Positions 1-64,000 of a stretch of DNA of 64,000 bases are shown here, piece after piece. Location: the NCBI RefSeq assembly GCF_042242105.1, contig NC_092031.1, forward strand, positions 5,850,175-5,914,174, in the 5' to 3' direction. A model generated the notes under the pieces. It searched no databases. It saw only the letters and a list, made by a program, of their open reading frames with translations, and was not told the DNA's origin. The translations under genes and the position numbers were made by a program. Position 1 is the first letter of the stretch; each line of letters begins with the position of its first letter. This DNA is from Pempheris klunzingeri. Taxonomy: Eukaryota > Chordata > Actinopteri > Acropomatiformes > Pempheridae.

Positions 1-3000
1 TGCCGTAAAGGAGCTTTCACCAGGCATGAAATCCACCCAGGCCTTCATTCATCCAGCCGAGCGTTACTCTGTCTTTCTCAATCAGTCAGTTCAGGGTGTG
101 AGCTGCACTAAACTTGCCCTACTAACCACAAACCAACCCCCAGTTCATCCTCCCACCCCCCTGCACACACAAGATGAGTCAGTGTCAAAAGTGTCTGCCC
201 TCCCAAGGCATGCTCTCTTCCAGTACAGTGGAAGCGGTTGGAGGCTTTTGAGCACAGTGGGGGCCTACCGACTTTTCTTATAGCTGGTTGCCTTTGGGTT
301 AGCATGACACACAGTAACAGCTTAGACAAGAAGATATGCCCACATGTTGGAGAGGAAGAGACAGCAGTCAGCAGTTTTTATTTGGATTTCTGGACGGACA
401 TTTTGCTGCTGATTTTTTTTCAATTGAAATTGTTTTAGAGTGAGTTGAGTTTAGAATGTTAGAGTGCAGTGCATAAGACAGCGTCTTCACCGCTGAACTG
501 AACCTTAAAATGTCATGATGTATGTACAACGCAAGCTTATTGTCAAACTCAATCTGATGGATTGCAAGATTACATGTGTCCCTTGTGCAGAAGAAAGCAG
601 GAGAGGGAGGAGATTTTCCCAGGATGACAGAAGAATAAAGATAACTGTCATTTAAACAAGCAGTGCAATCAGAGTACACTGTACAAAGTACAAAGCACAC
701 TGGCTGACCGTGTGTGACACATATCATTAAAATGACTCATTCAAGTTTGTCCAAGATGAACATGATTTAACACTTAAACTTCATTACAACGAAATAATAC
801 TTTTCAATTCTGACAACAAAGACTCAAAATTGGCCTCTCTAACCTAGGCCCAAGTATTCATGGTGTGCCACAGGAAAGTGTACTTGGCCCTTTGTAGGTC
901 TGCATTTATACAGTATATACAGTATACAGTATATTAGACAGTATGCAAAGTGCAGAACCCATGTATGTAGACACAGTTCTTTGATATTCATAGGGTCAGC
1001 AGGAGTGACAGGGCCACAATCCAGGAGCTACAAATCCAGGTCACAGCAGGCTGTGTATTTGAAAAAGCTTAAGATGTAGGTTGTTTGATGATTTATTAAA
1101 ACTGCAGCTATTCAAATGTTGCAATTTGCACAAAGTTTTAGTGATATCACATGTATGCAATTACTTATAGTGTACATATAGTCAATAGACGGTCAGCACA
1201 AGCCAGTAATAATTATGCTGCCAAGGAAATACGAACAAGCTCAGGAACTAGACACTCATTAATCCAGCAAAGGAAATGTAAATGTGTCCAGTGTCATCCA
1301 GATAGTTAAAAAAAAGATCTGCACATCAAAGTCACATTTCATGAAACAGTTGTTTTTATTTGCTCAACACACATAAACACAATATAATGAGGTGCGTTCT
1401 GAGTTAGCGGCCAATGGTCTCTGAGATGATACACAAGGTGGAAGCCAAAATTAGAACTTGATTCTTATGACAAGCTAATTGGCAGCTTGTTCTCATGTCT
1501 CCCATGTTTCTGGTTTGAAGGTCACAGCACTTTCATTTCATTCTGGTGTTAATTGATGTACAGTATAATGGTTGCATTCTGCGTGATGTATGGACATAAC
1601 GACAGTTAGTTTTTTTCCAGAAAACCAACTGTACTTCCCACACTGATTTAATTCAGATCGATTGGACCTCATCCATTTTGACTGCTTTAAATAGCATCAT
1701 CTGCCCTGCTCATTTGCCTCTGTGACGTTTTCACTTGATGTGCTTTGCGTTAGGTTTACACACGATTTCCTGCTATTCTGCATAGCTGAGTGAATCCCCT
1801 TTGCCCACCGAAGCACAAAGCTGAATACACTCTCGCTTGGTTTGGATGTGACCTGCCGGCACTGAAGAGGAGATCAAAGGGCATTTCTCCTGTTTGCCTG
1901 GTCACCCAGTGTCCTAGTTAAAGATCCTCACGCTGTCTAGTGTCACACACACTACAGCAACATACATGGCCTGGCAGAAACATGGGCTGAACCTTTTCAG
2001 CGTATGACCTTTTAAAACAAAGCACTGTGTACTTGTTCCCCTCCACCTTTAGGTGGGGCAGACGTTGTGACCATTTTAGCCAAAGAGGAATTTTTCCTGC
2101 TCAGTTTTACTTTTATTTGAAAGATCTTTAAAAGACTGATGATGTAAGAGTATTCACTAGAAAAAAGTATAATAGAGAAAAGTCAGAATAATGAACAGAA
2201 TTTTGTTTCTTATTTTCTTTGATCCTCTTGTGATCCCTCAGATTTATCTTGTGGGAGCTCTGGGAACCACTGCCATAGACATATGCATGTGTGCACAGGC
2301 ACATACAAACAAAGAGGTAGTAGAGAAACATAATTAACAAGGGCACTTGTGTATTATTGTTAGAAAAGATACTGAGATACTTTCAGTGTAACTGTATGCA
2401 GATACATACAGGCATTACTGAGATAATCCACACTGAATAAGTAAGACAGTACAGCAACTTTTGCACGCGTTCTTTTTTCTGAATTCAAATCCAAATAAGG
2501 ACTCTGTGAAGCCTCGCTCTCTTCCCTATCTATTCCTATCTTTGTTATGTGTCAGGGCCTGTGAGAGCTCTGTATCTGAGAAAAGGAAGGAGACAGAGTA
2601 CTAGAGTAAAAAAAACTGATAAAGAGGGAGGCAGAGAAGAGATAGGGGAAAGGTGGGGGGGGGGAATAGAGAGAGTAAAGAACTGGGGAAAAAAGATAAA
2701 GGAAGAATGAGTAAGGACAAGTGGTGGCTCGTAAGTTCAATGTTGGGAGCTCACTATCTTCTCAGCGCATTGTGAGTGGATTAGCCACAGGGCTGGGGAG
2801 TGTGGAGGAATTGACAGCGTCTGGATGTGCATATCCAAATTATTATATTAATTAATGGATAGGGGAATGTTTGGATTTCGCCACGGCTAAATCAACAGGA
2901 GCTTATTGGATTTTCGTGGAGAGTATTTAACCTAACGAGAGCTGATCTATTACAGGACCAGTGTTCTTTTTTTTAATGGGTATTGATCTTCTGTCTCACT

Positions 3001-3998
3001 GTATACACACAGACAAGCACATCACCGCTTCCCTGCATGAAGAAATGCTCACCCAGATCTTCCCATCTCTCTCCCTTTATTATTACATCTCATTTTCTGA
3101 CTATGAGATCATCAGGGAGGGGGGCCACTGTAAAACAAAACCACATTTTTATGTCCTCAAGGGTGCGGGGAACAGCCATCCACCCAGGGGGCTGTAATCG
3201 AATGTAGGCCAGCGGAGCGGATATGCAGTGATGCTCTATTCATCGGTTCATAAAGCCACAGCGCTGCAGCTGTATGTCGAGGCTGCTGAATCAACTCCCA
3301 CTGATGTAAACATGACCTCTGACTTTTTCTCTTGATGACAGGCCAGTGAGATCACTGCTCATGGCCCTCTGGCTCACACAGTTTCCCTTCAATAGCAGAG
3401 GCTGTTATGAAAACATTTGCGTCACTGTAATCCCTCTGTAGGATGCTGATTTATATTATACTAACTATATTAATTCTGCAAACTTCCACTTTTTTGTACT
3501 CATTTTGAGGTGGTCTAATCATTTGTCATCTAGATATATTACAGATTTTGCCCAGCATCTCAGGGTATGTTTTTTTTTTTCGTCACAAAAAGGCCAACTC
3601 AAAACAGCTATAAGAAATATTTTTTAATATTTAAATTGGATCACAGAATCCACAGAATCCTCCGCTCTACAGAGCTATAAAGCATCTTTTAACACGTTTT
3701 TCAGCCTGCAATTTACTGTTTTGGTTCCCTTTCAACCTTCAAAAGAGGCAGACTGAGTTGACAATTTAGCGCCTAGCCGGTGAAATTAGTTCAGCTTTTA
3801 ACATCTTAATTAACAGTATATTTGTCTTTGCAGGGTATGTAAATTATTAAGCAATGTGCTTCAATTGGACAAAGTACAGGCTACACTTTATTTGGATAAA
3901 TGACAAGCTTCACAAGCCACCATGGCCTGTTAGCTGAGGCTGTGACTTAATGAATATTGCACTGAGTTACACTCGCACCTTGCTTTGTGTCCCTGCAG
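1..3998. other. ttyh2 intron (5' part of gene lies outside the window)
   Basis: No coding exon could be supported here. The next exon downstream (3999) begins inside a codon and encodes the middle of a Tweety protein, so this stretch is most simply an intron of ttyh2. It is AT-rich and holds a purine-rich stretch near 2574-2725 with a run of G at about 2656-2665. An AT-rich segment with homeodomain-like TAATTAAT near 2840-2860 could be regulatory, but nothing shows this directly. The short open frames in this stretch look like chance. Confidence 0.7.
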
Positions 3999-6951
3999 GA
4001 TGATGGTGTTTGGAGTGCTGACGCTGGTCCTGAGCTGGACTTCTCTGGGAGCTGACCTGGCCACTGCTGTGGTGAGCTGCTCTGCTTCCTCACTGACTGT
4101 CTTACCCCAATATAAACTAATACAAACGGGTCTGCAATCAATTCTTGTCATGACCGGCGGTGGTGATAAATTGCTTTGAGTAGACGCACACTGCCCTTTC
4201 ACTGTGTGAGGGTAAAGGAGAAAGGATGATTATACACTGTATCGCATGTCCTTATGTGCATATACTTGCATGTGTATATGAAACATCTGCAGTGTGTCAT
4301 TACAAAAGGATGCGAAACGAAAGTCAGACAAAACATTAACACGCAGGACGCAGTTGCAATTTGTTGCATTTGTGTCAAGTCTTTTAATCTCTTTAGCCTT
4401 TCTTGCCTTAATTTACTTCTTCAGCTCAAGTTTAAATAATTCTCATTAAAAATGTGTGCATGCTAGAAAGAGACCCTAACAGCCATGCTTCTGACAAGGT
4501 TTTAGCCCATTATCACTGCCCGATCAGATTCTTCTGATCTAGTTTTGTCGTCCTGCCACATCATGTGCTTTTGATCTCTGCCGTCAAATGAAACACCACT
4601 GAAAATAGACCACAAAGCACAAAATCCCAAACCCACACCTTTGTCAGCATCATTATACAACCTTCAATAATTTGATTCAAAGTCAAGGATAATGACAACA
4701 ACAAACCATTTTCAGCTGTTAAAGCCTATCACGCTGAATAGGTGAACAATTTGAGTGTTTTGCTCCATAATGGTGCGACACAAATGTTTATATGACCTCG
4801 AGGGTAAGAATTAGAAACAAATGCGAGAATAGAGAGATCAGATGGATGAGCACTGGTGTCTGACTCACCTGCCTCGGGCACGTGTGCTATTTTTCTAAGA
4901 TTTGTTGTTGGGTGTTGTGTTTTGACTTGAGGCTATAGGAGATAAACATGTGAATTTAAGTTGTTGATAATGAGCATCGTATGGAAATCAGTAGGATGTG
5001 TGATGGGTTATAACACATTAGTCTCTCATATCTTTCTTTTTCATCTATCAGCTTACTGTCTCCACTTTCTGTGCTTCTTTGTGATACCAATGACGCACAG
5101 AAAAACCAAGACTTACACTAAAACCAAACCCTGCAGGGGTTCAATGTTCAATACCTTGAATAATACAGAACTCTTCAAAAGACAACATGCAGTTTGTCTG
5201 TTATAGTTACAATTAGTTGGTTACACTATGACATACAGGATGTTGTGTGCAGTTGGTAGTTTGGGCTGAGGGAGGCCCTTTCTGGACCACTAGTGCGGCG
5301 CCTGTTTGAGCCGCTCAGAGCGCAGGCCGATTGCTCGGTGCCCAGAAGGGGGGAGTTGTTGTCTGTAGGAAGCAGAAGAGAAAAGGTGGTCACCAAAACC
5401 TAATGATATATCTGCAGCCATCAATCGTTCTCTAAATGCTTTATCATGTCCCAGATGTTTGTCATGGGGATATTTCAGCCTATCTTGACAAAAAGAAATG
5501 ATAAGGGGGTCATTAAAATCTTCAGAAATGATCAACTGTTGACCATACATATCCATACCAAATGTCATTGCAGTCTGACCCACAGTCGTTGAGATATTTC
5601 ACTCAAGACTGATGTTGGTTTTATTGCGACTTCAAAATGCTTCTTCAGATCTCCCTCTGTTCTACATCTCAGCTTGACGAGTGAAGTGTCTGTACAGAAA
5701 TTGCTCTCCAGAAATCACTCTTACATTTTGAGATGACATTTTTTTGTCTGCCGGTTATGTAACCTGTCTGTTGCATTGTGTTTGGCTGAGGCTGACCCTG
5801 ACTGGACTGTATGGTTGACGTCCACTTGGGCTTTTCTCTGCTGCTTGAGAGCAAATGTCACCACAGCTTTAAAAAGCCTAATAATCACTCAGGCAGGAAC
5901 AGGAAAGGCTGTAAACCAAGCAATTACACGAAGAATCTCCGATCCTTTCTATGTGTCAATACGTGCATGTGTGTCCTCTCAGTTATGTGTTAATGTGAGT
6001 TGTTCTTGGCGAAAATGCATTAAGGTGTGTGTGTTTGTGTGTGTGTGTGTGTGTGTTTGTTCTGTGACTCAGCACAGTCTGCACTGTTCTGAATAACGAA
6101 TTAATGACACATTTCCAGCCAACATACATAATTTTCTACTGGGCCGCCAATTATTTTTTAGATTAATCACTTTGTTTTTTCCAACATTTTATAGACTGAG
6201 TCTTAAGTTGATGTCTTAAAAATGTTTTGCTTTTTTTTGTCCGTCTAATAGTCTAAAAGCCAAAGATATCCAATTCAAAATGGGAAAAAAAAAAAACAAA
6301 GAGAAGCAGCAAATCCTCACAGATGGAACCAGTGAAATGTCTTAAATACTAAATCCATCATCAGAATTTTAGTTAATTAATTGTAATTCTTTTTTACAAA
6401 TGGGATTATTGATTAATTGGCTAATTGTTTCGGTATGTAATACAGTAAGAAAACATAAAACTAATGTGGTGCTTTGAAGCATTATGAAAGATTTCGCTCA
6501 ACTCAAAAGTCTTTATTTATGTCATTTAGTCTTAGTCTTTAGACGTGGCAGCAGCGGTGGCCACGGAGCCGTCATATAACCCCAATATGCTACTGCCACC
6601 CAACAGTGTTTGAAAATCACCAAAGTGCTTTCTTCACACTTGCACTCTTTCCTCCACGCCGACTGGAGGTTGAACTCGTGATAATGTTATTTGGCGCTGC
6701 AGTCAGAGCGCTGTGGCCCACTTTAAATGAGAACGAGTTTTGTTGCTTTGCTCTAATGATGTCAGACAACCACCACATCCAGAGGAAACCTGCACGCCGG
6801 TGTGGTGTATCGGTGTGTAGACAGTGTATTTGTTTGTCTTCCTGAGGATCTTCATGTGTGTGTCTCCAGTCTGTGTGTAAAGGTGTGTATGTCAGATGTT
6901 TTTGTGCTTGACTGACTGCAGATGTTTTTGTGTCTGCGTGGGAATCTTCAC

Positions 6952-6993
<42 letters not shown>

Positions 6994-9900
6994 GGCTATG
7001 GTTGGATTAGTGCCTCAGTACACTGTAAATGAATGCATAATGAATGCCCCCTCTTCACAGAAGTCTTAATTACAGACAGCGGGTAGTCAGAGCTCAGCAT
7101 CAGAGAATCATTGTCTTCCCTTCAGGAATTCTAACAAACTTGCTCCTGAATTGCAGATATCCTCTGTATCCCTTGTTTCTAACAAACTGGCTCAGGTTTG
7201 CTGAGGAGTTCAGCCTGCTTCATCTCATCTGTGCACGGCGCTCATTAGCGTACCCCCAGAGAAGGTTAAGCTACGCGCAGTGTGTTTGTGCCGAGCCCAG
7301 GGGACATTTAACATTCAGACAGCACAGTTCGGAGGAGACCACCGCTGCTCACTTTTGTTATTTTGTCAAGGCTGGGCTCCTTTTTAGCACTGTTCGGTGG
7401 AGAGAAAGTGGCTGTGAGTGACAGAATTGAAAACTATTCCTGTGTAGACGTGCTAAAGAGGATTATAAGAGCTGCCTATGCTCTGTATTTTCCTTTTCTG
7501 TGTCAAGAAGATGATCAAGTCATCATTATTATTCAGCTTTGTCAGAGGTGTTTCAAAATGTTAATGAACTATTAATGTCAGGGAGAGTAGTTAGTATTTG
7601 ACACTCTGAATGGTTCTTCATGAATTTCTATCGTCTACCTCCTCATTTCAAGAAGCATTCTTTCTTTTCAGCTCTGCCTTTGTTTTCTGCTCAGCGCTCT
7701 CACACGTCTCCTCTTTGATTGCAGGGCACAAGTGATTTCTGCGTGTCCCCTGACAAGTACCTCATGAGCCAAACAAAGGGTATCGTCGGTGCTGGTGAGT
7801 TTCCGCGACAATCATATGAATAACGTTGCATTAATGTGGTTGCAATTATGAGAGCATAAAGCTGTGACCATGCCACTAATTGCATTGTAGTTAAGTAAAA
7901 ATGACAGCTGGAAATGTATTTAATCAGCTTCTTCTGCCTGTTTGTGTGTGTGTGTGTGTGTGTTTTTCACAGACATTGTTCATTACTACCTTTACTGCAA
8001 CCAGACTCTCTCCAACCCCTTCCAGCAGGTAGGAAACAGGATGCTTAGCTGAGCTCCTACTGAATGTTGACTGATACGACCACGTAAGCATTATTTGGGT
8101 TATTTACAGGTCATGCAGGTTAACACAGGGCTCAATTTAGTTGAAAAAAAACTAGCTACCACCAAGCAGACTCATGTCATTGTTATTTCTTTTCAGTTTG
8201 GGGGTAAGTTTGGGGGTTCACAGTGTACATTTAAAGACTTGCACACAGTTGATAATTACAGTCCATGTATGTTTAGACTAGATATACGGAAATTTGACAA
8301 AATGAATAAATAAAGGACCAGTGACGGACACTCATAACTGAACCTATACAACAGAATACTTTGAGGAGTGTACACATGTTTTTACCTTCAGTTATTGTGT
8401 CTCAATACATCAAAAAGTTTTGTCCTACTGAAATATTAGAAATGTTTCCTTATTTAAATCAGTGAGTATCCCAAGAATTTGGCCAATGATTGAAAACCAA
8501 ATTTCAACATCTGTATTTTAAACCTGGCAGTGGGAAGAAGGAACATGACATGACTTAAACTGTCATTTTCAAATAATAAGTTGTATAAAAATACATGAAC
8601 ATATAACTACATTGATAAAACTCCCCCAATCCCGGCTATGGTCCTGCATCCACCTCACACAGAACTGTTGTTTAAACAGCATTTAAATGACTATATTGAA
8701 ATGTGAAGCAGGTCCTCACTACATTTTGGAATACAGTGATTTAATTGCTGTTGAGGAAATAGCTTTATATAACCAAGCCATTTTAAAACTAACTTTTCAA
8801 ACAATTTTTACTCTCCTTTAAGCTGAATGTCTTTTGACCTGTCATTTCAGTGCTCAATGGGGAGTTCATTTCTCTGCCTCTCAAGCCTCATCTCTGTCAA
8901 GCTCTTTCTCTCTCTGTTCAGCACTGTCTGTCTTATTTACATCCTAATTTCAGCGCACAGGTCTGGCAGAACGTTACAAACGTGTTTCAAAGGCTATAAA
9001 ATTGCAGATTAGAATAAGCAATTTGATGAATCTTCCTCTCCCCTCTCGTCTGAGGTTCTGTGAGGTTTCTCTTCAGACACAGAACAGGGATTGTGGGTCA
9101 CGTCACTGACTTCACCGCTCACATCAGTCAGCAGTGAAGTCAATTTCTACAAGCTCTGGCCCAGTGAAGCTCAGATGTTATTATCTGGCTCTCGTAGACA
9201 TGCCCTGAGGATAACAAGGGCACTGCAGCAGAGGGTAGGCAACCGTCACCCTGCCCGGTAAACAAAGTCAGTACTCTTTTCTCTGCCACACAGATCCCCA
9301 ACAGGTGCAAAGTTCACAAGCAAGCTGGGAGATACAGGAATTCACTCTGATTGGCAAACATACAAGTCCCTCCTCCTGCTCTCTTCCCCTCTTACGTCTC
9401 TGTCTCAGTGCCCTGTAGTTCTACCCTCTGTGCCTTTTGTACTTCATTGCTCCAGGCATCACTCCCACGTCACTTCGGCTTCTTTCCACAGCCCTTTTTC
9501 TATTCTTATCATGGCCATCTCCTTTTCTTACTGTCCTCCTCCATCCACTTCCTCTGTCCTATTTTTACTTTATTTGGCTCAGAACAAGCTCACCCAAGAT
9601 ACAATAAAAAAGAAAGATCTGATCAGGCGGCTGGATTGTGCAGGAGGGAGCAGTTTGACCACGAAACACTAATGCAGATCCAGAAAAAAAAAGTCAGATC
9701 AAACGAAAGCAATTACATTTATGGATGGTTGAGGTAATTGACCATATCCTGTTTCAATTTAACATTATGCCACTGGCCAGGGGGTTTCCAGGCTTCTCTT
9801 GTTAGGGTTGGGTGACTGTGGCGATACAGTTTTACTTCGGAGATATGACAGATTAATTCACTTATTCACTTATGCTTGAATAATAATTTCAAAAGACGTA

Positions 9901-12900
9901 TAGGGCAGAAGGTGCTGTGTCTCTTGTAGTATGTGATTATCCACTTAGTACATTGTACCGGATGTGGAGGCTTACTTTGCCCCCTGTTGGTGAGAACATA
10001 AACCTACATGACCACAATGACAAACTACAGAATGTCTTAATGTAGCAATACCACATTTTGTATCAATTCACTGCCATACAAAGCCGTAACGAAGTGACAT
10101 ATAACCATAATCTGACTTTTTGACGCATGTCAAACATATTACAACCATAGAAATGTGTAGTTTTAGAAAAGAATAATTCTGGTAAATAAGCTTTAACTTC
10201 ATTGAAAAGTCAGTTTTGATGCATCAACATATAGTAATTGAGTTAATTTACCACAAAATAAGGCTTTTTTTCCGGGGTGGGGTGGGCAATCGTCCTAAAA
10301 AGGCATAAAGTTAAAGTATTAGTAGTAGTAGTTTCATATATTGGCTAAGTAGCCTTCAATGCTTGTGTTCTGTTTTGCATACACTGTTTTCTGTTCCTTG
10401 ACATGTTAACTTTGTGGCAAATTTCTATTTCTAACTAGATTTTTAGTGTTTCTAACTAGCACTTGTCTTTTGCTGTTAAGTTATCTGTATTGTCCATTTT
10501 GATAAACGCATTTGGTGCCAGACAAACCGGATCCATTATGTAGGCTATTATGCTTTCATCTATGTGTTCAGCCTGTGAAAGGACAACAAGTCTGCATATC
10601 AGTTCCATTAAACAGCCTAAAAGACCTTTCCTTTCTACACTGTATGCTGGCTCTTTCGTTATAGTGAAGAGTTCCATTATGTGTTTACTCTTCATTTGCA
10701 TGCTCTTTACTCTGCATGCGTTCAAACACATTTCCTTGTTTGCAGCCGCTGACCATCTTTCAGAGGTCCCTGACGACCATGCAGATCCAGATCCAGGGTC
10801 TGCTGCAGTTTGCCGTGCCTCTGTTCCCTACAGCTGAGGTATTACTCACGTAAACACCAAGCCGTGCCTTTTATGCTGTAGTGTAACAGAGTCAAATTGT
10901 TTTAGGAGTATCATTAGAAGGATTTTCTCATATTAGTAGGTGCTTCAGTATTTTTCAGTGATACTCTATGGTGACCTCTCCACAGAGAGATCTACTGGGA
11001 ATCCAACATTTGCTGAACTCCTCAGAGGCCAGCCTGCACCAGCTGACCGCCCTGCTGGACTGCAGGGGGCTCAACAAGGTTTGTTCCCAGCATCCTAATT
11101 GGCATCAGAGCAGCACAAGTAGGTCAACAGGATAGTTAAGTGGCCACACTGGGTTTCAGCATCAAACTGAACGTGGAACTGGGCAAAGAGAGCAGAGCAA
11201 AACACAACAGAAAGAATTTGAAATTTAACAAGATCAACTTCTCCAAACTATGTTTTCCCACAATGTATATGTGAGTTTCCTGCACTGATTAACTTGCACA
11301 ATGTGGCTCAAAGCTGCAGTGCAGTATGTGTCTTCCTGGGGACGACGCACTCCAGCGCGCTAAGTGCTTTTTCATCTTTGCTTCATTTTTGTCTGCTGTG
11401 AATTCAGATGACAGTAACAGTCCGCCTATACGAGCAGATTGTGTGTGCATCTGCCTTTTTGTTCGTGTTGTATTTTATATTTTCTGTTTGACCTCTTTAG
11501 GACTACCTGGATGCAATGGTGGGGGTGTGCTATGATGGGGTAGAGGGTGTGCTCTACCTCTGCCTCTTCTCCACCCTGGCAGCCTGTGCCTTCACTGTCA
11601 TGCTGTGTGCCATTCCCAGGGCATGGAGACAAATTGCTTGCAGGTCAGTTTGTTCTCTGCTTGCCTGCCCGCCTGAGCGCCCTCATTTCCCCATCGTGCA
11701 GCCATCTCTATGCAGCGCTGCATGAGCCAAGCAGTAAAATGTGTGTGTGTGTGTGTGTGTGTGTGTATCGTTTACAGTTGCAGATGTTTTGTTGCAAATA
11801 CAAATTCAGTTGTGTGAGTGCACTGCTTTGGGCTACAAAAATACCTTCTTAAAGTAGCTAATTAATGATAATTCAGTGTCATTAATCTTGTTTACTGTGT
11901 GCTTCTTTTATCCATTCAAAGCACCATAAAGCAGATTTTGCACGTTTTAACCCATTTAATTATACAGTCATTTATAGGATCGAAGCATACTATAGCTTTA
12001 GATGAGTCTCCGGCCCTTTCCTGGCTTGGTTTTTGACCTATTTCAGCACACAGTTAAAAATAACACTCAGAGGATGGGGACTTGGTTGAGAAAGGTCATC
12101 CATCACAATGAACACTTTTATCACCTTTATTTCTTTATCAGTTACATTCTCATCATGTAGCCATGCGGGTGTAAACAGGGGCTGATTTGTAAACGCTTCT
12201 CGTCAAGACACACTGACTTACATTTAAACTACAAAGTCTTTTTAATGCAAGAAACAGCAGCACGTCTGCTTTCTGGTTTGATGTATCGACGGTAGAGATT
12301 GTGAATGCTTATTAGCAGCTGACTGTCAAATCTCAGAAGTTTGTGTTCACAGCTGTATTATCATACACTGACTAATTTGACAAAAAACACAAATTTGTCC
12401 CAAAAAATTGTGAAATGGTTTCAATGTTTAAATCCGACTAAGCCAGGGGTTTACTGAGTCTGACTTTTAATGGATTATTATTTATTTCCTATTTCTTCTA
12501 TGGTTGTTTCACAATATGAAATTACACAAATAAATGTAAGACTTGTTTGGATTTTGTTCTGTTGTGGGGATAAACATGCTTTACGGCACACCTCCCAGAC
12601 TGAGAACCTCTGGACTAGACTAATCATGTGGCTCCCCTGTCTCTCCTCTCTCCTCGTCTAGGGAACGAGATTATGACGACATCGATGAGGAGGATCCATT
12701 CAACCCGCGGGCGAGGAGGATAGCCTCCCAGAACCCCAACCTCACCAACATGCACAGCTTCTGCAGCTACAGCAGCAGCATGGGCAGCCAGAACAGCCTA
12801 CACCCGCCCGCCCCGGCCGTCTCCAACGCCCCCATGTCTGAGTACATGTGAGTGAACGGAAATAATGCCTGGAGCAAATGTGTGATGTCTAAATTTCATA

Positions 12901-15210
12901 ATTGCTCCTGCGTCTGAGCGGCTTCTCTCATTCTTCCTCAGGAACCAGACAGCTCTGTTCGGGGGAAATCCACGGTACGAGAATGTGCCTCTGATAGGAC
13001 GAGGCTCTCCGCCCCCCTCGGTGCGTTGGGTCCCAGCGGCCAAGTCCTTCCTATGATGTCACTTCCCTTTTAAGCTAACAGACAGATTTAGCCTTTAAAG
13101 CACAGGAAACAGTTTTATTATAAAAATCTGCTGATTATCTCATGTTTTCACTCTGTAACTCAGCTCACTTCAAGCTTTAAATGTCACCTCAACATCACTG
13201 AAATATTGAGCCATATCTAATAACCTTTCACAGATTTAATCAACTTTTTACGGCCTTCAGAAAGGTATTATACTCTTTCACTGTGACACTGTGCCTTAAC
13301 TCTGCCCTCCATAATTTACAGGAGGCTGACTTACTTTACCAAAGCAAGGAGAGGAGAAGTAATGTAGTTAATATTTAATCATGAACTGAACATCATTTAG
13401 CCTCTCTCAGGCCAAATTCCCCGGAGGAAGTGACACGGGTCTTAACCTGTAAACTCGCTCAGTGTCGCCACTAACGGTTTTCTTCCTCATTGAATGAATT
13501 CGCTCCCCGCTGGGCCACTTGTCTCCTGTAACAGTGCATCACAGAGATAAAAATAGAAGCATTTTTGGATTAAATTTTCATCGGGCACACCCCCTTCATA
13601 ACAAGTGTGTGCTGAATTACAGCAGTTAAATGCATTTTCGAAGGCATCTGATTTACTTGAGGTCAGAGTTTTGTAACCCTGCTTTTTAAAGAATGATTCA
13701 GAGAGACAGTTCTGTTGTCATGTGAGGAAATGCAAACCAAATACATATTGTATTTCTGATAAATTGCAGGTTTGTTTGTTGTTATGCGTAGAGGTTTAAA
13801 TTCCACAAAATTGTAACAAAGAATATATTTTCTACTTTTCATGGTAATATTTGAGCACAGTTTGTAAATCAAGAACAATATCAGGTTCTTTTGTTAAACT
13901 TGAGCCTATAACTCCAACCAAAGAAATGTGTCATACTTATAAATCCCCCCTCACAACAACAACAACAACTGTACAGCCCCATGCAGTAGTTTGCGGCTAA
14001 CAGCTTCTTCTATATATTTTTTTGTTTGTTTGTTTGTCATGTGTATGTTTGTTTGTTTGTATCTTTCATTTCTATATTTCCTCTTTTTTTTAAATCAACT
14101 TTTGGAGATATACTCTCAGCAGTATAGAAACCGAGTAAGTCTTTTCCACTCTTCCTCAGGATTAACTCCCTCACTTTTCCTCTGTTGCATCTCTGTCTTC
14201 TTCCTCTCCTTCACCTCACATCACGTTGTACAGTTCCTGTGCAGTTCTCCTGTTTGGCATGGCTTTAAACACGCAACCTGTTGTCCTCATTCCAGAAAGC
14301 CTGTTTGAGTTAGTGAGGGTTTGTCTGCCCCTGGTGTTCACAGGGCGGCACTGTAGTCATGTCCCCGGATTTTCTCATGGTTAGCCTCCCTGTGCATGCA
14401 CCTCTGCTCCGGTCATCCAGTTCTATAGCTTGTACGGCCACAAAGTGTTAAGCATCAGGCATTAGCGCTATAGAATTAATTTGATCCCAGTAGTGACGTG
14501 ACGGTAACGGTTAATATCAAAGTGACTTGAGTAATGAATTGATATGTTTGAACAAAGTGTAGATTACATTAGTTATCTATGCTCAGAGCAGGTTTTATGA
14601 GTTAAAGGAATACTAGCAGAAAATCTTTTGAGCATAAAACACTGTTGGCTTGATGGTGGTTATTAAAAGTCTGTCACTGGCCTCTTTGAGGAAGATGGTC
14701 AGCTCGCATGCACAGCAGTTGCAGTGGAGTTCCAAAGGCGACCAACCACTCCTCCAGCATCATCCACCTCTCCACCACTGACTCACACACACGAGGTCCC
14801 CGTTTAGCTATTTATCGGTGAAACAGCAATGCTGCCCATAATTTGGTTCACCGCTGGAATCCATTGTAGCTTCTGTGAAGCCAAGCTGACTACACCTGCT
14901 ACCTCTGCTAAGCTTCAGTCTTTTAAGACCCACCTGTCAATCCCACACATGGTGACACTCAAAAGACAGATTTTCAGTGGACTATTCCTTTAAACACCCA
15001 TGACATTTTTTTCCCCTTCTTTTTAGCTGATAATTAGGCTCAGTCTGTACCTGTGACACCTCACCCTTAGCTCACAGAAGCAGCTTGTAATGTTCTCTGT
15101 GTGTCTGTGTGCTCACCTTTCCTCCTCAGTACTCCCCAAGCATGAGGGCCACCTATCTGTCCATGACCGAGGAACAGAGAAGACACTTTGGGAACGACTT
15201 CCAAGCATAG
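3999..15210 (+). CDS. ttyh2: Tweety homologue 2-like anion channel, C-terminal 290 residues (5' partial)
   Basis: Coding exons: 3999-4071, 7725-7794, 7973-8028, 10746-10838, 10986-11078, 11501-11643, 12662-12847, 12942-13020 and 15130-15210 (TAG). All junctions are GT-AG and the phases join without a break. The first exon here enters with one base of a split codon, so earlier exons are upstream of the window. Visible features are a membrane segment ending LSWTSLGADLATAV, then the extracellular part with paired cysteines (DFCVSP, YLYCNQT) and N-glycosylation sequons NQT and NSS. The last membrane helix follows DYLDAMVGVCYDG, and a cytosolic tail contains the acidic RDYDDIDEEDPFNP and HSFCSYSSSMGSQ. 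The tail ends with a PPxY motif (PPSY) created exactly at the last exon junction. In the family this is a NEDD4-type ubiquitin-ligase docking site. TTYH proteins are membrane proteins linked to calcium- or volume-regulated chloride conductance. The choice of TTYH2 over TTYH1/3 rests on the tail sequence and on kif19 lying next door. Confidence 0.93.
5380..5625 (-). repeat. Dispersed fish repeat, 'TCTCAACAACTATTGGATGG' family
   Basis: Read on the minus strand this carries the chain: AATATCTCAACGACTGTGG, then GCAATGACATTTGGTATGGA, then a TTTTGGTGACC segment. The same chain recurs on the plus strand at about 41755-42130 and, in part, at about 60725-60835. It matches a very common interspersed family of perciform genomes that I recognise from memory. 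The superfamily is uncertain and the boundaries are approximate. Confidence 0.55.
6025..6060. repeat. (GT)n microsatellite
   Basis: Interrupted GT/TG dinucleotide run in a ttyh2 intron. Confidence 0.9.
6140..6432 (+). repeat. Decayed MITE of the 'GATTAATCGTTGCAG' family
   Basis: It shares ordered pieces with the clearer copy at 31985-32318: a GATTAATCACTTTGTTTT-like start, CCAAAGATATCCAATTCA, a poly-A stretch, and an end with TTGATTAATTGGCTAATTG. This is a degenerate copy with approximate limits. Confidence 0.5.
6954..6991. repeat. (TG)n microsatellite
   Basis: About 19 uninterrupted TG units in a ttyh2 intron. Confidence 0.95.
7943..7962. repeat. (TG)n tract at a ttyh2 splice acceptor
   Basis: A TG run followed by TTTTTCACAG makes up the polypyrimidine/acceptor region of the exon that starts at 7973. 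The dinucleotide tract ends about 10 bases before the splice site. Confidence 0.9.
8029..10745. other. ttyh2 intron
   Basis: No exon is supported. A CTCF-like core lies on the minus strand at 9978-9991 (GCCCCCTGTTGG read on the plus strand). I see nothing else distinctive apart from AT-rich intronic sequence and a short AGT repeat near 10319. Confidence 0.7.
11644..12661. other. ttyh2 intron with (GT)n at 11741-11766
   Basis: Lies between the exon for the last membrane helix and the exon for the acidic cytosolic tail. It contains one pure GT microsatellite and otherwise unremarkable sequence. Confidence 0.75.
13021..15129. other. Last ttyh2 intron, with an in-frame readthrough end and a MITE
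   Basis: The donor is GTGCGT at 13021. If the intron is not removed, the frame runs 11 more codons (V R W V P A A K S F L) to a TGA at about 13054-13056, giving an alternative short C-terminus. A GTTT-rich patch lies at about 14019-14060 and a MITE at 14602-14994. Confidence 0.65.
14602..14994. mobile_element. MITE with TTAAAGGAATA terminal inverted repeats
   Basis: The left end reads TTAAAGGAATACTAGCAGAA and the right end reads ..GATTTTCAGTGGACTATTCCTTTAA. The reverse complement of the right end matches the left over about 26 bases with a few mismatches. The interior has no coding capacity. This TTAAAGGAATA end is shared by many fish non-autonomous DNA elements. The copy sits in the last ttyh2 intron. 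Confidence 0.65.
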
Positions 15211-16480
15211 ACTTCTTTATCTGTCCGAGGAGGGAAACGGCATCACACGTACACACACGCTCGACAGACGGAGCGTGTGGCTATTCCAAGCGTTGCAGAG
15301 GACGGTGTGTAACATCCCATTAGTCCAGGACTCCAATCTGTGCAGTCTCAGGACAACTGAAGCATATCTGTACTGTTATCTGTTGTACACTCTTAAAGGA
15401 TTAATCACACTTTTCTGCCCCAAGCCGTTTGTGGGGGGAACTTGTTAAATATTTCTGACACTTGTGTCGAACCTAACCTGCTCTTAATACATTTTGTTCC
15501 TTTGCTGCCGGACCTGTTATTCGTCAGGCTGTGTCATCTGTTGATGAAGCATTGAGGGGAAAAAAGGTGTGAAAGATTTGGCTGTCTTAATGTCTTTACA
15601 CATGAGGAGGAAACGCATCATTAATAACTTTGCAACCTCAATTTTGAGGTTTGATTTCTTGTTGCAGTAATAAAGTTTAAAGAAAGAGAGCGAGAGAGAG
15701 AGAGAGAGAAAAGACGACTTAAAAATACTCATCTCCTGTTCAACAAGGTTTTTTTTCCCAAGACTCACATTCAGGTCTCCAAAGAGAAAAATGTGAACAT
15801 GGCAGTAAACATGGCAGTAAACATGGCATACTGTTTTCTGTGTATTGTGCTTCAGGCTTGATATTTATGAAGCACAACCCCAGCACTGGCAGCACACAGC
15901 AGAAGGTATTATTGAGGTATAATTTATTTACATTCACACATGGACATGCCTGCAGAGAGACTACCTTGAGACCACGGATTCTGTATATAAGTTGTATAAT
16001 AACAGACTGTTGTCTCATTCAGATGTGGTTTATTTTGATTTTGTCAAACAATGTGCCATTTTTATATTTTTTTTGTCTAGTTTTGTGTGGCGATGTCACA
16101 TAGGATCACAATTATTATTTTTGAATATTTTCTAAAGGGCCATTAATTCATGTTCTCAACATATCTAATCCAGTTAATACAATAGCGTTGTAGTTTCTGT
16201 CATAACTTGGAAAGCTGTGCTGCTCTAACCATGATTAATGAGCATATTCAGGTAATTATTTTCATCATTGAAAACCACCCAAACAGTCCAATGTATGTAT
16301 TGACTAACAGTAAGTTTCTGTAGGGATTTAATACATGCGTTTTTTTTTATTAATTACTTTGTTAAGTGTCATTTCATTCAGCATGTTACATTGTACAGGC
16401 ACTGAGAGTGGTGCTTAATTTTGTGTGTGACCTTAAACTTCAGGGTCTAATTGTGAGTTGAATAAATCAGTTTTGAGTAC
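15211..16480 (+). other. ttyh2 3' UTR
   Basis: Sequence after the TAG, with no further open frame of note. It contains a GA-rich run (about 15684-15711) and a 12-base unit repeated in tandem near 15796-15831. The most plausible polyadenylation hexamer is AATAAA at 16461-16466. An earlier AATAAA lies near 15669. Confidence 0.6.
16461..16466 (+). terminator. Candidate ttyh2 polyadenylation signal AATAAA
   Basis: Canonical hexamer about 1.25 kb after the ttyh2 stop, followed by a TG-rich stretch (GATGATGTGTAGTC) as expected for a downstream element. Inferred from position only. Confidence 0.5.
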
Positions 16481-17339
16481 AACTTGATGATGTGTAGTCA
16501 TTTTGCTCTTAGGTTGTTTGTCCTTTAAGTGCATGACGCCACAGGAATAATTTCCACCTAATTTCCACACGTCACAACTTCATATTATAATGGAGCAAAC
16601 AGTATTATTGTCATAACTTAAGCCCCTGAAGTCTCAAAAGATATTTTTAAGACATTAACGTCATTAATTAAGGGCTCAATAGTAGAGTTGCATTATCTTA
16701 TAAGTCAAAAATAACAACGATCACATTCAAAAATGTTCAAATGTTCATCTACTGATTATTAAGAGTGTATAGTATTATAGATAATTGATTTTGGTTTCAC
16801 TGATTCGTGACATGACATTTTGATTGTTTGCATGACTTTTTGTCACAGATGTGTTTCTTTGTTTGTGTTTTTCTCAAACAAAAACAAAAACCAACTGACA
16901 TGGGTATTTTGATTGTTGTGAATTTGATTCAAATTTTGGACTTTTGGGTTTGAGCTAGTTGGAATCTGCAGCTATGGCTTGAAAGGGAGGTAGTTTTTAA
17001 TTCTTCCAGCAGATGTCAGCATAGAGCTGTAAAAAAAGCAATAAACCACAACACATTTAAGTTAATGTGGAAAACTTAAAACGGTTACAAAAAAGTTGAA
17101 ACAATATATAGTCGACAGCTGTAATGCATGTGTGTACAGCCTATTTGTGAATGAATAATAATGATAAAAGAGGGGAAAGACACACTTACAATAAAATAGA
17201 TTATTTTATTATTTCCTATATTCTTTTTTTTTTCTAGCTTTGCACTTTTTGATCGCATGCAATGAAAAAGACGACATCCGCTCAGTTTTTATTCTTTGAT
17301 CAGGAGCTGCTTGGCTTAGTTGTTATTGTGGCCAGTTTG
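16481..17339. other. ttyh2-kif19 intergenic interval
   Basis: Short AT-rich gap between two genes on the same strand. There is no coding sequence here and no trace of DNAI2, which separates these genes in human. A CTCF-like core lies at 17006-17019. Confidence 0.7.
17006..17019 (+). promoter_or_regulatory. CTCF-like motif between ttyh2 and kif19
   Basis: CCAGCAGATGTCAG fits the CTCF core CCASYAGRKGGCRS at 13 of 14 positions. It sits between two genes, where an insulator would make sense. This is a motif match only. Confidence 0.35.
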
Positions 17340-17650
17340 GTCACAACAGCGGTGCACGCGGATCACCAGGGACAACACGCACGCAAGCACGCACGCACGC
17401 GCACTTGGTCACGCGCAGCCGGGCAGCGGGGAGCAGCGAGGACAAACGGGGAAGTGAGTGTAGTGAGTGTGGTGGAGCAGGTGGAGCAGGTGGGCCGCTG
17501 CTGGTGGTGTCACACACCTGCCCGCTCAGTCATTACTGCCGTGTTCGCGTTTCTAACCTGCCGAGTGGAAACACACCTGAGCGTCGACGCACTTTCAGAC
17601 ACGCAGAGAGAGAAAGAGACCAGCCGGGCTGCTGGTGGAGGCAGAGGTCG
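17340..17650 (+). promoter_or_regulatory. kif19 CpG-rich promoter and non-coding first exon
   Basis: CpG density rises sharply against an AT-rich background. A GCAC-repeat patch lies at about 17376-17404, followed by GC-rich sequence with CGCGCAGCCGGGCAGCGGGG. A strong donor, GTCG|GTAAGT, follows at 17650/17651, suggesting a 5' non-coding exon that ends there. An acceptor just before the start exon (CTTCAG near 17870) would join it to ATG 17887. The transcription start cannot be fixed from sequence. Confidence 0.55.
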
Positions 17651-17886
17651 GTAAGTGTGTGTGTGCGGGGGGAAAACAGGGAGCTGTTTGGCTCGGTGGC
17701 TGCTGCTGCTGTTGTTACTCCGAGGAGACCATTACAGCAGCTTCGGAGAGCGCACTAGTTGAGGAGTGTGTGAGCGGAGCGGCTGCAGATGGTGGAGTAG
17801 AAGAAGTGGCATGACAGGGAGGAGGATGGTGCAGTGTCCCGTCTGCTGCTGACGCTCAGTATCCTTCAGTCGGACCCAAAGTGACC

Positions 17887-19736
17887 ATGAAGGACACAGG
17901 GGAGTCCAAGGACCACCAACTAACCGTGAGTTCAAACCTCAGACTGTGCTCTTAACGTTGCTTCTGGTTCCTGGACTTTGTGAAGCTTGATTTGTTTGTA
18001 ATTTTGATCATTTCGGTTGGATGAGTTGACTCGAACAAGCTGCTGTTAGTGAAGAAACTATGACCACAGAAAAAGAAACAAACCCAGAAATCTTCTGCTT
18101 TTTGTCGCACAGTGGCCACTTTATCAGGTGGACTAATGCAATCCAATACAACTGCCTACCTGTAGTCAACATCTATGGTTCTTATCATAATCAGTTTTGT
18201 TGACAGACCCGTGTGAATTCACTTATGTGCTTATTATTATAGTCACAGGTGGATGTAGTGTTGCACTGGACTATATATTATATTGACAGGTGTCTTTCCC
18301 ATTCACATACATGAGTAAGGTAGAATATTACACACACCTCTGCCTATAATTCAGTCCAGTGCAGCACCATCACCCACTATGACCTCAGTGTTAACATATA
18401 ATTTCATTAACATTGTTTAAAAAAAAAAAAAAAACATTACAGGCATCAAAAAAAGTAGAATTTATAGCAGAAAAGCTGCAGTGTGTCTCATTACATTGCA
18501 CAAGATTACCTAATGTAACATGATGTGTTTTTTCTATTCGTATTTAAATGATTGTGTGTCTTTTTATAATTCCTCACAGCATGCGTCCTGTTTAGCCCCA
18601 CACTATCTGCACTGTGTTCTGCAGCCCATATCTGAATAATTGAAGCTGCTGTTTCAGCTGCCTGGCCTCTGTCCTGTCCAGCATGTACTAATACACTTTC
18701 TACAGGGTGCTGACAGGGAGAGAACCTTATTATTCCCCCTTTATGCTTTAGTGGAGCTAAGGTGGAGCAGTATTACTGTTGCAATTATATTCATCATCAT
18801 CATTATTATTCTTACACCCTATTAAGACCCAGACAGATGATTAAACATGCTGCAACGGTGCATCACAGTTGCTCTGACTAATATAGATTTTAATTATTTG
18901 TTTTCGTCCTATTTTATGCCCATGAAAAGCTGAACTTTCTCTCTGATCTCTGAATGTTTTCATGGAAAGAAATCATGAAGCGAGAGAAAAGTATATCAAC
19001 TGTGTACGAGTGTTTTAGTGTAATAATGCAATGTTCATTCTTCATCGGGGGAAGACTAATTTAACGTCAAACTGTTCCGAGTGCTGCTGATTGTGGGAAA
19101 ACGTCATGATTGTAATTTTTGATTATTATTTTTTTCACTTAAGCAGAGGAAATTGACAGGCTGTGATTAAGTGATTAAGAGTTGGACGTGAAATTAGTTT
19201 AGTTAGTCAGTCCATTCATGCATCTGTTTCCATACTTGTTTTTATATAACCAGCATTCCAGTTGGTCTGCCAGTCAAACACATTTCTACTTATATTTACA
19301 TTTATAGATTATTTTAAGTTTCCAATTTACCTCACCTGCATATGTTTGGGCTCAGGGGATAGAAATTAGAATGGAAAACATGAAAAATATGCAAAATTCA
19401 CTCAAGGTTTGGTTGAGTGAGTGCTCTTTATTATCTGAATGAGGGAAAAATCTCACAGACATTGCGCCTCCATGAATTTGTAAAGACTAGAGCGCTCTTG
19501 TGCTGTCATTGTCGTACTTATTCGTCAAGACCAAGTTTAATTTATTTTCCAACCTATAATTTCAGTAAATTGAAAATCTCTGTGTCGATTAAATTCAAGG
19601 ACGATTAAATTCACTCTTTGTGCAACAGGTTGCCTTGAGGATCCGACCCCTCAGCGAGGCCGAGCAGGAGGAGGCGGCTACCATCATGGCCCATAGACTG
19701 GATGACCAGGTGAGATGGCCGTCCATTGTTCTACGG

Positions 19737-19777
<41 letters not shown>

Positions 19778-22700
19778 TAACCTGTTTACCTCTGTGCACA
19801 TACAGTATGCATGCACGTGAGTGAGTGATGGGGTCAGTGTGTGTGCTTGTGTGGGAGAGGGCTGTTGTCTCTGTTTCAGAACCCTCTTCCTGCCTGTCAT
19901 GAGGCTGCACAGATAAGGTATCTGCTGGGACCTCAGTAAAGCCAGCAGCGTCTGTAAATGAATGCGGGATGACTCAGACCTGTGGCAAAGAGAGTGACCT
20001 TTCTAACGACTGATAGAAATAAAAAGCTTTGCCATAGCGAACGCCTGGGGTTTAACCGGACATCAAAAACTGCAGCGCTATGTAACATTTCTAATATAAA
20101 ACAGTCGTGCTGATGGTGGTTCAGTCTCTTAATGTGACTGTCTGACTTGAATGATAAAGCGTTACTGCTAGGGCAGCAGGTGGTAATTATTTCTGTTATG
20201 GATTGATTTTACAATTATGTTGTAATTTTCACTCAGTTAATTGTTTTGAAGAGTATTCCACTGATGGAGCAGTCCTATAACATCGTCAGAACAAACCTGG
20301 TGCAGCAGAACCAGATATCGTCCTTTTATTCCATGCTTGCTTCTTCCTTGTCAAAACCTGTCGCCTACATTGCCCGCGACTAATGTAGCCTCAAGCGAAG
20401 ATGAGGAGCAGACTACAGAGGCCTGGTTAACCCCTCTTTAAGCACACCAGCCGTTTCACTCATACTATCAAGCTATAGGATTTGTTGACATTTCTCAGAG
20501 CAAAGTTTAATCTGGGAACATATTTCAGATCCGATATTTCTGAAAAATTCTTGTAGATCAGTATTGAAAATTGTTGACATTCTTTCAAGTCATGAATGCT
20601 GCCATGTGCACCAACCAAAGACACATTATAGAAGAGGAAGACATTGCTGTCGCTACCTTTAACTGCTTTAACTGCTATGTTAAGTAATATTTTATTCAAG
20701 AAATTGCAAAAATTCACTGGTTCCAGTGTTTTATTAGTGATGGGTAGTGGTACTAGGTTTTTTGCTTTTTGCTCATATTTGCTATGATCTACATATTAAT
20801 CAGCAGATTAACTGATAGTCAAAATAATCTAACAAAGTTGCAGTTGTGATTTTTATGATACACACACATTTGGACATACTGTATATTTCAGGAATTTAAT
20901 ATGTTAACAGTTGAAAATAGATAATGTTAATATTATGCCAAGCTCTGTTCACTTTATTTACTTGTATCTTTCTCCCCTGTGCACTATGAGATGGCTGTCT
21001 GATTTTCTTGCCAAGTAAACTGCTTCAAATGGAGCCATTATGCTAATTGTATTTTCCATTAGAGTAAACCATGACAGGAATGATGGCCACAGATATGCAT
21101 AACCGCAGAGAGCCAGTCGCACACATATAGCATAAATTACATTACATAGATTTTGGATTTATGTGTCCTTGCAATAACAAAAATGAAAGACTGCTATCAC
21201 ACACAGTGGTGTTTTCCCTTCAGGGCATCCTGCCTTTAGAGCACGACCACTGTGCGCAGCATGTAATGATGTTGTTACCATGCAACCTCTCATATAAGAA
21301 GGACATACAGTATGAACAAGCTCCATGAGGGCCATGTTTACCAGCAGTCGTCACTTTTCAACCTGTCCCTTGTGGAGACCATTTAACAGTACCACCGGTG
21401 AGTGTGTGATGATGATGAAGGTAGTGCAAATGATAATGAGCATCCTGACTGGGAACTTGCTGAGGGCATAATGGTGGTGGGCAGCTTTTCTTGATTAATT
21501 AAGACCAAGCCAGACCGTAACAACATAGCAACAGCTGACATAGTGACTCAGACGTGTCTTGGTGTAACAGTCACCAGTGCTGGAGGGAAAAATTATATTC
21601 ATTCAAGGATGTAAGTAGTAGTGTTTGTTCATACTGCTGAAGGATTTTTACTAGAGAGCACTTCTAGAAACAGATAATCCACAGCACTAACACCTGACTT
21701 GATCGTCTGTTTTCTCAGAAGTCTTAGGAACATCATCAGCACTTTTGTCTGCCATGACATCATTAAACTAGGCTTGGGCACAGGGGATTACAGCGTAGCA
21801 GTAGGCACGTAGATATGATGCTGACACAGCCACCATAACAAAGCTTTGAGCTCTACCGAACCTCAGCATGTTATTGTGTGTCCCCCTTTTCAACTTTACC
21901 TGCAGTATGATGATTTAATTCCTGAAAAACACAGTTCAGACTGTATTATGTCTGTGTGGAGGAATACAAACTGACAGATATGCTGTATTGTCTCTGTGGG
22001 GTTACATCAGGTTCGCTCAGGTACGTTCACGGCGAAGGATTAGCAGGGTTTACAATCCACGCTTGTTATTCAGATAGTGGGATTGTGGGAATCTGCTGTT
22101 TACCCATGTCTTGTGAAGGACTTAGTGTACAAGGGCTGCCCTGACATGAATGGAGGGGATGTAGTGAGGTAGGCCACAACAACACTGGGATGTTGTGAGA
22201 TTATAGAGCTGGGGGTGGCTGAGTGTGTTTACCTGTGACTGTCCCTCCTACCCTTGACATCAAATAAGTCACACACAAATAACAACTGCGATCCCTTCTA
22301 CACGCTGCCCCTCCACAAACACATGAGACCGTGTTCTGACTGCTTTGCCTGGAGATGTCCATATGGCCAAGTGGTAGTGCTCAGACAGATTAGCAGGGTG
22401 CTAGTGGCTGACTTGGCTGACTAGGTGGGAGTACCCAGATCTGGCTCTCCTGACAGAAAGCAGACAACTGGAAGCTGACTAAGCCCACGGAGATGAGCTC
22501 ATTGGATGGGCTTTAGCTCAGGTTAAGCCCCCTGCCACCTGCTCTCTTTCTCTCTCTCTCAAGCTTTTCTCTTCCCCCACTGACAGCCTCAGGGCATCCA
22601 CTCGCTGCCTGTCATGGACCACCTGTTGCCTGTTACGCTCGATGGGCTTTCCCTGTCCTTGAGTGAGCAGTACACAGATCAAGGGTGGAGTGAGGTGGAT

Positions 22701-25333
22701 TTATGAATGAGATATTAAATGGCTCAGGTTGAAATATTTTTCTCAGTCAAGGTCATAATATTAAAAGGTTTTACCAGAACAGAAAAGTGGCTTGGCTTTT
22801 ATCCCGACTTGTAAACAAGATACAGGTAGGCTTTGCAATTTCAAAATATTTGCAAAGCATGATTCTAGTGGAGTTTATCTTGGAAACCGATGTCAGAGTA
22901 AACTTAATTTCAAAATGGGGCTGAACGATAAAAACACATTATGATTATGGTGACAGATGTAGTGATTACGATATCAATGATGATATCCAGGGTGCCCCCC
23001 CTCTCGCCCCACAGTCAGCTGGGATTGGCTCCAGCCCCCCCACGACCCTTAAGGATAAGTGATATAGACAATGGATGGATGGATGGTCATTTTTAAATTT
23101 CATTTTCAGCGAAAAAAAATCTAAAAAAAGAAGATGATTTTGTTTTTTTACTGGAGATGGTGCCAAACAAGCATGTTCCCTTTCATCTAGAGAATATCAT
23201 TTGTAGGCCAGGACATCTTTGTAGCACAATATTACCTTGATAATGGTATGTTGTGTAACATTTACCTTTTGCAAAAAAATTACTGTTCCTGCGATTTGGA
23301 TATTGCACTTGGCCATACTGCAATTTCAATAATATTCCTATTAGTCGTTAAGCTCTATTTCAAAAGAAGGACAGTTGTGGCAGTGAGTCAACAAGACCTT
23401 CATTTGGGCAGCAGACAACATGTTCTGGCCGGCTTCATAATGTTTAGGGAAATTACAAAACCGGCCCAACTGGCGTTGCCTGGGAAACTATGGACAGTGA
23501 AAAGACACCTTAAAATGTTACGACACAAAAGATGACACACAGATACTGTTTTGAAATCAAAAAAGTCATACTTGAATTGTATAATGTTCAGAGAATTAGT
23601 ACAGTGTCACATGGGGTCTGTCAGTTAAAACTAAGAAGAAATGTTAGTTGTTTGTATTTACGTCCTCAGCTGACCTGAGCCCAAACCAAGAGTAGCTTTA
23701 GTAGTACAGTAAAAGGCCTAGAGGTGATGTCACTCCTCCTTAAGAGGCTATCAGGAAAGCTGTGTTTATCCCCCAAGGGATAAAGATGGTCGCTGAACCT
23801 CGTGAATGAGACACCTGAGACCATTTTATCTCACTACCGATTTCACTCTACTTACAAAAGACTGGCCTTGGAGGCTACGCATACACGTGGTATCAATTTA
23901 GAGCATACATTAGGTAGGATAATAGATCCAGGTTAGCTATACTCTACAGAGTACACGCAATTAATTAATTAATTCATTAATGTCCTTTTAGCTTTAACAC
24001 ATCTAAAATACATACATTCCAGGTTCATTCTTTCAGGTTTGCATCTAGTCTGTGTGCATGTAGACGTGAATATTAGCCAGTTAGCAGAAATGTGTGTTTA
24101 CACCCTGTGGGATTTGTCTTACTTAGCCCTTAGGCTTGACAAGCATGTCTTCGGCAGGGCTTGCCTGTCAGCACACAGTGGGGAATGCTTTATGGTGAGG
24201 CTTTGTCTCCATGGAGACACCTAGACAAGGTCAGGGCCATTGTTTGTTTTTGTTTTTGTATTCCTGCTCCTCAGTAGTACAGTCTTCCATATGGGAGAAT
24301 CAGGAAAAAAGCCTGGAAAGGGGGCCCCTTTTTGGCTGTTTTTTTTTTTTTTTTCATGTCAGCAAACGTTCTTTGATGGAACATTTGTTCGTCTCAATTT
24401 TTGGCAGACTTGCCTATGACATTTAGGGTGGACTGTAAGTGTAGGAGCAATAAATATATCACACGAGGTGTTCATGGTGGCATTTTAGGATCATCTTTTC
24501 AGAGGGAGGATTCTGTTGTATGCAGATAATGGAGGACTTAAAAGCCCTTCTTCATATCAGCAAGAGGAGCAAAGACTTAAAAAAAGACTGTATTTATTCA
24601 TGTGTTTACTTGAAAAAACCTCTGAGCGCGGTGGTTTGTTCTGATCCCTGAGGGAGACTGTGTCAGCCAGCGAACAAACAGAAATGTACCGTTTTGCCTC
24701 CCAGTTCCTTTGTAAAGGTCAAGTCCTTTAAAACAATAAGCAGCATTCAGCCTGGTCCAAGAACAAGTCTACTTGATCACAATATACCATGAATTGGCAC
24801 ATTTTCTGCCTTGGTGGAGTACAAAGCACCTCACCTCAAGTGCTCAGTGTAGAGTTTCCGCCACCTTAGAACAGGTCGGTCAGTGAAAGGAGATTCAAAT
24901 AGTGTTCGCCTTAGAGGCTGCAATGTAGTTAGCCTGATTCAGCTAAAAACACAGCTCCTCCTAGAAAAACTACTGTGAATGAGACGGGTTGTACTCCCAA
25001 CAAAATGTAATTTGTGATGTTCACAAATGGGAGCTGGCCTGGGAGTGAGTTACATACCTTAAAAAATCTCACAATTTGTGTAAGAATTCGCTGACTAAAC
25101 TGTTGTCTCAATGCTCCCCCACCCTTGGCTGATGGAAACGTTCTCTCCAACACCATCACCCGTCACCATAATAGACCAGCTAAAAAGCTGGGGGAAAACA
25201 TGATAAAGGGCACACTTTGTCCATGCAGAGTCTTTTTTACGAGGCAGAGTGTTTGAATAGCCTCACTCTCTGGACAAGAGAGGGACAGGATCTACAAATA
25301 ACCATGTCCTTTTTAGCTGTGAAGTTTTAACCT

Positions 25334-25377
<44 letters not shown>

Positions 25378-28300
25378 CCAGGTAAGAGACCCGAACCTGA
25401 AATGGCAACAGTGTCACAGCAGAGATATATAATGAGTGTAAATGAGCTAGAAGCACAGAGGAGTTTATTTTAGGTCACACACTGAAGGTGGTTCTACCTT
25501 TTTGCAAAGCTGGGTTAATATGTCAACACAAATAGACTGTCTGACCTCAGAAAGTGGATAATCTTCGCTTTCCTCCTTTTGCCTGACAACACTTGTCCTT
25601 CTCAGCTTCCCAGCGACACTCTCTCTGATTCCCCTCATCCCTGCCCTTCCCTTGAGTCTAGAGGACTGTTGTGTTTGGGTCAGTGCATGTCTGTGTCAGT
25701 TGCATGCGATCCCTTTCAATGCCTTCCCTGCTCTCCCACTCCTAATTGTGATGAGAGGGCAGGGCGTGGCAGCTCACTACAAGGGGCCTCTGAAGGAGAC
25801 TAGATGCTAGAGTGGCCCTGCTCTTTGTTCTTCTGAACAGCTTGTAGTACTCAAGAAAGCACACTTATTGCCCCTGACTTAAGCCTCAAAGGGTAGAGCA
25901 AGGCCTTTGCAGTAAGGACCAGGAGATACTCGGGCATCGCAATGGGTTCATGATTATTTGAATTAAAAAAAACAGCATTATACAATCCAGCTGTTATATG
26001 TCCTCAGGTGTCCTCTGAGTCATTCTTCAGTCCACAGAGAGGTGATGGCAAGGAAGAAACTACCCAAAGGGATTTTACTGAAACTTCATCAACTCATTAT
26101 ATCACAGGTTATACAAGCATAACATCTTTTTCAATTTAGGAGAAAAGTTTTGGTAAGAGCTTTTTATTTGATGATGTGTATGTGCAGTTGTCTGTGTATG
26201 TGTGTGCTGTGTTCTGTGTAACAGAATCAGGAGTACGATGTTCCCCTTCTTGCTCCGCGGCCACCTAATACCTCTTACACAAGCAGGAAGTGCAGGCCAG
26301 CCGCAGGGCCATCATTGTGCCGTCTTTATTGGGCTCCTGGCCAGGATGACTGGAGGGATTGGTCCATTGTAAAATAGCTAATAGGTCACACGTTGATTCT
26401 CAACAGCAAGGCATCCTCTCAAAATCTCCTGAAGACACTAACAAATCTAACTGAATGAGAGCTAAAGAAATAACATTTTAATGAGAACACAAAATGTGAA
26501 ACAAGATGAGGTGAGTAGGAGAAGCAATAGGCTGACAAAAAGAGGTTGAAGGAAAATCAGGCACTGAGGACAGCAGATTTGCAGATAGCGTTTACAAAGA
26601 AAACATCTCCCATATGTCTTGGGTTTTAGTTGAACAAGAGGGAATGAGTCTCCAAGGGCGTTTGCCGTGTGATACTCCATGTTGTTTGTCTGGTAAGTGT
26701 CATCCGTGAGACTGCCTTTCCCTCAAAAGCTGGAGACGATGGAAATGTTTACGCATGGTACCTATGTAGGGAGTAGTGTTACCTAACCCTGCCTTATCCA
26801 CAACGGTGGCAGATCACGAAAAGCTGAGTCATTTTTGGAAATCTGGTATGAGTCATTTTTGGAACAACAATCTCATCAACAATCTTTGTTTTGCATCCAG
26901 AAATATTATATATGACAAAAAAAACAGGGGGAGTTAAAAAGAGTGGGAGACGAGGCAAAGATAACACTCGAGGTGTGCCCATGACAGGTGCCTGCTGCTG
27001 TCCTTAAAACAACGGCAAATTTAGTTGCCGTGGTTTGGCCGACTCATCTGGTCTGCTCTTCAACAGTCAGACAGAGTCATAAGTGTAGTTATACTTTTAG
27101 AATCCGTGAGAGTTTCCAGAGGTTGTCATTTTGTCTGATTTCCATTACAAATAAATGTCCATAAACCCACTTAGAAATCATGGTTAAAAAAACCTGCCAG
27201 AGAGTCATGAAGTTTATTTCAGTATCAAATGAATCCACTTGTCTCTACATTTGTGGGTACATTGAAAACAGGACCTGCTAATGGCTAATTTGGGGTACTT
27301 TTAATCGTATCAATGAGCCAAAATGTAAACAAATACTGCCTAAAAAATATGGGGCTCAAGTTGTAGTCCACAGCATAGCTCAATGAATGTGTAACAATAC
27401 TGTGGCAGAGGAAAACTGAGCGGCTTTGTGTGCCTACTTTTCATCCACAATTTTGTTTTCTGTATTTTTTCTGAACTTGACAGTCTGCGTGTGGGGCTGC
27501 TAGCATTCATGGCTATTTTTCGGTCTTTTTTCTCTTTACTCTGCGTAAGATCTTTCTTCTTCTTCTTCTTCTTCAAAAAAGAGTGCGTTGTATTTTGAAA
27601 CCCATCGGAGAGGCTACTTAGAAACTCTAATGGCTTCTTTTGTGTTTCACACAGATGACATCTCCCACTCTGTCATGTCTATTGAAAGCAAAATGGACTA
27701 AAATGGCTGAAAATAACACGCTGTTGATCACCATTTTTCTATTATTTATTTCATCACGTGTGACCATGTGCGTGAAGTTAACTTGACACTGTACTAAATG
27801 GATCCTTACTCACCTTGCTGCTGTCTCCTTTTTTCTGCCTATAATCTATTATACTTTACAGAGGAGAGCTGCGTAAATATAATACAGTAAATCATAGCAG
27901 TGATGTTGATGTATGAACATTACAATGGAAAATGAACAACAAAACATTAGATGCTGAGTTGATACTTTTCTAAAAGTACGAGAACTTGTTCTCTGTTACA
28001 GAAATGTTGATCTGATATACAAATTAATCTCTACCAAATTTCTGATATACATTTTTATTGGTGGAGTTAAATAGGAGTTTAAATGGTTTAATCTTTTCCT
28101 GAATTCTTTGGTCGAAAACAAGCCAGCACATATGCAGCTGTGAAAATCTAGCTGGCCCTTTAGTCCTGAACTCCTGAATTGAGATTATTCTTCATCAGCC
28201 TTGTGTGCGGTTGTTTGCTGTCGTACTCATCAGGGAAGTCAAGTAAGACGAAGCTAGACGCAGTCATTGTTTTGATACTGTAGCTTCAAGTTAAAAGGTC

Positions 28301-31300
28301 TAATTTAGGGGTCTTTTTTGTTGAAATGCAAAATTAAAAAAAATCTCTCACCATTTTCATTCTCCTAGCAACAGTGTTCAAACTAGGACTTTGGAGGCAG
28401 CTGTTGTCTTGGTCCACACTGCTGAGCCTTCATACTTGCTGTTGTCTCCAGCATCACAGGGTGTTTATCAGTTATTGTTTTCACTTCATAGTGACACTTC
28501 ACACTTTGAGTGACTAGAAGAAGATGAATAATTTTCCTTTCCTTTCCTTTTCTTTGCAGCGGGCAGATAGAAATATTTTGAACACGGACACTTAGACGCT
28601 GAGTTTGAGTGAGCTTGAGTTTTCTTCTCTTTAGGTTTCCACTTGACTTGGTTTTAATCCTGTGTTTTCGTCTTTGACCTCATTCTTTTTATGCCAAAAG
28701 CACAGTTGGACAGCTTCCTCTTTACTCTTAAGTTGTTCCTCTGGCACTCAACCTATGACTAGATGTCGACCCATAAAGGCCACAGGGCTGTAACGTGATT
28801 CTAGCGTCTGGGTAATTGGCGATTATCCTAGTTTGTATGTTTTGGTCGACCTCCGGCCTCAAGTCTACCTCCGACCTTCAGCAGCCAGCAGCCAGTGCCA
28901 GTCTCTGGCATCCAACCACTGAGTTTTCCTGCCAGTTGGCATACCTTTGGATGTTTGTTATTTGTGATGGCACCGAGAGGATAAGTTAAAGCTTTGCTGT
29001 AAACCACCTAATTACCTCCATTAAAGAGGTTGTGCTATGAAATATATGGAATCAGATTTGTTTCAAGCAAAACTTATTGAAAGTCAGTCAAAATAAATGG
29101 ATTTGAGAGAGAAAAAAATGAACTCAAGCAAAAAATTATAACTCTTGTCTCTTGAAAACAAATAACTCTCTAAAATTGCTCTCGCCCTCTCTCTCTTTTG
29201 GTTACGCTTCTGGCTTTTTCGTTTGCGCTGCCAGATTCTTTTTTTGAGTTTTGACACAAACCTGTCGCGTGGGCGGGTTCTTTCAAGGGCGCGTTCCTAT
29301 TGGCTGTTGAGTTTTTGAGCGACACGGCTGTGACCCGGAGGTTGTTCCCCTGTTTGCTTGAATTGACTCCTGGGGATCTATAAAGTTTTTTAAAAAACTA
29401 CATACAGTGATTAGTACTTACTTTAATCTTGAAGCAGTTGCTTGTATGCCCCCCTATACTTCCTCTTCATGCATGCCTTGCATGGCGAATGAAAGATTCT
29501 TTCTCCCGCTTGGTGATTAGAAAAAGTTCAAAAAACTTTATAGATCCCCAGGAGTCAATTCAAGCAAACAGGGGAACAACCTCCGGGTCACAGCCGTGTC
29601 GCTCAAAAACTCAACAGTCAATAGGAACGCGCCCTTGAAAGAGCCCGCCCACACGATAGGTTTGTGTCAAAAGTTATTTGTTTTCAAGAGACATTTTGTA
29701 TTTTGAAGGTTATAATTTTTTGCTTGAGTTCATTTTTTTCTCTCTCAAATCCATTTATTTTGATTGACTTTTAATAAGTTTTGCTTGAAACTTTTGAAAC
29801 AAATCTGATTCTATAGAAATACAGCAACAGTTCTGCTATGAAGTTGTGAGTTATGAAATTTGAGTTATAAATGTTCTATTTTGCACTCATTTGATATAAG
29901 AACATCTGGCATATGGCTATATATATCTTTTATTATTTTATATTGAGGGTGACAATAATGGCAATAATAGAGCACCCTGCACCCTCTACATCTTCACACC
30001 TAATTGAGGTCTGTGGGTTCAATGAAATGCTTTCATGAAAGACAAATTGCTGTATTGTTCCTCATATCCTTTGTAACCATCTGTGCCTGTGATACCCAAT
30101 AACACATCTGTATTACAAGCCCTCAGAACCAAAATGGTGAGGCTAATGTGTCTAAGAGAAAAAATAGGCAACTTGCAGAAAAAAGAAAGCAATGTGATTT
30201 CTCTTATGCAATTCTTGACCCTGCAAGATCTCTTGTGGCGGTGCGTAAGAGGCTGGTAATCCTATTGCAAGGACCAGCGCCCGCCACAACCCTGTGCCTG
30301 CAGGTGCACATGTGAGCGCCTCAGTCGGAATTACAGCGACGCTTGTCTGACTGTACAGGGCATTCGTTTGCCACAGCCAGACGTCTTACGTAACTTCAAA
30401 TGAAGAGCAGACCTTGCTATCAAGCACCGTGTATCAGGTACACCTCCAATCACCGAGAGCCCCTGAAACGGGATATACAGTAGCATTGTTAGGGTACAGA
30501 GAGGGCAGCTCTGAGGTTTTCTATCAGATAACCAACCGCAATTGTGCCCGTTGGATTTTCCAAAGCTTCAGTTGCGTTTCTGAAAGAACAGCTTGAAAGG
30601 TTGCCCCGTTAAGGTCACCGCTTAGACCTGACTGACTTTTTGTGATCTTGATCCTTTGTTGTGTGCTGTATTTTTGATGCAGCACACAGATGTCATTGTT
30701 AAAAGACTCGGTGGTTATGTCATTATGCAACCTCAAGATAAGGGAAGGGAAATGGTGGAAAGCATGCAGAATGAGCGCAGCTGTCCACACACACATGTAC
30801 ACACACGAACTTATGACATATTTTGATGGATGCTGTGAGACTGATCATTACATTATATTACATGTAGTGGTTTTCGGCTATGTGCTATAAGCATATTGAT
30901 GGCTCATTGCAAATAATTTGGTAGGCAGTTTTGTCTACAGTTGAGCTTCGATTGCTAACTTTTGAGATTTTGTCATTCATAAGACGTATTATTTGCTTTT
31001 TAATCATTATTTTTGTACATGCTTGTTCTAACGCATTGTTTCAAGAATATTCAATAATACATGCTAACATTAATATGGTTATTTGCCGTTCATCTTTGTT
31101 ACACATGGGACTGATAGTAATGTCAGTAGTTTTACAGGTCTTTAATGATAAATCAAAGTAATGGACAAATTAAACCTTTGATCTGATGATCAGTCAAAAT
31201 TAGTCCAAAGAACAGACAGATCACTTGTATTTCTAAAAACGGCTGTCAGTGAACTCTGGTGGAAAGTTCAGCCAGTTTCCCAAGAATCTTCTAAAGGACT

Positions 31301-34300
31301 GATAATACTGACATACGGCATATACATCCCACTCTGCTGTCGCTAATCAGATGCATTTTCATGCAGATGTAGATCCATATTTTCTAGTATTAAAGTAATA
31401 CAGCCTCACGGGAGCCTTGATGATGATCTCCTGTTGCACATAAATTCACAAAGCAGTTGGAACTGAATTGAAAACAGGCTTCCATGGTAACAGCAATGTC
31501 ACATGGATTTGAGGGTTAAATGAGAATGGTGTCTCTGGGGAAAAACGAGATGCACAGATAGACATGAATGGACATTCATTTATACGACACACTAATGCAT
31601 CACCCTCAGATAAAAGCTCCTTTCTTAATCTCTAAAATGCATGCACGGGCAGACCTATGAGCTTTATAAAAAAGGATGTATCCTCATGACCTTTGACACC
31701 AGAGCAACAAAGACAGGACACAAATGTAAACAATAAAATGTGACAGCAGTGTGTATATGGTGGTTTGACGTGCTATGGTCCTATCGCTCTAATTCAGACC
31801 CTGTCTGTATATTTTTGTCTAAAAAGGACATTGCCCTCTTCATCTGCTGTCTCTTCTTGTTGTCTGATCTTTCAGAATCTCCTTTCTCCTCTCTTATTAG
31901 GTTTTCTTAACGTAATGAGGTTTTATTCATAGCTGTTCCATTTATCTTTATGCTGGCAATGGAAACCTGTTTGTGATGGATTATTTTTAGTGTCAATAAT
32001 CTGTTGATGATTTTCTCGATTAAAGGATTAGATTTAAAATCTCAAAAAAAAAAAAAATCCAAACATGTCGATCAGTTTTTCCCAAAGCCCAAGATGACGT
32101 CCTCAAATGTCTTGGTTTGTCCATAATCCATAATCCATAGATATTCAATATACTGTCACAGAGGAGTAAAGAAACCAAAAGTACTCACATTATAAACTGG
32201 AATCAGAGCATTTTGATTTTTTTTCTTTAAAAAAAATTACCCACACCAATTAATCGATTACCAAAATATTTTATTAATTTAATAGCTGACTACTAATAGA
32301 TTAATCGTTGCAGCCCTAGTTTGTGATGATTATAGAGAGTGAATGCTTTCATGGTTAACGACAGGAAAACACTTAATTTAGCTTCTAATCAAACTTTTTT
32401 TGTGTCATTACAGTATGAGAGGTTGTCGGTGAACTTCAGGCCTTTTGTACAATTGAGATTTCCAGTTGCTCCTCTGTCATTTTATTAGTGATCGGAACCA
32501 TCATTTAGGTGTAATGAAACCAGTGCCTATAAAAGCGGTTGATTTCTACATGACTGCTGACTTTTGTTGGCTGTCTTGGCAGCATTGCCACTTGGCATGC
32601 AATAGTGGAGCGGGTCAGGGAGAACCAAACCAGGCAGGCTGGCTTGTGAAACAGTACCACATCCAGGCTTTGAATTATGGATCTGTGGTGGGAGCAAGCA
32701 GTGCTACAATCAGTAAGATGGCCAACCAAGTCAACCCTGCTGCATTAACGACCAGAACAGCAGGTCCTGTTGATTAGAAAACCCATCAGCCATGAAGGGC
32801 GGTGGGCAAGGGTGCTCCATCGCACCCTGCTGCTTTTTGTGGCATTTAGATAACTCCATCACGCTAATTGGTTTCATGTCGTTGCATAAGCAAGCTGTTG
32901 TTTTGACTTTGGCTGATCCTTGTGAGGATATAAATATTTTAGGAGCCTCTTTTTTTCATACCCACAGTGTGTAAATTCACGCTCTAACCATTTGTTTTGT
33001 CAGCCCCCGGGGTCAAGTTAAATTGAGTCAGGCACTGCATCCAAATGAGAAGTGGCTGTAGCGTGCAGTGTCCATTGTGAAAGGACAACATGATTAAAAC
33101 TGCTAAAAATGACACCACATTTACAGAGGCTGTCGACCAGGAAATTGCCTTCCTTTTCACCCCATGCACTTCTTGGGTCCGTTAGGCTTCTGGCCCGCTT
33201 GTGTCACACATTGACATCTCCTTTAGCGGGGACCATGAATAAGTCAGTGGTGAATGAAAAAGGGGTGATTGGTCCCAGTAGAAAGAGCAACAAGCCTCAA
33301 TTTAAACCACAGTGGAAAATCTGACCTTGACATCGCTCTTCGTATAATATGTTATTGAACTGGACCACAGTTGAGAGATTCCTTTGTCTACTAAGAGTCT
33401 GACCTTTCCCGGTCTTTGAAAGATCATGGTTAGCAAGCTGGTTACTTTTACCTGATAGAAGTGCAGATATAGGGGCTAAAGGTCAGACATAATCATCCAC
33501 CATCATGGGCATTTGAAAGTCAAACTAAGGGCTTTTACTTACACTGTTTCTGTCCTCGATCTGATGTTGTTTCAACTGTCAAATGATTATTGGTAAAAAA
33601 AAAAAAAACTGTCTTCCTGGGAGCATAGGAAAAAAGACAAATGGCTAATAAATATGCTCTTATGCCTGAGTCTTCATATAAAAGTCATAGCCAATGTCCC
33701 AGCAATTAATTATCATTGTCATAGTTACAGCTTGGCCCTACTTTGTTCATTAACAGCAACACCAAATCCAGCCAGACATTTCTATTAATCTTATCAGGTT
33801 CTATGTGTTTGCTGCATTGTGCCACTTGTGTTTGTAGAGTGGTTGCTGTGCAGCTGTCCACTGACTCACAGCCCAGTTTTAAGCTTGTTGAGTTCATGAT
33901 TTAGGTACAGCAAATGAGAGAGATGACATGACCAGCTTTTCTAAGGCTGATTCTGATGATTCAGACTGCTCTATAAATCCTGCTTGAATCTGAATCTGCT
34001 GGGTGTGTGATATGTTTGGTCAATCCATGTGGAAATAAGTCATAGACTTTATCCAGGTATAGAAATGACTTGGCATGTGTGTTGATGTACCCTCTGTTGG
34101 TTGCAGTATATGACAGGCTTTGCAATAGCATGATCTGGTTGTTTTCTGGAACAGTTTTGGTCTGTAAAATGTCAGTAAATTGTAAAAAATGTCACATCCC
34201 AAAGATATTTAATTTACTATCATAAAGTATCATAAGAAAACCAGAAAATATTCACAATTCAGGAGCTGGAACCAGTGAATTGCCATTTTTGTTGCTCAAA

Positions 34301-37300
34301 CAATTAAATTAAAGAATTAGAAGTCAATGAAGATGTCTTATTTTGTCTGAACAGTCCAAAATCCAAACACAATCAATTAACTATAACACAAGACAAAGAA
34401 AAGCAGTAAATTCTCACATTTGAGAACCTTGAACCACCTTCTTTTTAGCATCTGTGCTTTAATAATGTCTGAAACGATTGATTATTAAATTGATTATTAA
34501 AAGAGTTGTTGTTGCATCTCTGTTAAGAACCTTTGGACCCTGGTTGATAAAATGATTTGTCTGAACTCTAAAGGTGTTAAAATTCTGGTCTCGACATTGT
34601 TTTACCATCAAACTTTGCCATTGTGTAAGAAATACAACAGACTGTACCTCCTGTGATGCATACAGCCAAGCACACTGTGTGGGAGTGCGCTGGCCTCAGC
34701 TCCTGTGGTCAGTCATGCCTCTCACCACCCTGCTTGCACAGACTTGCTTGTTGCACAGACATGAAATGCTGCTTTCTCAGGTGCTATATGTGTACATGTT
34801 TCCATGCAACTGTGTGAGAAGAGAGTGGATGTGCGGGAGATTTAAAGGTTTCCATGAGACTGCCATGTTTCCAAGTGTTCTTTCACCTACTCTGTATGCT
34901 TAGACATCAGCTACAATTGACCTGCACTTCACCCCAGACTCTTTGTTCCTCAAAAGCCTCTAAATAGAACTCAGAGGACAGTCTGCTGTGAAGGGCATTC
35001 ATTTTGGCAGTCTGAACTCAGGGAGGTTACCTTTAGTCCATTATTGGCACCAAAACCCTGAGGCACATGCTCAGACATCCAGTCTTATGTTGCCACACAG
35101 TGTACTGACATTAGAGCCAGCATCTTACAGTCTTATCAGAAGACTTTAAGAAAATTAGTGGTATAGAATCTGCTCAAGCAGCAGCTGCTGTGTGTGCACG
35201 TTCATGGGTGGAGCTGTGGAAGGTACTGTAACTCAAGAAACACAGATGACAGATGGGACAAGAGGTGTTATCAACACCCTTGGCCTTTAATGATTTTCCC
35301 AAGTGCATACACACGAACAAAACCATGCATGGATGCACACACTATTTGATACCTACTATCCATGCAATTACATAAGAGCATTGTTGCATGCTCATCAGCT
35401 TTCTCAAGGAACACAATTATGCACGCACACCATGCATATAGTAGCAGGCAATGTTCACACTAAGCTGGCTAAATTTTCTCTCTGGTTTAGCTGTGTGGAG
35501 AAATAGTGACATTTTAGTGTGGATGAGGATGCTGAATCTTTTCTGAAACTATAATTCATGCTCTGAACACAGGTGGGTGTAAAAGTAATAAGAATCCGTT
35601 GGCTGAGCTGGTGCCTCCAGCTCTGCTATGCAGGTGATCAGTATTTATGTTTATGTTGACAGGCGACTTTATGAACAGAAAATACTGTCTATACCATCTA
35701 TTTTCCTTGATTAACAGGTACTGTGCTGCATGGGTGATAATCACATTGCTACTTTTTACTGATGCAGTGCAACAACAAAAGAATAAACAGAACAATTGTT
35801 TCTTCTGCTATACTGAAACACAAGTGGGAGGCAGTGGAAGAGAGGTTTTCTGTTAAGACCCGCTACTGCTTATCAGATGATGGTTGTAATTTACAGTTTT
35901 GGTGTTTTCCAACAATATATTCAGACTATCTACAGTTTAGTCGATTGCTAATGCCCCTGCTGATTATAAGAAGCTGTATTTATTGTGTGCAGTCTGCTGT
36001 GGTAATCCACTACTAACATCCTGCGTTTGTGTTTTACATTTTGAACTAAGATCTAATATAATAACATTAGTCTTATAGCCTAAGCTCTTTCACTCCACAG
36101 TATCTTCTGTATCTGTATCATCACACATCAAATAGTAACATGCTGTTACTCAAGGCTGTCAGGTTTCTCCTGCCATCCCTTCCACCCTAATGTGGACATG
36201 TTAGTGTGAACAGTTGTAGTGCTGCTTGTCCTGTTCTCATGCAACTCAAAAGACACATCTGCTCATCACTCGGCCTCTTTGCTGTTATTTGACCAACTAA
36301 TTCACCTGACTATTCTCATATTGGCTCTGAAGGTCATCAGATTGGCCACGACTAAGTGGCTTAAGTGCCTCTGACCTTAAGTGCTTTTGATACTAAGAGA
36401 AGTACTCTCTCGTTCACAGTATCTTTCCTGTGAAATGTGATAAGAACTCATACGTCATTGGAGCTGAGCAGCAAAGAAAAGTTAGAGGAGAAGCAGGAAG
36501 AAGAAGTTGGGGAGAAACAGGTGGGGAGAGGAAGGATCGGAAAGAGAGTAGCATCGGCTGTTGCACATGCTACACGTGTTCTCCATGTGTCCTGAGTTCA
36601 GTGGCACCTTATCCTCAACCATGTGCACACCAAAGAAAATATCGAATTCGTTTAGAAAAAAAAACAGCAAGGAAAGAAATAACTTGAGTCCAGTAAGGGA
36701 GTAAAATCGATGGGGAAACAAGTAGTGGCATTAGATTCATTTCTCCCACCTCTCCATTTTCCTCTCTCTCCCTGTCTTTCCTCTTGAATTTCAATTGAGA
36801 GGCTTCAAAGTGAGCAGCTCAGTGGATGAGGGGGTCATCAAACAAGCCGTGTGCTTCAGCGTTACAAGCCTTAGAGGACTCTCCAGGCCCACTGCTGAAC
36901 TGGGCTGATCAGTTGAAAAAGCGGGCAAGCACTCAGCAGCCCCGTGGCCGTATCTGAAATAAACTCAAGAGTTCTTTCCATCATCTCTTCTTTATCTTCT
37001 CTTTATTATCGGGACTTTTCTACCAGTTGCAGGAGACTCAAAGCCACATCTCTGAGAGGAATCGTTTTGTTTTTGCTGCAGACAAAACATCAAGCAAATG
37101 ACACCCACTTAGATTCAGTGATTTGTCAACAGCATTATGATATTTCTCTCCTTTGTCATGCTATGTAATTTCTTTTCAAGATTTGTCCATGAAATGTTCT
37201 TTTGCAGAGCTGTGATTTACTGATGATTGTGGGTTAGACATAAGCTTTGTCAAACAATACAAATGGAACAGTGAGACACCTCAAACTCCCTGTATTCATG

Positions 37301-40300
37301 TACCACGTGATTCTAGCGCTCAGGCTGTCACATGCACAAAAACACATTTTTAGCTATCACAACCTACTGTTGGTCTTCTCCAGATGCTGTCCTTGACATA
37401 TGGGTTGGTGGTTGGGTCATTATGTTCCATAAGCAGGGTTCAGTGTATGGCAGATGGCTTGAGCGGATTCCCATTTGCATACATGCATACATACAAGCTA
37501 TGAAGTGTCCCTGATCTGAACAGGGGCCGTTTTAGTCTCGTCATACTTAGGAGCAGCTTCCATTGACATTTCCATTTTTTTAATGACATTGCTTACCGGA
37601 GCGGAAAAGAAATATACATAAAAGAAAAAATACAGAAAAGTAAAGTAGTGCACCCAAGTTTAATTGATAGTTTGGGTTTATATTTTAACTTTTTTAGTCC
37701 CTGAAAGAATTGTGAAAATGGGAAAAATACGACATTGTTTTTTTCCACTCTGTTTTTATCTGAATAGTAGATCTGAGATTCCCAGTATCTCCACTAAGAT
37801 GAGAAAAATGGAAAGTATTAATTGATGAAATGATAGTTTGGCCCATATTTCAATTTTAGGAGAAAAATAAAGACTCAAACACAAAAACAAATTTGTGTGA
37901 TGCTGATGTGTCATAATTACCAATTAACTTCCATCTTTAAATTTTCCTCATGTACACCATGTGCAGATTGTTTCAACAGAAACAGACATCTGCAGCAGAC
38001 AGAGAGCCATCTGCATTATGTGTTAGCTAGTCCTGACAGCAGATGCTCCAGCTGTGTGGTGCGCCTTTGTTCCTGCTTTTTTATTTCCCATTTGTGGCCA
38101 TTTGTTAACAGATAATGTAAACAAACAGTAAGTGATAATAGTAGCTCCCAGTGAAACTACAATTTTCTGATCTTTGATTCGTTGAGACAGTAATTTTGTC
38201 TGTCAGTAATGTTCTGACATTTACTTTTTCAAGCCGGATCTTAACTCTCTGAATTGAGGGCACATTTGCTCATTAGCTTAACCTTCCACTGTGAGAAGAG
38301 CCATATATTCAAGCTAGCTGGCTGCTTAGACATCACTGTGGTCTTTACGACGCAAATTTTTTTCATTCTCTCCTTTATCTTTCCTTTCTTTGCCTTCCTC
38401 TTCATCATTAGATGGTGGTTCTGATGGATCCCATGGAGGACCCGGACGACATCCTGCGTGCCAACCGCTCCAGGGAGAAGACCTACATGTTTGACGTGGC
38501 GTTCGACTTCTCAGCCAGTCAGGTTTGTCAAAAGTAAAATAAAACGATAACATGATTAAATCTAAACAAATGTGGCACAGCATGCATGTGCACTTTTAAG
38601 TCTTTTTTCTTCTTCCTGTGCAGGAGGAAGTGTACCGAGCTACGACCAAAGGGCTGATTGAGGGCCTCATTTCAGGCTATAATGCCACCGTGTTTGCCTA
38701 CGGACCCACAGGTTTGTATGTGTGTGGGTCTGAGTGTGTATGACTGTGTTGCAGGGAACCCACAAAATTAACCAAGCACTCAGTCTGACTGGAGGTGTAT
38801 CATCCACCAGTTACATGTTTTAGCTTTCTGGTGCATAATGTCTCATCTGCCTCTCTCTGAGTCAGCTAGCCGGCACGCTCTCAAGAAAAGGGTGACACAA
38901 CTTATTTGCATCTGTTTTGGTATTTAAATTTAGCACTGGTCTGATTAGAAAATGAATGATGCTTTACTTCCAGTGTTTCCAGTGGTTAGGGACAGATTGC
39001 ACCATTTCTCCATCACATTACTTGTTTGTCTCGCTGACTTCTTGAGCCTTCTGTCTGTCCATCTGTCTCAGAGATTCACAGCTCTTTGTCTCCTCTCGTG
39101 GGGAAGTAAACAAGAAGGGTTTTAGCATGTTTGTGTGTGTCTGTGTGTTTATGTGTTTGTTTGCAACTACAGCAACTGTGTGGTCAGGCCTTCAAAGACA
39201 AATTAAGACAGCACATCCTGAAAGTTTGAAAAAAGTAGAAAGAGGGATGACCCTTTAAAACAAAGTCAGCCACACCGGCCAAAGATATTTATATTCTTCA
39301 ATTTTCTTTTCTGTTTACAGGTTGTGGGAAGACATACACCATGTTGGGGACTGACAAGGAGCCAGGCATCTACGTTCGAACACTGAACGACTTGTTCCGT
39401 GCCATTGAGGAGACCAGTGACGACATGCTGTATAGCGTCTCCATGTCCTATCTGGAGGTCAGAAATTCATTTTCCAGACATTTATTCACATCACGTGCTC
39501 CGAAAAACATCTAATTAATGCAGCAGTGGCGATACATCTCCTAAATACCCTGAAGTGGGACTCAAATTGTTTGAGACTTGATTGCGTACTCAGAGTTCAA
39601 ATATTTATTCTGATCTCTTCATGTTTGAATTGTGTTCATCTATCTCTGTCTCTGTCAACGTCACAATTAGAGCGTCTTCTTTCACCATCATCTGTTCACA
39701 CTGATAAGATCTGAGGTTGTTAGCTAATGCCAATTGCAGGCAGATACTACTGGTGTCCTTTTACTTTTCCCTGGCATTCGTTTCACATCTAAAATGAGCT
39801 GAGCTGGCATCCTCATCCACAGCCCTGTGAAGAAGAGCAGTGTGCGGAACATGTTAATTCCACACTGGTATATGTGTGTTTTTGTATCCTGTGTGTTTTT
39901 TTTCTTTTATCTTGCCTTGATGCCTTTTATGTCCTATGTAAATCACTTAGAATTGCTTTTTCAATTGTTGGTGAGAGGTGCTGAACAAATACACCTGTCT
40001 TGCCTCCCTTTGCCTTGCTACAGCAGTTAAGACTTACTCCTGCTACCTCAAAAGCCATCTTTCAAAAAATACTCTTTTGAAAACAGCAGTCAAACACTGC
40101 GTGATTGTCAGCCACTCCATCATTAAAGCATTGGCTGTAGTTTTTGTGGTTTGTCCCTAACTGACCCATGTAGATGCCCATTCATTCACTCAGGCCAGCT
40201 TGGTGTGTAATGGCCTTTAGATGGAGTTGTTCTTTAGCAATAATAGAGACTTATCGAAGACATTGTACGGAGACTGCAGTAATGATGTTACCACACCATC

Positions 40301-43300
40301 ACTTCAAAATTAGTTTGAAGACCGAGCATGTTTGTCTCTCTTAAGTCTTATTATCTGTTACTTTGACACCACCATATCTTGGACAAGATTTACAAACTGT
40401 ACTTGAGGTGACAGAGTGATTATCTCTACCTCTGTCACTGGATGATGAACCACAGATAAGGCGGCAGGCTGATGATGACGGTTTCTGTGTGCCTGCTGGC
40501 TGTTTTTCCAAACCTCATTACTGAGAAGCAGGTACAGCTCAGTGTTTAATAGCAAAGCCCTTAATAGTATTGGATACAGTGGAGTTTGTTCATTTAACTC
40601 TGACAGCAGTAACTGAGCCTCACTGTCGTGACTTAGTACTCTCATTTGGCTTCTTTTGACTTTGGTCAGTTTGACACTAATGTAGTCATGGGCAAAGATT
40701 TCTTAGCTTATATAGTGTTCATCGTTCTGAATAAAAATGTGTCCTTTCAAAAGTTATCTTTTTACACTTTTCACCCTGCAGGCACCAGCTACTTGGTTGT
40801 TGAAATACATAAAAAAATTATATTATGTGGGCCTTAGAAATTGACTGCCTCATTCAGGATCTTTTTTTATGACTTTAAGTGAACAATCTGTCCATTATAG
40901 CTTTGCTCCCAAAAGTTGTTCTGGAAAAGATGGTTGCATAAATATAAAGAAGAATCAGTCAGATTTGTTCAAAAATGTCTGGGGTGCCTGGAAAGGAAAT
41001 GAGAGAAAAGTATAAAGAAACCAAAGGGACAAAGACAGAAAGAGAGAGGCAGATGATGAACATGACCTTGTATATAAAGGGAAATAAAGGATAAGAGCAT
41101 TAAACCTTCAACTGAAAATGAAAATGGCACAATATAGGCAATTGTTAGGTGCAAATGTTGCCTGTTGGGAGGGTTCACGTCAGACACTGACATTACATTT
41201 TGTGTTCTTAGTGCCAAACACTATCATTATGTTCTGTGATTGACAATATTATTGAAGCTGAGCTCTTTAGTAGCACTGTGAGTGGGTGGAAGTGAAATTT
41301 TTCCAATTGAAATGCCAATCATGAAATCTGGATGTTCTCTGACCTATATTGAACTCTTCTGGATGACTCCAGACACAAGGCTGTTGGTGACGTGTGTGTT
41401 TGCTGTTTCCAGGGAGCAATCTGTTGCCACTGCTGCCTTGCCACAAAGAGGTTAAATGCCATTTTACAGCCGGGCTGAGCGATGTGCACACATCTGCTCC
41501 TTTTCATGTTGAAATCACACTCATTTCACACATGCAGTCTCTGAAACGCATGCAAAGAAACACATAGAGCAAATGCAAATAAATATACTTTGTGTAGATA
41601 CTTTGTTCTTCACCACTCACGCACATGCATCAAGCCCGCCCCCCATTCTTTTATTCCTCCTCTGGTTTTGTTTGCCATCTCCTCACATTTAGCAGCATCA
41701 ATGGAAGGAGAAACCTTTTTCGCCAGTATACACCGGTATCATCGTCTGTTTGTTGGTCACCATTTTTGTCTAGACTCAAATATCTCAACAACTATTAGAT
41801 GGATTGCCATGAACTTTGTTACAAATGTACATGATGAGTATGAGCCCTACTGATGTCGGTGATCAGTTGTCACTTTTCCTGTATTGCTACCAGGTCAAAA
41901 TTGTAATTTGTCTAATATTTTCTTCAGTCTACTTTTAACAGATGCTTTATGTTAATGACCAAATACCTAAAAATATATCTGTACTTTGTCTTTAGCGCTA
42001 TTAATAAATGTTAGCATGCTAACGTTCTAAACTGAGATGGTGAACGTTATACCTGCCAAACATTAGCATGTGAGTGTTGTTTTTAATATTAACATTAATA
42101 TTACATTCATATTTAGCTCAAAGCAACATTGTGCCTAGTACCAGTGTGGCTGTCTGCTTTTACTCTCGTTCAAACTTCACAGGCAAGGAAAGACTACAGG
42201 TGGAAAAAAATAACAGAAAAAAATGTTCAGCTGTCATTTTCAGTAAAAGTACTCCCCTTTCAGAGTTTGTGGCCGGGGTCTAGTTGACAAACAAGACCTG
42301 TCTTTACAGCTCTAGCCTCCCTGTGGTTTGTCATCCAGTGGTCACTTTCCAGGATGTCATTCTCCTAACTGAGCTTTTATGTGGGTTTAGGGGCTTTAGC
42401 AGCTACATCAGTGTCACTCCAGACAACTCACCTGCATTTTCATTTTGTGAAAGAAGAGCACTGACACTGGCTGATGACAGCCTGCCACCCAGCAAGCTGT
42501 GGTTTCTAAATGACAAGTTGCTGAAAATATAGTACATGGTGTTTTTGTACCAGGTTTGGGTCTGTGCAAGATGCCTGAAAGCCTGAATGAAACCTTTTCA
42601 GCAGACATCAACAACAAACAACCTCCCAGTTAATTCATGTCTGCAACTCAAAGGAACATAACTTAAGGATTGCGAGAAGAGTCATGAACCTTGTATCTGA
42701 CTTGTACTGCATTTAACCACACTTCACCAAGACATCTTCCTACGCTTTTTATTACATTAAGCTGAAGTTGTTTTATTTTCCTCTGTGTCTTATTAGATCT
42801 ACAATGAGATGATCCGTGACCTGCTGAACCCATCTTCAGGCTTCTTGGACCTGAGAGAAGACTCTAAAGGAGTGATTCAGGTTGCTGGCATCACAGAGGT
42901 TTCTACCGTCAATGCACAAGAGGTTAGACAAGCTACAAGAACGTACATGACATGACTTCTCATCTATTTTAACCAAAGCATTCTGATTTCATCCTGTGCA
43001 ACTGACAGTGAACTCTACCCACGTGTTTTCAGATTATGGAATTGCTGATGAAGGGCAACAAACAGCGCACCCAGGAGCCAACGGCAGCCAATCAGACGTC
43101 GTCTCGCTCCCATGCTGTGCTGCAGGTGGCCGTCAAGCAGCAGAGCCGGTGTCGAGACGTCCTACAGGAGGTCCGATATGCACGCCTCTTCATGATCGAC
43201 CTTGCCGGCTCTGAACGAGCAGCACAGGTGTGTGTGGATATATTCAGTCGGGTGGTGTTTAAATGGCTGAAATGCTGTTAAATTGGTAGTTGTACAGATA

Positions 43301-46300
43301 CAGACAGATGTACAGACCATTTATGCTGGATACATTCACTTTTGTCAACTACTTTTCTGCCAAAATCAAGTTATAATTCAAAGACTCGATGAATGTGCCT
43401 GTTTCATACACTGCTTCTTTTAAGTCTGTAGAGACACATTACACATGTAAAGACTCAGAACTACAAGGGTCTGCTTTGTGTTTGTAGTCTGCTCACTGGG
43501 GATACTTGGCAGCCGATCTTTACAACAGTCTAGAGGATTGAGGTCCCCATAAACCTCAGGAGACTTTAATAAAAGCCTCTTTATATCTGCCATTATGGCC
43601 CACTATGTAGTTTATTAAAGTGATACACCAGCCTTTTGCCACATTGTTGTAACACAATGCTTTGCAGCTTCATAAAAGCAAAGCTTAAACTGTTTAGCAC
43701 TGGTGGAAAGTACTGTCACTTTACTTAAGTATTTCTGTATAAACTATGCTTCCACTCCACTGCATTTATTTGACATACTTCAAGTAGAAGTGCTGATAAT
43801 TCTCATTTACCGTTCCTTAACATTTCCAAGGCAAACCTTTATTGCAAATGTTACTTATGTCAGTGGTGGTAAGTAAAATTAAGGATGTGATTACTTTTTC
43901 TACTACTGGCTATTAGTCTTTTTGTCACATGACAAGCCATCAAAGAGTTTATTTATCAAGAGTAATGGCTGTGCATCGACTCAAACTTATTCAGAAGAAT
44001 AATCTGAGACAGATCTTCATCCATTTAAAGCATAACCTAAAATGTTGGCATTTTCCTTTGACCAGTGCGATTCCATCCCGAAACATGTTATGTTATTATT
44101 TATAATTTATTTATTTTAAAATAAACAGAAATAAAAATTTAAAGTATAGGGGGTGATAATGGCATACATTTAAGAATAAAGCATCAAATACTCAAAAAAG
44201 AAAAATAAATATATAATATAGACTATTGAAGATGATAAGCAGTTTCGTGATTGCCAAATAAACTATTTTAAAGTAAAGCCAGTTGCATGCTGTTAGCTGA
44301 AGATTGCCTCTGGTGTCCTGCTAGTGTGACCACTGCTGTGTGTGAGGAGGAGCTGCATTATCAGACAGGAAGAGAAGATAATTCAGGTCCTGGTTTTATT
44401 ATTACTTTGACCTTCTCTTTTTAAGACAGTCAAGTGAGCATGTTGAAAAGTATTCGACTAAAGTTGAGTTGCTTTTGTCGGTCAGATGAAAAGCATGTCA
44501 CTGTCACCCATGTTAACACGGCCGCGTCCTCGCACACCACAAGAACAACATGCAAACAGTTAGTGAGTGAGGGCACTTAATTACCATGGAGACTGTCCAA
44601 AAGGGTCGCAACCATACTCCATTAGTAACTGAGCAGAACAGAGAGCTGTTTGTCTCTTTAGGCCACAGGAAAGATTGTCTCTGTCACTAAAGAAGAGCGC
44701 TGCATGTGATTAGTAAAAGTTGAAGTTGATTTAGTTCCGCCAAGTATTAATAGACCAAAGGAGGGAGGTAATGCCATCTCCTGGCCAAAGGTGGAAGCAT
44801 GACAACTACACTGAAAGAAACAGCCAAGAGCCTATTTGTTCCTTTGTTTGGTCAAGGGTTTAAAACTCAAAACAAAAGTGTTGCACTGTAACATTAACTA
44901 TCCATGGCCAAGTTAAGTAAAAACAACATAAGTTATTTGGAGGTTTAAACTCAAAAACTCAGTTAATCTGCCTCATGATGACTTTGTGGGTGATATTCGA
45001 TCAACCAGATTAGGATTCAAATGTTGCTACACAAGTAAGTGATGTTACTTTTCCCTGTCAGAGTCAGGCCCGTTTCTAACCAGTAAAAAGAGCATCAAGG
45101 AAAAAAGAAATCCAGAACTCTCTCATGTGAAATCACCGTAACTGGTTTATGTGGGATCACTTTTGTCATTGTAAGAAGTTGATTAGGAAATTTGTTTTCC
45201 GACCCTTTAAGTAGCTGACCACGATATCAGAAGGTCGCTGGTTCAAGTCTAGTAGGGACCTTTGTTGCATGTTATTCTCCATCTCTCTCTCTCCTCATTT
45301 CCTATCAGCTGTCAACTGTTTATGCTGTAATTAAGTAAAAATACTCACATCTATCCGCCTATCTCTCTCTTAGACTCAGAATAGGGGTCAGCGGTTGAAA
45401 GAGGGGGCCCACATCAACCGCTCTCTGCTGGCTTTGGGCAACTGCATCAACGCCCTAAGCGACAAAAATGGCACCAAGTATGTCAACTATCGAGACAGCA
45501 AGTTGACTCGACTACTGAAGGTACAGTGATTTTGGACTTTATAGGGGAGCAGCTCTCAGATATCATACCTGTATTTTGCAGCTCAGATATTATCAATGTG
45601 TTATATTTTAATTCTGATGTCTCTGATTGACAGGACTCGTTGGGTGGGAACAGTCGAACTGTCATGATAGCCCATATCAGCCCAGCCTCTGTGGCTTTTG
45701 AGGAGTCTCGTAACACGCTGACGTACGCTGACCGTGCCAAAAGCATTCGAACACGGGTGAGCTCAGAATCATCTTTTAGTCTCTTATCTGTCTTTACTAC
45801 AAGAGTGAGAGTGGCATGAGTGGATTTCATGATACAGTTAAATATTTGATTACATTTCTTTAAGTGATACTATTGAAAAATATGTTTACTAAACTGTGAT
45901 ATTACGTTTTTAAATGAAGCTACTTGCATTTAATGCAACTTTAAGAGTCACATGTCTAAGTCTACTCTTTTCTTTGTCTTTCTCTTACTGTGTGCTTCAG
46001 GTAAAGAAGAACCTGATAAATGTGACATACCACATTGCTCAGTACACCAACATCATCTCAGACCTGCGCTGCGAGATCCAGCGGCTCAAGAAGAAGATTG
46101 CAGATCAGGCGAGCCGCCAGCAGAGCTCAGACCGGGCTGACATCCGCCATGTCCAGGGTAAAGTCTTGTCCAAGCTGCCTCTTCCAGCACATGAAGAACG
46201 CCTGCCAAATGAAGCTTGTTTCTAGTGTTTGCATAGTCATGGCTATTTCCTTATTCTCCTTTCCTCTCTGCTCATCATCTCGGCACTCGTAGCGGAGGTC

Positions 46301-49300
46301 CAAGCCCACTCCAGCCAGCAGAGTCGGGTGGAGATGGACCAGTTGAGGGAGCAGCTCCTGGATGCCTTCCGTCAACAGATGGAGATCAGGAGGAGCCTGA
46401 TGGAGCTGGAAAACAGCAACATGGAGATCCAGATTGACACCTCCAAACACCTGCTAACCATTGCAGAGTCAGTGTTTAGGATTTGTCTTTTCGCTCCTAT
46501 CTGATAGCACACACCCGTAATGCCCTGTGTGACTTACATACAGTTAGTTAACAAAAAGGTTGAAAATTGACTTCCATCATCGGCAACCTACAGTCAATAT
46601 TTTTTGAGTTTTATACAACAATTAGCAACTATACTTCTACTTTGTGTGACATTCAGTTAAGTCTCAGTGAAACTGACCTAACCATGAATTTAAACAACCT
46701 TTATTTGAACTGTGCATATTCAGATTAAGCAGCAGAAAGCTAATCATTATGACCTAGTTGTAAATTATGAACCAGATAACACAATTATTGCTGGTAGTTA
46801 CAGTGTCTGTATTTATCTTTTTCTCCCAGCTGGGAACAGGAGCGGAGTAGACGCAGGAGGAAGTGGCGGGCTGAAAGGAGGAAGGAAAGTGTTAATAAGG
46901 ACGAAAGCGAGAAGGACTCTGACTCCCCAGAGTCTCCTCCGGACAGCACAGAGACTGACCAAGTGGGGATGGCCCGAGAAAACTTGGTTACACTCATGGC
47001 TGAACAGAAAAAGATCCACAAACAGAAGGTAGGACTCCTGGTCTTTGTATTCAGACAAAGGGAATTGTTCACACACTTTTGTTTATTCTGTGGAATATAG
47101 AAAGTAATAACTTGCTTTTAATTGCTCGCTTTACATAAACATGGCATTGTTGAGAAACACAAAACATAATGTGCATTCGTCTGTTCACCCCGAAGGAGAT
47201 TCTCGAGCGCAGATTCCTGGAGCTTCAGGATCGGGCCCGCCGCCTGGAGGAGCTGCTGCCTCGGCGGGTGAGCTCCGAGGAGCAGCGCGAGGTCCTGGGC
47301 CTCCTCTGTAAGGTCCATGAGCTGGAGATCGAGAACGCAGAGATGCAGTCCCACGCGCTGCTCAAGGACAACGTCATCCGGCAAAAAAACTTTGTGGTGC
47401 AGCGCTTCGAGCAGCACAGACACCTGTGTGATGAGATCATACAGCAGCAGAGACAGTTCATTGATGGTGAGTGATGACGATAAGTAACTTGTTGAAAAGT
47501 AATAGTAAATAATTAATAGTGAATTGAATGTTGTGAACAAGAAATTTGATGACGTCTGGTTGTGAGAAATGTAATGTTTCATAGATCAAGACAGTAATAC
47601 GCAGATTAATCAATAATGAAAATAATCACTAGTTGCAGCCGTTGTCTGTTTTTTGTGTTAGACACAATAAATGTCTGGTTTTCTGAATTGTATATGTGCC
47701 TGTGTTCCAGACCATAGTCTCCTAGTACCTCCACACCTCCAGGAGCTATATGATATGTATATGAGAGAGCTGGATGAGAGGAAACTGGACAGAGCCATGG
47801 CCCTGGACAAGGTGACCACCAGACACACCATCAAGGTAGCCTAAACTAAAAAATACAGAAATATTAATAAGGTGGCATAGATGAATATTGACCCAAAAAA
47901 TCCTAATGAATGCTCTGTTGTCATCTTCAGGAGGGCTCTCTGCCCAAGATCGCCCTGCCCGGTCAGGGCCGTGACAACATGCAGGACATGGACTCAGACC
48001 AGGAGAGCGTGCGCAACATGTGCTCTGACAACAGACGAGGCCAAGCCAAAATCCGGAGACACACTTTGCCCCCCATCCTGCCGGAGCCTGAGCTGTAAGA
48101 GAACTTCTCATTCACATGTTTCCCATGTAGAATTCATACAACAGCATCTACGGTCATATTAACAGCAAGCATGACTTGTTCTATCTCTTTTCCTGTGTCA
48201 GGGATAATAACAGAGTTTTTAAGAACAGCCCTCATGCCAGGCAGATGAAAAACTCGGCTGTAATGACTCCACCTCCCATCCACATTAACGGGAAGGGCAA
48301 CAGAGAGGTGAGGACAAGTGAAATAGAATTTAAAAAATGTCCCTGAGAGCCTGAGAAGTCCTTCGTGCTGTGAATGAATACAGACTAGTCAGGTGTTGCT
48401 TTTCACTTCAATGGGTTCCTTTTAGAATTAAACTCACAGACATTTTACTGGTAGAAGAATATTACATTTTCATCTCACATTAAGAAACTCCGACACCGGC
48501 TGCCACAAGTATTCAATCTCACCTCAGACATTCAGGGTTTTTGCTCAGTTGTTGAAATTTGCAAACCAGCAGAATTACACCTTCTGCACGGGCTTTCATC
48601 TTTTCTCTCCATACAAATGTACCTGAAGTGTGAGTCACACACAAGATGAAGTAAAAAGAGTCATGACTGCTCGAATCCAACCCATCCTATTCAAAGTCAA
48701 AAATTCATTTTTCGAGGAATTCAGAATTGGTTAAGATGGAACTCGGTCTGACCTCGACTGAAAGCAAAGGACTGCAGTGAATGTCTGATCATAATGTGGC
48801 TTTTCAACATTTCATGTTTGCAGCTGCAGCCGCTGGTCCCTGAGAGCTCTCTGAGCTACAGTCATCTCAGCCACAGTGTCAGCAGCCACCTGGACTCATC
48901 GCCAGAGAGCAGCGAGGCCGGGGCCGATATCCCCCTCTCACAGACTGGTAGGGTGTTCAAATGTGCTGTGTGTGTTGGTGGGGGGACTCATGGGGCTGGT
49001 GTGAGCGCATTCAACAGCAATTAGTTTCTGAAATGTTTCATCTTATTAGTGTTTGTGCATTAATGGCAGGGCTGCATACTAAAGATTGTTGAGTTAATCT
49101 GTTAATTGCTTTTATTTTATATGTATATGGCACCCTCTGTCCTTATATCTATTAAATATCGATTTGTTTTTTCATGCAAAATGCAATGTCCCAAAGGCCA
49201 CGGTGAAGGCTTCTAACTGCTTATTTTAAATATTAAACAGACATTTTGAGAGCTTGAGAACTATTTAGCAGGTACTTGCCATTTTCCTCTACAAATGACT

Positions 49301-50612
49301 TCCTCTTCTGATAAACAAATAATCATTTTAGCACTAACGAACACTTAGCCGTGCCCATAAACATTATGAGTAAGTAGTAGTAATCCTTTGTCTTTCTGAA
49401 ACAGACTGTAAACCTTGGCATTCCCTTTCACCCTGTGCAAGTAGTTACAAGTAGGTAAGACAGTAAGTAAAGTAAGATGCCAGACATTTTAATTTTCTTC
49501 CACAGAGCGGCAGCAGATCCTAAAGGGGGTCCAGAACATTGTGGTTAAAGCGGCATGTCGACGCTCCAAAGCCCTGGAGGTGGACGCCTTGCGGTTACCC
49601 CCTCCGCCCTCTCCCCTGGACCCCAAGAAGCAGAAGAGCAGCCTCTCTTTGAGTGAAGCACCTCCTAGAGGCCTGCCAATGCGGCGCGGCAGGCAGCCTA
49701 GCCCTGAGCTCAGACACGCCACCTCGGACGATAACCTGTCCAGCAGCACAGGTGAGGGGCCCGGCCTGCAAGTGACCTGGACGCGCCCACGCAACCGCCA
49801 GGTCACAACCAAGAACCAAACGCCCCGCGAGGTGGACTTTGAGGCTCGCCGCAAGAAGAGGCGATCACGCTCTTTCGAGGTCACTGGTCAAGCAGTGAGT
49901 ACATTTTGCATGTACAGTATTATTATTGTAACATTTCTTAGTACTTCCTCAGGAGACACTGATATATTTATATTATCACCGCTTGTCTGTTAAAGCTGCA
50001 TTTAGTAACTTATTGATAACTTACACTTCCAACAGAAACAGGTAAAACTGGGCATTTACATGCCCTTCAGCCTGGTTTTCCCTGGTGTTACGGTGTCTCA
50101 TAATATGTTTGTGAGCCATGAACGCACATAACATTTATCACAGGACTAAGCAGCGCCTCATTCGATTGTGGTTGGGCTTTGAACTTTGGATGTAATCATT
50201 GCTTCCTCTTCTGGCCTTCAGCTGCCTCAAACCAAGACAACCGTAGCTCAGAGGTTCCGTCCTCTGGACAGCACATCAGACCCCCATCTCCACAATAACG
50301 GTCAGGCTCCCATGCTCCGCCCCCAGTACAGAGGGGTCCCCCCTCTCGCCAAAGTCAGGGCACCCCACATCAGCCATCAAACAGGTAAACCTCTGCCACT
50401 GTCAGCGTAGACTAAAAGATGTTCCTCTGTAACGATCTTTTCATTCATTGTGCTTTCTTCTGTTATCTCCTCGTCTCTCCACAGGCTCAAATGCAGAGTT
50501 GTCCACAGCCTACCTGAGTAACCTGAAGCGAGGGCCCCAGCTGCGGCAGCCTCAGCCCCTCCTCTACATCACCACCACAGGCACCGGGAGCCAACGCACA
50601 CGCAGACACTGA
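17887..50612 (+). CDS. kif19: Kinesin-like protein KIF19, complete, 20 coding exons
   Basis: Exons: 17887-17925, 19629-19709, 38412-38522, 38624-38711, 39321-39457, 42797-42922, 43033-43227, 45374-45520, 45634-45756, 46001-46157, 46293-46467, 46830-47028, 47196-47466, 47711-47835, 47931-48094, 48202-48307, 48824-48947, 49506-49894, 50222-50384, 50485-50612 (TGA). All are GT-AG with consistent phase and encode 1015 aa, close to human KIF19 (998). The motor domain spans about residues 11-349: P-loop GPTGCGKT 104-111, switch I NQTSSRSH 214-221, switch II DLAGSE 250-255, and [11 protein letters not shown] near the end. A neck/coiled coil follows (about 350-395), then further coiled-coil segments ([33 protein letters not shown]). 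The low-complexity tail has SEDNLSSST-like and basic [13 protein letters not shown] motifs typical of KIF19. In the family this kinesin-8 relative walks to the plus end and depolymerises microtubules at motile-cilium tips, limiting cilium length. The start MKDTGESKD matches the family N-terminus. Confidence 0.96.
17926..19628. other. kif19 intron 1
   Basis: Intron between the 13-codon start exon and the exon encoding [13 protein letters not shown]. It contains a poly-A run near 18419-18434 and no other recognised element. Confidence 0.75.
19739..19774. repeat. (TG)18 microsatellite beside the kif19 exon 2 donor
   Basis: Uninterrupted TG run that begins 30 bases after the splice donor at 19710. 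Confidence 0.95.
22914..23345 (+). mobile_element. Old MITE ('GGGCTGAACGAT' family) interrupted by a Rex3 fragment
   Basis: It starts with GGGGCTGAACGATAAAAACA and ends with GCGATTTGGATATTGCACTT then GGCCATACTGCAATTTCAAT. These are the two halves of a common fish non-autonomous element as I remember it. Between them lies a Rex3-like tail (22985-23088), suggesting a later insertion. The limits are approximate. Confidence 0.45.
22985..23088 (+). mobile_element. Rex3-like (RTE clade) LINE 3' end
   Basis: The segment CAGCTGGGATTGGCTCCAGC, then the CCCCCCACGACCC region and AAGGATAAGTGATATAGA, ends in three to four GATG/TGGA units (ATGGATGGATGGATGG). This is the known short 3' UTR and GATG tail of Rex3 retrotransposons. 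The copy is heavily 5'-truncated to about 100 bases and carries no usable coding region. Confidence 0.7.
25335..25377. repeat. (CA)n microsatellite
   Basis: About 21 uninterrupted CA units in kif19 intron 2. Confidence 0.95.
27549..27573. repeat. (CTT)n trinucleotide repeat
   Basis: Short CTT/TTC array in kif19 intron 2. The reverse strand would read as poly-lysine codons, which explains a spurious K-rich open frame there. Confidence 0.85.
29042..29833. mobile_element. Foldback element: long near-perfect inverted repeat
   Basis: The left arm (about 29045-29392) and right arm (about 29529-29815) are reverse complements, with a loop of about 136 bases. In the inner 140 bases I count four mismatches, all transitions, or about 97% identity. 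The arms differ by an 84-base stretch present only on the left (about 29164-29247) and by small extra pieces on the right. Arm content includes GGGCGGG, GCGCGTTCCTATTGGCTG (a CCAAT-like box) and CCGGAGG. The 9-base sequence TGCTATGAA occurs at 29033-29041 and again at 29834-29842, a candidate target-site duplication. No open frame of note is present, so it is non-autonomous. The transposon superfamily is not recognised. Such a structure would form a strong hairpin in RNA or single-stranded DNA. Confidence 0.8.
31985..32318 (+). mobile_element. MITE, 'CGATTAATCGTTGCAGCCCTA' family
   Basis: It contains the family landmarks in order: a degenerate CAATAATCTGTTGATGATTT start, CCCAAAGCCCAAGATGACGT, CACAGAGGAGTAAAGAAACC, CAATTAATCGATTACCAAAA, and the terminal ATTAATCGTTGCAGCCCTAG. 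This is a very common fish non-autonomous DNA transposon, recognised from memory. Decayed relatives lie at about 6140-6432, 34150-34525 and 49065-49330, with a terminal fragment at about 47598-47642. Confidence 0.7.
34150..34525 (+). repeat. Two adjoining degenerate copies of the GTTGCAG MITE family
   Basis: The run AAAATGTCAGTAAATTG..CCAAAGATATTTAATTTACT..GAGCTGGAACCAGTGAATTG occurs first. A second, more decayed run of the same order follows from about 34330 (CAGTCCAAAATCCAAACACA..GATTGATTATTAAATTGATT..TTGTTGTTGCATCTCTG). This looks like a head-to-tail pair. Confidence 0.5.
39458..42796. other. kif19 intron 5, with a dispersed repeat
   Basis: Intron between exons ending SMSYLE and starting [10 protein letters not shown]. 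The only recognised element is a plus-strand copy of the TCTCAACAACTATT repeat at about 41755-42130. Confidence 0.75.
41755..42130 (+). repeat. Dispersed fish repeat, 'TCTCAACAACTATTGGATGG' family
   Basis: It carries AATATCTCAACAACTATTAG, GATGGATTGCCATGAACTTT, CTACCAGGTCAAAATTG, TGTTAGCATGCTAACG, AAACTGAGATGGTGAACG and TTTAGCTCAAAGCAACATTG in that order. This is the most complete of three copies in the window. It is known to me as an abundant perciform interspersed repeat of uncertain class. Confidence 0.65.
43698..43910. mobile_element. MITE with CAGTGGTGGAAAGTA ends
   Basis: The left end reads CACTGGTGGAAAGTACTG, with internal CTTCCACTCCACTGCATTTA and TTATTTGACATACTT. The right part shows CAGTGGTGGTAAGTAA and the inverted end TTACTTTTTCTACTACTGG. 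These are hallmarks of a widespread fish hAT-like non-autonomous element. The internal duplicated end suggests two overlapping copies. Confidence 0.6.
45195..45345 (+). repeat. tRNA-like SINE remnant
   Basis: It contains CAGAAGGTCGCTGGTTCAAG, where GGTTCAAGTC is a good RNA polymerase III B-box. Next come CCTTTGTTGCATGTTATTCT and a CTCTCTCTCTCCTC stretch with CATTTCCTATCAGCTGTC, the typical body of an abundant fish tRNA-derived SINE. The A-box half is poor, so this is probably not active. Confidence 0.5.
47598..47642 (-). repeat. Terminal fragment of the GTTGCAG MITE family
   Basis: GATTAATCAATAATGAAAAT followed by AATCACTAGTTGCAGCC is one end of the MITE family seen at 31985-32318. It lies in the intron before the kif19 exon at 47711. 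Confidence 0.45.
48308..48823. other. kif19 intron
   Basis: Intron of about 516 bases in the tail region of kif19. I see nothing distinctive in it. Confidence 0.75.
49065..49330 (+). repeat. Decayed copy of the GTTGCAG MITE family
   Basis: It begins GCAGGGCTGCATACTAAAGA, contains GTCCCAAAGGCCACGGTGAA and GGCTTCTAACTGCTTATTTT, and ends near AAACAAATAATCATTTTAGC. These are the family landmarks in order but strongly diverged. Confidence 0.45.
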
Positions 50613-51620
50613 GCCGTTTCTCCTCATCTGTCTTCAACACCAGCACTAACACCCAAACCAGCTGAGCTGCAAGGGCGACCGTTTCAAACTGGAGAAATGG
50701 GAACACCCAAACCCACCCCCAACCCCATTAAGATGAACTATTAACACCCCAAGATGGTGAGCCAGTAAGACGGAGACCAACCGCACAGTAGCACAGTAGA
50801 TACGTCCACACAGGTCTCCTCTGCGCTCTGTTGTGGACACTGAGCGATGGCGCTGGCAGGCTTTGAGACCGACAAGCCTACAGACGCTACAGATTGCGGG
50901 GCATACCCAGTGCATGTTCTGTTCTGTCAAGTGTTCCCACTTTAGCTTGCTGTCGTGCTGAATTATGTGTTATCATCAAGTCAGGATGGTGTCAAGCTCA
51001 CTGTGAATGCAGCACTGTGCTAATTTTGTGCATTAAAAGAATATACGGTTTGGTAATCGTCAGTGCTTTTTGTGAAGGCCAGAAACAGAAACATCAAGCT
51101 AATGGTGGTTGTTAATGGGGCTGAAACTCATAGTAATGATATAAATGAGAATTGTGGGAATAGACTTCATTAGACACAGGATAAAAAAGACTGAAAGGAT
51201 ATTAGTCTAATGGCAATGTAAAAACTGTTTCATGAAAAAATGAAACGGCCTACTGTCAAATTGTTTCAACATCAGATTTCCATGTAGTGAAGTTTCACAC
51301 TAATATTTGAGTTAAAAATATCATCTTGATTGTCGTGCACTTCTGGATTCAATGTTGTACTTCTGACACGCCCCAGGTCTATGCCTTTTCTTACCCACAC
51401 TGGACCGTTAAATGTCTGTTTGTGTAGATGTATAGTACGACAAGTTGCTTTTCCAGATTAGTTGGCTGTATTTTTAATGAATTATTTAACTGTTGCCTTT
51501 ACTTTCATGTTGTGCTCATTGACATTGCTGTCATAATTACTACTTTCTATGCTTTATTTTGTACTTTTTTTTAATTGTAATTTCTACCCAAATAAATCCA
51601 AATGATACAAGGGTAACAGT
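50613..51620 (+). other. kif19 3' UTR
   Basis: Non-coding sequence after TGA 50610-50612, AT-rich towards its end. It runs to the AATAAA at 51591-51596, which is followed within about 30 bases by a T-rich run. Confidence 0.65.
51591..51596 (+). terminator. Candidate kif19 polyadenylation signal AATAAA
   Basis: Canonical hexamer in CCAAATAAATCC, about 980 bases after the stop, followed by a T-rich stretch near 51625-51639. An earlier ATTAAA lies near 51033. Confidence 0.6.
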
Positions 51621-51639
51621 TGCTTTTTTTTTTTTTTTA

Positions 51640-52849
51640 CATTGCAAGCACACAGTTTACTAGCTGCAATGAAAGACAGTCAACTGTCACCAATGAACTG
51701 CGTGTCAAGTCGTGTGAGTGAATGAGAGAGAAAAAGTGCCAGTTCGTAAGCTCATTTTCCGGTCATTCTATTTCACATTATTACACATTGGGAAATTTTC
51801 ATTTTAGGTAATTATTGAGTTGTAGAAAATGTGACTGACAAGCAGCTGCATCGGGGTTCAAACCAATACATGAATCAGTGCATTGATGACTTTCATTGAC
51901 ATTGTTTTCAGAACAGTCTGGGACCAGCGCTTAGGAATGAAATACTTAATACTTAATGTGCAGGGAGTTTTCTTCTACTGCTTTCTAATGAGTGGATTTG
52001 TAATATTCTGAAATGTCCAGTAGATGGTGCACAGTAGTCACATTTGGGCAGAAGATAATTGAACTATCCAGCATTAAAGTCACAGTACTCCACCTCATGG
52101 AGGATGGCTCCTAAAACAGATACTGGACAAGTCAACTTTGTGTCATTTTACATTTATAATAACTATCTTTTTGTAAAAATATATTTTTTTATTATGACTT
52201 AAACATTTTTCTTGTGCTATTTTCTTTCCTATAATTCGACTACACCTAAGGTTTATTATGTAGGCAGTTTTCATAAAACACAGATAACTTTTGGGTGAAA
52301 AACCATTATTTTAAACCATTACTACCATTATTATAAAACGCTCCATAAACCATAGACATGTAATACGCAATGAAAGCTCAAAATCCATTGATTAGTAGTC
52401 ATATGTCAAAACTCTGACAAGATAAAGCAACGCTCCAAATAATGTATATAATATAAATACAAAATACAGGTTGAAAAAAAAAAGTTTCAGGTCTGCATTA
52501 GAACATTAATGAAGGGAACAATTCACTACTGGTTTATGCTCTGACTTTGAAGCAACTATGTGTCTTATAATAAGTAAGATTGAGAGGAGAAATGGGGCCA
52601 AGTAAGAGTATTGAAGCTCTACCTAAAACCTCATTAATGCTTGCTGTGGCTGTTGTTCCTGTTTAATCATCTTCGAGTGCATTCGAGGTCTGTTGTCGTG
52701 AGTGGTGTTGGGAGTGCTCTAGCATCAAAAAAAGAATTTAAAAAAATGAAATAATCAGGAAGAAATAATGTGATTTTATGTTGCAGATGTTGATTTCAGT
52801 GAGACTCTGATCAGCATCTACCATCCAACGTTATCAACGCTCCCCAGAG
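51640..52849. other. Intergenic interval kif19 / AP-2-like gene
   Basis: AT-rich, with no coding signal. A CTCF-like core (CCAGTAGATGGTGC, 13 of 14 matches to CCASYAGRKGGCRS) lies at 52017-52030. Confidence 0.7.
52017..52030 (+). promoter_or_regulatory. CTCF-like motif between kif19 and the AP-2-like gene
   Basis: CCAGTAGATGGTGC fits the CTCF core at 13 of 14 positions. It has the same orientation as the motif at 17006-17019 and likewise sits in an intergenic gap. Motif match only. Confidence 0.35.
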
Positions 52850-53240
52850 AGGGTGGTGCAATGAAGGGGAAGACACAGACGGAAGTACCGCCCCCTTCTT
52901 TCTCCTGACAGCCCTCTTGTCCAATGACGAATCGCATTGTGCGTGATTGACACGTCAACCGGCCAACGAGCAGTGGGATTACGGCTCTCGGGCGGTAGTG
53001 TACGTACAGCTGATTTGCAACCCGCCGAAGCAACAGCAGAGAAGGAGGAAAAATGTCGCTGCTTTCGACGAGGACCGTTCTAGGATCAGTGTCCTTTTAG
53101 GAAAAACCAGACGGTAATTCGGTGAGTGGGACAGCCGTCACTAGTTGCATCCAAGGTTAGCGGTCTATTTCGGTCTGTCCCGTTCAGAAACGCCGCCGTC
53201 CGCTGCGGTTTTTAGTCCGTTTCGGGCCGCTTCAGGCCTG
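52850..53240 (+). promoter_or_regulatory. CpG-rich promoter and 5' non-coding exon of the AP-2-like gene
   Basis: A CpG-rich block in AT-rich surroundings, with CCAAT-like TGTCCAATGACG at about 52918-52929 and many CG dinucleotides. It is followed by a strong donor TTCG|GTGAGT at 53121/53122. An acceptor CTTTGTCTTTCAG ending at 55463 could begin a second 5' non-coding exon (about 55464-55653, donor GTAACC) before the start-codon exon. The transcription start is not defined. Confidence 0.55.
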
Positions 53241-53663
53241 CTGTGATGTTACAAGAAGCGGGCAACGGCTGGCAGCCATGATGAACGTTTGTTAGGATAA
53301 ATGAAGCACTGTTGACATGTTTTATATCGCGACTTTGTAGCTTAAAATCCGCGTTTCTTTGTCCAAATGTACCACTAAGGCAGCATGAATGTCTCCTATA
53401 TGTCAGGTTTAAAGGTGAAGGTGCTTGTTTTGGAGGTTATTTCCTGAAGTGATTAGTTTGCACATCGGAGCTGCAAACTCACTCACTCACTGAGCGCGAG
53501 ACTCAAATCGTGTTTTAACACGCGCTCTTGTGCACCACATGTGTCCCCCAGCTTTTAAAAAGTTAAACAGAGCTGAAGTATTCTGTGGACACTTGGACAG
53601 ACGCTGCACGGTTGCTGGAGCAGAAATGGAGAGCTGTCCTCCTGTTAGTCTAGTGGTCCATTC

Positions 53664-53690
53664 ACAGACAGACAGACAGACAGACAGACA
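53664..53690. repeat. (ACAG)n tetranucleotide repeat
   Basis: About six to seven tandem CAGA units in the first intron of the AP-2-like gene. Confidence 0.9.
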
Positions 53691-54254
53691 TCGATACACA
53701 AAACTGTGACTTTCAGCCTTTTTTTTTATAAGAATTAACATCAGCACACAATAATCAGCCTTTCCTTTCCTTTGCTTCCTTATGAAGCTGTGCGTAATGC
53801 ACCTGGATGGGTTTGCGCCATGACGCACAAAGCGAACTACAGTCCTGTCTGTCTTTCCAAACTGTGAATAAAAGTAAAACTGTAATAAAATATAAAGCTA
53901 AGCAGGCAAAAGCACCTGGAGAGTTTGATGCTTGGCCTGCAGTCTCCTTGTGTCCCAGACCTCCAAGCACATACCCACAGTTATGTAGGTTCAATGCCTT
54001 TAACAGGATTCCTTTTTTTCAGGTTTCACTGAATCCCTCTATTTTATGCAGAACAGCACAGTTTAAGGCCTCTACCTTTTTTTGTAAAAGCAGATAAGAC
54101 AGAATACAGTTATACTCTTAAAAAACGGTTAGTTTTTCCATCTGTCTCATTTTGTATATAACGACAAAATGGCACAAAGGACAATCTTGTTTATGATGAT
54201 TAATTAATATTTTGTTCTTTTTAGCTACATATTTCCTGCAGTGACAAACTAAAG

Positions 54255-55045
54255 GTAAAGATAAGCTAAGATCTTCCTTTATTAGTCCCACGGTGGGAAC
54301 ATTCACAGTTACAGCAGCAAGTGAGCAAAAGCAAAAGAAGAAGAAATAAATGATACACATAAAAAAGTATGTACAATTCAAACAAGATAAGGTATAAGAA
54401 TAGGGACAATGTACACGGGGAATATAAAAAATGTTGCACTTGAAGTGAGGTTGTTGTGAATAAATATATTGCACAGTTGGTGTACATTATACTGCTGTTT
54501 TGGTGCAGTGTTGTCTACTGGGTCTGCTGGTTGTAGAGTCTGACAGCTGCCGGAAGGAAGGACCTGCGACATCGCTCCTTCACACACTGAGGGTGGAGGA
54601 GTCTGTCGCTGAAGGAGCTCTTCAGTGCTGTCAGAGTATCTTTCATGGAGTGGGAGTCGTTCTGTCTCATGGATGATAGCTTTGCCATCATTTTCCACAC
54701 CTCCACTGGGTCAAGGGGGCGACCCAGGACAGAGCTGGCCTTCTTAATGACTTTGTCCAGTCTCTTCCTGTCCACAGCTGTGATGCTGCTCCCCCAGCAG
54801 ACCACTCTATATAAGATGGCTGATGCCACACAGAGTCATAGGAGGTCTTAAGCAGATAGTCTGCTCTGCCCTTTCTTGTAAAGTGCGTTTGAGTTCTCAG
54901 TCCAGTCCAGTTTATTGTTTAGGTGAACACCCAGGTGTCACCATCTCCATGTCCGCTCCCCAGATGCTCACAGGTGTTGGGGGGGCGTGTGTGTGGAAAT
55001 CGAGTTGTAGGAGAAGTCAATGTAGAGGGTGAAGAGCCCCGTTAA
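54255..55045 (-). mobile_element. 5'-truncated LINE (L2/CR1/Rex-like) 3' end
   Basis: On the minus strand, 54829-54515 encodes the C-terminal end of a fish non-LTR retrotransposon polyprotein. Motifs include YRVVCWGSSIT, DRKRLDKVIKKASSVLG, SFSDRLLHPQC and RRSFLPAAVRLYN. Upstream on that strand, VHLNNKLDWTENSNALYKKG is in another frame, so at least one frameshift and a deletion separate the blocks. The 3' UTR ends with GTGGGACTAATAAAGGAAGA followed by a short TCTTAGCTTATCTT tail (54255-54290). The copy is fragmentary and dead. Clade assignment is from memory. Confidence 0.8.
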
Positions 55046-55722
55046 TCCTATTATGATTATTCTATGATCTTATTATCTAATTCTTATGTAACTTAATTTC
55101 TGTTTGTATTTAACCCCTGCTTTGCTCGAAGGGGCGCTGGAAGGCTTGAGGGACGCCACAGCAGTCCAGCAAGTCGGTAGCTGCTGTTTATTAAATAGTA
55201 TAAAATATAAAAATGGACAGAGGTCAGACTTTCAGGGACACTTTACCTTTGCTATGTAGAACTTAAGTCCTCTGGAGAGATCAGCAACTCTGACATCAGC
55301 TGTTGCAGTGAGCCTGCTCATGTTTGTCCCACGTAAAGCCAGGTGGCTAAACTCTCAAAAAAGTGAATTTCCACCATATGCACATGAATTTCAGCTCAAA
55401 TTTCCAAAGACATAATTTCTGTTGATCACCATTTGAATCCCTTTCTCTTTCTTTGTCTTTCAGAATGGACCCTCTGCTGCCATGAGTGATTATACACGTC
55501 ATGAAACTGTGCAAAGAAAGTGAAATATAACAGTTTCAATGTAGGAAGTTTTACCTTGATTATAGTGAGAGAGTCAGTTTACATTCCCGTTCTGTCAACT
55601 TTAACTAGTCTAAGAACAGAAGAATATACTGCCACACTGCATGAGCCTCATAGGTAACCTCATCTAATAATTAAGCCTCTTCAGTCTCCTTTCAGCTCCA
55701 AAGGTAGAATTTCAGTGAAGAC

Positions 55723-57478
55723 ATGGACCCATCTACTCGGGTGGTGGGTCTGGATGCCCAGGGGAACATGGTTTTCACAGTGGTAAAACCAGTTATGGGC
55801 ATCTTTCAGGTGTCTTCAGAGCAAACAGAAAGCGTTGCACAAGCAGGCATGGGGATACAGGGTTTATCAGAAAATACACTGATCCTCCCTCAAGCGCAAG
55901 GCCAGGCTCAGCTAGACCAGAACCAGGTGGAAATGCACACCATGCAGCCTCAAATGCAGCCCCAGATGCAGGTTTCTGCCCCAGTCCTGATAGAGGATAT
56001 GCCCCAGCATCAGGATCCGCCACCAAACCCGAGCACAAATTCTACCCAGATGCCTTTTGCAGAGGTGTCGTCACTCCTGGATCCCAACATGAAAGGATCC
56101 AAAGCGCGTAAGTGGTCTGTTGTTTGAAGATAATGTCTTTTGAATGGTCAAACCGTGAAGGCTTTGGGGTTTGGACACAAGTGCTGGTTCCATTTTGGTT
56201 TCAGCTCCAAGTTGGTAAAACATCAGGCTTGAATATGTTAAATCTTCTGCAGGAGCACTGCAGAAAACATTCAGGCTTTAGCTCAGTGGCAAATGTATAA
56301 TCTTGAAGTTCTTGAATCTATTTTTTTCTGTGAAGTTATAAACTTTTGTCCCTTAAAATTGCTGAAAGTTAAACCGTAATAACATAAGTAAATTGGATTT
56401 GAGAAAATTTGATATTCAGATATAATAAAGTGCTATTAAATCCCAACACTGCTGGTGCTGGTTCACCTCCTCCTGTCTCGCTCTCATTTCAGGGAAATAT
56501 CTCATCTCGTATGATGAAATTAAACGGCGCCTGCAGGCCCCAGAGAAGATGTCCCTGCGCTCCCTGGCAGCCTACACTCGGGTCAGCAGAGGCCCGGCCA
56601 GCAAGAAAACCCTCCTGGAGTCACTCAATGTTCTCGGCCTCACGCCAAGCACAACCACCTCTGTATCCTCCTCCTTCTCCAAACTCACTGAAGGTGACAG
56701 AGACGTGTGTTAGTGTGGGAGGGATGTTTAGGTCTGGTAACATGACAAAAAGTGCAAGAAACTAAACTTTGTTTCTATTTGTGTATCTGCTTTAGGCGAC
56801 ACCACAGCTTTATGTGACGATATGAAGGACTTTGCCCATGACTACATCGACTACAGCAACATGGCTAAACAGCTTATCCCCGAGATCAATACAGTTCAGC
56901 ACTGGTCCAAAATTATTGAAACTAAGTATGTACTGCTTGTCCTCATGCTACACATGAGCTTCAAGCCCTGAATAAACAGAGTAATAACGCTCTCTTCTTC
57001 TCTCAGGAACCACCTTGAGGACATGAGAAAATGTTTCAAGGACCCGGTCAACAGCAATGCTTTTGATAACGTCACTCACGGCCTGGGTCTGGGAATGTTG
57101 GACGTTGCACTGGACATGGTCGTTATGGTAATTGAACAGCAGATTCGGATCCTGTCTGGCGCGGCGGCATCTGACCCACCGGACTCTGGTCCGCCAGCGC
57201 GCCGTATCCGCAGGCGCCACCGCAAAACCCGCTCAACTGACAACGAGAAGTCTCACAAGACGTCTGGAGAGGTCAATGAGCAAGGGAAGGTCATTTCAAA
57301 AGGCAAGGGGCGAGGCAGAGCCAGGAAGAAGATAAGGCAGGAAACGGGAGCTGCTGGTCCTGTGGAGACCCATGCAGAACAGTGCAAGCCAGATGATGCA
57401 GAGAGTAATGTCCTGACCCTGGTTTCTGTTGGATATGAGACTGTTTCCAGTGGTCTCAATACGACAGGAACAGTTTGA
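55723..57478 (+). CDS. Divergent AP-2 (TFAP2)-like transcription factor, 395 aa
   Basis: Coding exons: 55723-56107, 56493-56693, 56796-56925 and 57007-57478 (TGA), all GT-AG and phase-consistent. Residues 1-128 form a Q/M/P-rich region (MQPQMQPQMQV) that could act in transactivation. Residues from about 128 to 289 align with the AP-2 core. RKYLISYDEIKRRLQAPEKM corresponds to the family's [30 protein letters not shown] corresponds to LREKLDKIGLNL, and LTEGDTTAL to LVEGEAVHL. VTHGLGLGMLDVAL corresponds to LISHGFGSPAVCAAV, ending in a helix MVVMVIEQQIRIL. The highly conserved basic stretch RRAKSKNGGR is replaced by TRVSRGPASKK. The tail has two basic clusters (RRIRRRHRKTR about 304-314; KGRGRARKKIR about 339-349) that look like nuclear localisation or DNA-contact regions. 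It is too diverged to be called any of tfap2a-e. The role as a nuclear DNA-binding protein is inferred. Confidence 0.85.
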
Positions 57479-57690
57479 CACCTGGTCACATGATAGATCT
57501 GAAGAACCAGTCGTAGTCCCATCCAGATTGGTGGACAGTGAACGGACTCCGGCTCTGCTCCAGCTGAGTTGGGCTGAGCTCCAGGGAAAGAGGTCACAGT
57601 TGTGGTGAGCTCTACAGTTGTGGAAATACAAACACATGAGAAGATTCATACCGCGCTCACATCTGTATGGTCAGTATGTAGCTGGAGCCA

Positions 57691-58395
57691 GCAGCTGCTG
57701 GTTAGCTTATCTTAGCTTAGCTTAAGACTGGAAACGGGGAAGCTGCTATCCTACACTTTTTGGTTTATGAACAGATTAAAGGTCTCATATTTCGCTCAAG
57801 TTCATATTTGTGTTTGAGGTCCCAGTAGAACAGGTTTACATGGCTTATTGTTCAAAAAACCCAGCATTTCTCTCATGGCAGACATGGCTGCTGCTGATGT
57901 TTTCAGCCTGAGCGCTCTGTTTCAGAGGAACAGAAAAATCTGCCGTTCTTCGCTCTCGCCTTCAACATCTTCATGTTACCAGGAGGTGGTGTTAGTGAAG
58001 AAAAAACAGTTACGGACAGCGAAGGCAGTGGACATCCAGCCAGCAGAAGGGCTGGAGGAGGTCACATGATCAGTAGATCCCCTTGTGACATCACAAGGGG
58101 AGCCAAATCCAAACCGTGTTTTTACACATTTACTGAAAGATGGAGCAGGAGAAAAAGAGAGAGGAGTGAGTTTTCTGATAGTTTGGCAGTCTGTAGACAC
58201 ACTAGGGACATGTATGTATTTTGAAAAAAGACTAAAAAATGTGTTTTGCATAATGTGGGACATTTAAACAAATAAGTTATAGTGTTTTAATTAGTTTAGA
58301 GGTACTTGTAGGTGGATTTTGTTAGCGAGTCTAGCTCTTTCCCCGTTTCCAATCTTTATGCTACGCTAAGCTAACTTGCCACTGCTAGATAGAGT
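57691..58395. repeat. Inverted pair of 'GCTTAGCTTAGC..AAGACTGGAAACGGGG' repeats around a MITE
   Basis: The plus-strand copy at about 57701-57751 reads GGTTAGCTTATCTTAGCTTA, then AGACTGGAAACGGGGAAGCT. The minus-strand copy at about 58326-58375 reads the same way in reverse (CCCCGTTTCCAATCTTTATG, CTACGCTAAGCTAAC). The motif is a very common fish interspersed repeat. The inverted arrangement brackets the MITE at 57775-58268. Confidence 0.6.
57775..58268 (+). mobile_element. MITE with 'TTTAAAGGTCYCATATT' ends
   Basis: The left end reads ATTAAAGGTCTCATATTTCG and the right end ..GCATAATGTGGGACATTTAAA. The reverse complement of the right matches the left with scattered differences. Interior landmarks CCCTTGTGACATCACAAGGG and GAGCCAAATCCAAACCG and the phrase CCAGTAGAACAGGTTTACATGG belong to a widespread fish family that I recognise. 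Small open frames inside are chance. Confidence 0.65.
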
Positions 58396-58850
58396 GTTTA
58401 CTGTGCAGGAATGAGAATGGTATCGATCATCTTAAACTGTTGGCCAAAAGCAATTCAGCATTTTTTCCCCAAAATGTCCTTTACGTGAATCCATTGTTTT
58501 TTTAGTAGCAGGTTTCATATATGTATGTAGTCTAACTGAATCAAACCATATTATTTTTCTACGCTATCATTGAAAACACAAAAATCCCCACTGATGTATC
58601 TGTAAATGTAAACATGTTGAACACAGATAAAACCTGTCCATGCACAGACACAGCCCATAATGTGGGACAGACAATGTTAGAGGTCTGGACTATATATTTT
58701 TTGATGGTACGTTGTCTCTAGTCTTCCTGTTGTATTTATTGTTTAGATTTCCATCTTCAACATCTGTCACTCTGAACCAGACTGTTGTCTGTTTTGTCTG
58801 GAAAGAGTTGAGTAAAATATAAAGATTTAATTTTCATAACTGCTTTGATT

Positions 58851-59644
58851 CTGTTATTGTCTTGTCAGCATCACTGCGTAAAAAGAGAGAGGAGCTTCTT
58901 ATACTTCATTTAAGAGTTTAAGTGACTTTAACATTGTGGCATTTATTATTGACAGAGCTCTGACATGAAGGAAATATTTAAGAAATCCACTTTCTAAATT
59001 GTTTTAGAAAAGGAAGTCAGGGTCGGATGATTTTCAGTCATGTAGCATGTTACAATGATGCTGAGAATGAGAATTTCTGTGCTTAAATTTTATGAATAAG
59101 GCTGAGGACTTCTAATAATACACTTGGGTACAAAAACAGATGCCCACCTGTCTGTGTTGTTGTTTTGGCTTGGATTTTCTAGAAGCCGAAAGGCATCGTG
59201 GGAGATTTTAGGGCGGTAAGAATACACTCAGCAGAATCAGCCAGGTGCTAATACCTTGACTGAACACACACACACACACACACGCGGGTGTGCGGAGAGA
59301 GAACAGCTTTAGCAGGGATTTGCTCTGTATTAACCCTGAGAGGGGACAGCTGGAGTACAAGGAAGACAGCCTAGACAGACCTGCACAAAATATAGACAAC
59401 AGCTTAATTTTGCACAAAACAATGGTGCAAGATGGGTATGGAGTGCAGCAGTGGCATTAAAGTGAGATGTAGTGTGGGCTGAACTTGGCAACAACTAATG
59501 ACTCCAAAGACTGGCACTAAAGGAAAGAAAGCTGGCAAGAGAGAAAAACAAAAGCAAGAGGAAAAGTGTCATGTATTTTCAATGAGGATCTCAACCTGAG
59601 GACGTTTCACCACCAGCTGTCCACAGACGGAGGGACGGAGCAGA
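58851..59644. other. Intergenic / 5' region of the armadillo gene
   Basis: AT-rich, with a CA microsatellite at 59263-59284. No CpG island is evident. The promoter of the downstream gene should lie here, but no defining motif was seen. Confidence 0.55.
59263..59284. repeat. (CA)n microsatellite
   Basis: Short uninterrupted CA run. Confidence 0.9.
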
Positions 59645-62600
59645 ATGGGACACCCAAGTGTGCCACTCATGTACACCTACACTCGTCCCCACAGGGATAA
59701 ACGCAGATCCAGTCGTCTGCAACCCTACACGCCAAACGGTGAGTGGAACAGAATCATGACTGATGTGTATCAGTGAAAATCAGTCTTTGTATTGGCTTTG
59801 ACATTAATGTGGTTGCAACCTACTCACTTTTGTTTCAGTGATGCTCAACCTTCAAAGTCACACGTGAGACCAGCTGGTGTGACCAGACTTTAATACTATT
59901 GGCCTCTGAGCTGCTTAATCAGACAAGTTAAGGGTTAAATGTCTCGCTTGGAAGCACCTCAGTAGTAGTTTCTGATGGGGGGGGGGATGCTATTCAGTCA
60001 CACACGTTGTCATAACTAGTGAAGAGATTCAAACTTGTGATCTTTCGGTCAAGAATTCTTAAAGGGCCGTGCCAGAGTAATACTTCAGCTCTTTAGTAAA
60101 AAATCACTTGTACTTTTAATGTTTCATCTTCAGATGCATCATTGATACTTTCAAATTAGTTTATGTATTTTTCCTGCTCTCCATGCAGCCATTACTTCCT
60201 GTTCATTCCTGTGCTTGCAGACTCTGGCCTGCTTGCTAGAGTTGTATATTCTTAATAAATAATAAATGATTGTGTCCACTGGCTTTCAGTTAAAAGGATT
60301 CCACAATTTGAGCGAGTTTCAAGAGCCAAGTAATTGATTTTCATATCATGTGGAAATGAATGGAAACCAATGGCTGCCAGGAACGATAGTGAACACTAGA
60401 AATCTGTGATCTGTGTCTGCAGTTAATGGTCTGGTGTTTGAGCAGTACAGTGACCACTACTACTTATCACTATGTGTCTCTGGTCTCTTTATAAGTTCAT
60501 TGAAGGACCATTCAAAGAAATTGGGTTATCAACTGGAGGGTTTTATATTTGCAGAGATCAGCTGGGACAATCAGCTGTCTGTGTAGCCCTCCATTCACTC
60601 TGACTGGCGCTGTAACTCAGCTTTAAAAATATTTCTATTAATTTCCACTAGAGTCAAATATAGTGCTTATATTTGGATCATACAGTTGAAAGTTAGTGAA
60701 CCAGATCCTGTGGTACCAGCTACCCATGTTGTTGATCCCCAGACTTTCTCCCTAACACCACCATGAGGCTGACATTCGTGGTTTTGGGTATAATGTCTCA
60801 ACAGCTTTCAGATTAATTGCCAGAAAGACCAGCGTATGCTCAGAAAGCTCTCTTCATTGGCTCTAAACCAGAACGAACAGAGGCACCATCTGCCTGTTTT
60901 ACAAGTAGGATGTATTGGAGTGAAGTGTATCTCTGCACAATTGGTCAAATTATTTTTTATTATTCTTTGCTCTTGTTCTAATGGAGACCCCCAGAACTGT
61001 GCTGATTTTATACTTTCAGTAGTTTATTTGTATGGTTGTTGTCGGTTGTTTTATGGTTGTTGTATTGTTGTTTTATGTGAAGTCCTGCTTCTCCCTCATC
61101 TAACTGTAATGATGTTCATATTTCCTACACTTACACATACAACCTTCATTTGCGCTCCATTTTATGACCCTTAGTATGTCTCAATTTTTATCTCCACAGA
61201 GAACCTGAACAATGCGTTAGGTGCTATCAGAGTACTCGGTGTGGAACAGATTGAAGACGAACTTAGACCACATCTGAACACAGTGCTCACCAACATCAAG
61301 GAGAGGAGTGAGTCCGTTTACACTCTTTTACACTGTGATGTCTGATTTCTAACTGGAATATATTTTAGGCTGTTCTATCCCTCGAGCCTCAGTTATGACA
61401 TTATCTGCTTGACAGCATTAAATATATCACAACGTGTCCTAGGTTTCATGCCATAATGAGGGGTGTCAGGGTTATTTTACTGTGTCACAGTATGTCTTTC
61501 ATCTTATGTGATGGTCCTGCTGCCCCATGCAATTTACCTATTTTTAAACATTTATTAATATGCGTTTCCTCACAAGTATAACTTAAGGCATCATGCCTCC
61601 CACAACTAGTGCGACCATATCATGACAGCTCCCCATTCTGGATGATAAAACCTTTAGCAAAGCCACACCGGTGAGGGATGGGGAGCTGCAGGGTTGAGTG
61701 ACCGTGACCGGATCAGGTGAGTGACACTTGTGAGTCCTAGGTCGACATTAAGCTGTATCCATGTCTCCTAGCAAGAGGGCAACAGGGGGCAAGAGAGGCA
61801 GAGGAGGTAAAGAAGGGTCAGAGAGATCATGAAGAAGGTGAACACACTAAAAAATTCAGTTGATTATTATTCTGCTTAAAGATTAAAGGAGCACTGATTA
61901 AAAACTACACCTGCTATAACTTGATACACTTCATGCAACTTCATCTTTCAAGGCAAAATTTCCGTTGGCTTTGGCCTAATACACTGATCACACTGTTATG
62001 TCTACTGTGTTTATTTCATTGTCTCCATGTTGTTTTTACATGTGTAATTCCACTTGTGTCCAGACAAAGGCGCTGCTGAGCAGGTGGTGATCAGTGGGAT
62101 CCTGCCAATTCTGGCCCTGTCTCTGAGGAGCAGAGGGCCCCTCGCGCTGCTGACCGCAAAACTAGTGGCTGAACTCGCCAAGGACCGTAAGTTATTTTCA
62201 TATACATGTTCGTCTACGCATGTTTATTTCGTCTATTTCCCCTGTTGGCATCTTTATACTTTATGTTTTGTATCACTGTAGCTTTCCATTCATTTGTTTT
62301 CATGAGTTTTTTTTGTTCTTCTGTCAGCTGTGGTGCGTAAAGGTTTTGGTGACACAGGTTTGGTTATGGCTCTGCTGTCTGTGCTGACCAGTACAAACCA
62401 GGAGCTGCTCGTTTACGCTGTAAAAGCCATCTCTCGCATGTCTTATGACAGCTGTAAGTAAAGTAAAGCAGTAAAAGTACCTAGTTCTAATCATACTAAC
62501 ATTTTGACAGTCTGGATATTTCTGAACTGTTTTCTGTGCCTCCCTCTGCTCCTCTGTCGCCCTCAGCTAAGCTGCAGGAACAGCTGCTCCGTCGAGGTGC

Positions 62601-63039
62601 AGTGCCCCGTCTTGTTGCCATCCTGCTCCGTTTTCCTGATAAGGAGGCCCTGGAGGAAGCATGCCTCCAGGCCCTCTGTAACCTCAGCGGCATGGGAGTG
62701 GCAGAGGAGGCTGGCATGGTCTGGGAGCGGGGGGCGTCTGTGAGACCAGGGGAGTCTGTTTTTCATGGGGTCTCTCCTCACACATGCGGGTTTGCCTCCT
62801 CCGTGACTCTAGTGTGTGTGTCTCAGTGGGCACCAGGTCAATACGCGGTCAACATCGAGGTTTTCCAGCGCTGCTCCTCCTCTTTCTGGAGCCTTCACGG
62901 GAACAAACAGACTGCTCGTTGGTTCCCGTTCTTCAGCTTGGGAACCTGTTCAAATCTGTTCAAGGTGTTCAAGTTCTCTACGAGGAATATTCTCCGAACC
63001 AAAAGTCTGAAGACTCGTGTGTTCCACACTTTCCTCTGA
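59645..63039 (+). CDS. Armadillo-repeat protein resembling SmgGDS/RAP1GDS1, 307 aa
   Basis: Coding exons: 59645-59738, 61200-61307, 62064-62186, 62328-62453 and 62567-63039 (TGA). All introns are phase 1, and the three middle exons (108, 123, 126 nt) are symmetric. Residues from about 30 to 205 carry ARM-type helices: VVISGILPILALSLRSRG, AKLVAELAKDPVVRK, LVMALLSVLTSTNQELLVYA, VKAISRMSYDS, GAVPRLVAILLRFPDKEALE and CLQALCNLSGM. The order and wording resemble SmgGDS (…GILQLFASLL…, …IAEVAKNE…, …LLNSKDQEVLLQ…, …NICYDS…), a guanine-nucleotide factor/chaperone for small GTPases. The tail after AEEAGMVWERG (about 100 aa) has no ARM pattern. All three frames are open there for long stretches, so the tail or the last exon boundary is uncertain. 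ATG 59645 is the first in frame; ATG 59669 is an alternative. The protein is half the length of RAP1GDS1, so it is a relative rather than an orthologue, or the gene continues past the window. Confidence 0.7.
59739..61199. other. Intron 1 of the armadillo gene
   Basis: It includes a plus-strand partial copy of the TCTCAACAACTATT dispersed repeat at about 60725-60835. No other element is recognised. Confidence 0.65.
60725..60835 (+). repeat. Partial copy of the 'TCTCAACAACTATTGGATGG' repeat family
   Basis: GATCCCCAGACTTTCTCCCT, AACACCACCATGAGGCTGAC, ATTCGTGGTTTTGGGTATAA and TGTCTCAACAGCTTTCAGAT follow the family order. Shorter and more decayed than the copy at 41755-42130. Confidence 0.5.
61308..62063. 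other. Intron 2 of the armadillo gene
   Basis: No coding or repeat feature recognised. A short segment CAACAGGGGGCAAG near 61770 is weakly CTCF-like. Confidence 0.65.
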
Positions 63040-64000
63040 CTGTTTAACCACTGAAGGCTAATTAACTAAACTAACTGGCATACAAAACTCTGAGGGGATT
63101 ACCACAACCTCTCTAATTACACCAGAAGAACATCAGTGGAATATTTACACACCACAAAGCTGGACATGCACACTTGGACATATTCAAACTGCAAATGCTT
63201 CCTAATGTCTCTTGTCTTTTCCTGTTGACTTTTATCTTTCAGCTATTATGGGATCCTATGCCATACAGGTATTTGTTTTTTGGGGAATAATTATCTGGGA
63301 TCTGGAATAAAGAAAATGCTACATATTAATGAAGAGTATGTATCTAAATAAGAAAACCTTAAAAGCGAATGCACTGATGACGTCGTTGGTATTGATTTGT
63401 TCACAAGTGCTTGAAATGAAATTGAACATTTTTCCTTGGCAGCAATATTGACATCATTCTTTTCTACAGTGCAAGTGTATCATTTGTGATTATGGCTCGT
63501 TCAGGTTTACCAGACATTTCTGATTATTTCACATCTTTGACACCCACTTTAAATAATAAAATACCTTGACTTTTAATGTGTATATGTCTCTGCTAGGGGT
63601 ACGTTTTTAAATAATACATCATTACATTAGTGTTTCTTGCACAGTTTCCACATGAGTGAGTATAAAAAGACCCATATATACAGTATAAATGTAATAATCA
63701 ACATGTGTTTTCCATGTGTAGTTGCCTTTCTTTTGTCTAAACTACTTTGTGGGTGTTCACCTTTTCACTGTCATCTCTTCAGGGTTCCCTACACCAAACT
63801 TTTGCCATGAAACTCTCGGGACACTGATTCAACATGAGCCTCAGAAGACGACAAGCTGAGAGGCCACATGCGATGCCTCCTGGAACCTCCAGATCTGCTC
63901 AAAGCTTGGCAGTCTGGTTGCTGCACTGGGCTCAGTAATCTGGTTCAAATCTGTTCTAGGCTCCAGGGATAAACTATGGAAGTCACGATAACACAAGGTA
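63040..64000 (+). other. Armadillo gene 3' UTR and downstream sequence
   Basis: AATAAA at 63306-63311 (GGAATAAAGAAAAT) lies about 267 bases after the stop at 63039 and is a plausible polyadenylation signal. Two short exon-like pieces bounded by AG..GT or preceded by TTCAG (63242-63268; from about 63782) are present, but I could not connect them to the ARM frame. Confidence 0.5.

Follow-up and report, generated by a model that had tools for sequence, protein, structure and literature searches.

Introduction

AP-2 proteins combine a P/Q-rich N-terminal part with a basic region and a helix-span-helix that is required for dimer formation (PMC4866721), and their DNA site is GCCN3GGC (PMC4866721, PMC10820886). 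PMC4866721 counts five vertebrate members, and PMC6594659 counts five zebrafish genes, tfap2a-e, which have been removed in combination to study how far they are redundant in the neural crest and in pigment cells. Set beside the gene reported here by description only, Ciona AP-2-like2 (PMC7237864) is another AP-2-like chordate gene, but belongs to a tunicate, and C. elegans APTF-1 to -4 are a lineage-specific AP-2 expansion in a nematode, arisen through independent duplications (PMC4866721).

Here we describe an AP-2-like gene of the percomorph fish Pempheris klunzingeri, located in a window of 64,000 nucleotides (the whole stretch of DNA that was analysed). Its family carries the database name 'uncharacterized protein si:ch73-127m5.2', with 'Transcription factor AP-2 C-terminal domain-containing' and 'AP-2-delta' as other labels. 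Two family records bear the name of TFAP2D (P0141 from Hoplias malabaricus and P0145 from Bagarius yarrelli); compared by name alone, these labels look automatic and are likely misnamings. A search for si:ch73-127m5.2 by name, with most subscription journals and supplements outside its scope, found no paper, and no description of this divergent AP-2 subfamily was found in the literature searched; its sequences are already in databases.

Results

The gene lies on the + strand, and its four spliced exons form a single open frame that encodes 395 aa before its stop, interrupted by three introns that each start with GT and end with AG. The spliced protein is identical to the public P. klunzingeri record P0001 (100% identity over 100% of the length), which it reproduces letter for letter; the coordinates and the length given in the initial annotation proved exact. 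Coding exon 1 (55723..56107) specifies residues 1-128 and the first base of codon 129, and comprises the N-terminal region that had been called Q/M-rich, which indeed holds 19 Q and 10 M, along with 11 P, in residues 1-110; the motif VGLDAQGNMVFTVVKPVMGIFQVS lies within it (55744..55815, residues 8-31). Exon 2 (56493..56693, residues 129-196) is basic, contains SLRSLAAYTRVSRGPASKKTL and presumably makes up the half of the AP-2 domain that recognises DNA. It is followed by the 130-bp exon 3 (56796..56925, residues 196-239) and by exon 4 (57007..57478), which runs from residue 239 to the stop and encodes the remainder of the helix-span-helix, a basic tail (57161..57340, residues 291-350) that bears out its earlier description with 19 K+R among 60 residues, and the conserved C-terminal motif ESNVLTLVSVGYETVSSGLN (57401..57460, residues 371-390). 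The intron ahead of exon 3 is in phase 1 at codon 196 (LTEG/D) and the one behind it in phase 2 at codon 239 (TK/N). Against TFAP2A exon borders, the TK/N intron looks about 6 residues off in the alignment, and an argument from introns shared with TFAP2 was dropped on these grounds. A pseudogene was rejected because the frame is open and conserved, and scans for tandem repeats and bacterial-type promoters around the gene gave nothing useful.

The upstream neighbour, likewise on the + strand, is kif19 (exons 39251-43278 and on), two exons of which match the kinesin motor domain; for the exon at 43012-43278 the best PDB match is KIF19 (E 1.9e-29, the next match 1.4e-17). Exons of an armadillo-repeat protein are found downstream at 62048-62800 (+), with an Arm repeat at 23.5 bits (cut-off 20.6); since the nearest longer model, ARM_ARMC5, reaches 32.7 bits and thus falls below its cut-off of 79.9, we left this gene unnamed. 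About 0.9 kb upstream of the AP-2-like gene, a 106-codon open frame on the - strand (54518-54835) looks like the closing portion of a reverse transcriptase from a retrotransposon, although it has no Pfam match at E <= 1.

The Pfam profile TF_AP-2 (PF03299) matches residues 126-250 (56098..57040, spanning exons 1-4 with the introns inside) over profile positions 12-138 of 197, with E 6.3e-12 and 46.2 bits against a curated cut-off of 23.4, far beyond chance. The match is above the cut-off in 10/10 relatives scanned singly, and the profile evidence extends to 23/23 members. In the reverse direction, a profile built from 61 family-core sequences scores TFAP2A at 22.2 bits and TFAP2B at 23.5 bits, the top score among 500 shuffled TFAP2A sequences being 4.4 bits. 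The AP-2 blocks that had been aligned by eye are all present in one co-linear alignment with TFAP2A/B: KY..S/T..E(I/V)(K/Q)RRL..PE, L.E.L...GL, L.EG(D/E), and THGLG where TFAP2A/B have (S/T)HGFG. In the predicted structure, the C-terminal helix-span-helix of the AP-2 fold, presumed to serve dimerisation, is present (56693..57160, residues 196-290, two introns inside), its model helices matching TFAP2A/B in a structure comparison in which structures missing from the match listings were not counted as excluded. Profile matches and predicted fold together support the initial view of a highly diverged AP-2-like gene. That the likeness is chance or convergent similarity among helical proteins, or that the locus is a decaying copy, would accord with the weak single-sequence scores (the top PDB match is TFAP2A at E 0.15), but is extremely improbable in the face of the Pfam E-value, its recurrence in 23 of 23 members, the shuffle control, the structure ranking and motifs kept in 150-151 of 151 long members; chance likeness was rejected on the Pfam match, shuffles and structure ranking. 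Membership in another named family was rejected as well: the sole other Pfam match at E <= 10 is NADH_u_ox_C (18.3 bits, below its cut-off of 25), and NCBIfam, a bacterial and archaeal library, gave no match to the protein.

The distance from TFAP2 is large. In a core comparison over 160 columns, five members are 20.0-23.8% identical to TFAP2A and 21.9-25.0% to TFAP2B, whereas TFAP2A and TFAP2B are 87.7% identical to each other, in line with the earlier remark that identity is far below what separates tfap2a-e. The P. klunzingeri protein shares with TFAP2A/B the order of the AP-2 domain, co-linear motifs including L.E.L..(I/L)GL and HG(L/F)G, a Q/P-rich N-terminal part and, by prediction, the helix-span-helix fold (PDB 8j0k/8j0r/8j0l, 8j0q). 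It differs from them in that its two helix groups are separated by a shorter span, in its basic tail and conserved C-terminal motif, and in the segment VLRRAKSKNGGRSLREKL of TFAP2A, which reads YTRVSRGPASKKTLLESL here and is family-fixed at most positions. Canonical TFAP2 carries a PPxY; none occurs within the first 150 residues in any of the 151 long family members (151/151).

Three homologue searches, all dependent on shared five-letter words, covered candidates of ~217-691, >=386 and >=394 aa. The first returned 231 clusters at E <= 1e-3, of which 120 were listed; the others listed 120 of 164 and 120 of 121. Other queries and shifted lengths were used in the second and third: the second added salmonids, pike, further cods and Anguilla, and the third added the moray Gymnothorax and the otophysans Danionella and Onychostoma, characiforms and catfishes. 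Among the matches listed, the named homologues are teleosts and no non-teleost member was seen in these word-based, length-windowed searches; lineage was looked up for three species, the others being placed by their names. Elopocephalai (the eel branch) and Osteoglossocephalai part directly below Teleostei, and since members occur on both sides, the gene was present in their common ancestor. On its sequence, si:ch73-127m5.2 is a divergent AP-2-domain gene that is teleost-wide across the fishes sampled.

Members resemble one another over their full length across teleosts; identity to the P. klunzingeri protein ranges over 49-92% in one family alignment (A2) and 47-85% in another (A4), and is unevenly distributed. 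Residues 111-290 are 71% identical to the moray protein and 79% to that of Danionella, against 15% and 18% for residues 1-110 and 15% and 26% for residues 291-370, which shows a core that is strongly constrained in teleosts and flanked by fast-changing ends. Of the long stretches, the recognition half is the best conserved, with residues 126-205 showing 79-86% identity to the moray and otophysan proteins; among the 151 long proteins (370 aa or more), SLLDPNMK is found in 151 and SLRS[LI]AAYTRVSRGPA in 150. A second conserved island near the C-terminus includes LTLVS[VL]GY (131/151), ESNVLTLVSVGYETVSSGLN being 80-85% identical in moray and otophysan members and lowest, at 55%, in P0155. Paired K/R clusters follow the core in 151/151, and an AT-hook in the basic tail was discarded, RGR occurring in just 69/151. 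Identity to the motif VGLDAQGNMVFTVVKPVMGIFQVS is 71-92% for seven members (pike, trout, Polymixia, hake, Tetraodon, Knipowitschia and P0135) and 17-21% for four (moray, Danionella, Hoplias and Ameiurus). Slow within teleosts yet very distant from TFAP2, the core appears to have undergone most of its change along the stem before teleosts, as judged from identities rather than dated rates. The earlier suggestion of a fast-evolving fish gene does not hold for the core inside teleosts and may fit the stem branch.

Several members stand out individually. Eleven (P0132, P0134, P0135 and P0148-P0155) have RRRL.PPEKMSLRSIAAY in common, and ten of them, P0155 being the exception, carry G(L/I)NPQ(T/A)N(M/V)VFTVVKP at the N-terminus; the two named ones are Periophthalmus and Knipowitschia, both gobies. 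The P0133 record (Anguilla anguilla) carries two tandem copies of the initial portion of the AP-2 domain, matched as two stretches at 81.4 bits; the repeat is either a genuine partial duplication or an artefact of the gene model. The near-identical pairs P0012/P0021 of Collichthys lucidus (396/397 residues) and P0110/P0114 of Entelurus aequoreus (382/386), each pair lying on contigs of equal length, are either recent duplicates or assembly copies.

Discussion

We consider it probable that the gene encodes a divergent teleost AP-2 transcription factor, nuclear and dimeric, with altered DNA specificity and contacts to co-regulators, which changed along its stem and then stayed constant. The helix-span-helix would form the dimer, and the exon-2 segment would recognise DNA as TFAP2 does, though presumably with another specificity, given that the residues fixed in its family are not those of TFAP2. 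Contacts with co-regulators may be made by the Q-rich N-terminal part and by the hydrophobic C-terminal motif, and the basic tail would probably serve as a nuclear localisation signal and contact the DNA backbone. The split from other AP-2 genes would predate the ancestor of eels and other teleosts, with large change on the stem and relative constancy afterwards.

The protein might instead have kept the AP-2 dimer half and lost specific DNA binding, in which case it would partner or dampen tfap2a-e or provide a scaffold for co-regulators. In the structure prediction the dimer half models well on TFAP2A/B, whereas the recognition half does not, and two aligned TFAP2A positions are altered in 62/62 members examined (R255 to V159, G262 to K166); R254, which like these two is a disease site in TFAP2A, aligns with R158. 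We nevertheless regard this reading as unlikely: the recognition half is the best conserved long stretch (motif in 150/151), which suggests that it does something specific, residues 111-200 are still basic (14 K+R against 8 D+E), and the dimer half, likewise diverged from TFAP2, may be unable to form heterodimers. The region next to the helix-span-helix is basic and co-linear with TFAP2A, yet its residues differ and are family-fixed, and a segment that is fixed yet changed is easier to reconcile with a new DNA target than with a loss of binding, as far as sequence can tell.

As to origin, the gene could well be a duplicate of one of tfap2a-e from the teleost genome duplication or shortly before, which evolved fast and then slowed, a serious possibility that accords with the teleost names among the matches listed, with the presence of members in Elopomorpha as well as in the other teleosts looked up, and with a core tree (TFAP2A and TFAP2B as its only TFAP2s) in which the stem measures 8.1 substitutions per site and the longest root-to-tip path within the family 0.85. 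The stem is saturated, however, so that it dates nothing and is readable only as 'very long'; moreover, the moray member (23.8% to TFAP2A) is no closer to TFAP2A than that of Danionella (23.8%) and barely closer than that of P. klunzingeri (21.9%), and orthologues in gar, shark or tetrapods are still conceivable given word- and length-limited searches. Almost as plausibly, the gene may descend from an ancient AP-2 lineage that arose in the early vertebrate duplications or before them and was lost in mammals. This reading, which the initial annotation had raised, accords with an extreme distance to TFAP2A/B (20-25% identity) beside a core that is slow inside teleosts, and other chordates do have extra AP-2-like genes, such as Ciona AP-2-like2 as described in PMC7237864; against it, the matches listed include no non-teleost member. 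It is rather doubtful that the family is a sixth vertebrate AP-2 subfamily beside tfap2a-e, kept by teleosts and lost by mammals, with its own recognition segment, site and gene network.

The family should be testable in zebrafish, because si:ch73-127m5.2 is presumably a zebrafish clone-style gene name; the zebrafish protein is not among the matches listed. An AP-2-domain protein with a strongly conserved core across teleosts, including Danionella, which is closely related to zebrafish, would extend the present count of AP-2 members, possibly with altered DNA specificity, and would illustrate strong divergence of a transcription factor followed by slower change.
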